Source of the DNA: an uncultured Flavobacteriaceae bacterium
GTDB taxonomy: Bacteria; Bacteroidota; Bacteroidia; Flavobacteriales; Flavobacteriaceae
Assembly: GCA_947503105.1 (NCBI GenBank)
Contig: CANNCM010000001.1
Location: 186,001-250,000 of the forward strand
DNA: 64,000 bases
Direction: 5' to 3'
The position numbers were made by a program, and so were the translations under genes. Positions 1 to 64,000 of this stretch are shown here, one piece after another. Position 1 is the first letter of the stretch, and each line of letters opens with the position of its first letter. The notes beneath the pieces are model-generated. The model saw nothing but the letters and a program-made list of their open reading frames with translations, made no database searches and was not told where the DNA came from.

Positions 1-1310
1 TCTATTTGCGCCTTTTTACTCATTTGAGCAAGAGTACTAAAAAGAACTGCTTCGCTAATATCCATGATTCTAGAACACTCACGAATGTATAATTCTTGCT
101 TGATTTGATCTGATATTTTTGAAATACTACTCACCATATCCCGTATCAATTCAGCCTTGGCAATTGGATCATTATCGGCCTGTTCCATTAGCAATGAAGC
201 CTTATAAGCAATAAAGTCTTTTGCGTTGGTTTTTAGATAGTTTTGTAATTCTTCTAATGTATTTTGCCTCGCGAAACTATCTGGATCTTCTCCCTCGGGA
301 AAAGCACATACTTTAACGTTCATGCCTTGCTCTAAGATCAAATCTATTCCGCGGAGAGAAGCGCGAATTCCTGCAGCATCACCATCAAAAAGCACGGTTA
401 TGTTTTTGGTTAATCGATTGACCAACCGAATTTGTTCTGATGTTAGGGCTGTCCCCGACGAAGAGACCACATTATTGATGCCTGTTTGATGAAATTGAAT
501 AACATCTGTATACCCTTCAACCAAATAACAGTTGTCTTCCTTTGCAATGGTTTGTTTGGCATAATAAATCCCATACAACACTTTGCTTTTGTGATAAATA
601 TCACTTTCTGGTGAATTTAAATATTTGGCCGCTTTTTCATTTTTGGCTAAAATTCTTCCTCCAAACCCAAGAACGCGACCAGACATGCTATGAATAGGAA
701 ACATGACACGCCCTTTGAAACGATCAAATTGTTTTTCTTCTTTAACAATGGTTAAGCCTGTTTTTTCAAGGTATTTCAATTGATATCCCTTTTTTAAGGC
801 AGCATCTGTAAAGCCACTCCAAACATCTGTAGAATACCCAAGTTGAAACTTTTTTATGGTTTCTTCCGTGAATCCTCTTTCTTTAAAATAACTCAAACCA
901 ATGGCTTTTCCAGTATCTGTTTTGTGTAGTGTATTTTGAAAATAGGTATTGGCAAACTCACTCACCAAATACATACTTTCACGTTCCCCTGCGGCTTCTT
1001 TTTCTTCGTTAGATTGAACCGTTTCTTCTACTTCAATATTGTATTTTTTGGCCAGATATTTAATAGCTTCTGGATAGGTAAAATGCTCGTGCTCCATTAG
1101 AAATGAAACAACAGTACCCCCTTTCCCAGTAGAAAAATCTTTCCAAATTTGCTTAACAGGAGAAACCATAAAGCTCGGCGTTCGCTCTTCACTAAAAGGG
1201 CTTAATCCTTTGAAGTTGCTTCCTGCTTTTTTGAGCTGCACAAAATCGCCTATGACTTCTTCAACGCGAGCCATATCAAAAACTTTATCTATAGTAGATT
1301 TTGATATCAA
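1..1310 (-). CDS. dnaG: DNA primase DnaG, 5' part (3' end outside window)
   Basis: Primase that makes RNA primers for chromosome replication. About 436 N-terminal residues are present and the frame runs off the left edge. I translated it by hand. It begins LISKSTIDKVF from a TTG codon at 1310; an in-frame stop lies just upstream (near 1320), and the next ATG (1274, MARVEE) would cut conserved sequence. The N-terminal region (GLSPFSEERTPSF, then KQIWKDFSTGKGG) aligns with the CHC2 zinc-binding domain, but all Cys and His ligands are replaced. Further on are the primase core and the TOPRIM motifs (LVEGYTDVI, then LFDGDAAG and EGEDPDSF). It lies downstream of the polyprenyl synthase gene on the same strand. 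The identification is firm; the zinc-less N-terminus resembles other flavobacterial primases as I recall them. Confidence 0.93.
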   Translation of the reverse strand, partial: MISKSTIDKVFDMARVEEVIGDFVQLKKAGSNFKGLSPFSEERTPSFMVSPVKQIWKDFSTGKGGTVVSFLMEHEHFTYPEAIKYLAKKYNIEVEETVQSNEEKEAAGERESMYLVSEFANTYFQNTLHKTDTGKAIGLSYFKERGFTEETIKKFQLGYSTDVWSGFTDAALKKGYQLKYLEKTGLTIVKEEKQFDRFKGRVMFPIHSMSGRVLGFGGRILAKNEKAAKYLNSPESDIYHKSKVLYGIYYAKQTIAKEDNCYLVEGYTDVIQFHQTGINNVVSSSGTALTSEQIRLVNRLTKNITVLFDGDAAGIRASLRGIDLILEQGMNVKVCAFPEGEDPDSFARQNTLEELQNYLKTNAKDFIAYKASLLMEQADNDPIAKAELIRDMVSSISKISDQIKQELYIRECSRIMDISEAVLFSTLAQMSKKAQI

Positions 1311-1408
1311 TTGTAAAATTTATTGAATGAACTAAATGTTTGTATCATGGCTAAGATATAAAATATCAAACACATGATAACTAAAATATTTGCTATTGCT
1401 GTTTTGGA

Positions 1409-2392
1409 TTATTTATTGCGATCAATTACGTAATTCACCATTAATAAAAGGGCCTCTTTGTATTGCGAATTTGGGTAATGTTCTATAAGTTTAATGGCGT
1501 CTTCTTGAAAACTTTTCATTTTTGAAACCGCATATTCCAAACCTCCATTAGACTTTACGAATGCGATGACCTCTTTGACACGTTTTGGGTCTTTGTTGTG
1601 ATTTTTTATAGAATTAATCAACCAAGATTGTTCTTTTTTCGAACACTGATTTAAAACATAAATCAATGGAAGTGTCATTTTTTGCTCCTTTATGTCTATT
1701 CCTGTTGGCTTTCCAATATTTTCTGTACCATAATCAAAAAGGTCGTCCTTGATCTGAAAAGCCATTCCTATTAGCTCTCCAAATTTTCTCATGGTTTCAA
1801 CATCTTTGGAGTGTGGTTTTATGGATGCAGCACCCAAACTACAACAAGCAGCAATAAGTGTTGCTGTTTTTTGGCGAATTATTTCATAATAAACTTCTTC
1901 TGTAATATCTAGTTTTCGTGCTTTTTCTATCTGAAGAAGTTCACCTTCACTCATTTCTCGAACCGCAACAGAAATTATTTTTAGAAGATCAAAATCGTTG
2001 TTATCTATGCAAAATAAGAGCCCTTTGGACAAGAGAAAATCGCCAACCAAAACTGCAATCTTATTTTTCCACAAGGCATTAATCGAAAAGAATCCACGGC
2101 GGTGGTTGCTGTCGTCAACAACATCGTCATGAACCAAAGTAGCCGTGTGTATAAGCTCTATTACAGAAGCTCCTCGAAATGTACGCTCACTAATCTCTCC
2201 GTTGGAAATCATTTTGGCCGATAGAAACACAAACATTGGGCGCATTTGTTTTCCTTTTCTATTGACAATGTAATGTGTAATTCTATTGAGAAGGGCTACC
2301 TTGCTTGACATTGATAAACGAAACTTTTTTTCAAAAAGTTCCATCTCATAGCTAATAGGTTTTTTTATGCGTTCAATGACTTTCAAATACAA
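1409..2392 (-). CDS. Polyprenyl diphosphate synthase, long-chain type
   Basis: Trans-isoprenyl diphosphate synthase that condenses isopentenyl diphosphate onto an allylic primer, probably making the menaquinone side chain. At 327 residues it has normal length. Both aspartate-rich motifs are visible: the first as VHDDVVDDSNHRRG (about residue 90) and the second as QIKDDLFDYG (about 213). The residue five before the first aspartate is Ala, not an aromatic, which in this family goes with long products (C30 or longer) rather than farnesyl or geranylgeranyl diphosphate. GKPTGIDIKEQKMTLPL is the conserved GKPxGxDxxExKxTLP block. It is transcribed towards dnaG with a gap of about 100 nt. The exact chain length cannot be read from sequence, so no symbol is given. 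Confidence 0.92.
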   Translation of the reverse strand: MYLKVIERIKKPISYEMELFEKKFRLSMSSKVALLNRITHYIVNRKGKQMRPMFVFLSAKMISNGEISERTFRGASVIELIHTATLVHDDVVDDSNHRRGFFSINALWKNKIAVLVGDFLLSKGLLFCIDNNDFDLLKIISVAVREMSEGELLQIEKARKLDITEEVYYEIIRQKTATLIAACCSLGAASIKPHSKDVETMRKFGELIGMAFQIKDDLFDYGTENIGKPTGIDIKEQKMTLPLIYVLNQCSKKEQSWLINSIKNHNKDPKRVKEVIAFVKSNGGLEYAVSKMKSFQEDAIKLIEHYPNSQYKEALLLMVNYVIDRNK

Positions 2393-2463
2393 TGATTTTT
2401 GACAAAATTAAGCATATAAAATTAATTGTGTCTTAGTTAAAATGTTAAAACTAATATTGTGTT

Positions 2464-3456
2464 TTAGGACACAGCACCCACTAGTTTGGGTTGGAAAATT
2501 TCTTTTATAATGGCATTTAATTGCTCGTATTCTATCAAAAAAGCATCATGGCCATGAATGGAAGTGATTTCGTGGTAAGATACATTTGAGAGTTTGGGGT
2601 GTAATAGTTTTAAGGTTGCCGTATTTTCTTCTGAAACAAAAAACAAATCTGAATCTATCCCAATAATATGAATTTCTGCTTCAATAGTTTGTAGTACTTC
2701 AGCGGCACTCCCTCTGTTGGTTGTGATGTCAATTGTTTTTAATAATTGATTCATAAGTTTATATGCCGATAATTGAAACCGCTTTTGCAACTTGTCTCCA
2801 TGATGAAGTAACCATGTTTCTATATTAAATAAATCGAATTCATCATTTTGGGATCGATGAAATCTGTTTTGAAAGGATTCGGGAGTTCTATAACACAACA
2901 TGGCATGCATTCTTGCATCTTGTATGGGACGTTTAGAATTCACTAAAAATTGCTCCTGAATAAGACAATTTGCTATAATCCAATCCGTTGATTTCCAGTC
3001 GCTTGCAACAGGAATTAAATGTTTTGTAATTTTTGGATTAAGGGCTGCCATTTCCCAAGCGATGCCACCACCCAATGAACCACCAATGGCTGCAAAGAGT
3101 TGATTGATGCCTAGCGATTCTAATCCCGATAAAAATAATTTTGCAATATCTCTCGCAACAAAATCTTTATAATTTTCAATAAGGTGATTTGTATGACCAT
3201 CGTATCCATTTCCAGGAATATTAAACGCCAAAATGGTAAAGTGATTGGTGTCAATGGCCTTGTTTGGACCAATCAATGTACTCCACCATCCCTCAGAACC
3301 TGCAACATTAGAGTTGCCTGTTAGGGCATGATTAATTAAAACCACAGGCGCACTGTGTAGGGCACAACCAAATAACTGGTAAGACAAATTAATGGGCATT
3401 GTCTTACCAGAAATTGTGGTGTATTTTGGTATTTCTATGTGTTGAATTTTATTCAA
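2464..3456 (-). CDS. metX: Homoserine O-acetyltransferase-like alpha/beta hydrolase (MetX)
   Basis: Predicted to acetylate L-homoserine from acetyl-CoA, giving the O-acetylhomoserine used by the MetY gene upstream. At 330 residues it is shorter than many MetX proteins (350-380). The alpha/beta hydrolase triad is visible: nucleophile Ser in AAIGGSLGGG (about residue 127), Asp in IGIDSDLFF (about 268) and His in SIHGHDAFL (about 305). NHALTGNS near residue 43 is the oxyanion-hole region typical of MetX. It is the last gene of metY-osmC-metX, 9 nt after the OsmC gene, and so under the SAM riboswitch at 5341-5450. Acyl-CoA preference (acetyl or succinyl) cannot be told from sequence alone; the MetY neighbour favours acetyl. 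Confidence 0.88.
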   Translation of the reverse strand: MNKIQHIEIPKYTTISGKTMPINLSYQLFGCALHSAPVVLINHALTGNSNVAGSEGWWSTLIGPNKAIDTNHFTILAFNIPGNGYDGHTNHLIENYKDFVARDIAKLFLSGLESLGINQLFAAIGGSLGGGIAWEMAALNPKITKHLIPVASDWKSTDWIIANCLIQEQFLVNSKRPIQDARMHAMLCYRTPESFQNRFHRSQNDEFDLFNIETWLLHHGDKLQKRFQLSAYKLMNQLLKTIDITTNRGSAAEVLQTIEAEIHIIGIDSDLFFVSEENTATLKLLHPKLSNVSYHEITSIHGHDAFLIEYEQLNAIIKEIFQPKLVGAVS

Positions 3457-3465
3457 AAAAATAGT

Positions 3466-3915
3466 TTAATTATAAATCAACTGTTCTAATTTTAACTCTA
3501 GAGGCGTTTGGTTAAGTAAATTGTCTTTAACAGGGCATCGCTGCTGAACAATAGCTAACCACTTTTCCAAAGTTGCATCGTCGGTGTCAGCTTCAGTTTT
3601 CAATGATACGCTAATGGCTTTGAATCCTGCACGTTCATCATTAGATATCCCCAAAAATCTATTTGGATTGATCTGTCCAGAAATCTCAATATTCAATTGC
3701 CGTAATTCAAACTGCAACTCTTTTGCAACTAGATGACCAACAACATTGAGGCAGCCTGCAAGCCCAGCCAGAATAAACTCAACTGGGTTGGCACTTTCAT
3801 CTTTACCACCAAGTGCTTCAGGTTCGTCTATTACCAAACTAAATTGTCTTGCTTTGGCTGTAAATTTTGTTGCAGAGTTACTCTGTCCTTGTACTGAAAA
3901 TGTTAAATCACTCAT
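3466..3915 (-). CDS. OsmC family protein
   Basis: A 149-residue protein of the OsmC/Ohr/YhfA superfamily, whose members are thiol peroxidases or relatives that reduce organic hydroperoxides with reactive cysteines. Two cysteines fit the family positions: Cys in LAGLAGCLNVVGH (about residue 55) and Cys in VQQRCPVKDNLL (about 126). The DESANPVEFILAG stretch before the first Cys is a typical OsmC signature. It sits between metY and metX in one operon, 17 nt downstream of metY, and so under the SAM riboswitch. That placement suggests a role linked to sulfur amino acid supply or to protecting thiol chemistry, but this is inference; substrate and reductant are unknown. Confidence 0.85.
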   Translation of the reverse strand: MSDLTFSVQGQSNSATKFTAKARQFSLVIDEPEALGGKDESANPVEFILAGLAGCLNVVGHLVAKELQFELRQLNIEISGQINPNRFLGISNDERAGFKAISVSLKTEADTDDATLEKWLAIVQQRCPVKDNLLNQTPLELKLEQLIYN

Positions 3916-3932
3916 TTTTTTGTTTTTATTAA

Positions 3933-5225
3933 TTAAACTTCAACAAGTGCATCAACAGCCTTAAAAGCTTCAATCAGGTCTGCTTTTAAATCTTCAATAT
4001 CTTCAAGACCAACTGAAAGACGAATAAGATCTTTTGTAACGCCTGTAGACTCTTGTGCTTCGTCGCTCAATTGCTGATGCGTTGTACTCGCTGGGTGAAT
4101 GATAAGTGACTTTGTATCACCAATGTTTGCAAGTAGTGAAAATAACTTTGTAGTGTCTGCAATTTTCTTTGCAGCATCAAATCCTCCTTTTACTCCAAAA
4201 GTAACCAACCCACTTTGACCATTTGGCAAATAACGGTCTGCCAAAGATTTGTAAGCACTCGTTTCAAGTCCTGGATAATTGACCCAAGTTACTTGCTCTT
4301 GTTGGTGTAGCCATTTGGCAAGAGACAGTGCATTTTCGCTGTGCTTTTTAATTCTGATTTCTAGAGTTTCTAAGCCTTGAATAATCTGGAAAGCATTGAA
4401 AGGGCTCAACGCAGCGCCATAATCTCTCAAACCTTCAATTCTAATTTTTGCAATGAAAGCGGCGGCTTCCAATGCTTCGCTATAAACAAGTCCGTGGTAT
4501 CCTGGAGATGGCTCTGTAAATTCTGGGAATTTGCCATTTGCCCAGTCAAAAGTCCCTGCATCTATAATCGCACCTCCTAGTGCCGTTCCGTTTCCATTGA
4601 TATACTTTGTAAGGGAATGAATGACGATGTTTGCGCCATGCTCAATAGGGTTCAATAAATATGGCGTAGCTACTGTGTTATCTACAATCAAAGGAACTTT
4701 ATAGGCTTTTGCTTCTTTGGAAATGGCTTCTATATCCAATACATCCAATTTTGGATTTCCAAGAGATTCAATAAAAAATGCTCTTGTATTTTCTTGAGCA
4801 GCATTTTTAAAATTTTCTGTATCAGAGGGGTCCACAAAAGTTGTGGTAATACCATGACGTGGCAGAGTGACGCTCAGTAAGTTGTAGGTTCCGCCATACA
4901 AACTGCTAGAAGCGACAATATGATCGCCTGCTTTTAGTAGAGTTAGCAGAGAGGTGGCAATTGCAGAGGTTCCAGACGCTGTGACAACAGCAGCGATTCC
5001 TCCTTCTAGCGCCGCCAATCGTTGCTCCAGAATGTCATTTGTTGGATTGTTGATACGGGTATAAATGTTTCCCGTTTCGGCTAGCGCAAAAAGGTTGGCT
5101 GCATGGTCTGAATCCTTAAAAACATAGGCCGTTGATTGATAAATTGGTACTGCTCTAGTACCAGCGTTTTGGGATACATCGTGTCCCGCATGTAATGCAT
5201 TAGTTGCAAATTTTTGTGTACTCAT
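3933..5225 (-). CDS. metY: O-acetylhomoserine sulfhydrylase / aminocarboxypropyltransferase (MetY)
   Basis: PLP enzyme of the Cys/Met metabolism family that makes homocysteine from O-acetylhomoserine and sulfide (direct sulfhydrylation). I chose the ATG at 5225 (MSTQKFATNALHAGHD, 430 residues); an upstream in-frame GTG at 5276 adds 17 residues not expected in the family and falls in the riboswitch expression platform. Visible signatures are the YTRINNPTNDILEQRLAALEGG block near the N-terminus, the PLP lysine in VIHSLTKYINGNG (about residue 208), GDTKSLIIHPASTTHQQL and the C-terminal IRLSVGLEDIEDL. It is the first gene of the metY-osmC-metX operon behind the SAM-I riboswitch. Confidence 0.95.
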   Translation of the reverse strand: MSTQKFATNALHAGHDVSQNAGTRAVPIYQSTAYVFKDSDHAANLFALAETGNIYTRINNPTNDILEQRLAALEGGIAAVVTASGTSAIATSLLTLLKAGDHIVASSSLYGGTYNLLSVTLPRHGITTTFVDPSDTENFKNAAQENTRAFFIESLGNPKLDVLDIEAISKEAKAYKVPLIVDNTVATPYLLNPIEHGANIVIHSLTKYINGNGTALGGAIIDAGTFDWANGKFPEFTEPSPGYHGLVYSEALEAAAFIAKIRIEGLRDYGAALSPFNAFQIIQGLETLEIRIKKHSENALSLAKWLHQQEQVTWVNYPGLETSAYKSLADRYLPNGQSGLVTFGVKGGFDAAKKIADTTKLFSLLANIGDTKSLIIHPASTTHQQLSDEAQESTGVTKDLIRLSVGLEDIEDLKADLIEAFKAVDALVEV

Positions 5226-5340
5226 TTTTCTATTTTTTTGAGTTAATACATAATTAAAACAAAAAGTCAAATGCACCTTTGTGGTGAACTTAAAAGAAAA
5301 ATGTTATAAAGAATTGATCAACATTATAAAAATGTTGGTT

Positions 5341-5450
5341 GTTATCTATCTATTTATGTGAACATAAAAAGTAGAATGTAGCACCTACTCCATTGTGTGG
5401 AGGGTTGCTAAGGCATCAAAGGGTCTAATCCCTCCACCTTTCTTGATAAC
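5341..5450 (-). promoter_or_regulatory. SAM-I (S-box) riboswitch upstream of metY
   Basis: Read on the minus strand, 5450 to 5341 matches the S-box aptamer: GTTATC (P1 5' side), then AAGAAAGGTGGAGGGA, ACCCTTTGATGCC, TTAGCAACC, a P3 hairpin CTCCA-CACAA-TGGAG, then AGGTGCTACATTCTAC. A small P4 hairpin TTATGT-TC-ACATAA follows, and GATAAC closes P1 with the first six bases. SAM-I aptamers turn off methionine genes when S-adenosylmethionine is plentiful. The 115 nt between the aptamer and the metY ATG hold a weak CACC/GGTG hairpin followed by a T-rich stretch, which could be the expression platform. Nothing else is seen in the 304-nt gap 5226-5529 apart from AT-rich promoter-like sequence beyond 5450. 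Confidence 0.93.
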
Positions 5451-5529
5451 ACTTCAGTAAGTTATTGAACTTTATGAATGCAAATATTCAAATATTATAT
5501 TCAATAAACCAAATTTTTTTCTATAAAAA

Positions 5530-7080
5530 TTAAATAAAATTATTAGATTTAGAAAATTTTTCTTTAATAATGTCAGCAGTAGATTTATTTTCTATTTTAC
5601 TCTCTAGCCAGGAAATAATATCAAGGTACAAGAATGCTCGACGTTCATAGGGATGGTTTTCGTAGACGACCAATTTGGCATGTAGCGCCTTAAAAGCTGC
5701 TTTGAGTTGGTGTGGGTAGATATCGCCAAGGCCTCTCAAAAAGTTAACCATTTCTTGCTGAACAGCATACACGTCTTCCATTTTGATGAGATACTTGTAG
5801 GTGTTTTTTATCAAGCGATCAAAATCAAAATCCTCTCCAGCTTCAAAATGTGCAACTAAATTCAAAATCCGAGAAAAGCAAAGTAAATCTTCTCTCATTT
5901 GAAGTGATTTATTAGTGATGATTTTTGAAAGATATTTGATTGCATTATCATAATCTTCCATCCCAAAATAAAGACTAGCAATTTTGTAATAAAACACCAT
6001 AACGTGATGTTCGTCTATCTGATTTGAATGTAATTTTAAGCCACGAACAACCTCGTCAACTAATGGTAAGCCCTTTTTGAAATCGCCTTGAATAAAATGT
6101 AAATTAAATTTATTGGAATATACATACAGAAAGATCAGACCATCAATATTTTCGTCGTGAGGAAACCATGGTTTTTGGATCATTGCTTCAAGTTTATGCA
6201 ATGTGTTTTTAAATTTCTTATGATTTTTTATAAAAAATAAAGCTTCCAACAAATACTGATACCCCCTTAGGAAAAAAACAGGATTGAGGCGAATCATATC
6301 TTCATTGTCATGAAACAAATCGACCCACTTCCTTGAATATTTATAGCACGATTTGAAATCTTGAACTAAAAAACTATACCACAAATACGACTTATAAAGC
6401 CATAATTTTTCGCGAAAGCCAAGCTCACTAATTTCAAAATTGGGCATGCGTTTATTGAAGTACTCTTTGACATTTTGATATTCTAAATCGTTTTTGACAT
6501 ACCCTGTTTTTAGAAACAAACCATAGAGTTGAAGTGATAAGTTGGAGAGTTTACTCGCAATTAGGTTTTGTCGACTTAAAGTCTCTGCTTGCAAGGTAAG
6601 CGCATCAGCCCTACTGCTCAAGCTCCGTGTAATGTATTGAGACTCAATAACTTTCTCGAGCTCTACAATTTCATAACCAATGTTTTTTTCTTGATGTGTT
6701 ATCGCTAAGGATTTGGCTTTGTCCAAAATTTTTAAACTTTGTTTGTACAAGCCCTTGTGGTATAGAATTGTAGCAAAATCTAGTTGCTCCCGCAATTGAA
6801 TTCTTAGATTTTGATGAGAAGGATTGAGACGTAAACTAATTAAAATCTGCTTATACAAATGCGCTTTGAGATTGGAAAGCTGTTGTTTTTTTACAAACCC
6901 TTCTTTCAAAATAGCACGCTCATCATAAATTTTTAACTTTTCTAGGACTTTAAACAACAACAAAAATTTTGAATCCTCATTCACTCCCAAACGTCCAATA
7001 TACAGCTTAAACTGTCTTTTTTCGGATTTCGTGAGCGATCGAATTAAAACAAATAAATTGTCTTTTTGTGGTTTAGTCAT
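5530..7080 (-). CDS. Conserved alpha-helical protein of unknown function (TPR-like)
   Basis: I do not recognise an enzymatic family for this 516-residue protein. It is cytoplasmic by appearance: no signal peptide and no membrane segment. The sequence is almost entirely predicted helix, rich in Leu, Lys, Tyr and Phe, with repeating helical pairs around residues 95-130 (GLYKQSLKILDKAKSLA) and 345-390 (YYKIASLYFGMEDYDNAIKYLSKII) that look like tetratricopeptide repeats. The N-terminus KSEKRQFKLYIGRLG is basic and helical. As I recall, proteins of this kind are common in Flavobacteriia without a known role. It is a single gene, divergent from leuA, with a TAnnTTTG promoter match at 7134-7141. TPR-like folds usually scaffold protein contacts; that is inference here. 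Confidence 0.8.
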   Translation of the reverse strand: MTKPQKDNLFVLIRSLTKSEKRQFKLYIGRLGVNEDSKFLLLFKVLEKLKIYDERAILKEGFVKKQQLSNLKAHLYKQILISLRLNPSHQNLRIQLREQLDFATILYHKGLYKQSLKILDKAKSLAITHQEKNIGYEIVELEKVIESQYITRSLSSRADALTLQAETLSRQNLIASKLSNLSLQLYGLFLKTGYVKNDLEYQNVKEYFNKRMPNFEISELGFREKLWLYKSYLWYSFLVQDFKSCYKYSRKWVDLFHDNEDMIRLNPVFFLRGYQYLLEALFFIKNHKKFKNTLHKLEAMIQKPWFPHDENIDGLIFLYVYSNKFNLHFIQGDFKKGLPLVDEVVRGLKLHSNQIDEHHVMVFYYKIASLYFGMEDYDNAIKYLSKIITNKSLQMREDLLCFSRILNLVAHFEAGEDFDFDRLIKNTYKYLIKMEDVYAVQQEMVNFLRGLGDIYPHQLKAAFKALHAKLVVYENHPYERRAFLYLDIISWLESKIENKSTADIIKEKFSKSNNFI

Positions 7081-7133
7081 AATTTAAAAGTCAGCGCAAT
7101 TATTTGATAATCAGTTAATTAATTTTTAATATA

Positions 7134-7141
7134 CAAAGATA
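7134..7141 (-). promoter_or_regulatory. Candidate Bacteroidota -7 promoter element for the 5530-7080 gene
   Basis: On the minus strand the octamer reads TATCTTTG, an exact match to TAnnTTTG, 53 nt upstream of the start codon. No clear TTG -33 element is seen at the usual spacing, so this rests on the -7 box alone. Confidence 0.4.
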
Positions 7142-7227
7142 AACGTCGTAAAATTATTTAAAATTTATACGGTTAAATATTTTAAAAAAATTAAATTCGC
7201 AATACAATATATAATATATTTACAGAT

Positions 7228-8397
7228 ATGTCTAACACAAACGTCCAAATATTTGACACAACCTTACGAGATGGTGAGCAGGTGCCTGGGTGCAAATTAA
7301 ATACTGATCAAAAAATTATTATTGCAGAACAGTTAGATTTGTTGGGTGTGGACATCATCGAAGCAGGTTTTCCAGTGTCAAGCCCTGGAGACTTTTCATC
7401 TGTTGAGGCCGTTTCTAAAATAGTGAAAAATGCTACGGTCTGCGGCCTTACTAGGTCTGTGGAAAATGATATTAAAGTTGCTGCCCAAGCCCTTAAATAT
7501 GCTAAAAACCCTAGGATTCACACTGGAATAGGAACTTCAGATTCACATATTAAATTTAAATTTCGCTCCAACAGAGATGCAATCATAGAGCGCGCTGTTG
7601 CAGCCGTTCGTTATGCCAAGACTCATGTTGAAGATGTTGAATTTTATGCAGAAGATGCGGGAAGAACAGACAACGAATACCTAGCGAGAGTTTGTGAGGC
7701 AGTGATAAAAGCAGGAGCTACAGTGCTTAATATTCCTGACACAACTGGGTATTGTCTTCCGCATGAATATGGAGCGAAAATAAAATACCTTAAAGAGAAT
7801 GTCAAAGGCATTGAAAAAGCAATATTATCGTGTCATTGCCACAACGATTTAGGGCTTGCTACTGCCAATTCCATCGAAGGGGCTATAAATGGTGCACGAC
7901 AAATTGAATGCACCATAAACGGTATAGGTGAACGGGCAGGAAACACCGCTCTGGAAGAAGTGGTAATGATAATGAAGCAACATCCTTACTTGAATTTAGA
8001 CACAAACATACATACGTCTATGCTCTATGGCTTAAGTCAGCTCGTCTCGGAACACATGGGTATTTATGCGCAACCAAACAAGGCCATTGTTGGTGCAAAT
8101 GCATTTGCACACAGTTCTGGAATTCATCAAGATGGTGTGATAAAAAATAGAGAGACATACGAAATTATTGATCCAAAAGATGTTGGAGTTACCGAGTCGG
8201 CTATCGTTCTTACGGCAAGAAGTGGACGCGCTGCCTTGGCATACCGGGCCAAAAATGTGGGCTACGAATTGACAAAACTACAACTTGACGTTGTTTATAA
8301 AGACTTCTTGAATTATGCAGACGCCAAAAAAGAAGTTAATGACAACGACATACATTCAATCATAGAATCTAGTTCAATTTTTAAGGAACTTCATTAA
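7228..8397 (+). CDS. leuA: 2-isopropylmalate synthase, short form without regulatory domain
   Basis: Catalyses the first committed step of leucine synthesis: acetyl-CoA plus 2-ketoisovalerate to 2-isopropylmalate. The N-terminal HMGL-like TIM barrel is complete: [13 protein letters not shown] with the metal-binding Asp (about residue 9), [27 protein letters not shown] with the HxH metal ligands (about 200), and [30 protein letters not shown] marks the linker domain. The protein stops at 389 residues, whereas the classical enzyme is about 510-570 and ends in the LeuA C-terminal dimer domain that binds leucine. That domain is absent, and the next gene begins 6 nt later with no remnant between. 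First gene of leuA-leuC-leuD-leuB. A homocitrate or citramalate synthase role is unlikely given these neighbours. Confidence 0.94.
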
Positions 8398-8403
8398 TAT
8401 ATC

Positions 8404-9786
8404 ATGAAAAAAACGTTGTTTGATAAAGTTTGGGATGCACATGTCGTGGATACTATTGAAAATGGTCCACAAATTCTCTACATCGACAAACACTTGATTC
8501 ACGAGGTTACTAGCCCACAAGCTTTTAGTGAATTGGAAAATAGAGGTATTCCAATCTTTAGGCCTCATCAAATTGTTGCCACTGCAGATCATAACACACC
8601 CACGCAAAATCAACACCTACCAGTAAGCGATGATTTATCGAGGCATCAATTAGAGCAATTGGCAAAAAACTGCAATAAAAATAATATCACACTGTATGAG
8701 CTTGGACACCAATACAATGGAATTGTTCATGTTATGGCCCCCGAACTTGGGGTTACACAGCCCGGAATGACAATGGTTTGTGGCGATAGCCACACCTCAA
8801 CACATGGGGCCTTTGGAGCAATTGCCTTTGGGATTGGCACGAGTCAAGTGGCACAAGTTTTTGCGAGTCAATGCCTGCTTTTAACAAAGCCAAAAAGCTT
8901 AAGAGTAACCGTCAATGGCACCTTAAAAAAAGGCGTTTTGCCCAAAGATGTGATTCTTTATATCATTTCAAAATTGGGCACAAACTCTGGTACAGGTTAT
9001 TTCTGTGAATATGCAGGAGATGTTTTTGAAAACATGAGTATGGAAGGCCGTATGACCGTCTGCAATATGAGTATAGAAATGGGTGCTAGAGGAGGAATGA
9101 TTGCTCCTGACGAAACTACTTTTGAATATATAAAAGGGCGCGAATTTGCACCTAAAGGAGAAGACTTTGAAAACAAAGTTGCCTATTGGAAAACACTCCC
9201 AACAGACAAAGGAGCTGTATATGACAAAGAATATGTTTTTGATGCCGATGACATAGAACCAATGATTACCTATGGTACAAACCCCGGAATGGGAATAAAA
9301 ATTTCAGAAAATATACCAAATTCGAATAGTGCCTCTGATAAAAAATCTTTGGCGTATATGAATTTTTCTGAAGGCGAAACCTTGATAGGAAAACCCATAA
9401 ATTATGTATTTATAGGCAGTTGTACCAACTCTAGAATAGAAGATTTTCGTGTTGCAGCCGATTACATCAAAGGCAAGCAAAAAGCTGAAAATGTAACCGC
9501 ATGGCTTGTTCCTGGCAGTCGTCAAGTAGAAGCCCAAATTATAGAAGAAGGATTGAAAGGTGTTTTTGAAGCTGCTGGATTTGAGCTTAGACAACCTGGT
9601 TGTTCTGCCTGTTTGGCCATGAATGACGATAAAATTCCACAAGGAGAGTATTGTGTATCAACCTCTAATAGAAACTTTGAAGGCCGACAAGGACAAGGTT
9701 CTCGAACAATACTCGCTAGTCCTTTGGTAGCAGCAGCTACTGCGGTTGAAGGCGCAATCATAGACATCTCAAAACAACTGGCATAA
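8404..9786 (+). CDS. leuC: 3-isopropylmalate dehydratase large subunit
   Basis: Aconitase-family large subunit that isomerises 2-isopropylmalate to 3-isopropylmalate with LeuD. At 460 residues it has normal length. Conserved features include [12 protein letters not shown] at the N-terminus, [15 protein letters not shown] (about residue 120) and the three [4Fe-4S] cysteines: one in [13 protein letters not shown] (about 338) and two in [10 protein letters not shown] (about 398-401). [10 protein letters not shown] near the C-terminus is the substrate-binding block. It follows leuA by 6 nt, and its stop codon overlaps the leuD start (TAATG), so the two subunits are probably translationally coupled. 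Confidence 0.97.
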
Positions 9787-10382
9787 TGGAAAAATTTTCG
9801 ACACTTATTTCTACAGCTATTCCATTAAATATCTCAAATGTTGATACCGATCAAATCATTCCTGCACGCTTTTTAAAAGCAACAGACAAAAAGGGATTTG
9901 GAGATAATTTATTTAGAGATTGGCGTTACGATAAACAAAATAATTTAATTTCAGATTTTGCTTTGAACACTAAAAAATATTCTGGGAGCATTCTTGTTGC
10001 TGGAGATAATTTTGGATGTGGTTCTAGTCGCGAACACGCGGCCTGGGCGCTTGCAGGATTTGGATTTAAAGTTATCGTTTCAAGCTTTTTTGCAGATATT
10101 TTTAAAGGAAACGCCTTGAATAACGGCCTTCTCCCAATTCAAGTTACAGAAGACGTTCTTGAACAATTGTTTCAAGCTATCGCTGAAAATTCCCAAGCGC
10201 AAATTGAAATCAACCTAGAACTCCAAACATTATCAGTTTTAGGGACTGCTATTAAAACCACATTTGAAATTGATCCTTACAAAAAAACATGTCTTATTAA
10301 TGGCTATGATGACATCGATTATTTATTAAGCAAAAAAGATAAAATTGAAGCCTTTGAACTTCAAAAAAAACATTTATTATGA
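9786..10382 (+). CDS. leuD: 3-isopropylmalate dehydratase small subunit
   Basis: Swivel-domain subunit that completes the LeuCD isopropylmalate isomerase. At 198 residues it has normal length. Motifs seen are [13 protein letters not shown] (about residue 18) and [17 protein letters not shown] (about 75), which carry substrate-binding residues next to the LeuC cluster. It overlaps leuC by 1 nt and leuB by 4 nt (ATGA), which fits one translationally coupled operon. Confidence 0.97.
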
Positions 10383-11497
10383 ACTTAAAAATTGCTGTAC
10401 TTCCAGGAGATGGTATTGGTCCAGAAGTTATAGAACAAGCTGTAAAAGTTTTGGATGCTATTGCTCAAAATTTCAATCATAAATTTGAATACACCTACGC
10501 CGATGTTGGGGCTATTGCAATAGACAATCACAACGATCCATTACCAGAAAGCACACTTAATTTATGCAAATCGACTGATGCAATTCTTTTTGGTGCTATT
10601 GGCGATCCAAAATATGATAATAACCCTTCGGCCAAAATACGCCCAGAGCAAGGGCTACTAAAGTTAAGAAAAGAACTCGAGTTGTTTGCAAATATCAGAC
10701 CTGTCAAAGCATATGATAAACTACTTAAAAAATCGCCATTAAAGAAAAGCATCATAAAAGGTACAGATATCAGCATATACAGAGAGCTAACGGGTGGATT
10801 GTATTTTGGTGAGAAAAAAATAAGTGAAGACGGCAATACTGCCTCTGATTTATGCACCTATACACGCCTAGAGATTGAACGCATCTCACACCTTGCCTTT
10901 AAAGCTGCTAGAAAAAGAAAACACAAAGTTACACTTGTAGATAAGGCCAACGTTTTGGAAAGCTCAAGACTGTGGCGTAAGGTCGTTACCGAAGTAGGCA
11001 ATGAATATCCTGATGTGGAATTGGCATTTTTGTTTGTAGACAATGCAGCCATGCAAATGATTTTGAATCCAACTCAATTTGATGTTATTCTTACTGAAAA
11101 TTTATTTGGCGATATCATCAGTGATGAAGCCAGCGTTATTGGTGGTTCCATAGGGCTATTGGCCTCTGCATCTGTAGGGAAAAAATATGCAATGTTTGAA
11201 CCTATCCACGGCTCTTACCCACAAGCCACCGGAAAAGGCATCGCAAATCCTATTGCATCGATACTTTCTGCAGCCATGTTGCTCGATCATTTTGATTTGA
11301 AAGACGAAGCAAATATGATAAGAAAAGCAGTAGATAAATCTTTGCATTTACAAATCACAACGCCAGATTTGAATCAAAAATACGACAATGTTACGACAAG
11401 TAAAGTTGGCGATTTTATAGAAGATTTTATCAATAATCCAGAAGACTCCAATCTAAATTTTACTAATATTTATTTGGGGCAATCTACAATTATTTGA
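10379..11497 (+). CDS. leuB: 3-isopropylmalate dehydrogenase
   Basis: NAD-dependent oxidative decarboxylation of 3-isopropylmalate to 2-ketoisocaproate, the last step specific to leucine. At 372 residues it has normal length. Typical blocks are [10 protein letters not shown] (about residue 8), [17 protein letters not shown] with substrate-binding Arg residues, [10 protein letters not shown], the metal-binding aspartates in [10 protein letters not shown] (about 244), and [18 protein letters not shown]. It is the last gene of the leucine operon, followed by a strong hairpin terminator at 11518-11553. Confidence 0.97.
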
Positions 11498-11517
11498 TGG
11501 TGTTGAAGTGTATTCAT

Positions 11518-11553
11518 AAAAAAAGCCTCACGCAAAATGCATGAGGCTTTTTT
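11518..11553. terminator. Bidirectional terminator between leuB and the RNase E/G gene
   Basis: A seven-A run, GCCTCA, an 11-nt loop, TGAGGC and a six-T run form a 12-bp hairpin with A/T tails on both sides, so it can stop transcription of leuB and of the convergent RNase gene, which ends at 11555. Confidence 0.9.
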
Positions 11554-11554
11554 G

Positions 11555-13102
11555 TTACAATTTAATTGTTTTGCCGTTATCGTTTTTAAAACGATATTCT
11601 AAGTATGTGTAAGCATCTCTAGGCATTATTTTTACCCATTTTTTGTGTTTAAAATACCATTTTAAACGAATCGATGGGAACCCTTTTGTAATAAAGGCGG
11701 CAATAAAAGGGTGTGTGTTTAAAGTCACGCTTTTATGTCCTTTTTTGATAATTTGATCGAGTTGAAAATTAATTTTTTCTATCAAAACAATTGGTGCTTC
11801 AACTTCAGCACCATTTGTTCCATTCGGATTTGCTTCTTTTGTTTTAATGTTCATTTCTGGACGAACACGCTGACGTGTAATTTGAATCAATCCAAATTTG
11901 CTCGGAGGCAATATTTTATGCTTTGCCCGATCATCTTTCATTTCATCTCTTAAATGATTAAACAGTTTTTTACGATTTTCTGCACTATTCATGTCAATAA
12001 AATCCACCACAATTATTCCACCCATATCGCGAAGTCTAAACTGTCTTGCAAGCTCTGTTGCTGCAACTAAATTAACTTCGATCGCGGTGTCTTCTTGATT
12101 TTTTTCTTTACTGGTTCTATTACCACTATTGACATCTACAACATGAAGAGCTTCTGTGTGTTCTACGATAAGATATGCTCCTTTGGGCAAAGAAACAGTC
12201 TTGCCAAAGGACGTTTTTATCTGACGCTCAATTCCGTATTTTTCAAAAATTGGTGTTTTAGAATTGTAGTGTTTGACAATCGATTCTTTGTGAGGTGCGA
12301 TTTCAAAAACATAATCTTTTATCTTTTCACAAAGGTCTTTATCATCTACAGTTATTTTTGTAAAACTGTCATTAAAAATGTCTCTTAGAATAGAGGACGC
12401 TTTGTTCATTTCTCCCAAAATTTTACTAGGCTGATGTGCCTTGGGAATGCTTTTACAAACAGTTTCCCATTTTGAGTATAAATTTTGCAAATCCTTATCA
12501 AGCTCTGCCACTTTTTTTCCTTTAGCAACAGTCCTGATAATAACCCCAAATCCTTTTGGTGTGATACTTTTTACCAATCGTTTTAGTCGCTCTTTTTCTG
12601 CACGACTTTCAATTTTTTGCGAAATTGAAATACGATCTGAAAATGGCACTAAGACTAAGTAGCGCCCTGCAAATGATATTTCTGAACTAATTCTTGGTCC
12701 TTTAGATGATATGGGTTCTTTTACAATTTGAACCAATAAAGTTTGATTTGGATGAATTACTTTATCGATTTTACCATCTTTATGAATGTCTTTTTCATAA
12801 GAAAAATCTTTAAGAGAAAAGTTTTTTTGTTTACCTGTGCTTACACTTTTTATGAATTTCAATAATGAAGGTAATTTTGGCCCCAAATCATGATAATGCA
12901 AAAATGCATCTTTATGATACCCTACATTAACAAATGCAGCGTTGAGCCCTGGAATAGATTTTCTTACTTTGGCTAAAAACACATCGCCAACAGAAAATTT
13001 ATTATTTTCCTTGTCTTTTTGAAATTCAATTAGTTTTCCATCTTTTAATAAGGCAAAATCAACATTGTCTGAACTAGATCGAATTATTAATTCTTTATTC
13101 AT
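11555..13102 (-). CDS. rng: Ribonuclease E/G family endoribonuclease
   Basis: Single-strand-specific endoribonuclease for rRNA processing and mRNA decay, 515 residues, nearer RNase G in length, with no long RNase E scaffold tail. The N-terminal S1-like domain (residues about 35-125) starts with VGDVFLAKVRKSIPGLNAAFVNVG. The catalytic core has both metal-binding Asp positions, in VVDVNSGNRT (about residue 325) and IIVVDFIDMNS (about 367), then GLIQITRQRVRP. Right after this, where family members carry the CPxC zinc-link that joins subunits, the sequence reads EANPNGTNGAEVEAP with no cysteine. It follows the 29-residue basic protein and HU on the same strand after a 214-nt leader with two inverted repeats. 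Confidence 0.93.
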   Translation of the reverse strand: MNKELIIRSSSDNVDFALLKDGKLIEFQKDKENNKFSVGDVFLAKVRKSIPGLNAAFVNVGYHKDAFLHYHDLGPKLPSLLKFIKSVSTGKQKNFSLKDFSYEKDIHKDGKIDKVIHPNQTLLVQIVKEPISSKGPRISSEISFAGRYLVLVPFSDRISISQKIESRAEKERLKRLVKSITPKGFGVIIRTVAKGKKVAELDKDLQNLYSKWETVCKSIPKAHQPSKILGEMNKASSILRDIFNDSFTKITVDDKDLCEKIKDYVFEIAPHKESIVKHYNSKTPIFEKYGIERQIKTSFGKTVSLPKGAYLIVEHTEALHVVDVNSGNRTSKEKNQEDTAIEVNLVAATELARQFRLRDMGGIIVVDFIDMNSAENRKKLFNHLRDEMKDDRAKHKILPPSKFGLIQITRQRVRPEMNIKTKEANPNGTNGAEVEAPIVLIEKINFQLDQIIKKGHKSVTLNTHPFIAAFITKGFPSIRLKWYFKHKKWVKIMPRDAYTYLEYRFKNDNGKTIKL

Positions 13103-13168
13103 AGTGTTAATTTTAATCTATACAACTGTTGTTGCACAGATGGTTGATACAATAATTTCTTATTTAAC

Positions 13169-13185
13169 TCAAGACAATTTCTTGA
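13169..13185. repeat. Inverted repeat in the leader of the RNase E/G gene
   Basis: TCAAGA and TCTTGA separated by 5 nt, 67 nt upstream of the RNase start codon. It could form a short RNA hairpin or an operator; function unknown. Confidence 0.5.
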
Positions 13186-13223
13186 ATTAAATTTTCACAG
13201 GATTTAATCCCGTTAAATTCACT

Positions 13224-13247
13224 TTGTCAATGAGGTAAAATTGACAA
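13224..13247. repeat. Inverted repeat in the leader of the RNase E/G gene
   Basis: A perfect 8-bp inverted repeat, TTGTCAAT and ATTGACAA, with an 8-nt loop, about 120 nt upstream of the RNase start. The region 13103-13280 holds nothing else that I recognise. Confidence 0.55.
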
Positions 13248-13280
13248 TACATGAATTTGATTTCAATGAACGTTTGTTTT

Positions 13281-13317
13281 AAAAACTGAAAAAGTAGCAC
13301 ATGCTACTTTATCAGTT
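13281..13317 (-). terminator. Terminator after the 29-residue basic protein gene
   Basis: On the minus strand AAAGTAGCA-TG-TGCTACTTT forms a 9-bp hairpin extended by ACTGA/TCAGT around one mismatch and followed by a T-run. It begins at the TAA of the small gene, so transcription from HU probably ends here at least in part, and the RNase gene would need its own promoter in 13103-13280. Confidence 0.75.
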
Positions 13318-13406
13318 TACTTTTTTTTGTGTCGGTTTGCACGACGACGTTTCTTACGCTTATGCGTAGCTACCTTGTGTCTTTTGCGTTTTTTACCACT
13401 GGGCAT
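13317..13406 (-). CDS. 29-residue highly basic protein, probably ribosome- or nucleic acid-associated
   Basis: An intact ATG-to-TAA frame encodes MPSGKKRKRHKVATHKRKK followed by RRRANRHKKK, with about 18 Lys/Arg and 3 His in 29 residues. I recall near-identical small proteins between HU and RNase genes in other Flavobacteriia. Size and charge are like the smallest ribosomal proteins (for example bL36, bL34 or Thx), so a structural role on the ribosome is the best guess. Binding to nucleoid DNA is the alternative, given the HU gene 21 nt upstream. No metal-binding cysteines are present. The terminator at 13281-13317 directly abuts the stop. Confidence 0.75.
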   Translation of the reverse strand: MPSGKKRKRHKVATHKRKKRRRANRHKKK

Positions 13407-13427
13407 ATATACCTTTTTTTTAATTAA

Positions 13428-13718
13428 TTAATTTACTTTAACCTTCTTTTTTACACCTTCAAGAAACACTTTAGAGGGTTTGAATGATGGTATGTTGTGT
13501 GCAGGAATTTTGATGGACGTATTTTTTAAGATATTTCTACCAATTTTTTCTGCACGTGTTTTTATCACAAAACTACCAAAACCTCGTAGGTATACGTTGT
13601 TGCCAGATTCTAGGGAACCTTTTACTTCATTCATAAAAGACTCCACAGTTGCCAAAACGTCTGCTTTTTCAATTCCTAAGTCATTAGAAATCTTTGATAC
13701 AATTTCTGCTTTTGTCAT
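13428..13718 (-). CDS. HU-family DNA-binding protein
   Basis: Nucleoid protein of the HU/IHF family, 96 residues. The N-terminal helices begin MTKAEIVSKISNDLGI, and the beta-arm region contains YLRGFGSFVIKTRAEKIGRN, followed by the DNA-intercalating position in IKIPAHNIPSFKPSKVF. Family dimers bend DNA by inserting an arm-tip proline. It is followed 21 nt later by the 29-residue basic protein gene. A good -7 element lies at 13757-13764. HU or IHF subtype cannot be decided here. Confidence 0.95.
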   Translation of the reverse strand: MTKAEIVSKISNDLGIEKADVLATVESFMNEVKGSLESGNNVYLRGFGSFVIKTRAEKIGRNILKNTSIKIPAHNIPSFKPSKVFLEGVKKKVKVN

Positions 13719-13756
13719 TATATAGCACTTTTAAGTTAATGTTATTTAAGGGCTTG

Positions 13757-13764
13757 CAAATATA
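13757..13764 (-). promoter_or_regulatory. Candidate -7 promoter element for the HU gene
   Basis: TATATTTG on the minus strand is an exact TAnnTTTG match, 38 nt upstream of the HU start. A TTG lies 21 nt further upstream (13786-13788), a spacing that suits the Bacteroidota -33/-7 promoter. Confidence 0.6.
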
Positions 13765-13822
13765 TGTATTTTAAATTCAATATTTCAAGCCTTGAGAATT
13801 AAAATTTATCCGTTGAATAGTT

Positions 13823-13830
13823 TATTTTTG
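13823..13830 (+). promoter_or_regulatory. Candidate -7 promoter element for mutY-ssb-gldE-gldD
   Basis: TATTTTTG matches TAnnTTTG, 19 nt upstream of the mutY ATG. No TTG at ideal -33 spacing is seen. Confidence 0.45.
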
Positions 13831-13849
13831 TTGTTTAGGCTCGGAAAAA

Positions 13850-14905
13850 ATGAACTTTAATTCAAAATTAACCTATTGGTATTCAACACATAAAAGAGAT
13901 TTGCCGTGGCGCACCACCAAAAACCCATACAACATTTGGCTGTCCGAAATCATACTTCAACAAACCCAAATTCAGCAAGGAATGCCCTATTATCTGAAGT
14001 TTATTGAGCACTACCCTACAGTTTTTGATCTTGCAAAAGCATCTGAAGACATGGTGTTGAAAGATTGGCAAGGGCTGGGATATTATTCTAGAGCACGAAA
14101 TTTACACAAAACTGCAAAATTTGTCGCCAAAGAATTAAAGGGCATATTTCCAAAAACTTACAAAGATCTACTAACGCTCAAGGGCGTTGGAGACTACACC
14201 GCAAGCGCCATTGCCTCTATTTGTTATGAAGAAAAAACTGCGGTTGTCGATGGTAATGTCTATCGCGTTTTGGCCCGGTTTTTTGGTATAAAAACTCCAA
14301 TCAATTCGACACAAGGCATACAACAATTCAAATCCGTTGCTACAGCTCAACTGCCCAAAAAAAATATTGGTGATTACAACCAAGCCATTATGGAATTTGG
14401 CGCCAGACAATGCAAACCCAAATCTCCAGATTGTACAATTTGCCCTCTATCCAAGGATTGTTTGGCTTTCAATACTGGAACAATTCAAACTCTTCCCGTC
14501 AAGCTAAAAAAAATCAAAATCAAAAAAAAGTACTTCAATTTTTTGGTCATACTATCCAAAGACCAAAAAACTATTCTAGAACAACGCACAAAAAAAGGGA
14601 TTTGGCAGCAGCTTTATCAATTCCCATTAATTGAATCTTCAAAACCTGAAACCAGCATTGATTGGTCTCAAAATTCTGAATACAGTGCTTTCAAAAATTT
14701 AAGCATTGATTCTATAACATTGTACAACAAAAATGAAATTATTCATAAGTTATCTCATCAAGAACTTCATATTAAATTTTGGATTATTCAAACCTCCAGT
14801 ACTTTGAAAAATGGCATAAAGTGGTCTGATGTTTCAAAATACGCTGTCCCTGTTGTGATCGATAGATTTATTCAAAAGTTTCGAACGGAGTTGTTGTTTT
14901 TTTGA
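13850..14905 (+). CDS. mutY: A/G-specific adenine DNA glycosylase
   Basis: Removes adenine mispaired with 8-oxoguanine or guanine. At 351 residues it has normal length. The N-terminal HhH-GPD fold shows the catalytic Glu in LSEIILQQTQIQQG (about residue 33), the helix-hairpin-helix LKGVGDYTASAIAS (about 110), the catalytic Asp in VVDGNVYRVLARFFG (about 134), and the [4Fe-4S] loop C-x6-C-x2-C-x5-C in CKPKSPDCTICPLSKDC (about 189-205). The C-terminal NUDIX-like domain (from about 225) recognises 8-oxoG. The order mutY-ssb-gldE-gldD is, from memory, the usual one in Flavobacteriaceae. Confidence 0.96.
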   Translation: MNFNSKLTYWYSTHKRDLPWRTTKNPYNIWLSEIILQQTQIQQGMPYYLKFIEHYPTVFDLAKASEDMVLKDWQGLGYYSRARNLHKTAKFVAKELKGIFPKTYKDLLTLKGVGDYTASAIASICYEEKTAVVDGNVYRVLARFFGIKTPINSTQGIQQFKSVATAQLPKKNIGDYNQAIMEFGARQCKPKSPDCTICPLSKDCLAFNTGTIQTLPVKLKKIKIKKKYFNFLVILSKDQKTILEQRTKKGIWQQLYQFPLIESSKPETSIDWSQNSEYSAFKNLSIDSITLYNKNEIIHKLSHQELHIKFWIIQTSSTLKNGIKWSDVSKYAVPVVIDRFIQKFRTELLFF

Positions 14906-14950
14906 ATATCTTTATGGTTTATATAAATTATCCTACTTAAAACTCTAATT

Positions 14951-15394
14951 ATGTCTGGAACACTAAATAAAGTCATGCTCATTGGTCATTTGGGCGATGA
15001 TGTTAAAATTCATTATTTTGATGATAGCAATTGCGTTGGGCGATTCCCATTAGCAACAAATGAAACCTATACCAACAAGCAAACCAACGAAAAAGTAACC
15101 AATACAGAATGGCATAACGTTGTGGTTCGCAACAAAGCCGCCGAAATTTGTGAAAAGTACCTCAAAAAAGGGGATCGGGTATACATTGAGGGTCGATTAA
15201 AGACCAGAAAATGGCAAGATGATAAAGGAAATGACCGCTACTCTACCGAAATTATTTGTACCGATTTTACGTTTTTGACTGCAAAAAATGAACAAACGCA
15301 ACACAGCGCTAGTGCTACTCCAACTCAAGCCTCAACAGCGTCAACTCCAACTGAAGCAAAAAATGCTGAAGATGCTGATGATTTGCCATTTTAA
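14951..15394 (+). CDS. ssb: Single-stranded DNA-binding protein
   Basis: Binds and protects single-stranded DNA in replication and repair. 147 residues with an OB fold: MSGTLNKVMLIGHLGDDVKIHYF at the start, then TEWHNVVVRNKAAEI and YIEGRLKTRKWQDDKGNDRYSTEI. A low-complexity Ser/Thr/Ala/Gln linker follows, then the acidic tail DDLPF that docks partner proteins. It follows mutY by 45 nt and precedes gldE. Confidence 0.96.
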   Translation: MSGTLNKVMLIGHLGDDVKIHYFDDSNCVGRFPLATNETYTNKQTNEKVTNTEWHNVVVRNKAAEICEKYLKKGDRVYIEGRLKTRKWQDDKGNDRYSTEIICTDFTFLTAKNEQTQHSASATPTQASTASTPTEAKNAEDADDLPF

Positions 15395-15417
15395 TTTGTA
15401 TCACCAACAACATAACT

Positions 15418-16740
15418 TTGGAAGCTAAGCTTATTTTTTTTCTGAATTCATTTGATACAACATTAGCATTTGGCGGACTATTTCTTGTTATTCTTTTGTG
15501 TTGTTCTGCGCTTATTTCTGGAGCAGAAGTCGCTCTTTTTTCACTTACAAAAACAGATTTGGAGGTAGAAGATACTAAGCCCTCAAAAGCTCTGAAAATT
15601 ATAAACACCCTTTTGCAAAAACCTAAAAAATTGCTCGCAACGATATTGGTTGCCAATAATTTTATAAACATTGGAATCGTAATCCTTTTTGCAGCACTGA
15701 GTGAACGCCTTTTTAGCGACATTGACTCAAAACTTAATTTAATTCTTTTTGAAATTGATTTAGTCTTCTTTATAGAAGTCATAGTTATCACTTTTCTTAT
15801 TTTATTATTTGGAGAAATTTTACCAAAAGTTTATGCCAACCGAAATAATTTGAAATTTTCAAAATTTATGGCAAGGCCGTTGCAAATTTTAGATGTTTTA
15901 TTCTCGCCCATTAGCATGCCCATGCGTAAGGTTACTTTATCTATTCATAAACGACTAGGAAAACAAAAATCGAATCTCAATGTAGATTATCTTTCTCAAG
16001 CATTGGAGCTTACTAGCGAAGATGACACAACAAAAGAAGAACAAAAAATTCTTCAAGGCATTGTCTCTTTTGGAAATACAGATACCAAACAGGTGATGCG
16101 TCCGCGAATTGATATTTTTGCACTAGATACTTCATTGGATTTTAAAGCCATTATTCCTCAAATAATAGCCAACGGATATTCTAGAATTCCAGTTTATGAA
16201 AACTCTATAGATTCTGTCTCTGGAATTTTATATGCCAAAGATCTGTTACCCCACTTAAACAAGAAAGATTTCGATTGGAAGAGTTTGCTTCAAACACCGC
16301 TTTTTGTTCCAGAAAATAAAAAATTGGACGACCTGATGGTTGAGTTTCAAGAAAAGAAAATTCACCTCGCTATTGTTGTAGATGAATATGGTGGAACTTC
16401 AGGAATTGTTTCTTTGGAAGATGTTATTGAAGAAATTGTTGGGGATATTAGCGATGAGTTTGATGACGACGATTTAAACTACTCAAAAATTGACGATTTC
16501 AATTATGTTTTTGAAGGCAAAACAACACTAAAAGATTTTTATAGAATTATCAAACTTGAAGATGAATCTATTTTTGAAAATGCAAAAGGAGAAGCCGAAA
16601 CTCTCGCAGGATTTGTGCTTGAAATTTCTAAAAGTTTTCCAAAAATTAGATCAAAAATAAAATTTGATGCATTCACTTTTGTTGTTGAAGGTATCGACAA
16701 CAAAAGAATCAAACAATTAAAGGTAACGCTAAAAAAATAA
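15418..16740 (+). CDS. gldE: Gliding motility-associated protein GldE (CNNM/CorC family)
   Basis: Inner-membrane protein of the CNNM/HlyC-CorC family; GldE supports gliding in Flavobacterium, where its gene adjoins gldD. 440 residues from a TTG start; no ATG lies nearby in frame. An N-terminal DUF21 block with about four membrane segments (residues 15-190, including LISGAEVALFSLTK and LLFGEILPKVYANR) is followed by a CBS pair (about 205-330, with VMRPRIDIFALD and HLAIVVDEYGGTSGIVSLEDVIEEIVGDI) and a CorC-type C-terminal domain (about 350-435). Its stop overlaps the gldD start (TAATG). CNNM relatives handle Mg2+; whether GldE does is not known from the sequence. Confidence 0.9.
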   Translation: MEAKLIFFLNSFDTTLAFGGLFLVILLCCSALISGAEVALFSLTKTDLEVEDTKPSKALKIINTLLQKPKKLLATILVANNFINIGIVILFAALSERLFSDIDSKLNLILFEIDLVFFIEVIVITFLILLFGEILPKVYANRNNLKFSKFMARPLQILDVLFSPISMPMRKVTLSIHKRLGKQKSNLNVDYLSQALELTSEDDTTKEEQKILQGIVSFGNTDTKQVMRPRIDIFALDTSLDFKAIIPQIIANGYSRIPVYENSIDSVSGILYAKDLLPHLNKKDFDWKSLLQTPLFVPENKKLDDLMVEFQEKKIHLAIVVDEYGGTSGIVSLEDVIEEIVGDISDEFDDDDLNYSKIDDFNYVFEGKTTLKDFYRIIKLEDESIFENAKGEAETLAGFVLEISKSFPKIRSKIKFDAFTFVVEGIDNKRIKQLKVTLKK

Positions 16741-17300
16741 TGAATCGATTATTTGTTTTAATGATTTGTTTTTGTTGTGCATGCCAGCAAGTCACTGTGC
16801 CAAAACCAAAAGCGTTTTTAAGTTTGGAATACCCAAAAGCAAATTACCAACATATTGAAACTCAATTGCCTTTTGTTTTCGAAAAAAACAAATTGACCAC
16901 TATTGAAACCGTATCAAAAAACCAAAAAATCACAGGCTTAAACCTCAACTACCCAGCACTAAACGCTACTGTTTATTTGACCTACAACTCCATAAATAAT
17001 AACTTAAAAAAATATACGTCTCAAACGCAATCCATTACGCAAAAACATGCCAAAATAGCACGAGAAGTTTCTGAGCGCTCTTTTGAAAATCTGCAAGCAA
17101 ATGTTTATGGAAAATTATATGATTTAAAAGGTCCCGTAGCGTCTCAGTTGCAATTTTTTGTGTCCGACCGAAAAAGACATTTTATATCTGGTGCGCTATA
17201 CTTCAAAGTACGACCAAACTACGACTCCATATTCCCTGCGGTAGCGTACGTTAAAAAAGATGTTGTTCGGCTTATGGAAAGTGTGCGTTGGAAAAATTAA
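16740..17300 (+). CDS. gldD: Gliding motility lipoprotein GldD
   Basis: Lipoprotein required for gliding and linked to the type IX secretion machinery in Flavobacterium. 186 residues; signal peptide MNRLFVLMICFCCACQQ with the lipidated Cys in the CAC/CQQ region. The mature part contains FLSLEYPKANYQ and a C-terminal half typical of GldD (YDLKGPVASQLQFFVSD, then HFISGALYFKVRPNYDSIFP). It overlaps gldE by 1 nt. The gldE-gldD pairing makes the assignment firm. Confidence 0.92.
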   Translation: MNRLFVLMICFCCACQQVTVPKPKAFLSLEYPKANYQHIETQLPFVFEKNKLTTIETVSKNQKITGLNLNYPALNATVYLTYNSINNNLKKYTSQTQSITQKHAKIAREVSERSFENLQANVYGKLYDLKGPVASQLQFFVSDRKRHFISGALYFKVRPNYDSIFPAVAYVKKDVVRLMESVRWKN

Positions 17301-17302
17301 AT

Positions 17303-18346
17303 TTAATTTATGCTATTCCAACCTTGGGCAGTCAGTGGTATTTTTTCATCACCACGAGTGACCAAATGCATACCAGAATTTGCATCCGTCATATACCCAA
17401 TCACCGTTAAATTTGGATTGGCTTTAATTTTGGGATAGTCGTCTTGACTAATCGACATTAGCAACTCATAATCCTCGCCTCCACTGAGGGCAATAGTCGT
17501 ACTGTCCAAATTAAATTCTTCACAAGTGGAAATCACCTGAGGGTCAAGAGGAATTTTTTCTTCATACACATCGCAACCAACATGGCTTTGCTTGCACAAA
17601 TGAATAATTTCTGAAGATAATCCATCGCTAATATCAATCATAGCTGTCGGTTTTACGTCTAAATCTTGAAGTAATTGAATAATATCCTTTCGGGCTTCGG
17701 GCTTAAGTTGGCGTTCTATAATGTAGGTGTAGGCATCAAGATCGGGTTGATTATTTGGATTGACCTTAAACACTTCTTTTTCGCGTTCCAAAACTTGAAG
17801 CCCTAAATATGCTGCACCAATATCTCCAGAAACTACCAATAAGTCGTTTGGCTTTGCTCCGCTACGCTTTACAACATCGGCAGCATGTAGTGTACCAATA
17901 GCGGTAACAGAAATTGTAAGTCCACTTGTAGATGAAGTTGTATCACCACCAACGACATCTACGCCATACACCTTTGCAGCCGTATGAATTCCATCATACA
18001 AAGCTTCCAAAGCTTCCAACCCAAAACGATTGGATACTGCAATAGAAACGGTAACTTGAGTTGCATGAGCATTCATCGCATATATATCAGACAAATTCAC
18101 AATTATAGCCTTGTATCCGAGGTGTTTTAATGGCATATAACTCAAATCAAAATGAACACCCTCTACCAATAAATCTGTAGAAACCACCACCGATTTTTCT
18201 TTAAAATCCAACACCGCAGCATCGTCACCAATTCCTAAAATTGTACTAGAGTTTTTTGCTGAAAAATTTGAAGTCAAATGCTCAATTAGCCCAAATTCTC
18301 CCAATTCGGACAATGCTGTTTTCTTTTGATTTTTATCTTCTATCAT
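17303..18346 (-). CDS. thiL: Thiamine-monophosphate kinase
   Basis: Phosphorylates thiamine monophosphate to the cofactor thiamine diphosphate. 347 residues from the ATG at 18346 (MIEDKNQKKTAL); an earlier in-frame Met at 18364 adds six residues with no family support. PurM-like fold with metal and ATP sites: GIGDDAAVLDF (about residue 40), VSTDLLVEGVHFDL, VVGGDTTSSTSG (about 118) and IDISDGLSSEIIHL (about 205). SGGEDYELL near the C-terminus is typical. It converges with gldD (2 nt apart) with no clear terminator. No TPP riboswitch is seen upstream. Confidence 0.95.
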   Translation of the reverse strand: MIEDKNQKKTALSELGEFGLIEHLTSNFSAKNSSTILGIGDDAAVLDFKEKSVVVSTDLLVEGVHFDLSYMPLKHLGYKAIIVNLSDIYAMNAHATQVTVSIAVSNRFGLEALEALYDGIHTAAKVYGVDVVGGDTTSSTSGLTISVTAIGTLHAADVVKRSGAKPNDLLVVSGDIGAAYLGLQVLEREKEVFKVNPNNQPDLDAYTYIIERQLKPEARKDIIQLLQDLDVKPTAMIDISDGLSSEIIHLCKQSHVGCDVYEEKIPLDPQVISTCEEFNLDSTTIALSGGEDYELLMSISQDDYPKIKANPNLTVIGYMTDANSGMHLVTRGDEKIPLTAQGWNSIN

Positions 18347-18428
18347 GCTGCAAAAATACGGCAATTCTGCTTTTTTTTATATTTAATTACAGATTTTAGT
18401 GTAAATTGGTGTTCCATATATTTATTTT

Positions 18429-19778
18429 ATGAACTTTTATAAAACTACTGTATTCTCAATTTTTATATCTTTTTTTGGGTTGTTATTGAGTTGTGAAAAT
18501 GAACTTGCTGGCAACACCTATTCTGACACTGATGGAGACGGAATATATGATGCTCTTGATAACTGTCCTACTGTTGCCAATCCCAATCAAGACGATAGCG
18601 ATGGCGATGGCATAGGAGATCTTTGTGATGAAGTATCGTTCACATCTTCGCCTTGTATCAATGGTTTTGCAGGAGTTTACCCTTGTAATGGCTACGATTT
18701 AGTGGGCTACTTATCATTACAAGGCTTAAGTATTAACCCTGGCGGTTCTATTTCTGGTAATGATTCTTGGGGATGGACCGACCCTGACGATGGTAAAGAA
18801 TATGCCCTGGTTGGTTTATCTTCTCACACTGCTTTTGTTGATATGAGTGACCCCGATAATTTAAAACTCATAGGCATTTTGCCAACTGCTACTGTAAATA
18901 GCAGCTGGCGCGACATAAAAGTGTATCAAAATCATGCGTTTATTGTTAGTGAAGCAAACAGCCATGGGATGCAAGTTTTCGATTTGACACGACTAAGAGA
19001 TGTTGAAAACACCCCTGTAGAGTTTGATGCTGATACCCATTTTACAGAATTTGGTAGCGCTCATAATATTGTTATTAATGAAGAGTCTGGCTATGCCTAT
19101 GTTGTTGGCACTAACAGAAATGGTCCATATAACGGAGGTCCATTATTTATCAATATTCAAAATCCAACAGCTCCTATTTTCGAAGGAGGTTTTGCTAATG
19201 GCGGCTATTCTCATGATGCTCAAGTTGTGACCTATAATGGCCCAGATACAGACTATTCGGGTAAAGAAATTTTGATTGGTAGTAATGAAGACGAAGTTGT
19301 TATTGTAGATGTTAGTGATAAAATGAATCCTGTAATAATTTCAACCATTGGATACAGCAATATTCAATATACACACCAAGGTTGGTTTACAGAAGATTTA
19401 CGCTATTTTATTGTTGGTGATGAACTTGACGAACAAAATATTGGTACCAATACACGCACCCTTATTTTTGATTTTAATGACTTAGATAGTCCTACTTTAA
19501 GCTTTGAATATATTGCCCAAAACACATCTATAGATCACAACGGATATACTGTTGGCGACCGTTATTTCTTGGCGAGCTATAGAGCAGGAATGCGAGAAAT
19601 TGACATTAGCAACATAGGAAATCAATCCATGGAAGAGGTTGGATTTTTTGATACATATCCTAGCAATGACAATGCAGCTTTTAATGGCGTATGGAATGTT
19701 TATCCTTACTTTGAAAGCAGAAATATAGTCATCAGCGATATCGAAAAAGGGTTGTTTATTGTTAAAAAAAGTGAGTAG
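18429..19778 (+). CDS. LVIVD-repeat lipoprotein with thrombospondin type 3 repeats (choice-of-anchor B type)
   Basis: Secreted lipoprotein of 449 residues: signal peptide ending LLLSCENE with the lipobox Cys at about 22. Next come calcium-binding type 3 thrombospondin repeats ([15 protein letters not shown] and [13 protein letters not shown], about 34-68). The remainder is a propeller-like domain of LVIVD/choice-of-anchor B type: [54 protein letters not shown] and [10 protein letters not shown]. Repeated histidines (GSAHNI, YSHDAQV, YTHQGW, SIDHNGY) occur once per blade and could face one site, possibly for metal. First gene of a four-gene operon with the MbnP/MbnH-like pair. Biochemical role unknown. 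Confidence 0.85.
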
Positions 19779-19789
19779 AATTCAAAATA

Positions 19790-21139
19790 ATGAATAGTAT
19801 ACAAAACATATCATACCGTTGTTTTGTTTTTATAGCCCTAACGTTAAACCTAGGCTGTGAATCCTCCGACAGTGTTTTACCAACAGAAACTCAATCCGTA
19901 GAAATTGAACAAATTTCAACAATCGGTGGCACCAAAAATGAAAGTGCACAATCGGTTATTAGAACTCCAGATGGCGGTTATGCTGTTTTTGGTTATACCC
20001 AAAGTATAGATGGTGATATCTCTAATAAAAATAATATCTCCTATGATTATTGGTTGCTGAAATTTGATGCCACAGGAGAAGAGCAATGGCAAAAGGTATA
20101 TGGCGGTTCGGACGATGATCGTGGGCAAGATATCATCACAACTAATGATGGCGGTTATGCGCTTTTAGGAAGCAGTCAAAGTAATGATGACGATGTTTCA
20201 AACAACGCAGGTAGCAATGATTTTTGGGTAGTAAAACTGAATGCTTCTGGAACAGTTATTTGGGAAAAATCGTTTGGTTATGCTGGTGCAGATAGTGCTT
20301 TTTCTATTATTCAAACACAAGACAATGGGTTTTTATTATCGGGTGTGCTTGATGTTTCTGCCTCAAATGGCGCTGGCAACAATAGACTAAGAATGCAACG
20401 CCATGCCGGAGGTGATTATTGGGTGGTCAAATTAGATGCTGCAGGCGAACTGCAATGGAGCCGCTATTTTGGTGGAACATTTACAGATACCGCCAATGAT
20501 GCTGTACAAACTACAGACGGAAATTTCCTAATTATCGGTTCTTCTGATAGCGAGGATGTAGACATCAATAACAACAAAGGAACCTATGATTTTTGGATTG
20601 TTAAACTCAATAGTGCTGGCACATTAGTTTGGGAAAAATCGTTTGGTGGCAGCGAAATTGATGAAGCAAGAGCCATTGTATCAACTGCGGATGGTAACTA
20701 TTTGATTGTTGGAGATTCAAGAAGTAATGATAGGGATGTGAACACTAATAATGGCGCTGCAGATATTTGGATGATAAAAATAAATTCCAATGGTGAATTG
20801 CTGTGGGAAAAACCCTTTGGAGGCAGCAGTTTCGATGGTGTTAAAGCCATTTACAAAACACAAAATAATGAATTTCTAGTCGCTGGAAATTCAAGAAGCT
20901 CTGATGGTAATTTAAACCAAAATAATGGCCAAAATGACGCATGGATTTTTAAAATTAATGCACAAGGAAACTTGAAATGGCAGGCCACTGTTGGTGGTAG
21001 CAATGTAGATTTGTTGATGGGTGTAACACAACTTGAAAATGGAACCATTATTGCAGTTGGTAACACCAATAGTTCAGATCTTGATATTTCTGAAAATAAA
21101 GGATTTTCAGATGTTTTAATTATTAAAGCAAAAGAATGA
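19790..21139 (+). CDS. Lipoprotein with seven propeller-type repeats, function unknown
   Basis: 449 residues; signal peptide with lipobox near LNLGCESS (Cys about 24). The mature protein is seven tandem repeats of about 50-65 residues, each with the pattern GG(S/T)-x-D, an I(I/V)xTxDGGY-like strand, a GxSxSxDxD turn with Asn and Asp, then DxWxxKL and GxxxWEKxFGG. Seven repeats suggest a closed seven-bladed beta-propeller. Repeat 3 has an extra stretch (NNRLRMQRHAGGD) before its DYWVVKL strand. The Asp/Asn turns look suited to calcium. The gene starts 11 nt after the LVIVD gene, and its end overlaps the MbnP-like gene (ATGA). I know no assigned function; an outer-surface partner of the MbnP/MbnH pair is inferred from context only. 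Confidence 0.8.
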   Translation: MNSIQNISYRCFVFIALTLNLGCESSDSVLPTETQSVEIEQISTIGGTKNESAQSVIRTPDGGYAVFGYTQSIDGDISNKNNISYDYWLLKFDATGEEQWQKVYGGSDDDRGQDIITTNDGGYALLGSSQSNDDDVSNNAGSNDFWVVKLNASGTVIWEKSFGYAGADSAFSIIQTQDNGFLLSGVLDVSASNGAGNNRLRMQRHAGGDYWVVKLDAAGELQWSRYFGGTFTDTANDAVQTTDGNFLIIGSSDSEDVDINNNKGTYDFWIVKLNSAGTLVWEKSFGGSEIDEARAIVSTADGNYLIVGDSRSNDRDVNTNNGAADIWMIKINSNGELLWEKPFGGSSFDGVKAIYKTQNNEFLVAGNSRSSDGNLNQNNGQNDAWIFKINAQGNLKWQATVGGSNVDLLMGVTQLENGTIIAVGNTNSSDLDISENKGFSDVLIIKAKE

Positions 21140-21906
21140 AATTTAATCTAATTTTTTTAGCGCTAGCCGTTATGTTTGTTGGCTGTGAAAAAGACAATGA
21201 TGATGATATTAGCGCCATTTCAACTGTAAATTTTAAGTTTACACACAAATGGAATGAAACGGAAGTTTTAAACACAAATTTTAATACCCTTCAATTTACA
21301 AATGCTTTTGGAAATGAGCTGACTATAGAACGCTTGCGCTATTTGATTTCTAAAATAAAGTTAACCAAAAATACAGGAGAAGTCATCACAATAAATGAAT
21401 ACACTTTGGTAGATTTAGAAGATATAAATTCATTGAGTTTCACCACAAATCAAGCTGTAGCATTGGGCCATTATTCTAATATTTCTTTTGTATTTGGATT
21501 TACGAACGAGGACAATACCGATGGCACATACACCGATTTAAATTCTGCATCATGGAACGTTCCTGCGCTGCTGGGGGGTGGCTATCACTATATGCAATTG
21601 GACGGAAAATACATCAACAGTTCCAATATTGAAACGGGATACAATTATCATGCGATTCGTGCTGCAGACAATCCAGGTCCAAATCCAAGCTTTCCACAAG
21701 ATACTTTTTTTGAAGTTAATTTAGGAGAAATACACCTCAATGGAACTACTCAAATCACCATCGCAATGGACATTGCACAATGGTTTAAAGAACCCAACTT
21801 ATGGGATTTGAATCAATACGATCAAATGTTGATGCCCAATAGTACAGCTCAAATTCTGATGTATCAAAATGGTCAAAATGTTTTTAATTTAGTTTCTGTT
21901 GAATAA
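21136..21906 (+). CDS. MbnP-like copper-binding family lipoprotein
   Basis: 256 residues with a lipoprotein signal (LAVMFVGCEKD, Cys about 17) and an acidic DNDDD linker. The body matches the MbnP-like domain: VNFKFTHKWN, NELTIERLRYLISKIKL, DLEDINSLSF, ISFVFGFTNED, the core block around SASWNVPALLGGGYHYMQLDGKY, and EVNLGEIHLNG. In methanotrophs MbnP binds copper through a kynurenine made from a tryptophan by its diheme partner MbnH. Tryptophans here are at 39, 140, 216 and 223, and histidines at 37, 112, 151, 172 and 200, so a His/oxidised-Trp copper site is possible. The diheme gene overlaps its end by 8 nt. Family membership is likely; copper binding in this organism is inferred. Confidence 0.82.
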   Translation: MKFNLIFLALAVMFVGCEKDNDDDISAISTVNFKFTHKWNETEVLNTNFNTLQFTNAFGNELTIERLRYLISKIKLTKNTGEVITINEYTLVDLEDINSLSFTTNQAVALGHYSNISFVFGFTNEDNTDGTYTDLNSASWNVPALLGGGYHYMQLDGKYINSSNIETGYNYHAIRAADNPGPNPSFPQDTFFEVNLGEIHLNGTTQITIAMDIAQWFKEPNLWDLNQYDQMLMPNSTAQILMYQNGQNVFNLVSVE

Positions 21907-22972
21907 AATTTTTAAATATAGCTTAGTCCTTTTAATTGCTTGTTTTGCATGCTCAGAAGATGACACAAACAACACCAATAGATATGTTCCTAAACCAGTT
22001 AATTTAGATATTCCAGAGGTTTTTGAAAATCGTATTCTGCCAGCTGTAATTCCAGCAAACAACCCCCTTACAGAAGAAGGAATAGCCCTTGGAAAAAAAT
22101 TATTTTTTGATAAAAAATTATCCGCCAATAATTCACAATCTTGTGCCACGTGCCACGCCCCTCAAAAAGCATTTACAAATAACCTTCAGTTTAGTATTGG
22201 AATCGATCAAATAGAAGGCACTCGAAACAGCATGCCCCTGTTTAATTTGGCATGGAATTATGATGATAAATTTTTCTGGGATGGCCGAGAACTTAGTCTA
22301 GAACGTCAGGTTTTTGACCCGATTACAAATCCTATCGAAATGCACAATACACTGGATAATGTAGTGCACTATTTGCAACAAGATCCAAACTACCCAACCC
22401 TATTCGAACACGCTTTTGGCACTTCAACAATAGATTCTGTGCTAGTGAGCAAAGCAATCGCACAATTTGAACGCACCATTATCTCTGCAAATTCAAAATT
22501 TGATCGATACCTCTTGGGTGAAGCTACTCTTACTCCACAAGAGCAAGAAGGTTTCAATGTTTTTATGGATGAAAACCGTGGAGACTGTTTTCATTGTCAT
22601 GGCAGCGAAAATAACCCGCTTTGGACAGACAATAAATTTCACAACAATGGCCTCGATGCCAACCCTACAGACTTAGGGCTTTCAATTGCTACTGGCGACC
22701 CAAATGATAATGGCAAATTTAGATCTCCGTCTCTAAGAAATCTTGCATTTACAGCACCCTACATGCACGATGGACGATTTGCAACATTAGAAGAGGTTAT
22801 CAATCACTACAGCGAAGGGCTACAAAACTCCCCAACAATTGATCCATTGATGAAAAAAGTAGCACAAGGCGGAGTACAGCTTAGTACTGAAGATAAAGAA
22901 AATTTAAAGCAATTTTTACTGACACTTTCCGACTTCGAATTCATCAACAATCCACAATACGCTCACCCATAA
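21899..22972 (+). CDS. MbnH-like diheme cytochrome c peroxidase-family protein
   Basis: 357 residues from a TTG start that overlaps the previous gene by 8 nt; the signal peptide is of lipoprotein type (LLIACFACSEDD). Two c-type heme motifs are present: CATCH (82-86) and CFHCH (230-234). Family blocks include GIALGKKLFFDKKLS, SCATCHAPQKAFT, NLAWNYDDKFFWDGR, GNxKFRSPSLRN-like sequence (GKFRSPSLRNLA) and TAPYMHDGRFATLEEV, where Met289 is a possible axial ligand of the second heme. Such proteins are either H2O2-reducing peroxidases or MauG/MbnH-type enzymes that oxidise residues of a partner protein. The translationally coupled MbnP-like gene favours the second. Periplasmic and lipid-anchored by its signal. 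Confidence 0.88.
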   Translation: MNKIFKYSLVLLIACFACSEDDTNNTNRYVPKPVNLDIPEVFENRILPAVIPANNPLTEEGIALGKKLFFDKKLSANNSQSCATCHAPQKAFTNNLQFSIGIDQIEGTRNSMPLFNLAWNYDDKFFWDGRELSLERQVFDPITNPIEMHNTLDNVVHYLQQDPNYPTLFEHAFGTSTIDSVLVSKAIAQFERTIISANSKFDRYLLGEATLTPQEQEGFNVFMDENRGDCFHCHGSENNPLWTDNKFHNNGLDANPTDLGLSIATGDPNDNGKFRSPSLRNLAFTAPYMHDGRFATLEEVINHYSEGLQNSPTIDPLMKKVAQGGVQLSTEDKENLKQFLLTLSDFEFINNPQYAHP

Positions 22973-23036
22973 CAAAAACCTATAATTGCATATGCTAATA
23001 TAATGTTAGTAAGTAGCATTTATAGGGGTTATGTTG

Positions 23037-23044
23037 TATATTTG
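23037..23044 (+). promoter_or_regulatory. Candidate -7 promoter element for the suf operon
   Basis: TATATTTG, an exact TAnnTTTG match, 33 nt upstream of the iscA-like ATG and downstream of the MbnH-like stop. It suggests that the suf operon has its own promoter. Confidence 0.55.
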
Positions 23045-23077
23045 CTCTTTATTTAGAAAGTATCTATATAAGACATC

Positions 23078-23407
23078 ATGATAAAGGTAAGCGAAACAGC
23101 AAAAAATAAAGTACAAACATTGATGCTTGAGGATGGTTTTGATCCTCAAAAAGATTTTGTTCGCGTTGGTGTAAAAAGCGGCGGGTGCTCTGGGCTTTCT
23201 TACGACCTTAAATTTGACCGTGAACAAATTGATAGCGACAAAGTATTTGAAGATAATGGCATCAAAATCATCGTTGATACCAAAAGCTTCTTGTACCTCA
23301 TAGGAACAACTCTGGATTTTTCTGGAGGCCTAAACGGCAGTGGTTTTGTGTTTAATAATCCCAATGCAAACCGCACCTGCGGTTGCGGAGAATCATTCTC
23401 TTTATAA
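23078..23407 (+). CDS. A-type iron-sulfur carrier (IscA/SufA/ErpA family)
   Basis: Scaffold or carrier that passes Fe-S clusters from the SUF machine to target proteins. 109 residues. The three conserved cysteines are present: Cys37 in [13 protein letters not shown] and Cys101 and Cys103 in [10 protein letters not shown]. It is the first gene of the suf operon, 18 nt before sufB. IscA, SufA and ErpA cannot be told apart from sequence alone; context makes it the SufA equivalent. Confidence 0.93.
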
Positions 23408-23424
23408 AAACGAACAAAAAGCGT

Positions 23425-24873
23425 ATGAACAAATATACTGAAGACGACTTAAGAGAAGAACTAAAAACCAAGCAATACGAATATGGTTTTTATACAGATA
23501 TAGAATCTGACACCTTTCCTGTTGGTCTCGATGAATCCATTGTACGTGCCATATCCAAGAAAAAAAATGAGCCCGAATGGATGACAGAATGGCGATTGGA
23601 TGCCTTTAAAAAATGGAAAGACATGGAAGAGCCCGATTGGGCTAACGTGTCTTACGAAAAACCAGATTTTCAAGCAATTTCATATTACTCTGCACCCAAT
23701 AGTAAGCCAAAATATGACAGTATCGATGATGTTGATCCAGAACTTCTAGCCACTTTTGAAAAGCTTGGAATTTCGTTGGATGAACAAAAAAAATTAACTG
23801 GTGTGGCTATGGATGTTGTTGTTGATTCCGTTTCAGTGGCAACAACCTTCAAAAAAACACTTTCTGAAAAAGGCATCATTTTTATGAGCATTTCGGAAGC
23901 TATAAAAGAACATCCAGAATTAGTCAAAAAATACATTGGAACAGTGGTCCCAAAAACAGATAATTACTATGCAGCACTCAATAGCGCTGTGTTTAGTGAC
24001 GGAAGTTTCTGTTATATTCCAAAAGGGGTGCGTTGCCCAATGGAATTATCTACATACTTTAGAATAAATCAAGCAGGTACTGGCCAATTTGAACGTACTT
24101 TGGTTGTTGCAGATGAAGGGAGTTATGTGAGTTACTTAGAAGGATGCACTGCACCAAGCAGAGATGAAAATCAGTTGCATGCCGCAGTGGTAGAGCTTAT
24201 TGCCATGGACGATGCAGAGATAAAATATTCTACGGTTCAAAATTGGTATCCAGGAAATGCAGAAGGAAAAGGAGGGGTTTATAATTTTGTAACCAAACGT
24301 GGTCTTTGCGAAAAGAATGCCAAAATTTCTTGGACGCAAGTTGAAACAGGGAGTGCCGTAACATGGAAATACCCGTCCTGTGTGTTGAAAGGCGATAACT
24401 CTGTTGGAGAATTTTATTCCATCGCTGTAACCAACAACTATCAGCAAGCCGACACAGGAACCAAAATGATTCATTTGGGGAAAAACACAAAATCAACTAT
24501 CATAAGTAAAGGTATTTCTGCTGGACAATCTCAAAACAGTTATAGAGGACTTGTTCAGGTAAGTTCTAGAGCAGAAAATGCCCGAAACTTTTCTCAATGC
24601 GATAGTTTATTGATGGGGAATGAATGTGGAGCCCACACATTTCCATACATAGAAGCAAAAAACAAAACTGCCCAAATTGAACACGAAGCCACAACTAGTA
24701 AAATTGGTGAGGATCAAATTTTCTATTGCAATCAAAGAGGGATAGACACCGAAAAAGCCATTGCACTAATTGTCAATGGATTTAGTAAAGATGTTTTAAA
24801 TAAACTGCCGATGGAATTTGCAGTAGAAGCCCAAAAACTGTTGGAAATAAGTCTTGAAGGCTCTGTTGGATAA
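23425..24873 (+). CDS. sufB: Fe-S cluster assembly protein SufB
   Basis: Core scaffold subunit of SufBC2D, where new clusters are built. 482 residues from the ATG at 23425 ([13 protein letters not shown]); a possible frame start at 23383 lies inside the iscA-like gene and adds unrelated residues. Typical blocks are [58 protein letters not shown]-like sequence ([15 protein letters not shown]), [29 protein letters not shown], and [13 protein letters not shown] with the functional Cys. It is followed 12 nt later by a lipoprotein gene instead of sufC, an unusual insertion. Confidence 0.97.
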
Positions 24874-24885
24874 ATCTGTATTACT

Positions 24886-25239
24886 ATGAAAAAACATATT
24901 TTTTTAGCCTTATTTATATTCAGTTTTGGTTGTAAAAGCAATTCTGAAAAACTAGCAACAATCAAAGGTAATTATATTTTCTTTGATGATGCTGCAGTAT
25001 TACAAACAAAAGATGAGATTTATGGTGTTTTTATGAATACCAAAGCGCTTGAACTCAATGAAAAAGCAAAAGCACTCAACGCTAAGCCCTCGGAAATTAT
25101 TTATGTAGAACTCAAAGGAAAAATTTCTACAAAAAAAGACGAAAAAATAATGTGGGAAAAGAAATTTGATATTAAAGAAATCATATCAGTTTCGCCCAAA
25201 AAAGAAGCAAAAAAAACGCTAATTCTAGGAACAGAATAA
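24886..25239 (+). CDS. Small lipoprotein between sufB and sufC, NlpE-like domain possible
   Basis: 117 residues with a clear lipoprotein signal ([19 protein letters not shown], Cys16). The mature part reads [21 protein letters not shown], then [25 protein letters not shown]. The order aromatic-x-DDAAxL, a short strand, a helix and YVELKGKI resembles the OB-like domain of NlpE/COG3650 lipoproteins (typically YxADAAxFxDC with LVxLEGRI), though the Cys of that motif is missing. It sits 12 nt after sufB and 2 nt before sufC, so it must be co-transcribed with cytoplasmic Fe-S assembly genes although its product is exported. Function unknown; sensing of metal or envelope stress is a guess. Confidence 0.78.
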
Positions 25240-25241
25240 TT

Positions 25242-26000
25242 ATGTTAAAAATAAATAACATTCATGCACATATAGATGAAAAATCTATATTAAAAGGGAT
25301 CAACTTGGATATAAAACCAGGTGAAGTACATGCCATTATGGGACCCAACGGCTCTGGTAAAAGTACACTTGCATCGGTAATTGCAGGAAAAGAAGATTAT
25401 GAAATTGAAAAAGGAACTATCCTTTTTGAAGGAGAAGACATTAGTGAATTGAGTGTAGAAGAACGAGCGCACAAAGGCGTCTTTTTGTCATTTCAATATC
25501 CAGTAGAAATCCCAGGGGTCACGGTAACAAATTTTATCAAAACAGCGCTAAACGAAACTCGAAAAGCAAAAGGTTTGGAGGATATGCCTGCCAGCGAAAT
25601 GCTAAAATCCATTCGTGAAAAAGCCGAACTTTTGGAAATTGACAGAAAATTCCTCTCTCGATCTTTGAATGAAGGATTTTCTGGAGGTGAAAAAAAGCGA
25701 AATGAAATCTTTCAAATGGCCATGCTTGAACCTAAACTTGCTATTTTGGATGAAACCGATTCAGGATTAGATATTGATGCCCTAAGAATTGTTGCAAACG
25801 GGGTAAATAAATTAAAAACAAAGGATAATGCCACACTAGTTATCACGCATTACCAACGCCTTCTAGATTATATTGTTCCAGATTATGTTCATGTTCTCTA
25901 CGATGGGAAAATTGTAAAATCTGGAGGGAAAGAATTGGCGTTCGAATTGGAAGAAAAAGGATATGATTGGATTAAACAAGAGGCCAATCAAAAAGCCTAA
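25242..26000 (+). CDS. sufC: Fe-S cluster assembly ATPase SufC
   Basis: ABC-type ATPase of the SufBC2D scaffold, cytoplasmic and not a transporter. 252 residues. Walker [10 protein letters not shown] (about residue 34), Q-loop in [12 protein letters not shown], signature [14 protein letters not shown] (about 143) with the SufC-typical GGEKKRNE, Walker [17 protein letters not shown] (about 166), and H-loop [12 protein letters not shown]. It begins 2 nt after the lipoprotein gene and is followed by sufD after 10 nt. Confidence 0.97.
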
Positions 26001-26010
26001 AACGTAATTT

Positions 26011-27327
26011 ATGGAATTGAAAGAAAAACTTTTATCGTCGTTTATTGCCTTTGAAAATCAAAATTCAATGGACAATTCCTACATCAGTGAATTGCGTGGT
26101 AAGGCGATCAAGATTTTTGAAAATGAGGGGTTTCCAACTAAAAAAAATGAAGCTTGGAAATATACCTCACTGAATAAAATTCTTAAGGAGAATTATAGCA
26201 TTTTTCCAAAGACTGAAAACAGCATAGAATATAAAGACATTCAGCAATATTTTATCCATGATATTGATAGTTATAAAATTATTTTTATTGATGGAAAGTA
26301 TGCATCGCATTTATCAAAAACAACTCACGACGGGATTGATGTTTGTTTAATGTCTGCAGTAATGAGCAAGTCAAAATATCAACCAATGATTGAAAATTAT
26401 TTTGATAAAATTGCTTCAAAAAATGGACTCAATGCGCTCAATACTGCCTTTTGTAGCGAAGGAGCTTACATCCATATCAAAAAAAATAAACTTGCTGAGA
26501 GACCTATTCAGATCATTCATTTTTCGACTGGAAAAGAGTCTTCATTATTGCTTCAACCAAGAAACCTAATTGTTGTTGATGAAAATGCTCATGTTCAAAT
26601 TATAGAGCGCCATCAAAGTTTAACAGAAAATCCAACGCTAACCAATAGCGTTACCGAAATTTTTGCTGCAAAACGCGCCGTTGTGGACTACTATAAAGTT
26701 CAAAACGATAAATCCAAAGCATCACTAATAGATCACACATTTATTGATCAACACCAAGAGAGTGACGTTTCTGTACATACCTTTAGTTTTGGAGGAAAAC
26801 TCACAAGAAACAACCTTAGTTTTTATCAAAACGGAGAACATATCAACTCAACGCTAAAAGGAGTTACAATTGTTGGAAATAAACAACATGTTGATCACAA
26901 TACGCTGGTTCATCATATAGAACCAAATTGTGAAAGCCATCAAGATTATAAAGGTATTTTTGGAGATAGTGCCGTGGGTGTTTTCAATGGAAAAGTGGTG
27001 GTCGAAAAAGAAGCACAAAAAACAAATGCTTTTCAAGCCAATAATAATTTATTGGTTAATGATAAAGCAACCATCAACACTAAACCTCAGCTCGAAATAT
27101 TTGCAGATGATGTAAAATGCTCACATGGATGTACTATTGGACAATTGGATGAAAGCGCTATGTTTTATTTGCGTGCAAGAGGAATTCCAGAAAAAGAAGC
27201 ACGAGCATTGTTGATGTATGCTTTTGCTAATAATGTCCTTGAGAGCGTGAAAATTCCACAGCTTAAAAAACGAATTAATAAACTGATTGCCAATAAATTG
27301 GGAGTTAATATTGGATTTGATTTATAA
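26011..27327 (+). CDS. sufD: Fe-S cluster assembly protein SufD
   Basis: SufB paralogue that completes the SufBC2D complex and supports iron entry. 438 residues. The N-terminal helices (GFPTKKNEAWKYTSLNKIL) are typical of SufD, and the C-terminal beta-helix contains HIEPNCESHQDYKGIFGDSAVGVFNGKVVV, NNNLLVNDKATINTKPQLEIFADDVKCSHGCTIGQLD and FYLRARGIPEKEARALL. The conserved His in CSHGCT is present. The stop overlaps the sufS start (TAATG). Confidence 0.96.
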   Translation: MELKEKLLSSFIAFENQNSMDNSYISELRGKAIKIFENEGFPTKKNEAWKYTSLNKILKENYSIFPKTENSIEYKDIQQYFIHDIDSYKIIFIDGKYASHLSKTTHDGIDVCLMSAVMSKSKYQPMIENYFDKIASKNGLNALNTAFCSEGAYIHIKKNKLAERPIQIIHFSTGKESSLLLQPRNLIVVDENAHVQIIERHQSLTENPTLTNSVTEIFAAKRAVVDYYKVQNDKSKASLIDHTFIDQHQESDVSVHTFSFGGKLTRNNLSFYQNGEHINSTLKGVTIVGNKQHVDHNTLVHHIEPNCESHQDYKGIFGDSAVGVFNGKVVVEKEAQKTNAFQANNNLLVNDKATINTKPQLEIFADDVKCSHGCTIGQLDESAMFYLRARGIPEKEARALLMYAFANNVLESVKIPQLKKRINKLIANKLGVNIGFDL

Positions 27328-28565
27328 TGAAAAATGCCACTCAAAATACCACATTTGATGTCCATAAGATTCGGGAAGACTTTCCAATTCTCCACCGAAA
27401 AGTAAATGGTAAACCTTTGGTTTATTTTGACAATGCGGCAACCTCTCAAACACCACTACAGGTTATAGAAAAAATCACTAATTATTACAGTACATACAAT
27501 GCCAATATCCACAGAGGTGTGCATCAGTTAAGTCAAGAAGCAACAGATCGATATGAAGAAGCACGACAAACGATTCAACAGCATTTTAATGCAAAACATG
27601 CTCACGAAATTATCTTCACTTCGGGGACCACGCACAGCATCAATTTAGTAGCGCATGGTTTTGGTAGTATTCTAAAAAAAGGCGATGTCATATTGGTCTC
27701 CGCTCTGGAACACCACAGCAATATTGTACCTTGGCAAATGCTTTGTGAGAAAACAGAAGCCATCTTGAAAGTTATTCCAATGACTGAGTTAGGAGAATTA
27801 GACATGAATCAATTTGATGCATTACTGAAATTGAATCCAAAATTGGTGTTTGTTAATCATATTTCAAATGCTTTGGGCACCATCAACCCTATAAAAATAA
27901 TTATTGAAAAATCTCACAATGTAGGCGCTGCTGTTTTGATAGATGGCGCACAAGCCTGCCCTCACATCAAGCCAGATGTACAAGAATTGGATGTCGATTT
28001 CTATGTAACTTCTGCTCATAAAATGTGTGGGCCAACAGGTGTAGGAATGCTTTACGCAAAGGAATACTGGCTGGAAAAATTACCACCTTATCAAGGAGGT
28101 GGAGAGATGATTTCAGAAGTGACTTTTGAAAAAACCACTTATGCTGGACTTCCTCATAAGTTTGAAGCAGGGACTCCAAATATTTGTGGTGGCATTGCTT
28201 TTGGCGCGGCGGTAGATTATATGAACGCTATTGGATTTGAAAATATTGCTGCCTACGAAAATGAGCTTTTAGAATATGCTACTGCGCAATTATCAGCCAT
28301 AGAAGGCTTAAAAATTTATGGAAGCTCAAAACAGAAAACGTCTGTAATTTCTTTCAATATAGAAAACATTCACGCCTATGATATCGGCACTATTATAGAT
28401 AAACTTGGCATCGCTATAAGAACAGGCCAACACTGTACACAGCCCATTATGGATTTTTATGGAATTTCGGGAACTGCAAGAGCATCTTTCGCTTTTTATA
28501 ATACAAAACAAGAAATAGATCGATTGGTTGAAGCTCTAAAAAAAGCCATATTGATGCTTAGCTAA
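27327..28565 (+). CDS. sufS: Cysteine desulfurase SufS
   Basis: Group II PLP-dependent cysteine desulfurase that gives persulfide sulfur to SufE. 412 residues. VYFDNAATSQTPLQVI (about residue 32), ALEHHSNIVPWQ (about 127), the PLP lysine Lys232 in VTSAHKMCGPTG, and the catalytic loop Cys370 in RTGQHCTQPIMDF. The short loop around this Cys is typical of SufS rather than IscS. It overlaps sufD by 1 nt and is followed by a second small lipoprotein gene. Confidence 0.97.
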   Translation: MKNATQNTTFDVHKIREDFPILHRKVNGKPLVYFDNAATSQTPLQVIEKITNYYSTYNANIHRGVHQLSQEATDRYEEARQTIQQHFNAKHAHEIIFTSGTTHSINLVAHGFGSILKKGDVILVSALEHHSNIVPWQMLCEKTEAILKVIPMTELGELDMNQFDALLKLNPKLVFVNHISNALGTINPIKIIIEKSHNVGAAVLIDGAQACPHIKPDVQELDVDFYVTSAHKMCGPTGVGMLYAKEYWLEKLPPYQGGGEMISEVTFEKTTYAGLPHKFEAGTPNICGGIAFGAAVDYMNAIGFENIAAYENELLEYATAQLSAIEGLKIYGSSKQKTSVISFNIENIHAYDIGTIIDKLGIAIRTGQHCTQPIMDFYGISGTARASFAFYNTKQEIDRLVEALKKAILMLS

Positions 28566-28582
28566 TTTTTTTAAACAAGATT

Positions 28583-29026
28583 ATGAAATTAATGCTTTCA
28601 CTTTTATGTTTTACATTTCTCAATACACAATGTGCAACAAAAAATATAAACGATTTAGGAACAACTTCAGATGACAAAAATGCCATTTTTGAGTATAAAT
28701 ATTATACGAGAGGCTTTTATAAAGAGCATCACATTTCAGAAGAGAAAATCATTACTTACTTGGATTACAAAAAAGAAAAGTTTGTTGAAAAAAAAATAAC
28801 GCCACTAGATTGGGCAAAATGCTTGGAATTATTAACTCAAATTGATTTTGATGGTTTTGAAAATTTAAAGGCTCCATCGGGCTTGCGTCACACCGACAAA
28901 GTACAACACGCAGAATTGACATTGAAAATCAATAACAGCACTTTCAAATCTAGAGCTTTTGATCACGGAAATCCACCAAAAGACCTAAAATCACTTGTCG
29001 ATCATTTGTTATATTTGAGTGAATGA
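28583..29026 (+). CDS. Small lipoprotein between sufS and sufE, function unknown
   Basis: 147 residues. N-terminal signal with a lipobox-like LNTQCATK (Cys17). The mature part contains FEYKYYTRGFYKEHHISEEKIITY, DWAKCLELLTQIDFDGFENLKAP, HAELTLKINN and RAFDHGNPPKDLKSLVDHLLYL. I recognise no family; strand-rich with short helices, and similar in layout to small Bacteroidota lipoproteins with a single beta-sheet domain. It starts 18 nt after sufS and is followed by a 146-nt gap before sufE. It is the second exported protein in the suf operon. Confidence 0.75.
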   Translation: MKLMLSLLCFTFLNTQCATKNINDLGTTSDDKNAIFEYKYYTRGFYKEHHISEEKIITYLDYKKEKFVEKKITPLDWAKCLELLTQIDFDGFENLKAPSGLRHTDKVQHAELTLKINNSTFKSRAFDHGNPPKDLKSLVDHLLYLSE

Positions 29027-29172
29027 GAATCTATTCAAAATTAAGAATCGTATTTTTGTAGGATGAAACATTTATTATTAATTTCCGATCAGTGGTCTAA
29101 ATAATAATTAATGCCCTTACATGCTTTTGTTCTGAGAAGGCGAAGGGGAAAAAATAAAACAAATATTAGCCG

Positions 29173-29592
29173 ATGAAAATAGAAACCATACAAAACGAGT
29201 TGATCGATGAGTTTTCCATGTTTGAGGATTGGATGGAGCGCTATGAATATATGATTGAGTTAGGGAAATCGCTTCCGCTTATTAATTCTAAATATAAAAC
29301 TGACGAGAATATCATTAAAGGATGCCAGAGTAAAGTATGGCTTCATTCGGAATTTGAAAATGACAAAGTCATTTTTTCGGCAGATAGCGATGCCATCATT
29401 ACCAAAGGTATTGTTGCCATTTTAGTTCGAGTCTTTTCCAATCAAAGTCCACAAGCAATTTTATCTGCTAACACCAATTTTATCGACGCAATAGGTCTCA
29501 AAGAACACTTATCTCCAACTAGAGCAAATGGACTGGTAAGTATGATTAAACAAATAAAAATGTATGCCTTGGCATATCAAACACAACAATAA
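29173..29592 (+). CDS. sufE: Sulfur acceptor protein SufE
   Basis: Accepts persulfide sulfur from SufS and passes it to SufB. 139 residues. The acceptor Cys51 lies in IIKGCQSKVWLHSEF, the same position as in the E. coli protein. GLKEHLSPTRANGLVSMIKQIK is the C-terminal family block. It is separated from the upstream lipoprotein by 146 nt and followed 2 nt later by the SufT-like gene, so a secondary promoter in the gap is possible. Confidence 0.95.
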   Translation: MKIETIQNELIDEFSMFEDWMERYEYMIELGKSLPLINSKYKTDENIIKGCQSKVWLHSEFENDKVIFSADSDAIITKGIVAILVRVFSNQSPQAILSANTNFIDAIGLKEHLSPTRANGLVSMIKQIKMYALAYQTQQ

Positions 29593-29594
29593 TT

Positions 29595-29921
29595 ATGAGT
29601 GAATCAAAAATAGATGTAAACGCATTAGGCGAAAAAATTGTTAGAGTTCTCAAAACGATTTTTGATCCAGAAATTCCTGTTGATATTTATGAACTTGGAT
29701 TAATTTACGATGTGTTTGTCAATGAAGATTATGAAGTAAAAATTTTGATGACCCTCACCACACCCAATTGTCCTGTAGCAGAAACACTTCCACTCGAGGT
29801 AGAGGAAAAAGTAAAGTCATTAGATGAAGTGAAAGAGGCCGAAGTAGAGATTACTTTTGATCCGCCATGGTCTCAAGATTTGATGAGTGAAGAAGCAAAG
29901 TTGGAACTAGGAATGTTATAA
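29595..29921 (+). CDS. sufT: SufT-like MIP18/DUF59 Fe-S maturation protein
   Basis: 108-residue MIP18 family protein involved in loading or maturing Fe-S proteins. The family blocks are IFDPEIPVDIYELGLIYDV (about residue 19) and MTLTTPNCPVAETLP with the conserved Cys (about 56), then EVEITFDPPWSQDLMSEEAKLELG. Related domains occur in PaaD, but the position 2 nt after sufE supports SufT. Confidence 0.9.
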   Translation: MSESKIDVNALGEKIVRVLKTIFDPEIPVDIYELGLIYDVFVNEDYEVKILMTLTTPNCPVAETLPLEVEEKVKSLDEVKEAEVEITFDPPWSQDLMSEEAKLELGML

Positions 29922-29926
29922 ACGCA

Positions 29927-30436
29927 ATGGAAGATATTGTAAATCGTGTAGCCAACAGCAGTCTTATAACAATAGACTTGGAAGATTACTATCCCGCTGG
30001 AGAACGTACTGTTTTGGATATAAAAGATTGGCTTTATGAAGGGCTTATTTTGAAGGAAAAAGAGTTTCGAAATACTCTGAAGAATTTTGATTGGCAACAA
30101 TTCAAAAACCATCATATCGCATTATGTTGCAGTTCTGAAGCCATTATTCCTGCTTGGGCATTTTTGCTTATTCAAACACATTTACACGGAATTGCCAAAA
30201 CTGTTGTTTTCGGAACTTTAGAAATTCTTGAAACTGTATTATATACGACTATTATAGAAAATTTAGATGTCTCGGTTTACAAAGATAAACCCGTAATTGT
30301 CAAAGGATGTTCCGACAAAGCTGTTCCGCAAAATGCCTATTTATTGCTTTCAAAAAAACTTCAAGGTGTAGCCAGATCTATAATGTATGGTGAGGCCTGC
30401 TCTGCTGTTCCTCTTTTTAAAAAAAATAAGGCATAA
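29927..30436 (+). CDS. DUF2480 family protein
   Basis: 169-residue cytoplasmic protein of a Bacteroidota family without known function, regularly found at the end of suf operons as far as I recall. Family features: ITIDLEDYYPAGERTVLDIKDWLYEGLILKEKEFR, IALCCSSEAIIPAWAFLL, VVFGTLEILE and KPVIVKGCSDKAVPQNAYLLL. Several cysteines (in ALCCSSEA, VKGCSDK and GEACSAVP) could bind a metal or cluster, which fits the location, but this is inference. It starts 5 nt after the sufT-like gene. Confidence 0.85.
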   Translation: MEDIVNRVANSSLITIDLEDYYPAGERTVLDIKDWLYEGLILKEKEFRNTLKNFDWQQFKNHHIALCCSSEAIIPAWAFLLIQTHLHGIAKTVVFGTLEILETVLYTTIIENLDVSVYKDKPVIVKGCSDKAVPQNAYLLLSKKLQGVARSIMYGEACSAVPLFKKNKA

Positions 30437-30513
30437 ATTTTATCATTATTCTTTCTTAAAATTTATAAAATTATATCTTTACATCCATATTATTAACCCT
30501 AAAATCAAAACCT

Positions 30514-31353
30514 ATGAAAAAAATCCTACTCATCGTATTAGGTCTTCACCTAAGTTTATGTTACTCTCAAGATACAGAAGAATCCAAACCCAATTGGACC
30601 AAAAAAGGCGTTATCACATTCCTTGTCAATCAATCTTCTTTCGAAAATTGGATTGCTGGTGGAATTAGCAATGTTTCTGGAACACTTGGCCTAAATTATG
30701 ACTTCAATTACCAAAAAAATGACTGGACTTGGGAAAATAAACTCATCGCAAATTTTGGTCTCACAAAAATTAAAAATCAAGACACTCAAAAGTCTAGCGA
30801 TTTGTTAGAGTGGAATTCTGTTGTTGGAAAAAAAGCAAAGGGCTACTGGTATTATTCAATGTTTTTGAATTTTAAAACACAGTTTGCAGACGATCTTGAC
30901 AAAGACACCAAAGGCCCAACACAATTTTTATCGCCTGGGTATTTTCAATTTGGACCAGGTATGTTATGGAAAAAAAGTGATAACTTTAAAGTAAATATCG
31001 CCCCCGCTACAAGTCGTCTTATTGTTGTTGACAAAAACCTTACTGAACCTAATGAAGCCTACTTTGGTGTCGAAGAAGGGAAAAGCACTCGCTACGAATT
31101 GGGTGCATCCATAGGGGCTTATTATAAATTTAATGTGATGGAAAATATTTCAATGGAAAATATTTTAAATCTATATTCTAATTACTTAGAAGATCCGCAA
31201 AATGTAGATTTGGATTACACTATGAATATGATAATGAAAATCAATAAATTTATTTCTGCTAATTTATCGTATCAAACTATTTATGACGATAACGCTTTTC
31301 GAGGACTACAAACACGCCAGGTGTTTGGTATTGGAATAAATTATATTTTTTAA
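30514..31353 (+). CDS. DUF3078 outer-membrane protein
   Basis: 279 residues with a cleavable signal peptide (MKKILLIVLGLHLSLCYSQ). The mature sequence alternates hydrophobic and polar residues with many Trp, Tyr and Asn (SSFENWIAGGISNVSGTLGLNYDFNY, DWTWENKLIANFGL, SDLLEWNSVVGKKAKGYWYYSMFLNFKTQF) and ends in an aromatic strand (GIGINYIF), the pattern of an outer-membrane beta-barrel. DUF3078 proteins are widespread in Bacteroidota; the ligand is unknown. It lies 77 nt after the DUF2480 gene and is followed by a strong bidirectional terminator. Confidence 0.85.
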   Translation: MKKILLIVLGLHLSLCYSQDTEESKPNWTKKGVITFLVNQSSFENWIAGGISNVSGTLGLNYDFNYQKNDWTWENKLIANFGLTKIKNQDTQKSSDLLEWNSVVGKKAKGYWYYSMFLNFKTQFADDLDKDTKGPTQFLSPGYFQFGPGMLWKKSDNFKVNIAPATSRLIVVDKNLTEPNEAYFGVEEGKSTRYELGASIGAYYKFNVMENISMENILNLYSNYLEDPQNVDLDYTMNMIMKINKFISANLSYQTIYDDNAFRGLQTRQVFGIGINYIF

Positions 31354-31371
31354 CATCAAAAAAATACTAAT

Positions 31372-31399
31372 AAAAAAAGCAGCAGTTGCTGCTTTTTTT
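31372..31399. terminator. Bidirectional terminator between the DUF3078 gene and hflX
   Basis: A perfect 13-bp palindrome: seven A, GCAGCA, loop GT, TGCTGC, seven T. It serves the convergent genes on both sides and overlaps the hflX stop codon by 2 nt. Confidence 0.92.
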
Positions 31400-32615
31400 A
31401 GTTTGATATTTCTTCTTCATAATCGGGATAAAGAAAATGATTGTAAGGAAAACGTTGAATGTGAATTTTTCGAACTTCATTATATACACGAGCCCTAAAA
31501 TCTTCTAAATTCTCTTTGTTAATGGCAGAGATAAACAATGAATTGTCTCCAAGTTTTGACATCCAAGTGGATTTCCATTCATCTAAAGAATAGTGCGCTT
31601 TGGTTCGTGGAATCATCAAATCTGTTTCATCGTATGGTTCCGGACTGTAGGCATCAATTTTATTGAAGACCATAAGGGTAGGTTTGTCCAGAGCCTGTAT
31701 TTCTTCCAAAATTTTATTCACAGATTCAATATGTTCTTCAAAGCTAGGGTGAGAAATATCGACCACATGAAGCAACAAATCAGATTCCCGAACTTCATCT
31801 AATGTGCTTTTGAATGAATCGACCAGTTGTGTTGGAAGTTTTCGAATAAACCCAACAGTGTCACTCATCAAAAATGGTAAGTTTTTGACAACGACTTTTC
31901 TAACCGTTGTATCTAGTGTGGCGAATAGTTTATTTTCGGCAAAAACATCAGATTTACTTACAACATTCATTAGCGTAGATTTCCCTACGTTGGTGTAGCC
32001 AACCAAGGCCACTCGAACAAGAGCTCCTCGATTACCTCGTTGAACTGACATTTGTTTGTCAATTTTTTTAATTTTTGTCTTGAGTAAAGCAATTTTTTCT
32101 CTTACAATTCGCCTATCTGTTTCAATTTCCGTTTCACCAGGACCACGCATACCAATACCCCCTTTTTGGCGTTCGAGATGTGTCCACATCCCCTTTAGAC
32201 GAGGAAGTAAATATTGGCATTGCGCCAATTCTACTTGCGTTCTTGCATAACTAGTTTGAGCACGCTGAGCAAAAATATCGAGGATAAGATTGGTCCGGTC
32301 CAAAACTTTACAGTTAAGAATTTTACTTATATTTCTTTCTTGAGCAGCAGATAATTCATCATCAAAAATAGCAGTACCAATTTCATTTTCTTTGATAAAC
32401 TCTTCCAAATCTTTCATTTTCCCAGAACCAATAAATGTTTTGGGGTTGGGCATTTCCATTTTTTGAGTAAATCGTTTGACAACTTCTCCTCCGGCCGTGT
32501 AAGTCAAAAACTCCAACTCATCTAAGTACTCTTTGGATTGCTCTTCGTTCTGTGATTTTGTAATCACACCAATAAGTACAGCCTTCTCTAAATTTACATT
32601 AATTTTTTCTATCAT
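31398..32615 (-). CDS. hflX: GTPase HflX
   Basis: Ribosome-associated GTPase that splits stalled 70S ribosomes. 405 residues from the ATG at 32615 (MIEKINVNLEKAVLIGV); an alternative ATG at 32636 adds seven residues. The N-terminal HflX domain has KTFIGSGKMKDL and FDDELSAAQERNISKIL; RGPGETEIETDRRIVREKIALLK is the linker block. The G domain has G1 GYTNVGKST (about residue 205), DTTVRKVV, DTVGFIRKLPTQLVDSFKSTL (G3) and NKIDAY (G4). It is a single gene that converges with the DUF3078 gene. Confidence 0.94.
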   Translation of the reverse strand: MIEKINVNLEKAVLIGVITKSQNEEQSKEYLDELEFLTYTAGGEVVKRFTQKMEMPNPKTFIGSGKMKDLEEFIKENEIGTAIFDDELSAAQERNISKILNCKVLDRTNLILDIFAQRAQTSYARTQVELAQCQYLLPRLKGMWTHLERQKGGIGMRGPGETEIETDRRIVREKIALLKTKIKKIDKQMSVQRGNRGALVRVALVGYTNVGKSTLMNVVSKSDVFAENKLFATLDTTVRKVVVKNLPFLMSDTVGFIRKLPTQLVDSFKSTLDEVRESDLLLHVVDISHPSFEEHIESVNKILEEIQALDKPTLMVFNKIDAYSPEPYDETDLMIPRTKAHYSLDEWKSTWMSKLGDNSLFISAINKENLEDFRARVYNEVRKIHIQRFPYNHFLYPDYEEEISN

Positions 32616-32788
32616 TTCGTCTACAAAATTAAACATTAATAAAGAGACGGTAAGAATATTTTAAATGAAAAGAAAAATATGTGCGTTTTATCGGTTATTT
32701 ATGTATTTTGTCTATTAATCTCTCATAAAGTAGCTATTTGTGTTATGATTTTGTTAAATTCATCAACTAAATTTAACCAATTTACAAG

Positions 32789-35700
32789 ATGAAAAATATT
32801 ACTACCGCACTTTTGTGCTTTTTTATTTCTGTTTACTCTTTTGGACAATGTACACATACGTTAAACATGATTGACTCTTGGGGCGATGGATGGAATGGTG
32901 CCTCTGCTGAAATATTAGTCAATGGGACTTCTGTAGCAACTGCAACTCTTGGTTCTGGCCTTAGTGAAGGTACTGTAACTTTTGATGCGGCCACTGGAGA
33001 TACAATTGTATTATCTTGGACTGACGAAGGCTTGTATGCAGACGAAATTTCATGGAACGTTACTGATGGTGATGGGATAGAAATCGGTTCAGGATCAAAT
33101 CCATCAACAGGCGATCAAGATGACGCAGGAACAGCCAGTTGCCCACCTCCTCCTGGTTCTTGTACGCATACGCTTAACATGATTGATTCTTGGGGAGATG
33201 GATGGAATGGTGCCTCTGCTGAAATATTAGTCAATGGAACTGCTGTAGCAACTGCAACTCTTGGTTCTGGCCTTAGTGAAGGTACTGTAACTTTTGATGC
33301 GGCCACTGGAGATACAATTGTATTATCTTGGACTGACGAAGGCTTGTATGCAGACGAAATTTCATGGAACGTTACTGATGGTGATGGCGCTGAAATTGGC
33401 TCGGGATCAAATCCATCAACAGGCGATCTAGATGACGCAGGAATAGGAAATTGTGAAGTTGCACCTCCGCCTCCTGGACCAACTTGTGCGCACACACTCA
33501 ATATGTTTGATTCATATGGTGACGGTTGGAATGGCGCTTCCGCTGAAATAATAGTCAATGGAACTGCTGTAGCTACTGCAACTCTTGGTTCTGGCCTTAG
33601 TGAAGGTACTGTAACTTTTGATGCGGGTACTGGAGATACAATTGTACTATCATGGACAGACGACGGGTTTTACCCTAGTGAAATTTCTTGGACTGTTACA
33701 GATGGGGAAGATAATGAAATTGGCGCTGGATCAGATCCGTCAACAGGCGATCAAGATGACGCAGGAACTGGAAGCTGCCCACCACCAGTCCCTTGTACAC
33801 ATACACTTAACATGATTGATTCATATGGTGACGGTTGGAATGGTGCTTCCGCTGAAATATTAGTCAATGGCACTTCTGTAGCTACTGCAACTCTTGGTTC
33901 TGGCCTTAGTGAAGGTACTGTAACTTTTGATGCGGCCACTGGAGATACAATTGTACTATCATGGACAGACGATGGATTTTACCCTAGTGAAATTTCTTGG
34001 AATGTCACAGATGGTGGCGGTACAGAGATTGGCTCGGGATCAGATCCATCAACAGGAGATCAAGATGACGCAGGAATAGGAAGCTGCCCAGATTGTGTAC
34101 CGCCTTCAGAGCTAACAACTGTTAGTGTTTCTGATACTGGTGCTGTTGTTTCTTGGACAGCTGCTGCGGATGTAACAACTTGGGAATATGAACTCGTTTT
34201 AGCAGGTGAAACTCCTACTGGAGTTGGAATATCTACAACATCTAACCCACTAACGATTACAGGATGCTACTCAAATACAGCATATGATCTATATGTAAGA
34301 ACAGACTGCGGTGGAATTTACAGCAGCTGGGTTGCAATGAGTTTTACAACAAGTCCTGCCTGTGGTGATACAATTTTTGATTCTGGTGGCGAAGATGGAA
34401 ATTACAGCAGTAATGAATTAATTACAATTACAGTATTCCCGCAAAACGCTGGAGATGTTGTTACGTTTACATTTACCTTTTTTGATATAGAAAATGGTTG
34501 GGATTTCTTGTCTGTTTATGATGGCCCTAATGCCTCATCTCCTTTAGTAGGTACTTACACTGGCAATGCTATTCCAGATCCTGTAACCTCTACAGATGCC
34601 TCTGGAGCATTGACGTTTGTTTTTGATAGTGATGGTAGTGTAACGGATTTTGGTTACGCAATTGCAACATCATGTGCACCACCACCAAGCTGTTTAGCAC
34701 CAACTGGGCTTGCCATATCAAATATTGGCGGTACTACTGCTGATTTTGATTGGGATGCGCTGACAGGAAATGAATCCTGGGAATATGTTATTGTTCCTAC
34801 AGGAGATCCTGCACCAACAGGAAATGGCACACTAGTCACTGTAAACGCTGTGACTTTTACAGACTTGGATTTCTTGACAACATACGATGTTTATGTCAGA
34901 GCATTTTGTGGAGATGATGACGGGTATTCCTTATGGTCTGGCCCTGTTACATTTACAACAACGCAACAAACGGACTATACCATTGACTGTTCTCTTGGTG
35001 AGCCTGTTAATATAAATTACTGTTACACCAATAATGATACTACATATTGGTTGTTTACATCAACAGATGGATTCCCTCTTAAAATAGAATTTAATGCTGG
35101 AACTATTGAAGGTTTCTGGGATGACCTCACAATATATGATGGTCCAGACAACACATTCCCTGTTCTATTTAATAATAACGATGTAGATCTAGAAGACTTT
35201 ACTGATCTGGTTATAGAATCAACAGCAACAGCGGTATATGTAGAAGTGGACTCTGACGGTTCTGGAAGTTGTGAATCCTCGTTTGGATACACCCCTTGGG
35301 ATTTTGATGTATCATGTAAAACATGTATCACTCAACTGGTTGATTTTTCTGTAGATGGAGCTTGTGAGCCTGCTCAAGAATTTTACATCAACGCCAATAT
35401 CACAGATATGGGTGATGCTATAAACTTGGAATTAACTGATAACCAAGGAAGTCCTGCTCAAACTACAACGCAAACAGGAATTGTCACTTTTGGGCCTTAC
35501 CCTGCAAATGAGCAAGTTGTTATCACTGTAGTCAACAGCGACGATACAAGTTGTTCTGTAGATAGTGATGCATTGACATTCTTGTGTCCACCACCACCAA
35601 ACGAGTGCTCTATTGTGTATGCAGGAGAAGACACCAATTTCTGTAGCGATGGGAGTACCCCTGCTACATTGACGGCTTCTTATCATTTATTTGGCCAGGA

Positions 35701-37075
35701 TACAACATCATATGATGTTACAGTTCAGGAAAACTGTCCATCACCAAATTTAAGTGGTGGAACACCAACAAGTTTGGATATTGATGACCGTTGGTCAGAA
35801 GTCATTGATTTAGGCTTTGAGTTCTGTTTCTTTGGAGAAACATACAGCCAAATATTAATCGGTTCTAATGGTGTACTTTCGTTTGAATTAGAGAACGCAG
35901 AAACTGGGAATGGATGGGATTTACAGTCTTGGACAAGTACAAGTCCAGATACTTTACCAAACAGTTCAAATACAACACTTTCTGAAGCTAATATTTTTGG
36001 TGTTGGACACGATATCGATCCTTCAGAATGTGGTGAAATTAATTATATGATTCTGGGTAGTGCTCCAGCACGTCAATTTGTAGTCAATTATAACGAAGTT
36101 TGTCATTTTGGCTTTAGCTGTTCTGATTACATCTCTACATCACAAATCATATTATATGAATCTTCTAATGTAATTGATGTTAATATTATAGATAAGCCAC
36201 TTTGTACGGATTGGAATGACGGCCTCGCCGTTGTAGGTATTCAAAATATTGATGACACTATTGCGTTTACTCCACCAGGCAGAAACACAAGTACTTGGGA
36301 AACTTCAAATGAATTTTGGAGATTCTCTCCTTCTGTCGGAGACGCCAACTACATGTTAGAATGGTACGATGAAGACAATAACGTTGTAGGTACAGAAGAT
36401 ACAATTACTGTTTATCCAGAAGAAACAACCACTTATACTGCTGCTGTAACATATAACCTGTGTACTGGCGGAACTGCAACAGTAACAGATAGCGTTGTAG
36501 TAGAAGTTACACCAACTCCTGTGCCTGTTCCAGTTGAAGACGAAATTCAAACGTGTATTGGAGAAGATGTTGTTTTGGAAGTGAATGTAGATCCTTCACA
36601 AGAATCACCCGCTTTGGTTTATTATTGGTCATATAATAATGAAGACGTACAAGATGGTCCAGACAATACATATACAATTCCAGCTTACTCTGGTGAATAT
36701 GGCGAATATATTGTTACTGCATACAACGAAGAAACTGGATGTTTCTCCAGTACAACTATATTTGTGTCAACGTATATGAATGAAAGCTGTGTAGATATCC
36801 CACAAGGAATTTCTCCTAATGGCGATGGGTACAACGACTGTTTGATTCTAGATCATTTGGAAGCTCAAGAAGACATCATAAAAGCTGAAATTTACAACCG
36901 ATATGGTGTAAAAGTTTTCGAATTGAATGATTACGTTGATCACTGGTGTGGTCAAGATGCTAGTGATGGAGATTTAGACTCCGATGAATTATTGCCTGTT
37001 GGCACCTATTTCTATGTCATACAATATGCATCAGGTCGTGAGCCAACAATCAGTTGGATATACCTTAATTACTAA
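32789..37075 (+). CDS. Large repeat adhesin with type IX (CHU_C/type B) C-terminal sorting domain
   Basis: 1428-residue surface protein. Signal peptide MKNITTALLCFFISVYSFG; then four tandem repeats of 103-108 residues (21 to about 437) of type CTHTLNMIDSWGDGWNGASAE ending near SGSNPSTGDQDDAG; an Fn3 domain (about 440-520); a CUB-like domain with FFDIENGWDFLSVYDGP (about 523-630); a second Fn3 (about 637-725); a second CUB-like domain with FWDDLTIYDGPDN (about 735-830); a less clear middle; then a C-terminal domain from 1336 with IPQGISPNGDGYND, AEIYNRYGVKVFE and LPVGTYFYVI. That C-terminus is the gliding motility-associated domain that sends SprB-like proteins through T9SS. The PorP/SprF gene follows by 24 nt. 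Ligand unknown. Confidence 0.9.
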   Translation: MKNITTALLCFFISVYSFGQCTHTLNMIDSWGDGWNGASAEILVNGTSVATATLGSGLSEGTVTFDAATGDTIVLSWTDEGLYADEISWNVTDGDGIEIGSGSNPSTGDQDDAGTASCPPPPGSCTHTLNMIDSWGDGWNGASAEILVNGTAVATATLGSGLSEGTVTFDAATGDTIVLSWTDEGLYADEISWNVTDGDGAEIGSGSNPSTGDLDDAGIGNCEVAPPPPGPTCAHTLNMFDSYGDGWNGASAEIIVNGTAVATATLGSGLSEGTVTFDAGTGDTIVLSWTDDGFYPSEISWTVTDGEDNEIGAGSDPSTGDQDDAGTGSCPPPVPCTHTLNMIDSYGDGWNGASAEILVNGTSVATATLGSGLSEGTVTFDAATGDTIVLSWTDDGFYPSEISWNVTDGGGTEIGSGSDPSTGDQDDAGIGSCPDCVPPSELTTVSVSDTGAVVSWTAAADVTTWEYELVLAGETPTGVGISTTSNPLTITGCYSNTAYDLYVRTDCGGIYSSWVAMSFTTSPACGDTIFDSGGEDGNYSSNELITITVFPQNAGDVVTFTFTFFDIENGWDFLSVYDGPNASSPLVGTYTGNAIPDPVTSTDASGALTFVFDSDGSVTDFGYAIATSCAPPPSCLAPTGLAISNIGGTTADFDWDALTGNESWEYVIVPTGDPAPTGNGTLVTVNAVTFTDLDFLTTYDVYVRAFCGDDDGYSLWSGPVTFTTTQQTDYTIDCSLGEPVNINYCYTNNDTTYWLFTSTDGFPLKIEFNAGTIEGFWDDLTIYDGPDNTFPVLFNNNDVDLEDFTDLVIESTATAVYVEVDSDGSGSCESSFGYTPWDFDVSCKTCITQLVDFSVDGACEPAQEFYINANITDMGDAINLELTDNQGSPAQTTTQTGIVTFGPYPANEQVVITVVNSDDTSCSVDSDALTFLCPPPPNECSIVYAGEDTNFCSDGSTPATLTASYHLFGQDTTSYDVTVQENCPSPNLSGGTPTSLDIDDRWSEVIDLGFEFCFFGETYSQILIGSNGVLSFELENAETGNGWDLQSWTSTSPDTLPNSSNTTLSEANIFGVGHDIDPSECGEINYMILGSAPARQFVVNYNEVCHFGFSCSDYISTSQIILYESSNVIDVNIIDKPLCTDWNDGLAVVGIQNIDDTIAFTPPGRNTSTWETSNEFWRFSPSVGDANYMLEWYDEDNNVVGTEDTITVYPEETTTYTAAVTYNLCTGGTATVTDSVVVEVTPTPVPVPVEDEIQTCIGEDVVLEVNVDPSQESPALVYYWSYNNEDVQDGPDNTYTIPAYSGEYGEYIVTAYNEETGCFSSTTIFVSTYMNESCVDIPQGISPNGDGYNDCLILDHLEAQEDIIKAEIYNRYGVKVFELNDYVDHWCGQDASDGDLDSDELLPVGTYFYVIQYASGREPTISWIYLNY
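32849..34097 (+). repeat. Four tandem coding repeats in the adhesin gene
   Basis: Units begin at 32849, 33161, 33485 and 33794 (312, 324, 309 and about 304 nt). Long blocks are identical between units at the DNA level, including about 45 nt beginning at ACTCTTGGTTCTGGCCTTAG in all four. Units 1 and 2 are almost the same (WGDGWNG, DEGLYADEISW); units 3 and 4 form a second pair (YGDGWNG, DDGFYPSEISW). Recent duplication or gene conversion is likely. Confidence 0.95.
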
Positions 37076-37099
37076 CCAATAACCACTAATAATAAAACA

Positions 37100-38017
37100 A
37101 TGAAAAAATTAATTCTGATATTTTTTACCGTACTAATTGCACAGCAAGTTACTGCTCAGCAGGACCCGCAGTATACGCAATATATGTACAATATGAATAT
37201 TATAAATCCAGCTTATGCAGGAATTGCTGAAGGGCTGGCCATCGGTGCGCTGTACCGCAGTCAATGGGTTGGCCTAGATGGTGGCCCAGAAACTTACACC
37301 TTCAATATGCATTCTCCAGTGGGTAAACAATTAGCTCTTGGTTTTTCTGTCATTTCTGATAAAATTGGACCTGTAAAAGAAACAAACGCCTATATAGACG
37401 CATCCTATACAATACCTACAGGAATGGAAACACGGCTTGCATTTGGTGTGAAAGGTGGTTTTACTTTTCATGATATTGCGATTTCTGAGACTCAAATTAA
37501 TGTGATTGACCAAGGTGATCCCTTCTTTGCAAGTGCAATCAATGAAACAACACCAAATATTGGAGCTGGGGTTTATTTTTATAAACCAAACAAATATTAT
37601 ATCTCTGTTTCTGTTCCTAACATTCTTAATGGTGTTCATTTGGATGCAAACGGCACCAAAATCGGTTCGGAATCCGAGCACTTTTTTGCTGCAGCCGGAT
37701 ATGTTTTCGATTTGTCAGAAAACTTCAAACTAAAACCTCATGCTTTACTTAAATATGCCTTTGATGCACCAATGAGTTATGACATCAATGCCAATTTATT
37801 TATGTTTGACCTTGTTGAAGTTGGTGTAGGTTATCGCCTTGAAGATTCTTTTAGTGGGATGATAAATTTTCAAGTGATGGACAACTTAAGAATTGGGTAT
37901 GCCTATGATGCTATTCAATCAGATTTGGATATCGTTACAAATTCTTCTCACGAAGTATTTATCAACTTTGATTTCAATTTCTCTTCCAAAGTTTCAAGAT
38001 CACCTCGTTATTTCTAA
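37100..38017 (+). CDS. PorP/SprF family type IX secretion membrane protein
   Basis: 305 residues with a signal peptide ending QQVTAQ. The mature start QDPQYTQYMYNMNIINPAYAG is the hallmark of PorP/SprF proteins. The remainder is an outer-membrane beta-barrel (ALGFSVISDKIGPVKETNAYIDASY, LAFGVKGGFTFHDIAI, NIGAGVYFYKPNKYYISVSVPN, VGVGYRLEDSFSGMINFQVMDNLRIGYAYD). SprF is needed to export the adhesin SprB in Flavobacterium; this copy, 24 nt after the large adhesin, is probably its dedicated export partner. Confidence 0.93.
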   Translation: MKKLILIFFTVLIAQQVTAQQDPQYTQYMYNMNIINPAYAGIAEGLAIGALYRSQWVGLDGGPETYTFNMHSPVGKQLALGFSVISDKIGPVKETNAYIDASYTIPTGMETRLAFGVKGGFTFHDIAISETQINVIDQGDPFFASAINETTPNIGAGVYFYKPNKYYISVSVPNILNGVHLDANGTKIGSESEHFFAAAGYVFDLSENFKLKPHALLKYAFDAPMSYDINANLFMFDLVEVGVGYRLEDSFSGMINFQVMDNLRIGYAYDAIQSDLDIVTNSSHEVFINFDFNFSSKVSRSPRYF

Positions 38018-38038
38018 ATTTAAGCTAAGTATATTATC

Positions 38039-39952
38039 ATGAAAAAATATAGTTCAATTTTTATTATCATATTAGTCACTGGCTTATTTGCCAATGCACA
38101 ATCAAGGGCAACCAAAAGAGCCGATAAACTCTTTTCTAAATTTGAGTTTGTTGAAGCTGCCAAAGCATACGAAGACTTAATTTCTAAAGGCGAAGGAGAT
38201 ACCTATGTTTACGGACAATTGGCCGACGCGTATTACAATGTTTTCAATACGGTTGAAGCAGAAAAATGGTACGCAAAAACTTTAGAATCATCCGAACTAC
38301 CCGAGACAATTTACAAGTATGCACAAATGCTGAAAGCCAACGGAAAATACGAAGATTCTAATACACAAATGGCAAAATTTGCTTCCATGCGTCCAGCAGA
38401 TCATAGAGCTATTGCCTTTGTTGAGAATCCAAATTATCTTCCAAAAATTCTTGAAAAAGGAAAAAAATTCAATGTTCAAGACGCTGGAGTAAATTCTCAA
38501 TATTCAGATTTTGGAGGTACACTCCAAGGGAGTAAATTATATATTGCAACTGCTCGTAACGAAGACGGAGAAAGTTATGGGTGGAACGAAGAGCCTTTTT
38601 TGGACATTTATGCCGCACAAAAAAATAACGACGGTTCATTTCAAACGCCAATGGCAGTAGAGGCCCTAAACACAAAATACCACGAAGGTGTGGTGTCTTT
38701 CTCTCCAGACGGTAACACAATGTACTTTTCTAGAGAAAGTTATTTTGACAAAATTTTCGAAAGAGATTCTTTGTCGAGAAATAAATTTAGTGTTTTAAAT
38801 TTATACAAATCAACTAAAGAAGACGGAAGTTGGACAAAAGGCGAAGCACTATCCTTAAATTCTGAAAGCTACTCTGTCAAAAATCCAGCGGTAAGTCCAG
38901 ATGGAAAAACATTATTTTTTGCTTCTGACATGGCCGGTGGTATGGGACAATTTGATATTTGGTCTGCACCAATCAATGACGATGGGTCTGTTGGAGAAGC
39001 TACTAACTTGGGGCAAAAACTAAACACAGAAGGGCAAGAAATGTTCCCATTTGTGAGCTCAGACAACACCCTATACTTCTCTTCCGACGGCCACTTAGGC
39101 CTTGGAGGAATGGATGTATTTTTTGCCAAACTTGTTGATGGAAAAGTAGGCCCAATTCGAAATGTTGGAATTCCTGTTAATGGAAATGCAGATGATTTTG
39201 CGTTCAGTATCGACAATGAAACAGATGAAGGTTTTGTTTCCTCTAACCGCGAAGGTGGCGCAGGAAGTGACGATGTCTATGCTGTGAAAGTATTACAACC
39301 CATTTGTGATGTCTTAGTCACTGTAACAGTAAAGGACAGCGAAACAGGACTTATTCTTGCAGGAGCTTCCGTGAATGTTTTAGACTCTGAAGGGAATGTT
39401 TTAGGCACTAAGATCACATCTGATAAAGGAGAAGTGAATTACATTATTGAGTGTAATACAGATTTAAGTCTAAGTGCTACAATGGAAGAATATGAAAGTG
39501 GTACTGGAAGTATAGAAGGTACTAGCGAGGAAGAAGTTTCTACGGAAATTTTATTAGACCCAATAGATGAAATTATTCTTGCCAATAAAGTTTTGCTTAA
39601 TCCAATTTATTTTGACTTTGACAAATCTAACATCACAGCGCAAGCGGCTTTTGAGTTGGATAAATTAGTGCAATTGATGAATAAATATGAATCTATTGTT
39701 TTGCGTGCAGAGTCGCATACAGATACTAGAGGAAGCTCAACATACAACCAAAGTCTATCGGAAAGACGAGCTTTGACTACCGCACAATATGTGATTTCCA
39801 AAGGAATTGACGCCAGTAGAATAACAGGTATAGGTATGGGAGAAAGCACTCCTGTAAATGATTGTGGTTCTGGGTGTAGTGAAGAAGAACATCAAATGAA
39901 TAGACGTTCAGAATTTATTATTTTAGAAGGTAATCCTAATAACGAAAAGTAA
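38039..39952 (+). CDS. OmpA-family outer-membrane protein with TPR and PD40-like repeats
   Basis: 637 residues. Signal peptide MKKYSSIFIIILVTGLFANAQ; a TPR-like helical region (about 25-120, ADKLFSKFEFVEAAKAYEDLI); a PD40/WD40-like propeller (about 150-405) with repeated SPDGNTMYFSRES, SPDGKTLFFASDMAGG and SSDNTLYFSSDGH blocks; a carboxypeptidase-regulatory-like domain (about 415-500); and a C-terminal OmpA domain (about 515-630) with YFDFDKSNI, HTDTRGSSTYNQSLSERRA and MNRRSEF, the peptidoglycan-binding residues. This architecture is the usual third member of adhesin-PorP/SprF-OmpA clusters and resembles PorE-like anchors. It follows the PorP/SprF gene by 21 nt. Confidence 0.92.
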   Translation: MKKYSSIFIIILVTGLFANAQSRATKRADKLFSKFEFVEAAKAYEDLISKGEGDTYVYGQLADAYYNVFNTVEAEKWYAKTLESSELPETIYKYAQMLKANGKYEDSNTQMAKFASMRPADHRAIAFVENPNYLPKILEKGKKFNVQDAGVNSQYSDFGGTLQGSKLYIATARNEDGESYGWNEEPFLDIYAAQKNNDGSFQTPMAVEALNTKYHEGVVSFSPDGNTMYFSRESYFDKIFERDSLSRNKFSVLNLYKSTKEDGSWTKGEALSLNSESYSVKNPAVSPDGKTLFFASDMAGGMGQFDIWSAPINDDGSVGEATNLGQKLNTEGQEMFPFVSSDNTLYFSSDGHLGLGGMDVFFAKLVDGKVGPIRNVGIPVNGNADDFAFSIDNETDEGFVSSNREGGAGSDDVYAVKVLQPICDVLVTVTVKDSETGLILAGASVNVLDSEGNVLGTKITSDKGEVNYIIECNTDLSLSATMEEYESGTGSIEGTSEEEVSTEILLDPIDEIILANKVLLNPIYFDFDKSNITAQAAFELDKLVQLMNKYESIVLRAESHTDTRGSSTYNQSLSERRALTTAQYVISKGIDASRITGIGMGESTPVNDCGSGCSEEEHQMNRRSEFIILEGNPNNEK

Positions 39953-39974
39953 GTTGTTAAATTCAAATTTGAAA

Positions 39975-40002
39975 AGACCTCCACATTTGTGGGGGTTTTT
40001 TT
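39975..40002 (+). terminator. Terminator after the adhesin-PorP/SprF-OmpA operon
   Basis: ACCTCCACA-TT-TGTGGGGGT forms a 9-bp stem with one G-T pair, followed by seven T. It overlaps the last codon of the convergent gene at 40001. Confidence 0.88.
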
Positions 40003-40375
40003 ATGTCGCTCTGGAAAGAACAAAAGCTAAAACAAAAAGAGCAAGTTGAAATACAATCAAAATCAAAATAGAATATGGTTTTGATCCTTTGATGTTTTTT
40101 GACAGTAATATGCTTCGTTTTCTGCCGTTATAACTCATCCAGTTTTTAAAGAAAATAAACCCAATAAGTCCCAAGGAAACTATCCATAAACTGGTTGTGT
40201 CCATAACATTAAGTTTCATTTGTTTTGCGAACTTTATAAAAAAGAGGCCAACCAACAAACATAATGCAATTTGAAAAATAGAAACATAGATGCGCGCCCA
40301 TCGTGCCGCTCGCTTTGGGTTGTATTGTTTCACATGATGAAAAACGGAAAGGTATAATGTATCAAATAAATCCAT
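40001..40375 (-). CDS. Small integral membrane protein, function unknown
   Basis: 124 residues with three hydrophobic segments at about 28-48 (IYVSIFQIALCLLVGLFFI), 62-80 (LWIVSLGLIGFIFF) and 100-121 (YSILILIVFQLALFVLAFVL). The N-terminus MDLFDTLYLSVFHHVKQYNPKRAARWARIY is soluble, with an HH pair and a basic patch. I recognise no family. Single gene between two terminators, starting 14 nt from the hairpin at 40389. Confidence 0.7.
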   Translation of the reverse strand: MDLFDTLYLSVFHHVKQYNPKRAARWARIYVSIFQIALCLLVGLFFIKFAKQMKLNVMDTTSLWIVSLGLIGFIFFKNWMSYNGRKRSILLSKNIKGSKPYSILILIVFQLALFVLAFVLSRAT

Positions 40376-40388
40376 ATTTTAAATGTAT

Positions 40389-40421
40389 AAAAAAACCTGT
40401 GAGTAGCTCACAGGTTTTTTT
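40389..40421 (-). terminator. Terminator after the DUF5689 lipoprotein gene
   Basis: CCTGTGAG-TAG-CTCACAGG with A and T runs on both sides gives a long hairpin, 18 nt after the stop of the DUF5689 gene on the minus strand. It is symmetrical and could also act on plus-strand transcripts. Confidence 0.88.
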
Positions 40422-40438
40422 ATTTTATAACTTAATCT

Positions 40439-41857
40439 TTAGTTTTGAACTAATACTTGGAAATCATCAATTTCAAAAGTTCCTGTGTTGTTACTTCCAC
40501 CTCCAGTATATTTAAAAGCAACATAGGCAGTACCACTGTAAGAACTTAAATCTGTTAATCCAGAATCTACCCAATTTTGATAATACTCAGCATCAGAAAC
40601 AATATTAGTATTTAATGTATTCCATGTTGAAGATTCTATTGTAGATTCGCTACCGTCCCAATCTGTAGAAATTAAAAGCTCCAGGCCGCTGTTATCACTA
40701 AAACTGTTTGAGGATTTAAACTTCACAAACTCAGCTCCTTGTACATCCAAATCGATGGCTGGAGTAATCAACCAAACAATATTACTGGAATCACCACTAT
40801 TGTAGGCACTTACATACGCAATTTTACTTCCAGAATTTTGGTTGTCACTCGTTGTTTTTGCACGCCAAAATCTCCCGCCCTCTTCATTATAGTTGGTCCA
40901 ATTTCCTGTGATATTACTATAATTTGAGTAGGATTGAAAATCATCTTCAAAAATAGCAGAGAAATCATCGATGTCTAACAATTCGCAACGGCTATCGTTC
41001 ATTTGAACATCGTCGGTAGTATTCAATGCTAATACCAAATCACTACCATTGTACGTTTTTGAAACAATTCCTGAAATTGAACCTCCACCTGCTGGAAGGA
41101 CTTCATTCTTGAAACTAGCAAATGAACTTGTTTCTAACATAAAAGTCGCATATTCAAATCCAGAGCAACGCTGTACTGTGCGCTGTGTATCATAATCGTC
41201 TGTAGAAGCAACGTATGGCGCTCCAATTTCGTTTGTTGGGAATTCTACGGCATTAAGGGTGACAAAAATTCCGATATCATCAGAGGACAAAGAAGAGACT
41301 GTTTTTGGCACTATTGTTTCTGTGGTTGCCGAGCGAAATAAGTACATTGGCACTTCATTGGCGGTCAAAGACTCTACTTCACCATCGCCATTCACAGCAC
41401 CACCAATCGTAAACACACCATCACCACCATTTGCTTCACCTAAATATAGATTTTTTAAAGAAATATAAACCTCTCTTCCAATATTGAATTGGTTGTATGA
41501 ATCCACTTGGTTCAATGCTATTTTTATCGCATCCGTTGCATCTTGTGCTGCGTTTTGAATATAGAACTCTTTGTAAAAGTTTCCTGTCGCATCAGATGAA
41601 GATACATATCCTTTTACTGCAATATCAGAAGTGATTGCTGTAGCATCATCATCGGACTGAAACTGAGCTTTTAGTTCTCCAATAGTAATTAATTGCACGT
41701 CTCCCGAATCAATTTGTGAAAGAAGTGTGTTTAAGTTTTGATTTTCCTCGGTCCCAACACTTGATGGAACTTCAAATTCGTCGTCCTGAACGCAGGCAAC
41801 GAGAGCAAGCGCTGCAAAAATTGTTGCTGCTAGTGATTTAAAATTTAGTGTTTTCAT
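40439..41857 (-). CDS. DUF5689 / choice-of-anchor J lipoprotein
   Basis: 472 residues from the ATG at 41857, which gives a lipoprotein signal (MKTLNFKSLAATIFAALALVACVQDD); longer in-frame starts would bury it. Residues about 45-260 match DUF5689: an OB-like beta-barrel with LITIGELKAQF, VKGYVSSSDATGNFYKEFYIQN and NIGREVYISLKNLYLGE. The C-terminal part (about 290-470) is a choice-of-anchor J jelly-roll type domain with FEDDFQSYSNYSNITGNWTNYNEEGG and YVAFKYTGGGSNNTGTFEIDDFQV. It lies 32 nt downstream of a TonB-dependent receptor gene and so is probably its surface lipoprotein partner. The OB-like part may bind nucleic acid or another polymer (inference). Confidence 0.85.
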   Translation of the reverse strand: MKTLNFKSLAATIFAALALVACVQDDEFEVPSSVGTEENQNLNTLLSQIDSGDVQLITIGELKAQFQSDDDATAITSDIAVKGYVSSSDATGNFYKEFYIQNAAQDATDAIKIALNQVDSYNQFNIGREVYISLKNLYLGEANGGDGVFTIGGAVNGDGEVESLTANEVPMYLFRSATTETIVPKTVSSLSSDDIGIFVTLNAVEFPTNEIGAPYVASTDDYDTQRTVQRCSGFEYATFMLETSSFASFKNEVLPAGGGSISGIVSKTYNGSDLVLALNTTDDVQMNDSRCELLDIDDFSAIFEDDFQSYSNYSNITGNWTNYNEEGGRFWRAKTTSDNQNSGSKIAYVSAYNSGDSSNIVWLITPAIDLDVQGAEFVKFKSSNSFSDNSGLELLISTDWDGSESTIESSTWNTLNTNIVSDAEYYQNWVDSGLTDLSSYSGTAYVAFKYTGGGSNNTGTFEIDDFQVLVQN

Positions 41858-41889
41858 TAGTTTAAAATTAATGTTCATTTTTAGTTTTT

Positions 41890-44646
41890 TTAAAATCTGA
41901 AGTTTAGGTTTAAGAAATAGGTTGGGCCTCTTCCATACCAATATTTTGGTCCAAAGACGCGCTTTGGATTGCCAGCGTCTTCTTTAAGAGATTGATAATT
42001 TGCACTGCGCCCTTGTTCGAAACCACCCGATTTATATTTCTGGTCAAAAATATTATTTAAGCTGACAAACAAACTCACATAATAGTCGCCGATTTTCCAG
42101 GACTTTCCCCCCACGGCATTGATTACCATATAGTCTTCAAATCGTTCTTGACGTAACAACTCTCTTGCCAAGTCTGGATCATAGTCTGAAAACGGCAACC
42201 CGTCTGTGTCTAAATAAAAGTTCTGTGTTCTGGTCAATGGAGAAACATCAACATAGGTATTGGCAAAGAAATTGGCTGTAGTCCCAAACCACCAATAGTT
42301 TGGATCTCTATATTCAAAACCAATAGAAGCAGCTTGTTGTGGTCCTCCAGCAATTTTGTAATCTTTAAGATTTGCTTGACCAAAATTAAGCCCTTCTACA
42401 AAATCGCTTGAAGTGAGCACCAAATTTGGATTGTTGTCATACGTAAATTGCCCGACCGAAGCAACACCGGTCAACTTGATGGTTGGCGTCACTTGTGCTT
42501 CAATTCCAAACTCCAACCCTAGGTGTCTTTTGTCTATTCCTTGAAGAATTTCCTGTACAAAAGCAGTCCCTTGATCTACACCACTAATACCATCTGCAAA
42601 ATAAAATGAAACTTCATTGGCGTCTTGCATTTGCGTGTAGTACCCTGTCAATCTTGCTTTTACCGTAGATGACCTAAATACATAATTAGCATCAAAAGAA
42701 GTGATTTTTTCTTCTGTGATATCTATACCTGATTTATCCCCAACAATGGCGTGGTTTTCGCGAGAGTTGGTAAAAGTATTTCGGATTGTTGGCGCTTTGG
42801 ATAAATATCCTGCATTGACATTTAAAATGTGTTTACCAGAAAATTTATATGTAAATCCTCCTTTGGCTCCCAATCCTGTAAATGAAAGTTGTCGCCCTTT
42901 TCCATAAGAATTATCGGCATACGTCTCTGTTTGGTACAAACCTTCACGCTGATATTGTGTGGCGGTATAAGTTCCTGCAACAAAGAAATCTACTTTATTA
43001 TATTTAAATTGTGCTTGAACAAAACTGCTCAAAACATTTGCATCAATCATGTAGTTGTATCGGAACGTATCGCCCTCACCAACAACTTGGTTGGGGTTTC
43101 TTAAATCAAATTGTACTTGATCAAATGAATCCACATTGAGATAGCCCGTATTGCTGCCTAGCATGTCCATAATTTCTGCAAAATTGTGAGATTTTAAACG
43201 CTTATAATTTACTGCAGCATTTAATGTCACTCGCTCTGAAAGTTCGGACTCTAATATGGTATTGACTGTAAATTGTTCATCATCACTACGATCTTCATAC
43301 AAAATATAGGCGGCATAGTCGCCATTGATATTATTGGTTAGGTTGGCATCATAAATGCGGTTCCATTCCACTTGCCCTCCATTTCGAAAAGATTGTTCAG
43401 AAAGATATGCTCCGGCATAATCTGGACCATCGGCATCAGCTAGAAAATAACTAGGAAGGCCTTGATAATAGGCTGGGCTTGGGTTTGCACCCCCCGCATA
43501 GTCTAATCGGCTGTTTCCCAACTCCCCAAATTGATAGGCCAGGTTTGTATTTAAGCTTGTTTTGTCTGAAATATCCCAATAATGGTTCAGCATCACAACT
43601 GGTTCTGCAATGCGGCGGATACGCGAATTTCGTTTTTCGCCATCATGCCATCCCCAATATTCATTGTAAGTAATGCCTTTAAGATCAAAAACTTCTTGTG
43701 TGTTTGGTGACGATTTTCCACGGCGATTTGGTGTATAAATTCCAACAAAATTTAAACTGTGCTTGTCATTAATTTTCTTTTCAACGGAAGCAAAAAACGA
43801 ATTGGCATCATAGAACGTTCCGTCTTGGAAACCTTCATCTCCCCAACGTCTTCCTATAGAAAATGCATAAGACCATCCACCATCGACCAAGCCAGAAGCA
43901 TATGTAGCCATCAGACGATTGGTGTAACTTCTGTTGGAAGAAGAGTATGTAATTCGACCTCCAGCTCTATAGCTTGAGGCTCTTAAATTGATGTTGGTTG
44001 ACCCTAAAAGCCCTCCAAAATTATAACTAGAAGGCGCTAAGCCCATACTCAACTCTTGACCTCTTAAAACATCATTCAATCCTCCCCAATTACTCCATTG
44101 GGGTCTTCCGTCAAACATTTTATTCATCTCAATGCCATTCATCAAAACATTTCCATTTTCTGAATTTAAACCACGAACACGAAAAAATGATTGGCTAAAT
44201 TCAAAAGCCGCGGCCCTCTGAAAAATATCTTGTGATGCAGAAAGCAGTCCAGAAATATTATCTGCTCCACTTGAATCATCATTCAGTTCGTCATCTGAAA
44301 GTGTAATGGTAAACAAATCATCATCAGAATTGTCCTGCGAAAGCATCATATCTTGAATATTTAGCGTTTGGCCTTCTGTAACAATAATTGGGTAGCGTGC
44401 ATTCAAATACCCTGTTTTACTTAGCGATAGCATTTGCTCGCCCAAAGGAACCAGAGATGAAAACTGGAAAACTCCCATTTCGTCGGTATAAGTGGAGAGT
44501 TCTGTGTTTTCAAAACTTACCAATACGCCTGCTACAGGTTGGTTTGTTAGCATGTCTTTCACAACTCCTTTGACGGTCGTTTGCTGAGCAAACACTGAGA
44601 GTACATTAAAACACACAAACAAAAAACTAAGGGTTTGTTTTTTCAT
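41890..44646 (-). CDS. TonB-dependent receptor with carboxypeptidase-regulatory-like domain
   Basis: 918-residue outer-membrane transporter. Signal peptide ends LSVFAQ; an N-terminal regulatory-like domain (about 22-105, TTVKGVVKDMLTNQPVAGVLV) is followed by an acidic linker (SQDNSDDDLFTITLSDDELNDD), a plug (about 135-240, FRVRGLNSENGNVLMNGIEM) and a 22-strand type barrel ending YFLNLNFRF. The linker is unusually acidic. The DUF5689 lipoprotein follows in the operon, and a secreted nuclease/phosphatase gene is divergent upstream, so phosphate, nucleotides or DNA fragments are candidate substrates (inference). Confidence 0.93.
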   Translation of the reverse strand: MKKQTLSFLFVCFNVLSVFAQQTTVKGVVKDMLTNQPVAGVLVSFENTELSTYTDEMGVFQFSSLVPLGEQMLSLSKTGYLNARYPIIVTEGQTLNIQDMMLSQDNSDDDLFTITLSDDELNDDSSGADNISGLLSASQDIFQRAAAFEFSQSFFRVRGLNSENGNVLMNGIEMNKMFDGRPQWSNWGGLNDVLRGQELSMGLAPSSYNFGGLLGSTNINLRASSYRAGGRITYSSSNRSYTNRLMATYASGLVDGGWSYAFSIGRRWGDEGFQDGTFYDANSFFASVEKKINDKHSLNFVGIYTPNRRGKSSPNTQEVFDLKGITYNEYWGWHDGEKRNSRIRRIAEPVVMLNHYWDISDKTSLNTNLAYQFGELGNSRLDYAGGANPSPAYYQGLPSYFLADADGPDYAGAYLSEQSFRNGGQVEWNRIYDANLTNNINGDYAAYILYEDRSDDEQFTVNTILESELSERVTLNAAVNYKRLKSHNFAEIMDMLGSNTGYLNVDSFDQVQFDLRNPNQVVGEGDTFRYNYMIDANVLSSFVQAQFKYNKVDFFVAGTYTATQYQREGLYQTETYADNSYGKGRQLSFTGLGAKGGFTYKFSGKHILNVNAGYLSKAPTIRNTFTNSRENHAIVGDKSGIDITEEKITSFDANYVFRSSTVKARLTGYYTQMQDANEVSFYFADGISGVDQGTAFVQEILQGIDKRHLGLEFGIEAQVTPTIKLTGVASVGQFTYDNNPNLVLTSSDFVEGLNFGQANLKDYKIAGGPQQAASIGFEYRDPNYWWFGTTANFFANTYVDVSPLTRTQNFYLDTDGLPFSDYDPDLARELLRQERFEDYMVINAVGGKSWKIGDYYVSLFVSLNNIFDQKYKSGGFEQGRSANYQSLKEDAGNPKRVFGPKYWYGRGPTYFLNLNFRF

Positions 44647-44683
44647 ATAAAATTAATTTTTGTTGAAGTATATATATATTAAA

Positions 44684-44691
44684 CAAAAATA
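44684..44691 (-). promoter_or_regulatory. Candidate -7 promoter element for the receptor/DUF5689 operon
   Basis: TATTTTTG on the minus strand, an exact TAnnTTTG match, 37 nt upstream of the receptor ATG in the 115-nt divergent intergenic region. Confidence 0.55.
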
Positions 44692-44712
44692 CATTTCTTA
44701 TTTTAAAATTTT

Positions 44713-44720
44713 TACTTTTG
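44713..44720 (+). promoter_or_regulatory. Candidate -7 promoter element for the endonuclease/exonuclease/phosphatase gene
   Basis: TACTTTTG, an exact TAnnTTTG match, 41 nt upstream of the ATG at 44762. Its distance to the opposite -7 box is only 21 nt, so the two promoters overlap in their -33 regions and could be co-regulated. Confidence 0.5.
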
Positions 44721-44761
44721 ATGTATTAATTAATCTTTAATCCTAAGCTATTTTTTTTCAT

Positions 44762-45817
44762 ATGATTAAAACGCCTTTTAACATCACAATAGTGCTGTTT
44801 TTTGTTGTATTCATTTCTAGAATTGATGCGCAAACCAAAAGAAAATTTAAGGTTCACACCATTGCTTTTTATAATGTTGAAAACCTTTTTGACACCATAA
44901 ATGATCCTAACAAATACGATGAAGCGAGCCCAATGATGGAACTCAAAACAGGGCGTTCTGAGGTCTATACAAAGAAGGTTCAAAATATGGCAAGTGTCAT
45001 TGCAAAAATTGGAGCAAAAACATCCAAAAATACTCCTGCTGTGATTGGTCTTTCTGAAGTTGAGAACAGAACAGTTATTGAAGATTTGGCCAACGATTCT
45101 GCACTACTAAAAAAAGACTATGGAATTATTCATTTTGAGTCTCCAGACGAACGTGGCATAGACGTCGCACTGCTGTATCAAAAAGCATTATTTACGCCTG
45201 TAAGTTCAAGTTCTCATGAGCTTCAACTTAGAGATAACGATGGCGATCGCGATTATACTAGAGATCAACTTTTGGTAAGCGGATATTTGGAAGGCGATCT
45301 CATTCATCTCATCGTAAATCACTGGCCATCTAGAAGTGGTGGTGAGGCCAAAAGCCGATCTAAAAGAGAAGCCGCAGCTGCATTGAATAAACGCCTGATT
45401 GATTCGCTTCAATCTATAGATCCTTATGCCAAAATATTTAGCATGGGTGATCTCAATGATAACCCCAACAATACAAGTTTAAAAAAGATACTAAAGGCAA
45501 AAGGCGACAAAACACGTGTCGGACTTAAAGGTATTTATAACCCGATGGAATCTTTTTTCAAAAAAGGCCTTGGGTCTAATGCCTACAGAGATGCATGGAG
45601 TTTGTTCGATCAAATTTTAATCACAAAACCTTTGCTAGATGACGATTATTCAAGCTTTAGATTCTACAAGGCAGGAATTTTTAATGCTCAATTTTTAATT
45701 ACAAAAAAAGGACAATTTAAGGGCTATCCTTTTCGAAGTTTTTCTTGGGGTGGATTTACTGGTGGATATAGCGACCACTTCCCCGTGTATGTCCATGTGA
45801 TTAAAGAAATAAAATAA
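44762..45817 (+). CDS. Secreted endonuclease/exonuclease/phosphatase-family protein
   Basis: 351 residues with a signal peptide (ITIVLFFVVFISRIDAQ). The DNase I-like fold has its active-site blocks: AFYNVENLFDT (about residue 37), GLSEVENR with the metal-binding Glu (about 97), LLVSGYLEGDLIHLIVNHWPSR with the catalytic His (about 190), FSMGDLNDNPN (about 235) and GGYSDHFPVYVHV (about 340). The substrate could be DNA, RNA, inositol phosphates or phosphodiesters. Being divergent from a TonB-dependent receptor/DUF5689 operon, it probably releases products in the periplasm or outside for that receptor. Confidence 0.9.
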   Translation: MIKTPFNITIVLFFVVFISRIDAQTKRKFKVHTIAFYNVENLFDTINDPNKYDEASPMMELKTGRSEVYTKKVQNMASVIAKIGAKTSKNTPAVIGLSEVENRTVIEDLANDSALLKKDYGIIHFESPDERGIDVALLYQKALFTPVSSSSHELQLRDNDGDRDYTRDQLLVSGYLEGDLIHLIVNHWPSRSGGEAKSRSKREAAAALNKRLIDSLQSIDPYAKIFSMGDLNDNPNNTSLKKILKAKGDKTRVGLKGIYNPMESFFKKGLGSNAYRDAWSLFDQILITKPLLDDDYSSFRFYKAGIFNAQFLITKKGQFKGYPFRSFSWGGFTGGYSDHFPVYVHVIKEIK

Positions 45818-45820
45818 GTT

Positions 45821-46252
45821 CTAGTTAGGCCATACATCCCACGGTATTCTAGAAAGTATGAGCAGCAATGCAATGGTATAGAAAATAGCCAAGGTCTTAT
45901 ATTTTGGTGCCGAAAGGCGTTTCTTTTTATGTTTGGAATATCCAATTGTAATGAGTGCTACTGCCAAAATATTGATAGTGGGGTGCTCTACTAAATATAG
46001 GCGATGCACAGCGGTTTTCATAACCTCTCCAACTCCAAGCTCTGACCATAATGAAAATCGGCTTGATGTGAAATACAACACAAGACCAATAAGTAATTGT
46101 ATATGTGATACAATCAGTGTAAATAATGCCACTCGAAATGTTTTTGGGTCGTATTCTTTTTTTGAAATGACTCCAGAAAAGGCTTTAATAACAGCAAGAA
46201 GTAATACAACTAAAACTAAATAAGCCCAATAAGAATGTACGGTTTTGATCAT
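45821..46252 (-). CDS. Four-helix membrane protein with conserved-looking histidines, possible cytochrome b-like
   Basis: 143 residues, four membrane segments at about 8-28, 42-61, 92-105 and 118-136. Histidines at 6, 50, 83 and 90 lie at or near helix ends (MIKTVHSYWAYLV, LIVSHIQLLIG, AVHRLYLVEHPTINILA), a layout that would allow bis-His heme ligation. Small proteins like this are often labelled cytochrome b in Bacteroidota, from memory. No signal peptide. Single gene, converging with the nuclease gene 3 nt away. Heme binding is inference. Confidence 0.72.
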   Translation of the reverse strand: MIKTVHSYWAYLVLVVLLLAVIKAFSGVISKKEYDPKTFRVALFTLIVSHIQLLIGLVLYFTSSRFSLWSELGVGEVMKTAVHRLYLVEHPTINILAVALITIGYSKHKKKRLSAPKYKTLAIFYTIALLLILSRIPWDVWPN

Positions 46253-46298
46253 TATGTTTTGATTTTAAGTTATACAAAAGTACGAGATTTTTAGGCAT

Positions 46299-46330
46299 AA
46301 AAAAACCCTCACGAATTTGTGAGGGTTTAA
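46299..46330 (-). terminator. Terminator after the second TonB-dependent receptor gene
   Basis: On the minus strand CCCTCAC-AAATTC-GTGAGGG followed by a T-run, about 20 nt after the receptor stop codon. Confidence 0.88.
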
Positions 46331-46348
46331 TTTTATGATTTTAAAGGT

Positions 46349-48946
46349 TTAGAATCGGTACTGGAAACTAGCGTTCCAAGTCGTTCCATTTCCTTTGAAA
46401 TATCCGTAAGCATCTTTTTGGTTGATGTAATCGCGATCTAAAGCGTTGTAAACGTTAGCTCTAAAGACAACATCTTTACCACCCAACAAGAAGTTGTACG
46501 ATAATCCAAGATCTAAAATTCCGTAGCTATTTAGTTGTTCTGCTTCATAAGAAACACCATCAACTCCAGCTTGAATCACGTCTTCTACGTCAACAAATCC
46601 GTAGAAATCTCCAAAATAGTTGAAAGTAGTATATAGTGATAGCTTGTCATTAGCATCCCAATCAATGCCTAAACCTAAAGAAGACTGAGGGGCTTGCCCT
46701 ACTTTAACATCAGAAAGGTTTAATTCTCCTGATTCGATAACATTATTTGTGTTGTCGTCAAAAAGTCTGTATGGCGTAGAGTCCTTGTATTTCCAGTCAC
46801 CAAATGAACCAAACAAGTTAAATGCTAAGGCATTAGCTCCCATTGGACGGTACTGAAGATCAAATTCTACACCAGTATGAATTTGAGTTACATCGTTGAA
46901 GTTGTAAAATTGATCTACATTTGGCACTCCAAATGATAGGTATCGGTTACCCCACTCTGTACTGTAGGCGTCAAAGCTAAAACGAATCTCATCGTTTTGG
47001 AAACGGTATCCTGCTTCAAATCCAATGATTTCTTCATTATCAATATTGCCATTGTCAATTAAATCATTGCTATATCGTACATTATCAAAAATGTTATCTA
47101 AGAAGGGTTGTCTTGAGTAAATTCCAGCATTGGCGAATACTTTATGCTTGCCATCATTACTTGTATAACCCAAACCACCTTTAAGGTTGTATCCTGTTTT
47201 GTTAACTTTTTCGGAAAGTCCAGAATCTCCTGCGACGTTACCACCATCTCTTTGATAGGACTGAGTAGAAAGTGCTCCTTGAAAAAATGCAGAGAAGTTA
47301 TCCGTAGCATATTCTGCCTGAGCAAAACCACCTAGGTAATTGATGGTCTCAGAGTAATCGTAGGCGATACGCTGACCCTCATCTGCTGAATCAAACAAAG
47401 CTGACCAAGGATTGGCTTCAAATGTTTCAGTGATCAGATTACCATTATCATTCCAAGCATCCAAGCCAAACATATGCGTCAATTGTCTAAAGTGATCTCC
47501 AGTATATGTTCTGCCATCAAAACCAAGATTGTATGTGAACGCACCACCATTATCAATATTTAAATTTGATACAATGCCGTACCAGTTGTGATTGTTTATA
47601 GAAGCTCTTCTGGCATATGCAGGAGAATAATTTGGATCATCATCATCTGAGTATCCAATACCGCCAGGAATCGCACTGTTCTGTGCTTCAATGGCATCAA
47701 AATCAATTTCGTTATCAGCAGTTCCAACTCCAACGGCTTCGTCGTCTCCAAAACGAACACGTCCACGACCCCAGCCGCCTGTTCCACCACCACGGCCCCA
47801 AGAAGCATAAAGGACTGTAGATAAGTCTAGAGTTTCATTGATGTTAAAATCCCAGTTCAAGTTAGCAATGGGCTTGTGGTAGAAGTTACGTCTTTCTGAG
47901 AAACGTTCTCCATTATAAAACCCACTATTGGCATTGTTTTTATTGCCATAAGTAGCAAATGTATCCAAGCTTTTAGAGAAGTTTTGATCGTGCCACTGTG
48001 GAGCTCCAGTTAATAAGAAGTTAAATGTACTTCTTTCGCTGGCTTTATAACCTACAGAGAAAAAGTAGTTTTGACCTTGACCTGCAGTTCCTACAGCATA
48101 TTTTCTATGTGCTTGCCAGTGATCTAGCATTACAGAAAAGGCCCATCCTTTTTCATTCAAGCCAGAGTCGTAAGACGCTGTTGTTTTGAAATAACTATCG
48201 TTACCCGTCAAGAATCGTACAAAACCACCCTCAGTTTTATTTGTTGTTTTAGATACAATGTTTACTGTTCCCCCTACAGAAGAAATGGCTAATTTAGATG
48301 ATCCAAGTCCTCTTTGAACCTGAACTGCATTAGCAACATCCGACATTCCTGACCAGTTAGACCAGTACATTCTACCATCTTCCATACCATTGATCGGTTG
48401 ACCATTTAATAAGAAAGCCGTGTTAGATTGCGAAAAACCACGAGTAAAAACTTGACTGTCTCCAAATCCACCAGCTTGGTTTGAAACGTAAATCGAAGGC
48501 GTATTTTTAAAGGCCTCCCCAAATTCTACGTTACCAACGGCACGAGATTGAATCTGAGCTGCAGTTACTGTAGATACAGCAACTGGCGTTTTTCTGTCTT
48601 CTGCCAAATCGATAACTCCAGAACCTACAATTACGATTTCTCCAAGAGAATTGTCCGCTTCTAAACTTAGAGTCCCTAAATCCGCTGATCCGTCAAAAGC
48701 AACAGTAAGAGTTTTGTAGCCCACATAAGAAATTACAAGCGATCCACTTGTTGAACTTGTTTGGATAGAAAACTTACCATCGAAGTCTGTCATTGTTCCG
48801 TTAGATGTTCCAACTTCAATAACATTGGCACCAGAAAGAGGTGCGTTCAACTCAGCATCCATTACAGTTCCTGTAACGACACTCTGAGCCAATGAAGGTG
48901 CTGCACTAAGCAACAGTCCTACTACTAAAAGTAATAATTTTTTCAT
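46349..48946 (-). CDS. TonB-dependent receptor (SusC-like N-terminus), substrate unknown
   Basis: 865 residues from the ATG at 48946, which gives the signal peptide MKKLLLLVVGLLLSAAPSLAQ; an upstream in-frame extension to 49078 has no such signal. Carboxypeptidase-regulatory-like domain (about 22-105, VVTGTVMDAELNAPLSGANVIEVG), plug (about 115-230, VFTRGFSQSNTAFLLNGQPINGMEDG) and barrel ending WNASFQYRF. Gly-rich loop GRGGGTGGWGRGRVRFGDDE at about 370. No SusD-like or DUF5689 partner gene lies next to it; it stands alone between a terminator and pgi. A good -7 element lies at 48984-48991. Substrate cannot be inferred. Confidence 0.92.
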   Translation of the reverse strand: MKKLLLLVVGLLLSAAPSLAQSVVTGTVMDAELNAPLSGANVIEVGTSNGTMTDFDGKFSIQTSSTSGSLVISYVGYKTLTVAFDGSADLGTLSLEADNSLGEIVIVGSGVIDLAEDRKTPVAVSTVTAAQIQSRAVGNVEFGEAFKNTPSIYVSNQAGGFGDSQVFTRGFSQSNTAFLLNGQPINGMEDGRMYWSNWSGMSDVANAVQVQRGLGSSKLAISSVGGTVNIVSKTTNKTEGGFVRFLTGNDSYFKTTASYDSGLNEKGWAFSVMLDHWQAHRKYAVGTAGQGQNYFFSVGYKASERSTFNFLLTGAPQWHDQNFSKSLDTFATYGNKNNANSGFYNGERFSERRNFYHKPIANLNWDFNINETLDLSTVLYASWGRGGGTGGWGRGRVRFGDDEAVGVGTADNEIDFDAIEAQNSAIPGGIGYSDDDDPNYSPAYARRASINNHNWYGIVSNLNIDNGGAFTYNLGFDGRTYTGDHFRQLTHMFGLDAWNDNGNLITETFEANPWSALFDSADEGQRIAYDYSETINYLGGFAQAEYATDNFSAFFQGALSTQSYQRDGGNVAGDSGLSEKVNKTGYNLKGGLGYTSNDGKHKVFANAGIYSRQPFLDNIFDNVRYSNDLIDNGNIDNEEIIGFEAGYRFQNDEIRFSFDAYSTEWGNRYLSFGVPNVDQFYNFNDVTQIHTGVEFDLQYRPMGANALAFNLFGSFGDWKYKDSTPYRLFDDNTNNVIESGELNLSDVKVGQAPQSSLGLGIDWDANDKLSLYTTFNYFGDFYGFVDVEDVIQAGVDGVSYEAEQLNSYGILDLGLSYNFLLGGKDVVFRANVYNALDRDYINQKDAYGYFKGNGTTWNASFQYRF

Positions 48947-48983
48947 TTTTTTGTTTTGATTAAGATTTAATATTTTGATGTTG

Positions 48984-48991
48984 CAAAAATA
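48984..48991 (-). promoter_or_regulatory. Candidate -7 promoter element for the second TonB-dependent receptor
   Basis: TATTTTTG on the minus strand, exact TAnnTTTG match, 37 nt upstream of the chosen ATG, the same distance as in the other receptor gene. It supports the shorter start at 48946, since the longer frame starts upstream of this promoter. Confidence 0.55.
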
Positions 48992-49141
48992 CTGATGATT
49001 CATTGTTGTTCGAAAAAAATGGCGAATATTCACAAAAAAATAACATACTGTGGCAATTATGAAAAGTTGACTTAACATAAATTTAAATCAATCTTATTCT
49101 AAATCAGATGTTTTGAAAATACTGCTTAGGAAAGAAACTGT

Positions 49142-50764
49142 TTAAAATCTTAATGCTTTGTAGTATGAAATCAAATTTGAAGTCGAAGCATCGTGAGATG
49201 CTTCATTGCTTTGAGAAAACTCCTTAAGAATTTTACCGGCCAATTGCTTGCCCAATTCTACCCCAAATTGATCGTAACTAAAAACATTCCATACAATCCC
49301 TTGAACAAAAATTTTATGTTCATACATTGCAATAAGTTTTCCCAAACTTTCGGGGGTAAGTTGTTCTATAAAAATAGTGTTTGTAGGGCGATTACCTTCA
49401 AATACTTTGTAGGGAATTATGGCTTCATTGGTGCCTTCGGCAATGACTTCAGCTTTTGTTTTACCGTTAAGTAATGCTTCAGTTTGTGCAAAAAAGTTGG
49501 ACATCAACTTGTCTTGATGGTCTTGATTGCCATGCAATGATTTTGCAAATCCTATAAAATCAGAGGGGATCAATTTTGTGCCTTGATGTATCAATTGAAA
49601 AAAGGCGTGCTGTGAATTGGTTCCTGGTTCTCCCCAAATCAAATTCCCTGTTTGATAATTCACTTTACGCCCTGCTCTATCAATGCTCTTTCCATTACTT
49701 TCCATAATGGCTTGTTGCAAATAGGTCGCAAACTGGTTTAAATATTGAGTGTATGGAATAATGGCTTCACTTTCTGCCTTAAAAAAATTATTGTACCAAA
49801 TGCTTAAAAACGCCAATAAAACTGGAATATTTTGTTCAAATTTTTCTTCTTTAAAGTGAACATCCATTTTATGAGCTCCTTTTAATAATGCTTCAAAATG
49901 TGCATAGCCTACAGCCAAACTAATACTTAAACCTACGGCACTCCACAACGAAAATCGCCCTCCAACCCAATCCCACATGGGAAAGATGTTTTGAGCATCA
50001 ATTCCAAAAGATTTTACTTTTTCAATATTGGTTGAAACCGCCACAAATTGTTTTGCAATATCATCCTCAGATGCGTGTTGTAAAAACCACTGTTTTATGG
50101 TAGTGGCATTGGAAAGTGTTTCTTGTGTAGTAAAGGTTTTGGAAACAATCACAAAAAGAGTTGTTTCTGGATTTATTGTTTTAAGCATTTCATTAACATG
50201 ATCGCCGTCAACATTACTTACAAAATGAACATTCAAATGATTTTTATAATATTTCAGTGCATCGACGACCATGGCTGGACCAAGATCGGAACCTCCAATA
50301 CCAATATTGACAATATCTGTAAATGATTTGTTTGTAAAGCCTTTGCTTTTTCCGCCAATAACATCTTCAGAAAATTGTTTTATTTTATGTTTTACCTGAT
50401 TAATTTCAGGAATAACATTCTCTCCTTGATAAAAAACCTCAGCATTTTCTGGCATTCTCAGGGCTGTATGCAATACCGCTCTATTTTCTGTTTTATTGAT
50501 TTTTTCTCCTCCAAAATATTTTGAAATTGCAGCACTCAATTGAACTTCTTCTGCTAAGTCTTTGAGTAAATCTAAAGTTTCAGGAGTTATTCTATTTTTA
50601 GAAAAATCAACAAAAAAATCATCCCATTTTACACTGAATTCTGAAGCACGGTTTGGATTTTCATCAAACCAAGAAGTCATATGCACATCCTTTATGCTTT
50701 CAAAATGGTGTTGCAGGTTTTTCCAAGCTAATGTTTCTGTTGGGTTAATGGATGTTAAGCTCAT
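49142..50764 (-). CDS. pgi: Glucose-6-phosphate isomerase
   Basis: Interconverts glucose 6-phosphate and fructose 6-phosphate. 540 residues, normal for the long bacterial form. Family blocks are [18 protein letters not shown] (about residue 150), [35 protein letters not shown] (about 267), [11 protein letters not shown] (about 352), [29 protein letters not shown] (about 375) and [21 protein letters not shown] with the catalytic Lys (about 507). Last gene of a run that starts at hmgA; it follows the M23 peptidase gene by 16 nt. Confidence 0.97.
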
Positions 50765-50780
50765 TTTGTATTAAATATGG

Positions 50781-52046
50781 TTAGTTTATAGCGTCTAATC
50801 GTTGTTTGAGCGGTGCAATATACTCAAGAAAATCGGTTTTATAAATTTCTGAAAGAGCTTTTGCATCGGGTAATTTTTGACGGAAAGGATCTACTTGTCG
50901 GCCATTTTTCCAAAACCGATAACAAACATGAGGACCACTTGTATTTCCTGTCATTCCAACTTTCCCAATCACATCGCCTTGTTTTACAAAATCGCCAACA
51001 TTGACCATGCGTTTGCTCATGTGTAAATACTGCGTAGAATAGGTTGCGTTATGACGAATTTTTACAAACTTTCCGTTACCGCCTCTTCGTGTAGATTCAA
51101 TAACAGTCCCATTGGCAGTAGCCAAAATTGGGGTACCTACAGGGGCCGCAAAATCGGTCCCTTTGTGGGGTCGAACTTTGTTGCCGTAATAGGCGATTCT
51201 ACGGTTTTTATTATATCGCGATGATATTCTACTGAATTTTACAGGACTTTTCAAAAATGCTTTTTGTAAACTTTTACCAGAATCATCATAATAATCTGTA
51301 CTTGTTTTTGAATCTGGATTGATATAATTGAACGCATAAATTGGTTCTCCTTTGTGCTCAAAATAGGCAGCATCTATGCTTTCTATTCCGGCATAAATAC
51401 TGTCTTCTACAAAACGTTGTTTGTAAATCACTTTAAAATTATCGCCTTTTTGTAATCTAAAAAAGTCGATGGTCCAAGCATAAATATCGTCGGACATGTC
51501 ATAAATAAGTTGAATGGGTAATCCTTGTGCTTCCATGGTTTCAGAAAGTGTATTTTCGATCACACCAAATGCTTCTTTTTCTACAATTTTTACGGGTTTT
51601 CGTTGCTTATAGGCAACAATAGAATCGCAAAATTCAAGAACAACATATTCTATTTTGTTGGGTTGATATATAAAACTTTGTGGCGTTCTTGATGCGTCTT
51701 TTGAGCACAAAAGCATGTATGGTTTTCCAGCACGTAATTGTCGAATATCAAAAGTGTCTTTCGCTTGATTTGCAATATTATAAATCTCTGAAAAATCGAC
51801 CTTGTATCGCGAAAGAATTTCTCCAAAACTCTCCCCACGCTGTATGGTGTCTTGAATAACGTAAAAGTTATTCAAGTTGTACCCAAATTTGATGTCTTCT
51901 TGAAGTTCTTGAGCTATAGGTGTTTTTTTTTCTGCGCTTGTACATTGAAAGGTTAAAAAGGCAAGACCTACAGTTGCAATAATACTTATTAAAGTGTTTA
52001 GATGCTGTTGTTTTAATTGATGCACTACGCTATATTTTGACCCCAA
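50781..52046 (-). CDS. M23-family peptidoglycan metallopeptidase with LysM-like domain
   Basis: 421 residues. N-terminal hydrophobic stretch with a lipobox-like LTFQCTSAEKK. A LysM-like region (about 62-115, VIQDTIQRGESFGEILSRYKV, then LRAGKPYMLL), a middle domain, then the M23 domain (about 280-395): RPHKGTDFAAPVGTPI with metal ligands His and Asp, YSTQYLHMSKRMVNVGDFVKQGDVIGKVG, and TGNTSGPHVCYRFWKNGRQVDPFR. Family members have HxH in the last block; here it is H-V-C, so a zinc ligand is Cys. A GTG at 52025 (TAGTG, 1-nt overlap with the tryptophan dioxygenase stop) is a plausible alternative start that gives a cleaner signal peptide. Probably a cell wall hydrolase, or an activator if inactive. 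Confidence 0.9.
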   Translation of the reverse strand: MGSKYSVVHQLKQQHLNTLISIIATVGLAFLTFQCTSAEKKTPIAQELQEDIKFGYNLNNFYVIQDTIQRGESFGEILSRYKVDFSEIYNIANQAKDTFDIRQLRAGKPYMLLCSKDASRTPQSFIYQPNKIEYVVLEFCDSIVAYKQRKPVKIVEKEAFGVIENTLSETMEAQGLPIQLIYDMSDDIYAWTIDFFRLQKGDNFKVIYKQRFVEDSIYAGIESIDAAYFEHKGEPIYAFNYINPDSKTSTDYYDDSGKSLQKAFLKSPVKFSRISSRYNKNRRIAYYGNKVRPHKGTDFAAPVGTPILATANGTVIESTRRGGNGKFVKIRHNATYSTQYLHMSKRMVNVGDFVKQGDVIGKVGMTGNTSGPHVCYRFWKNGRQVDPFRQKLPDAKALSEIYKTDFLEYIAPLKQRLDAIN

Positions 52047-52957
52047 TTTTCAATTTCTTTTGAACTCCAAAGTTCTGGAAAAAATATTCTTTTTTGGTAC
52101 TTTGGATGCATATATTTTTGCCAATTGCTGCCTCCCGTTGCTTCGCCATCACCAGATGTTGCCAAAATATAATGCTTTGCAGCATTGAAATGCGCTATAA
52201 CCCAAGTGATATTCACTGTGTAGTCGTAGTGACGCATGGCGTCGATAAGAGTTTTGTTATTTTGATCTGATGCTGATAATTCTTTGTAACGCGACCACAA
52301 ATTTTTGGTATTATATACTTTCATAAAAGTGATAAATTCTTCTTTGTATCGATGTTCAAAATTGCTAAGCAAAATAGATTTCTCCCCCGTTTTGTAATCT
52401 TTGCCAGCGGCTTGCCAATATAAATGCTCAAGAGCGTGCTCAAAAGGCGTGTCTCGATCTATAGTTTTGCGAAAACGAGCGTCAATTAAATTGATGAGTT
52501 CTGTAGAGGCAAACTCAATTTTTCTATATTGAGCACTCTGAAATCCACTTCCTGGTGTTAGGGTGTGTCTAAACTTATTATATTGTTCAACATCCATGCC
52601 TTCTTGCATGATGTTAAAAGACGATGTGAGCATATCAAAATAGCGACTCACACGCATCAGTTTGTCTGTAAAAAAATTAACCTCTAAAACTTCTGCCTCT
52701 GCGACTTGTTGAAGCTCCCACAAAATCATTTTAAAAATAAGTTCATTGATTTGGTGGTACCCAATAAAGACCATTTCGTCAGGAAGATTGGTGCGTTGGA
52801 TTTGTAAATTTAAAAGAGCATCTGTATGAATATAGTCCCAATAATTGATGGTTTTGCTATGCAAAAGGCCTTCCAAATACACATTTTTATCTTGATTTAT
52901 AGCGCTATACTTTTCATCAAGTGCATCAATCAATTGTTTGGTGGTTTTATTTTTCAT
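52025..52957 (-). CDS. kynA: Tryptophan 2,3-dioxygenase
   Basis: Heme dioxygenase that opens the indole ring of L-tryptophan to N-formylkynurenine. 310 residues. Substrate and heme blocks: YWDYIHTDALLNLQ (about residue 34), EMVFIGYHQINELIFKMILWELQQ (about 60), the conserved GSGFQSAQYRKIE (about 135) and the proximal region ITWVIAHFNAAKHYILATSGDGEATGGSNWQKYM (about 240-275). Located in an operon with hppD and hmgA, so aromatic amino acid breakdown is clustered. No kynurenine formamidase or hydroxylase gene is in the window. Confidence 0.94.
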   Translation of the reverse strand: MKNKTTKQLIDALDEKYSAINQDKNVYLEGLLHSKTINYWDYIHTDALLNLQIQRTNLPDEMVFIGYHQINELIFKMILWELQQVAEAEVLEVNFFTDKLMRVSRYFDMLTSSFNIMQEGMDVEQYNKFRHTLTPGSGFQSAQYRKIEFASTELINLIDARFRKTIDRDTPFEHALEHLYWQAAGKDYKTGEKSILLSNFEHRYKEEFITFMKVYNTKNLWSRYKELSASDQNNKTLIDAMRHYDYTVNITWVIAHFNAAKHYILATSGDGEATGGSNWQKYMHPKYQKRIFFPELWSSKEIENWGQNIA

Positions 52958-52973
52958 ACGTTCTAGCTAAAAT

Positions 52974-53750
52974 TTACAATTGAATTTCAAAGGGATGTTT
53001 TAGTCCTTTAAATGCCTCTAAATCAGATTGTAAAGATCCTACACGGAGGTCTGCTTTAATTTTTAATGGGACCTTATTTTTATCGGCGCTTACCCAAAGT
53101 GTTACGCTTTCTTCTTCGTGAAACACACGTCCCGCCATAACATAGGGGCGAAATTTTAAGCAATTTACGTTCCCAAATTTTGTTTTTATGGTTTCTCGGC
53201 CCAAATATTTCAGCTTAAATCCAAAAATCTCACTATCAAAAAACATATCGAGTTGAACAACTTCACCAACTTTTATAGACGCTGTTTCATAATTATTTCT
53301 CAAATAATAATAGGCAGAAATAATATCTTGAATATTGGATCTTATGGGTACGGTTGTTTTCTTTTTCTCTTTTAGATCGTTTATATTTGCTTGATTTTTA
53401 GTGTAATCAAATTCTATAATTCGATTTTTGGTATATCCTCCTTCATATACATCTCGAATAAATTTATAGGGCTGGCCAGTTTTTTTATCAAAATAACTCT
53501 CATAGCGGTCTTTTACTTTAAAAAACCATTTTATTGCTCCTGTAGTCCATCCTTTTCCAATAACATGAAATACAGGTTTGTCTTTGTATTGAGCATCATG
53601 GATCTCTAGCGTTGCATTTCCTGCTTTCATCCAACCGCTGTAGCTGAGTTTAAATTTAAGCCATTCGCCAGCTTGAAAAGAAGAATTTTCTTGCGCTGAA
53701 ACAAAGCTAAGACTTGACCAAAATAAGGCGACTACTAAAAATTTTCTCAT
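52974..53750 (-). CDS. DUF3108 secreted protein
   Basis: 258 residues from the ATG at 53750 (MRKFLVVALFWSSLSFVSAQ, a cleavable signal); an ATG three codons earlier is also possible. The body matches DUF3108: FQAGEWLKFKLSYSGWMKAGNATLEI, FHVIGKGWTTGAIKWFFKVKDRYESYFD, PIRSNIQDIISAYYYLRN, MFFDSEIFGFKLKYLGRETIKTKFGNVNCLKF and VTLWVSADKNKVPLKIKADLRVGSLQSDL. The fold is beta-rich and periplasmic or outer-membrane facing; family function is unknown. It sits between hppD and the tryptophan dioxygenase gene in the same operon, without an evident link to catabolism. Confidence 0.85.
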   Translation of the reverse strand: MRKFLVVALFWSSLSFVSAQENSSFQAGEWLKFKLSYSGWMKAGNATLEIHDAQYKDKPVFHVIGKGWTTGAIKWFFKVKDRYESYFDKKTGQPYKFIRDVYEGGYTKNRIIEFDYTKNQANINDLKEKKKTTVPIRSNIQDIISAYYYLRNNYETASIKVGEVVQLDMFFDSEIFGFKLKYLGRETIKTKFGNVNCLKFRPYVMAGRVFHEEESVTLWVSADKNKVPLKIKADLRVGSLQSDLEAFKGLKHPFEIQL

Positions 53751-53842
53751 GATGAACACCGTTTATATTTGATGTACATGCAAATTTGCAATTATTATTC
53801 CAAAACTAAAAGGAACAACAACTCTATTTCATTTTTGTTGTT

Positions 53843-55003
53843 TTAAAGTGTTCCTCTGTTGGCTTGTTCGCGCTCAATAGATTCAAATAATGCTTTGAAA
53901 TTTCCTGCTCCAAACCCTTTTGCTCCCATCCGCTGAATGATTTCGAAAAATAATGTTGGACGATCTTCTACAGGTTTTGTGAAAATTTGTAACAAATAGC
54001 CTTCCTCATCGGCATCTACCAATATTGAAAGTTCTTGCAGTACAGAAATATCTTCTTTCATAAGTTTCATGTGTGCTCCTAGACGTTTTGGTATTGCATC
54101 ATAATAGGCTTGTGGTGGAGGTGGCAAAAACTCTACACCATTGGCGCGTAAATGCCGCACTGTTGCTATGATATCGTCGGTTGCTACCGCCAAATGCTGT
54201 ACTCCACAACCTTCATAAAAGTCAAGATATTCTTCAATTTGAGAACGCTTTGCAGCTTTGGCAGGTTCGTTAATGGGAAATTTAATTCTTCCGTTGCCAT
54301 TGCTCATCACTTTACTCATAAGAGCAGAATATTCCGTGTGAATCTGTTTATCATCAAAGGATAAAAAATTAACAAATCCCATAACTTCTTCATACCATTT
54401 TACCCAAGTATTCATTTCTCCCCAACCTACATTTCCAACCATATGGTCTATAAATTTTAGTCCTGCACTTGGCGGATTATATTCAGATTCCCAAGCAATA
54501 TATCCAGGGAAAAATACGCCTTTATAATTCTTGCGCTCTACAAAAACATGAACGGTTTCGCCATAAGTATAAATTCCAGAGGTGACAATTTCACCATATT
54601 GGTCGCGATGTACTTTTGGTTCAAAATATGATTTAGCACCGCGTTTGGTCGTTTCTTGATAGGCTTTGTGGGCATCTTCTACCCATAGGGCTATGACTTT
54701 TACGCCGTCTCCATGTTTTCGCAAATGGTCGTTTATTGGGGAGGTGCTATTAAGTGGTGTTGTAAGTACTAGTTTTATTTTACCTTGTTGAAGAACATAA
54801 CTTACTTCATCTTTTGAGCCTGTTTCTAGGCCTTTGTAGGCCAATGATTGGAATCCAAAAGCTGTTTTATAGAAGTGTGCTGCTTGTTTAGCGTTGCCAA
54901 CATAAAATTCAACAAAATCTGTCCCAAGAAGAGGCAAAAAATCTTGGGCTCCGTCAAAAATTTTCTCAAGACTGTAATCTACAGATTTTAAGGGTTTACT
55001 CAT
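53843..55003 (-). CDS. hppD: 4-hydroxyphenylpyruvate dioxygenase
   Basis: Non-heme Fe(II) dioxygenase that converts 4-hydroxyphenylpyruvate to homogentisate in tyrosine breakdown. 386 residues from the ATG at 55003 (MSKPLKSVDYSLEKIF); an in-frame extension to 55042 is not family-like. Two vicinal-oxygen-chelate domains: FVEFYVGNAKQAAHFYKTAFGF (about residue 30), the iron His in FIDHMVGNVGWGEM (about 186), GCGVQHLAVATDDI with the second His (about 267) and the C-terminal LFFEIIQRMGAKGFGAGNFKALFESIE (about 350-376) with the Glu ligand. Directly downstream of hmgA by 23 nt. Confidence 0.96.
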   Translation of the reverse strand: MSKPLKSVDYSLEKIFDGAQDFLPLLGTDFVEFYVGNAKQAAHFYKTAFGFQSLAYKGLETGSKDEVSYVLQQGKIKLVLTTPLNSTSPINDHLRKHGDGVKVIALWVEDAHKAYQETTKRGAKSYFEPKVHRDQYGEIVTSGIYTYGETVHVFVERKNYKGVFFPGYIAWESEYNPPSAGLKFIDHMVGNVGWGEMNTWVKWYEEVMGFVNFLSFDDKQIHTEYSALMSKVMSNGNGRIKFPINEPAKAAKRSQIEEYLDFYEGCGVQHLAVATDDIIATVRHLRANGVEFLPPPPQAYYDAIPKRLGAHMKLMKEDISVLQELSILVDADEEGYLLQIFTKPVEDRPTLFFEIIQRMGAKGFGAGNFKALFESIEREQANRGTL

Positions 55004-55026
55004 AACTAAAATTTTTAAGGTTAATA

Positions 55027-56187
55027 TTAATGTTCTAACCAAGATTTAAAATAATCTTCATCAGATATCTTTAGTGCTTCTTCTGTAACTTGAAGAGGTT
55101 TGAATGTGTCGACCATTACGGCCAACTCTTGGGTGTCTTTTTTTCCAATACTGCGTTCCATTGCGCCTGGATGTGGGCCATGCGGAATGCCTGCCGGATG
55201 TAAGGAGATATACCCCGGTTCAATGTCATTTCGGCTCATAAAATCTCCATCTACGTAATACAACACCTCATCGCTATCAATATTACTGTGATTGTATGGC
55301 GCTGGAATTGATTCTGGATGATAATCGTAAAGTCTTGGTACAAAACTACATACAACAAAAGCATTGGTTTCAAATGTTTGATGCACTGGTGGTGGCTGAT
55401 GAATTCGACCTGTAATCGGCTCAAAATCGTGAATTGAAAATGCATAAGGATAATTAAATCCATCATACCCAATCACATCGAAAGGATGAGAGGCATAAAT
55501 CATTTCTATGATTTCGTTTTGCTTTTTTAATTTGATTGTAAATTCTCCGCTCTCATTGTAGGTTTCTAATTCCTGTGGCCGGCGAATATCACGCTCGCAA
55601 TAGGGAGCATGTTCTAACAATTGTCCAAACCAATTTCTGTAACGTTTTGGTGTATAAATTGGACTGTAAGATTCTACAATGAAGAGTCTGTTGTCTTCGG
55701 TGTCAAATTGTATTTGATATATTATGCCTCTAGGAATGATCAAATAATCACCAAATTTAAAGTCTAAATTTCCAAACATAGTGCGTAGTTTTCCAGATCC
55801 TTTATGCACAAATAGCAATTCATCTGCATCAGAATTTTTGTAAAAATACGTTGTTAAAGAAGATTTTGGTGCAGCCAATATAATGTTACAATCCGAATTT
55901 GTTAGAACTACTTTTCGGCTTTCCAAAAAATCTGATTCTGGTTGTACCTTAAAACCGTGTAACTTATAGGATTGAATATTATTTGTTTTGGCAATTTTTG
56001 GAGCTATAGAATATTGCTTTTGTATGGATTTGACTTGTGTTGGACGTTGTTCGTGGTAGGCGTTGGTGGACATCCCATCAAATCCTATGGTTCCAAATAA
56101 TTGCTCATAATAGAAACCTCCATTTGGTTTTTTGAATTGGATATGCCTCTTGTGAGGGATATTTCCAAGTTTGTGATAAAACGGCAT
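55027..56187 (-). CDS. hmgA: Homogentisate 1,2-dioxygenase
   Basis: Fe(II) dioxygenase that opens the homogentisate ring to maleylacetoacetate. 386 residues, slightly short of the human-type enzyme (about 430-445), as in other bacteroidotal versions. Family blocks are MPFYHKLGNIPHKRHIQFKK, ADELLFVHKGSGKLRTMFGNLDFKFGDYLIIPRG (cupin), GRIHQPPPVHQTFETNAFVVCSFVPRLYDYHP (about 250-280), and SLHPAGIPHGPHPGAMERSIG with iron-binding His residues (about 330). First gene of the hmgA-hppD-DUF3108-kynA run. The maleylacetoacetate isomerase and fumarylacetoacetase genes are not in the window. Confidence 0.95.
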   Translation of the reverse strand: MPFYHKLGNIPHKRHIQFKKPNGGFYYEQLFGTIGFDGMSTNAYHEQRPTQVKSIQKQYSIAPKIAKTNNIQSYKLHGFKVQPESDFLESRKVVLTNSDCNIILAAPKSSLTTYFYKNSDADELLFVHKGSGKLRTMFGNLDFKFGDYLIIPRGIIYQIQFDTEDNRLFIVESYSPIYTPKRYRNWFGQLLEHAPYCERDIRRPQELETYNESGEFTIKLKKQNEIIEMIYASHPFDVIGYDGFNYPYAFSIHDFEPITGRIHQPPPVHQTFETNAFVVCSFVPRLYDYHPESIPAPYNHSNIDSDEVLYYVDGDFMSRNDIEPGYISLHPAGIPHGPHPGAMERSIGKKDTQELAVMVDTFKPLQVTEEALKISDEDYFKSWLEH

Positions 56188-56358
56188 CGTAAAAAGTTTT
56201 TTATGTTATACAAAATAAGCTCAAAGAGAAATTGGTTCATGATATCATCATCAAGAACACAGCTTATTCGGGATTTCTTTTGATAAGAAAATGAAGCAAC
56301 AATAAAAGATCTTTCCAAAATAGGGTCATACACAAATTTAATAAAAAAAATTATACCA

Positions 56359-58587
56359 TTAGAACCAATAGCCCAAGTTAACAAACACGCCGCTATAGTC
56401 ATTTTCTGGAGACCAATGGAATTTAAGTTCAATTGGGCCAAAAATAGTTTCTAAACCATAGCCCAAAGCAAAGCCCTTGTAAGACGGTAATGAAAGCCAC
56501 TCTTCCCCTAAGAAAATATCATTTCCAATATTGGCAAAATTTCCAGATATATTAATATGATGCCGTTTGTAGAATTCATAATCGGCTGTGAAATAGGCAT
56601 TTACAAAACTATCTCCCGATAAACTAAAAAAGTCGTACCCAAAAAATGAGCTATTGTTGTTGATGTGATTATGACCATAGCCACCCAAACCAAAGTTGAG
56701 CGCAGGAATTTTATCATCGCCAACCATAAACCCACCTTCTGTACCGACCAAAAAAGATATGTTTTTATACATTTTAAAGGCCTTAGCTATATTGGCTTTT
56801 AAAATTAAAAATTGACTAAAATCTTCATATTTGGATGCCGTTAAATACAAATCTCCCGAGCCCTCAAACAAAAAACCACTTGTTGGAAAAAAAACATCAT
56901 CCAATGTATCATACTTCATTGCTGCATTGACGCTAGAAAAATCGCTTTCCTCTATTTGGTATTTTACATCTTGAAATGTTGTTGTTAGCGATTGACTTGA
57001 GGCGTACATATTGAGGCGTTTGAATGTGGCGCCAAGTTTTAGAGAAAAATCTTTCTTGATTAGTGTTTCTACAAAAAAACGAGCTGTAAAATCAGAAAGT
57101 GTTGTTGGAATTCTAATCCTTAATGTCTCTGGAAGTGACGGATTAAATAAGAGCGGGTTTATATCATATCGAAAACGAGTGTATTGGGCGTTGAGACCAA
57201 TACTCCAATAAAACCCTTTGTCTATGTAATAATCAAAATTGAAGCGTGAATTATCCCCCAATATGAAATCTAAGGATAACACATCGTTTTTGAGTAGTAA
57301 TTGTTTTTTTGTGAAATTTAATAATACAGCACTTTTAAGAACTTGATCGTAATGAATACCAAACTTTAAAAAACTTGTATTTGTCGTTTCTTTGACGTTT
57401 CCCATAAAATGATACCCTTGATTTTCATTGGATAAAAACTTGTAACGAAAACTATCGAAGTTGTTGGTTGCCAATAAATTACTGACACCATTATTAAAAT
57501 CATCGAAACTTATGGTTTCGCCTTTGCGAAAACGCAACTTTCCCATAACGTATGCGTCCGTATATTTTTTATTCCCATCAATATCAATCCTACTAATTTT
57601 TAAACTGTCAGTATCGCTAGAGATCTTTGGTAATTTTGAAAATTTCTGTGTTTTTGCTAATGCTTTTAATTTGTTAAAGAAAGGAACAACCGCTGTTTTG
57701 CCTTTTTCAATTATCTCTGAACCTTTGTTAAATGAAATGATTGAATATTTTTCGACATCAGGTTGTATATAAAGATCTGTCAGTTGTTTCTTAACTTCCA
57801 TTGCTTTTGTTGATCTAAAATTGTTGATCTGCGTCAAAATTTCTGATACCGATTTTATTTCATCTTTTGTCAATAAATCCTCTTGAACATTAACTCCGAT
57901 AATGTAGTCTAAATCTTTTGTTTTAAGGATTTCTACAGGGTAATTATTTGTAATACCGCCATCCATCAATAAAATTCCATCGCGTTCGACAGGTTGAAAA
58001 AGCGTTGGCAGCACACTACTGATAGACATGGCTTCAGCAAGATTTCCTTGATCCATCACAACAGCTTCTCCTGTTTCCATATTTGTTGCTATACAATAGA
58101 AAGGAATAGGCAACTCGCTAAAATTAGTTATACTCCATTCGTCTTTTGTAAGTTTGGTGAGTAAGTTAAACACGTTTTGACCTCTGGAGATAGAGGACGG
58201 CAATTGAACTTTAAAATCTTTTAGAGGAAGTGATGCCGCATATTTTTCTGCATTTTTTCGTTCTTGAAACGTTTTGGACGGTCGTGGTACTTTATCTCCA
58301 AGAAGCACATCAAAATCAACTCTTCTAAAAATGGAATCCAACTGATGCGCAGAGTACCCAGATGCATATAACCCACCAACCACAGCTCCCATACTTGTTC
58401 CGCCAATATAATCTATGCGAACACCTAGACTATCAATAGCTTTCAAAACACCAATATGAGCCAAGCCTTTGGCACCTCCACCACTAAGAACCAATCCAAC
58501 TTTTGGATCTTTTGGCAATGGCTTTTGAGCAAAACCAATAAGACTGCAGATATAAAAAACGATAAAAAACTTGGGGTTAACTTTCAT
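56359..58587 (-). CDS. Patatin-like phospholipase fused to Omp85-type outer-membrane barrel
   Basis: 742 residues from the ATG at 58587 (MKVNPKFFIVFYICSLIGFAQ, a cleavable signal), overlapping the uvrC end by 11 nt. The patatin domain (about 28-230) has the oxyanion loop LSGGGAKGLAHIGVL, the nucleophile in GGTSMGAVVGG and the Asp in LLMDGGITNNYPVEIL. A POTRA-like domain follows (about 330-410, RIDIDGNKKYTDAYVMGKLRFRKGETIS), then a beta-barrel (about 415-742) ending VFVNLGYWF. This is the layout of type Vd-like patatin autotransporters and Bacteroidota BamA/TamA-like patatins. Probably a lipase whose catalytic domain is placed at the outer membrane; orientation cannot be told. Confidence 0.93.
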   Translation of the reverse strand: MKVNPKFFIVFYICSLIGFAQKPLPKDPKVGLVLSGGGAKGLAHIGVLKAIDSLGVRIDYIGGTSMGAVVGGLYASGYSAHQLDSIFRRVDFDVLLGDKVPRPSKTFQERKNAEKYAASLPLKDFKVQLPSSISRGQNVFNLLTKLTKDEWSITNFSELPIPFYCIATNMETGEAVVMDQGNLAEAMSISSVLPTLFQPVERDGILLMDGGITNNYPVEILKTKDLDYIIGVNVQEDLLTKDEIKSVSEILTQINNFRSTKAMEVKKQLTDLYIQPDVEKYSIISFNKGSEIIEKGKTAVVPFFNKLKALAKTQKFSKLPKISSDTDSLKISRIDIDGNKKYTDAYVMGKLRFRKGETISFDDFNNGVSNLLATNNFDSFRYKFLSNENQGYHFMGNVKETTNTSFLKFGIHYDQVLKSAVLLNFTKKQLLLKNDVLSLDFILGDNSRFNFDYYIDKGFYWSIGLNAQYTRFRYDINPLLFNPSLPETLRIRIPTTLSDFTARFFVETLIKKDFSLKLGATFKRLNMYASSQSLTTTFQDVKYQIEESDFSSVNAAMKYDTLDDVFFPTSGFLFEGSGDLYLTASKYEDFSQFLILKANIAKAFKMYKNISFLVGTEGGFMVGDDKIPALNFGLGGYGHNHINNNSSFFGYDFFSLSGDSFVNAYFTADYEFYKRHHINISGNFANIGNDIFLGEEWLSLPSYKGFALGYGLETIFGPIELKFHWSPENDYSGVFVNLGYWF

Positions 58588-60379
58588 GTTCTTTGTGGTA
58601 AAATTTATAAATTTTTTGCGCTTTGGAAACACCAATAATTTGTTCTAATTCGTCCAATTTTGCAAAAGATACTCTTTGCGCCGACTTGAATACTTTCAAT
58701 AATTGTACCCTAGTTTTTTCTCCAATTCCGGGAATAGATTCCAACTCTGAGTGCAAGGCCGATTTGCTTCGCCTGTTGCGGTGATGTTCTATTCCGAAAC
58801 GGTGCGCTTCATTTCTCAATTGTTGAATGATTTTTAATGTTTCGCTTTTTTTGTCTAAATATAATGGAATTGGATCGTTTGGATAAAATAATTCTTCTAA
58901 ACGTTTTGCAATTCCTATAATAGCAATTTTTCCACGTAAATTTAATGCATCCAAACTTTTTAGTGCCGCAGAAAGTTGCCCCTTTCCTCCATCAATAATA
59001 ATCAGTTGAGGCAAATCTTGTTTTTCATCCAAAAGTCTTTTATATCTTCGATACACCACCTCCGTCATAGAGGCAAAATCGTCTGGACCTTCAACGGTTT
59101 TGATATTAAAATGACGATACTCTTTTTTGCTCGGTTTTCCATTTTTAAAAACTACACATGCGGCGACAGGGTGTGTGCCTTGAATATTAGAATTATCGAA
59201 ACATTCGATATGCGTTGGTGCTTCTGAGAGGCGAAGATCAGACTTCATTTGTGCCATTATGCGTTTCACATGACGATCCGGATCTGTGATTTTGACCTGT
59301 TTGAGCTGTTCCAATCTATAATATTTGGCGTTTCTAAGAGATAAATCTAGCAACTGTTTTTTGTCTCCTACTCGAGGTATTGTGATTTTGATAGTCTCGC
59401 CTAGCTTAACTTCAAAAGGCACATAAATTTCTTTTGATAGAAGTTGAAATCGCTGTCTCAGTTCTGTTATGGCCAATTCTAATAATTCGACATCACTTTC
59501 TTGAAGTTTCTTTTTGATTTCCATCGTATGAGCTCTGATAATCGCACCATGAGATAATTGGAGAAAATTAACATATGCAAAACTTTCATCGCTAGTGATT
59601 GAATAGACCTCGACATCACTAATTTTAGGATTTACAATAGTAGATTTTGATTGATAATTTTGTAGAATAGTGATTTTTTCTTTCAAAACTTGTGCGTCCT
59701 CAAACTGTAAATTTTCAGCTAAATCTTGCATTTGCCTTTTAAAAAGTGATAAAGAGTTTTTAAAATTCCCTTTTAAAATATCACGAATGGCAGAAATATT
59801 TTCCAAATAGGCCTGCTCAGTTTCTTTGGCCTCACAAGCCCCTTTACAATTGCCTAAATGATATTCTAAGCATACTTTATATTTTTTATTATTTATTTTT
59901 TCTTCAGACAAATCATAATGACACGTTCGAATAGGAAAAAGGCCTTTGATCAAATCCAAAAGCGTTGAAACTGTTCTTACACTTGTGTAGGGCCCAAAAT
60001 ATTCCGAACCATCTTTTATCACTCTTCGGGTTTGAAACACGCGTGGAAATCGCTCTTTTTTAATGCACAACCAAGGGTAGGATTTGTCATCTTTTAGAAG
60101 AACATTATAGCGTGGCTGATACTTTTTTATCAAATTATTTTCAAGCAATAAAGCATCGGTTTCGGTATCAACAATAATATGTTTTATATCATGAATTTTT
60201 TTGACCAAAACATTGGTTTTACCATAATCATGAACTTTATTGAAATACGAACGCACTCTGTTCTTCAAGTTTTTGGCCTTTCCCACATAAATTACAGTAC
60301 CCTTGTTGTCAAAAAAATGATAGACACCAGGCGTACTTGGAAGTGTTTTTAGTTGTATTTCTAATCTTGAAGATGACAT
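58577..60379 (-). CDS. uvrC: Excinuclease ABC subunit C
   Basis: Makes both incisions in nucleotide excision repair. 600 residues. GIY-YIG nuclease domain at the N-terminus (STPGVYHFFDNKGTVIYVGKAKNLKNRV, about 15-42); four Cys at 153, 170, 178 and 182 (CHYDLSEEK, then KVCLEYHLGNCKGAC) matching the Fe-S ligands described for UvrC; UVR motif DLAENLQFEDAQVLKEKITIL (about 209); an RNase H-like domain with IECFDNSNIQGTHPVAACVVF and IIDGGKGQLSAAL; and a C-terminal HhH IPGIGEKTRVQLLKVFKS. Upstream of the patatin gene; divergent from the RimK-like gene. Confidence 0.97.
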   Translation of the reverse strand: MSSSRLEIQLKTLPSTPGVYHFFDNKGTVIYVGKAKNLKNRVRSYFNKVHDYGKTNVLVKKIHDIKHIIVDTETDALLLENNLIKKYQPRYNVLLKDDKSYPWLCIKKERFPRVFQTRRVIKDGSEYFGPYTSVRTVSTLLDLIKGLFPIRTCHYDLSEEKINNKKYKVCLEYHLGNCKGACEAKETEQAYLENISAIRDILKGNFKNSLSLFKRQMQDLAENLQFEDAQVLKEKITILQNYQSKSTIVNPKISDVEVYSITSDESFAYVNFLQLSHGAIIRAHTMEIKKKLQESDVELLELAITELRQRFQLLSKEIYVPFEVKLGETIKITIPRVGDKKQLLDLSLRNAKYYRLEQLKQVKITDPDRHVKRIMAQMKSDLRLSEAPTHIECFDNSNIQGTHPVAACVVFKNGKPSKKEYRHFNIKTVEGPDDFASMTEVVYRRYKRLLDEKQDLPQLIIIDGGKGQLSAALKSLDALNLRGKIAIIGIAKRLEELFYPNDPIPLYLDKKSETLKIIQQLRNEAHRFGIEHHRNRRSKSALHSELESIPGIGEKTRVQLLKVFKSAQRVSFAKLDELEQIIGVSKAQKIYKFYHKEHES

Positions 60380-60467
60380 CTTTCCAAAGGTATATTAATT
60401 CCTAGTATTGTAAAAATCCATTGTAGTTTTTTAGTATATTGCTTTAAAATTAGCTTTAATTTTTGTT

Positions 60468-61343
60468 ATGAATATTGTCATCTTATCTCGAAACAAAAAC
60501 TTATACTCAACAAGAAGACTCATTGAAGAGGCCGAAAATAGAGGACACGATGTCGAAGTTATAGATCCTTTGAGTTGTGATTTAATCATTGAAAAAGAAA
60601 AACCAACAGTCTATTATAAAGGGAAATACCTCAATGATGTTGATGCCATTATTCCTCGAATTGGAGCCTCTGTAACTTTCTATGGCTGTGCAGTAGTACG
60701 CCAATTTGAAATGATGAATGTATTTTCTACCGTTTCATCCGATGCTATCATTCGTTCTAGAGATAAACTGCGTAGTTTTCAGCGCCTTTCCAAAGGCGGA
60801 ATAGATATGCCAAAAACAGTATTTACAAACTATTCGAAAGATGTAGAAGAAGTTATAGAACATGTTGGAGGCACCCCTGTTGTTATCAAATTACTAGAAG
60901 GTACACAAGGGCTTGGTGTGGTTTTGGCAGAAAGCAAAAATGCTGCCGAATCTGTTTTGGAAGCATTCAATGGACTTCAAGCCAGGGCTTTGGTACAAGA
61001 ATACATCGCCGAGGCAAAAGGCGTCGATATTCGTGCTTTTATTGTCGATGGCCAAGTCATTGGAGCTATGAAACGAAAAGGAAAAGAAGGAGAATTTAGA
61101 TCAAATTTGCATCGTGGCGGTACCTTTGAGTATTATCGAATGTCTGAAGCTGAGTTAAAAATTGCCATTAAATCTGCGCGTCAACTCAAACTTCCAGTTT
61201 GTGGTGTCGATATTTTGCAATCCAAACGTGGGCCATTAATTATGGAGATCAACTCTACTCCAGGACTCGAAGGTATCGAAGGGGCTTCACAAAAAAATAT
61301 TGCCAAAGCTATTATTACATTCATCGAAAGAAATAGACGTTAA
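60468..61343 (+). CDS. rimK: RimK-type ATP-grasp alpha-L-glutamate ligase
   Basis: ATP-grasp ligase that adds glutamate residues to a carboxyl end; in E. coli RimK modifies ribosomal protein S6. 291 residues. N-terminal [37 protein letters not shown]-grasp features [43 protein letters not shown] (about 145), [29 protein letters not shown] and the metal-binding [16 protein letters not shown] (about 260). Its stop overlaps the start of the aspartoacylase-like gene (TAATG), so the two proteins are made in step. The acceptor in this organism is not known from sequence. Confidence 0.9.
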
Positions 61344-62314
61344 TGACCAACAATAATTCTATATTAAATATCCTTGGTGAAGATATCGCCCTTGGCGAAT
61401 CGCGAGAAATTAATTTTCATGTTGCAAAACTACACACGCAAACCAGAGTTGATGTTCCTGTCATCATCAATCGCTCCAAAAAACCTGGTCCAGTTGTTTT
61501 ATTTACCGCTGGTATTCACGGAGATGAAGTGAATGGTGTAGAAATCGTTCGGCAACTCATCGCAAAAGGCATCAATAAACCAAAGAAAGGAACCATCATT
61601 TGTATCCCTGTTTTGAATATTTTTGGATTTCTCAATAAAACACGAGAACTTCCAGATGGGCGTGATTTGAATCGTGTATTTCCAGGATCAAAATCGGGCT
61701 CTCTAGCAAGTCAGGTTGCGTATAAACTCATGCAAGAAATTGTACCACAAGTTGATTTTATTGTTGACCACCATACAGGCGGTGCAGGACGTTTCAACGC
61801 GCCTCAAATTAGAATCGTAAAAGAGGCGCAAAACCTCAAAAAATGGGCCAAGGCCTACGGCGCTCCTTTTGTGGTGTATTCCAATAAAATTTCAAAATCG
61901 TTCCGTAGTGCATGCGACAAACACAATATTCCAATTTTACTTTTTGAAGGAGGAAAATCTTATCATATTGACGCTCAAGTTACCAACACAGGAGTCAATG
62001 GAGCAAAGCGAATTTTGAATCATTTTGATATGTTGAGAACAAAATTTAAAGCGTCCACTCCAAAAAAAGAAATTATTTTTATTGAAGAAAGCAAATGGAT
62101 TAGAGCCAAGTCTTCTGGTATGTTTCGTGCAACAATAAAACTTAATTCTAAAGTTGAAAAACACACTATTTTAGGCTATATCACAGATGCTTATGGAAAA
62201 TTTAATCAATCTGTCAAAGCAGAAAATGATGGCTATATTTTAAATATTAATGAAGACCCAATTGTTTATAAAGGAGATGCTCTATTTCGATGCTCCACAA
62301 CTATTAATTTATGA
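61343..62314 (+). CDS. Succinylglutamate desuccinylase/aspartoacylase-family metalloenzyme
   Basis: Zinc-dependent amidohydrolase of the AstE/AspA branch of the M14 carboxypeptidase fold. 323 residues. Zinc-site blocks: FTAGIHGDEVNGVEIVRQL with the HxxE ligands (about 58-61) and FIVDHHTGGAGRFNAPQIR with the third ligand His (about 144). ELPDGRDLNRVFPG (about 98) holds the substrate Arg residues, and LLFEGGKSYHIDA is near the catalytic Glu. A C-terminal beta domain (about 240-323, WIRAKSSGMFRATIKL) is like that of AstE. The enzyme is translationally coupled to rimK (1-nt overlap) and overlaps the next gene by 4 nt. It may remove glutamates added by RimK or release another N-acyl amino acid; substrate unknown. 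Confidence 0.87.
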   Translation: MTNNNSILNILGEDIALGESREINFHVAKLHTQTRVDVPVIINRSKKPGPVVLFTAGIHGDEVNGVEIVRQLIAKGINKPKKGTIICIPVLNIFGFLNKTRELPDGRDLNRVFPGSKSGSLASQVAYKLMQEIVPQVDFIVDHHTGGAGRFNAPQIRIVKEAQNLKKWAKAYGAPFVVYSNKISKSFRSACDKHNIPILLFEGGKSYHIDAQVTNTGVNGAKRILNHFDMLRTKFKASTPKKEIIFIEESKWIRAKSSGMFRATIKLNSKVEKHTILGYITDAYGKFNQSVKAENDGYILNINEDPIVYKGDALFRCSTTINL

Positions 62315-62874
62315 ATAAAAAAGACCTTAGAACAACCTACAAACAAAAGCGCAAATCCTTAGATCAATCGACCATAGATGCGTTGAGCTTAAAAATTGCA
62401 AACCAAGCGTTGAAACTTCCTATTTGGAATGCTCGTTTTTTTCATATATTCTTGACTATCAAGCACTTGAAAGAAATAGAAACAGAACCTCTTATGAGTA
62501 TTTTGTTTGGAAAGGATAAAAATATAGTCCTTCCAAAAAGCAATATTTCTACTGGTGAAATGACGCATTATTTGCTTACAGATGATACTGTAATCAAGCC
62601 AAATATTTGGAACATTCCAGAGCCCGAAAACGGCCTGCAAATTGAAAACGAAAACATTGAAATTGTATTTGTCCCTTTATTGGCTTTTGACGAGAAAGGA
62701 CATCGTGTTGGCTATGGCAAAGGGTTCTATGACACCTTTTTAAAACATTGTCCAAATGCTATTAAAATAGGGCTTTCTTTTTTTGAAGCTGAAGCTCAAA
62801 TCGAAGACAGCAAGGCATACGATATCCCACTGGATTATTGCATTACTCCAAATCGAATTTATCATTTTGAGTAA
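62311..62874 (+). CDS. 5-formyltetrahydrofolate cyclo-ligase
   Basis: ATP-dependent conversion of 5-formyl-THF (folinic acid) to 5,10-methenyl-THF. 187 residues. N-terminal basic block KKDLRTTYKQKRKSLD, MTHYLLTDDTVIKPNIWNIPEPENG (about 88) and the phosphate loop FDEKGHRVGYGKGFYDTFL (about 126), then KIGLSFFEAEAQIE. It overlaps the upstream gene by 4 nt and, tail to tail, the lspA gene by 32 nt (62843-62874). Confidence 0.94.
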   Translation: MNKKDLRTTYKQKRKSLDQSTIDALSLKIANQALKLPIWNARFFHIFLTIKHLKEIETEPLMSILFGKDKNIVLPKSNISTGEMTHYLLTDDTVIKPNIWNIPEPENGLQIENENIEIVFVPLLAFDEKGHRVGYGKGFYDTFLKHCPNAIKIGLSFFEAEAQIEDSKAYDIPLDYCITPNRIYHFE

Positions 62875-63496
62875 AGCTTTGATTGAGTCTAGAACTCTTG
62901 CTGTTGTATAACAAAAGAAGCCCAACACCTGTACTTATAGCGACATCGGCAATATTGAAAACGGGATTGAAAAATGTAAAATAGTCACCACCAAAAAAAG
63001 GCATCCAGTTAGGGAAATATCCAGAGAACAAAGGAAAATGTAGCATGTCTACAACTTTTCCATAAAATAATCCGCTATAATTATTTTCAGCAAAAATTGT
63101 GGCTTTTTGTCCATAACTGTGATCAAAAATAAAACCATAAAAAACAGAATCAATAATATTGCCAAGTGCTCCAGAAAAAATGAGAGCAATAGCAAAACTT
63201 AATAGTTTGGAGGTTTGTTTTTTTATGGAGTCTAAAAGCCAATAACCAATGCCTACAACAGCAGCTAATCTGAAAAGAGTAAGAAATAATTTTGCTGATT
63301 TATCTGATATAAAAGAAAATACATCACTGAGTTTTGCTCCCCAAGCCATGCCGTCATTCTCTACAAACAGAATTTTGAACCAATTGAAAACAACCCATTG
63401 CTGCCCCAGTTCAAAATGCGTTTTTACATAAATCTTAGAGAGTTGATCAAAAATTAAAACGGACAAAACAAGATAGAAGACATGCTTTTTGGACAT
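62843..63496 (-). CDS. lspA: Lipoprotein signal peptidase
   Basis: Inner-membrane aspartic protease that removes signal peptides from prolipoproteins. 217 residues from the ATG at 63496 (MSKKHVFYLVLSVLIFDQLSKIYVK), 1 nt after the DksA-like stop. Signature blocks: DQLSKIYVKTHFELG, FVENDGMAWGAKL (about 48), IFSGALGNIIDSVFYGFIFD with catalytic Asp (about 112) and VFNIADVAISTGVGLLLL with the second catalytic Asp (about 190). An insertion between them (about 125-170) is typical of the longer bacteroidotal form. The last 10 or so codons lie inside the convergent cyclo-ligase gene. Many lipoproteins in this window would be its substrates. Confidence 0.95.
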   Translation of the reverse strand: MSKKHVFYLVLSVLIFDQLSKIYVKTHFELGQQWVVFNWFKILFVENDGMAWGAKLSDVFSFISDKSAKLFLTLFRLAAVVGIGYWLLDSIKKQTSKLLSFAIALIFSGALGNIIDSVFYGFIFDHSYGQKATIFAENNYSGLFYGKVVDMLHFPLFSGYFPNWMPFFGGDYFTFFNPVFNIADVAISTGVGLLLLYNSKSSRLNQSFTQNDKFDLE

Positions 63497-63497
63497 C

Positions 63498-63881
63498 CTA
63501 TCGTTGCATGTTTTTGGCCTCAATACTCAACGTAGCATGTGGCACAAGCTCCAATCGCTTTTTATTGATTAATTTGCCTGTAACTCTACACACACCATAG
63601 GTTTTGTTTTGAATTCTTATAAGTGCATTTTTAAGATCTCTAATAAACTTCTCTTGACGTATTGCAAGCTGGGCGTTAGACTCTTTGCTCATAACTTGAC
63701 TGCCCTCATCAAAAGCTTTAAACGTTGGAGAAGTGTCTTCGGTACCATTATTCAAATCGTTCATGTAGGCACTTTTTATAAGTTCCAAATCATGTTGTGC
63801 CTTTTCAATCTTTTGTTGAATCAATGTTTTGAATTCTTCTAAATCCTTGTCGGAATATCGATTGGTTGTTTCCATAGACAT
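63498..63881 (-). CDS. TraR/DksA-family protein with degenerate zinc finger
   Basis: 127 residues; a coiled-coil N-terminal half (YSDKDLEEFKTLIQQKIEKAQHDL, then SNAQLAIRQEKFIRDLKNALIRIQ) as in DksA proteins that act in the RNA polymerase secondary channel. The C-terminal finger aligns with the family (TYGVCRVTGKLINKKRLELVPHATLSIEAK), but only Cys98 of four zinc cysteines remains; the other positions are Thr101, Ser119 and Ala122. As I recall, this variant is common in Bacteroidota. It lies 5 nt after ileS and 1 nt before lspA, one transcription unit. Whether it responds to ppGpp is unknown. Confidence 0.9.
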   Translation of the reverse strand: MSMETTNRYSDKDLEEFKTLIQQKIEKAQHDLELIKSAYMNDLNNGTEDTSPTFKAFDEGSQVMSKESNAQLAIRQEKFIRDLKNALIRIQNKTYGVCRVTGKLINKKRLELVPHATLSIEAKNMQR

Positions 63882-63886
63882 CGTTT

Positions 63887-64000
63887 TTATGTGTGTTTCT
63901 GAATGAATAACTTGGTCGAAATATCATCAAAATCTATTGCTATTCCCTTATCAAGTTGATTCACTTCATGTAATGTTTTTGTTAAAGTTTCTAATTTAAT
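63887..64000 (-). CDS. ileS: Isoleucine--tRNA ligase, C-terminal end only (rest outside window)
   Basis: 37 codons and a TAA are present, entering from the right edge: IKLETLTKTLHEVNQ, then LDKGIAIDFDDISTKLFIQKHT. The ending (G-x-A-I-x-F-D-x-I with a final LFIQK strand) resembles the C-terminus of flavobacterial IleRS, and the order ileS-dksA/traR-lspA is a familiar one in this group. There are no cysteines in this tail, unlike E. coli IleRS, which ends in a zinc domain. Identification rests partly on gene order. Confidence 0.72.
   Translation of the reverse strand: MKLETLTKTLHEVNQLDKGIAIDFDDISTKLFIQKHT

Follow-up and report, generated by a model that had tools for sequence, protein, structure and literature searches.

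A putative MbnP/MbnH-type copper pair encoded behind two propeller lipoproteins

Four consecutive genes, A to D, lie on the plus strand within positions 18429-22972 of the window, the whole 64,000-nt stretch of DNA that was analysed. We favor the reading, at a probability of about 0.5, that C and D represent a MbnP/MbnH-type copper pair which became joined to an older propeller pair, the lipoproteins A and B. The odds for the copper-pair part of this proposal, C and D, are put at about even, and those for a hand-over of metal to A at much lower. MbnP/MbnH pairs are widespread, beyond methanotrophs as well, and the locus described here points to a pair of propeller lipoproteins as recurring partners; one of them carries a conserved pattern that resembles a metal site. 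The four genes are as follows.

18429..19778, plus strand: gene A, propeller lipoprotein of 449 aa (TIGR04312 and TSP_3; model pLDDT 87.8)
19790..21139, plus strand: gene B, repeat beta-propeller lipoprotein of 449 aa (ASST/SBBP/delta-60 like)
21136..21906, plus strand: gene C, MbnP-fold lipoprotein of 256 aa from an insert-bearing subfamily (Pfam, fold; model pLDDT 83.6)
21899..22972, plus strand: gene D, di-heme MbnH/MauG-like lipoprotein of 357 aa with a TTG start (PF03150, 6E1C)

The gene calls bear out the four-gene run of the original prediction together with its coordinates and spacings: A and B are separated by 11 nt, B and C overlap by ATGA and C and D overlap by 8 nt. Gaps of at most 30 nt were found between A and B in 93 of 108 loci and between B and C in 100 of 108. 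As judged from the layout, A-B-C-D are probably co-transcribed. The N-termini of all four products, read by eye, show a signal peptide and a lipobox cysteine (C22 in A, C23 in B, C17 in C and C18 in D). Upstream, on the opposite strand, lies a gene that we take to be thiL, and D is followed by what we take to be suf genes, both names having been assigned from the sequences without a family search. The genome comprises 2.16 Mb on 31 contigs, and MbnP and choice-of-anchor B were each matched once in it (E <= 0.001), both at this locus.

C had been predicted to be MbnP-like, which is confirmed by its score against PF20243 MbnP (101.6 bits, cut-off 27) and by its fold. The best solved match of C was MbnP 7L6G (Foldseek E 7.3e-07; Z 16.1, rmsd 3.4, 210 residues aligned), with the next entry at a Z of 4.8. 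No MbnP structure was found by phmmer with C alone; one was found with a canonical-family profile and by searching with the fold. TIGR04052, the MbnP equivalog (WxW, cut-off 140 bits), gave no match to C at E <= 0.1; a canonical Bacteroidota MbnP, L077, reached only 62.3 bits on this model. Among the 50 matches listed for C in structure searches, there was no CorA or MopE entry.

D scored 202.8 bits against PF03150 CCP_MauG (cut-off 25.6) and carries two heme motifs, C82-x-x-C85-H86 and C230-x-x-C233-H234. In agreement with the predicted MbnH-like nature of D, its best NCBIfam match was TIGR04039 MbnH (267.9 bits over model positions 1-335 of 336, under the cut-off of 362.85) and its closest solved chain in the PDB was 6E1C (E 1.6e-55, residues 36-357), which we take to be MbnH of Methylosinus. 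We compared 94 D rows of the window's type with 76 canonical partners. Both CxxCH motifs, W127 and Y304, the latter presumably the position of the MauG-type tyrosine heme ligand, are kept in 94/94 window-type rows.

The tryptophans at positions 39, 140, 216 and 223, named in the original prediction as possible targets of the di-heme protein, are all present in C. Which of them corresponds to the MbnP motif was answered by profile-profile alignment: when 40 aligned window-type rows were compared by hhalign with 12 canonical Bacteroidota MbnPs (E 1.8e-34), the two tryptophans of WxW were paired with Trp140 and Val142, respectively, and a four-residue insert followed. C thus holds W140 and has V142 in place of the second tryptophan. 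The positions of C that matter for the argument are the following.

21553..21555, plus strand: Trp140, first Trp of WxW by alignment (hhalign E 1.8e-34)
21562..21573, plus strand: four-residue insert P143-L146 at the junction of motif and GGGYH, a mark of the subfamily (P143 in 96/96 rows)
21586..21588, plus strand: His151 (96/96 in the subfamily; Ile, Lys or Arg in 53/59 rows outside)
21649..21651, plus strand: His172, likely Cu ligand (96/96 in the subfamily and 59/59 rows outside)
21802..21804, plus strand: Trp223, candidate alternative oxidation target (96/96; Ile, Val or Leu in 48/59 outside)
21832..21834, plus strand: Met233, candidate Cu ligand (96/96; register to the canonical loop uncertain)

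Bridging relatives between both MbnP types read SWNWPxxLGGGYH, and the solved MbnP 7L6G reads MAWNWQAG at the motif. A first multiple alignment had set WxW opposite A144/L146, as if the motif were wholly lost; the profile-profile alignment and the bridging relatives identify this as an alignment artefact. In the 12 canonical MbnPs, a methionine two residues ahead of the first motif Trp is nearly invariant; the C of the window has Ala there, and the second motif Trp is mostly Val in its subfamily. We take the position of Trp140 to be that of the Trp turned to kynurenine in MbnP. Manesis and colleagues reportedly showed in 2021 that the first Trp of the MbnP motif becomes kynurenine, with His and Met near the copper. 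Among 96 A-B-linked C rows, which were de-duplicated by identical last 150 residues and still include close relatives, Trp39 is kept in 91, Trp216 in 90, Met153 in 87 and His37 in 79, and column 140 holds Trp in 74 and Phe in 22.

The four-gene run is not a matter of chance, since the order A-B-C-D was found in 43 of 44 loci, the exception (L075) having C and D only; relatives with all four genes include Algibacter, Hyunsoonleella and Winogradskyella. As these 44 loci had been chosen by similarity to C, a family-wide sample was added, in which PF20243 was matched in 99 of 199 genomes; the phylum sample gave 78 of 296 genomes, 77 of them over the cut-off. We fetched 100 of 110 PF20243 places with wide flanks, the window's own place, two fragments from the same genome and seven canonical-scoring places being excluded. 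Both A and B were upstream in 65 of the 100 and were lacking there in 35. A, B and D accompanied all 59 window-type places (including L165, grouped by context), and only 6 of 40 canonical WxW places lay behind A-B, L205 without a detected D among these. L144, which is not WxW by motif pattern, is canonical by score (154 against 43 bits). In 60 loci with other flanks, canonical pairs mostly reside elsewhere, in 25/60 with a neighbour family of ~125 aa and in 23/60 with one of ~328 aa; representatives of both families had no Pfam or NCBIfam match.

The Pfam MbnP score, the 7L6G fold, the 6E1C match, the register of Trp140 and the invariant His172 support the copper-pair reading, and it is weakened by Phe140 in relatives, by Ala at the motif Met, by the equivalog misses and by the occurrence of A-B without C-D in 18 of 20 loci chosen for A without MbnP. 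Motif states among the 95 C rows that fit a pattern were WxV in 63, FxV in 21 and WxW in 11 (the 96th, L165, fits neither pattern). Hence Trp140 is Phe in 21/95 relatives with the di-heme partner kept, and both CxxCH motifs are present in the D of 20 of these 21, the D of L050 being cut by the locus end. Kynurenine at this site can therefore not be essential in all relatives, and with the second Trp mostly lost, an insert and Phe140 in 21/95, the original statement that MbnH makes a kynurenine which binds copper is not the whole story in this clade. The change from Trp to another residue at the motif takes 6 steps on the D tree, and for the FxV group a minimum of 3 is required by branches with good support. 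The most surprising point is an intact, slightly rebuilt oxidase beside a partner that sometimes lacks the motif Trp: the supposed target was lost more than once in the clade, and these natural variants let the need for kynurenine at the site be tested. An explanation that we find possible but doubtful is that D, having ceased to need the motif Trp, came to oxidise another conserved Trp of C, with Trp223 as the first choice or else Trp39 or Trp216, as the motif eroded from WxW to WxV to FxV. These three tryptophans are mostly other residues outside the subfamily, and the window-type D shows Trp242 in 94/94 rows, which is Phe in 67/76 canonical partners, and Trp119 in 90/94, where 75/76 canonical partners have a gap. 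Moreover, when FxV and WxV rows are compared, no column of C besides 140 differs by >60%, and in D two columns do: column 126, beside the conserved W127 (Phe in 52/63 WxV vs 4/21 FxV rows), and column 151, although such differences may reflect kinship only. Conserved tryptophans can also be merely structural, and most members, the window included, retain Trp140. It is unlikely, too, that D functions as an ordinary di-heme peroxidase or electron-transfer protein next to a plain His/Met copper protein, no Trp being modified. The FxV members without the target Trp would fit this, as would the matches of D to classical cytochrome c peroxidases. Against it speak the MbnH-like genes, which lie beside MbnP at almost every locus of the phylum-wide survey, the MbnH-type best matches of D and its invariant Y304.

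The propellers may be unrelated to MbnP/MbnH if C-D were merely inserted behind A-B and inherited in place. We regard this as the less probable course. In 20 genomes picked for a choice-of-anchor B match and no MbnP match, the fetched A-bearing stretches had B beside A in 18, thiL in 19 and sufA in 18; MbnP was found in none of these 20 stretches, and a di-heme gene only in L235, weak (88 bits) and on the other strand. A-B thus do not need C-D. On the B tree (58 rows), the 18 MbnP-less rows form one side of a branch (99) and may therefore be a single evolutionary case, a clade of genomes whose thiL/suf slot holds A-B but no C-D. Since the thiL and suf neighbourhood is conserved, the shared position may be plain inheritance. 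On the other side stands the finding that no window-type place of the sampled family lacks A-B (0/59), the exceptions, L075 and L119, lying outside it, and that a second, canonical MbnP/MbnH lineage is likewise found behind A-B. In trees of C and D (114 rows, with every third window-type row and without L205, which has no D), window-type pairs form one side of a branch (SH-aLRT 98 on D, 97 on C), and five canonical A-B-linked pairs lie among the free-standing pairs, with the free-standing L213 falling inside their group. A single clade of all A-B-linked pairs was rejected in quick trees of 53 rows (p 1.2e-13 for D and 1.4e-5 for C). The picture from the B tree is not as clean: there, the six canonical-linked rows take three changes, and they fall on the MbnP-less side together with four window-type rows. 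With two separate lineages behind A-B, the link probably did not arise by one accident alone, and an accidental arrival of MbnP/MbnH twice behind the same propeller pair would be hard to credit; a preferred insertion place or whole-locus transfer may account for it as well. The suggestion that the propellers are partners is thus partly supported: the association recurs in two lineages and is not obligate.

According to the reading that we prefer, a MbnP/MbnH-type pair behind older propellers, the di-heme lipoprotein D would use peroxide to oxidise a Trp on C, the product of the gene it overlaps, and in the window the target would most likely be Trp140. The oxidised Trp would create or tune a copper site in which His172 takes part, probably together with His151 or Met233, so that C could hold copper at the cell surface. 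We infer that C-D were added behind the older A-B pair, and that A, perhaps with B, may receive or use the metal, A being a plausible recipient or partner.

The pair itself is already known. It was reported in 2013, in the part of the article available, as conserved far beyond methanobactin producers (PMC3621798). The window resembles the MbnP/MbnH of these producers in its adjacent genes, the MbnP fold (7L6G), the di-heme partner (6E1C) and the motif Trp and conserved His of C. It differs in that C is not matched by its NCBI equivalog model and D scores under the cut-off of its own, the second motif Trp is lost, a four-residue insert is present, the proteins are lipoproteins and propeller genes precede them; a methanobactin operon, as in the producers, had not been noticed in the window by the original prediction. 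Manesis and colleagues are said to have included a neighbourhood analysis in 2021 that may mention such loci. The insert-bearing subfamily with its motif erosion and propeller partners was not found in the open-access literature searched, which did not extend to the 2019 and 2021 primary papers. Excerpts of PMC3912023 describe a similar arrangement for MopE/SACCP and CorA/CorB of methanotrophs, where a surface copper protein with a kynurenine site is encoded beside a di-heme CCP gene, and according to the available text of PMC3621798 the sequence of MbnP has no marked similarity to those of MopE or CorA. In a related methanotroph pair, growth became faster when the di-heme gene was deleted (PMC3912023, in part), so that enzyme is not always required.

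A was matched by TIGR04312 choice-of-anchor B with 538.7 bits (cut-off 100). It had been described as a LVIVD propeller with Ca-binding repeats; the propeller (residues 75-447) and the thrombospondin type 3 Ca repeats (TSP_3, residues 33-54) are there, but the LVIVD match stayed under its cut-off. The residues W114, W160, H212, H262, H316, H370 and W422 are spaced at intervals of 46-54 residues, with one in each blade, and each is at or adjoining the start of a predicted strand with the exception of W114, which lies inside a strand. All seven are invariant in 37/37 aligned rows. In 153 rows, with gaps scored as misses and accounting for almost all of the shortfall, W114 is kept in 136, W160 in 142, H212 and H262 in 143 each and H316, H370 and W422 in 152 each. 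The pattern is kept at loci both with and without MbnP. This set of four His and three Trp, each on a blade of its own, may form a metal site at the mouth of the channel. By Foldseek, the A model matches many propellers, with the Sphingobium metallo-phosphotriesterase 5HRM as the best row (2.9e-11); the sequence profile gave no significant match to 5HRM (E 0.068), and similar scores were reached by many unrelated propellers. The accessible part of PMC11277490 held nothing useful on kinship between A and 5HRM. In the open-access literature, the name choice-of-anchor B was not found, and no use of metallo-mystery appeared among the LVIVD/metallo-mystery matches listed. B scored 29.5 bits against ASST (cut-off 24.2), with LipL53/SBBP and delta-60 below their cut-offs, and its His205, Trp158, Trp211 and Trp269 are present in 122/122 rows.

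A comparable operon, mtoX - SCO1/senC - mauG, is described in the available text of PMC5739008: it encodes the Cu methanethiol oxidase SBP56, with conserved His and Trp, beside mauG and a copper chaperone. Here, too, the gene for a protein with conserved His and Trp has a MauG-type di-heme gene and a copper-protein gene as neighbours; in contrast, A has no Pfam SBP56 match and the copper protein is MbnP, not SCO1. The genome holds two SCO1/SenC genes over the cut-off, neither inside the window. A as an SBP56-like protein was rejected at the sequence level, and SBP56 had no match anywhere in the genome. It is conceivable, though we consider it improbable, that the locus encodes a copper-enzyme assembly line at the surface, in which A would be a metalloenzyme that has a His4/Trp3 ring within its propeller and is supplied with copper from C and a Trp of A might be oxidised by D, whose substrate would have moved from WxW to another Trp on C or A.

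Acidic residues follow the lipid cysteine in C (CEKDNDDD) and D (CSEDD). Across relatives, at least two acidic residues after the Cys were counted in 70/96 rows of C, 58/108 of B, 37/96 of D and 36/140 of A, where rows without a recognised lipobox were scored as misses (a lipobox was recognised in 81/96 C rows). The acidic stretches in C and D resemble Bacteroidota surface-export signals published in PMC5080379, as given in the part of that article available. Together with the counts, this suggests that C is probably exposed at the surface, the export-like signal being weaker for D and A.

The window contains 20 sigma-70 type promoters against 19.4 expected and 7 terminator-like sites against 3.4 expected, with no terminator-like site between D and the next gene. 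TANNTTTG was found 106 times in the window against 93 expected. One copy of TANNTTTG ends 33 bases upstream of the ATG of the next gene (23078), so the genes downstream of D may have their own promoter.

Canonical MbnP/MbnH pairs of Bacteroidota have recurring neighbours. Among 60 loci (L076-L135), a protein of about 125 aa is encoded upstream of the pair in 25, and one of about 328 aa, mostly downstream, lies near it in 23. Representatives of both neighbour proteins that were tested gave no Pfam or NCBIfam match. At L205, a locus with genes A, B and C in which the MbnP is of the canonical type, no MbnH adjoining this MbnP was detected; the partner could be broken or missing there.

Three loci (L099, L101 and L121) carry an MbnP-MbnH pair followed immediately by another MbnH-like gene; L127 belongs with them, the whole pair occurring there twice in succession. 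By score, the window's gene D resembles the second MbnH-like copy of these loci more than the first.

The MbnPs of L119 and L075 lack the propeller genes A-B; they share the insert and the GYHYM stretch. Their first motif Trp, in the column of Trp140 of the window's protein C, is replaced by Met or Phe, and the second is kept.

For gene A (window 18429-19778), the top Foldseek match was the phosphotriesterase propeller 5HRM, with sequence support that was not significant. Tandem duplication of this gene is frequent (relatives in L052, L061, L067, L068, L071 and L089), and one surveyed genome, G156, holds nine matches.
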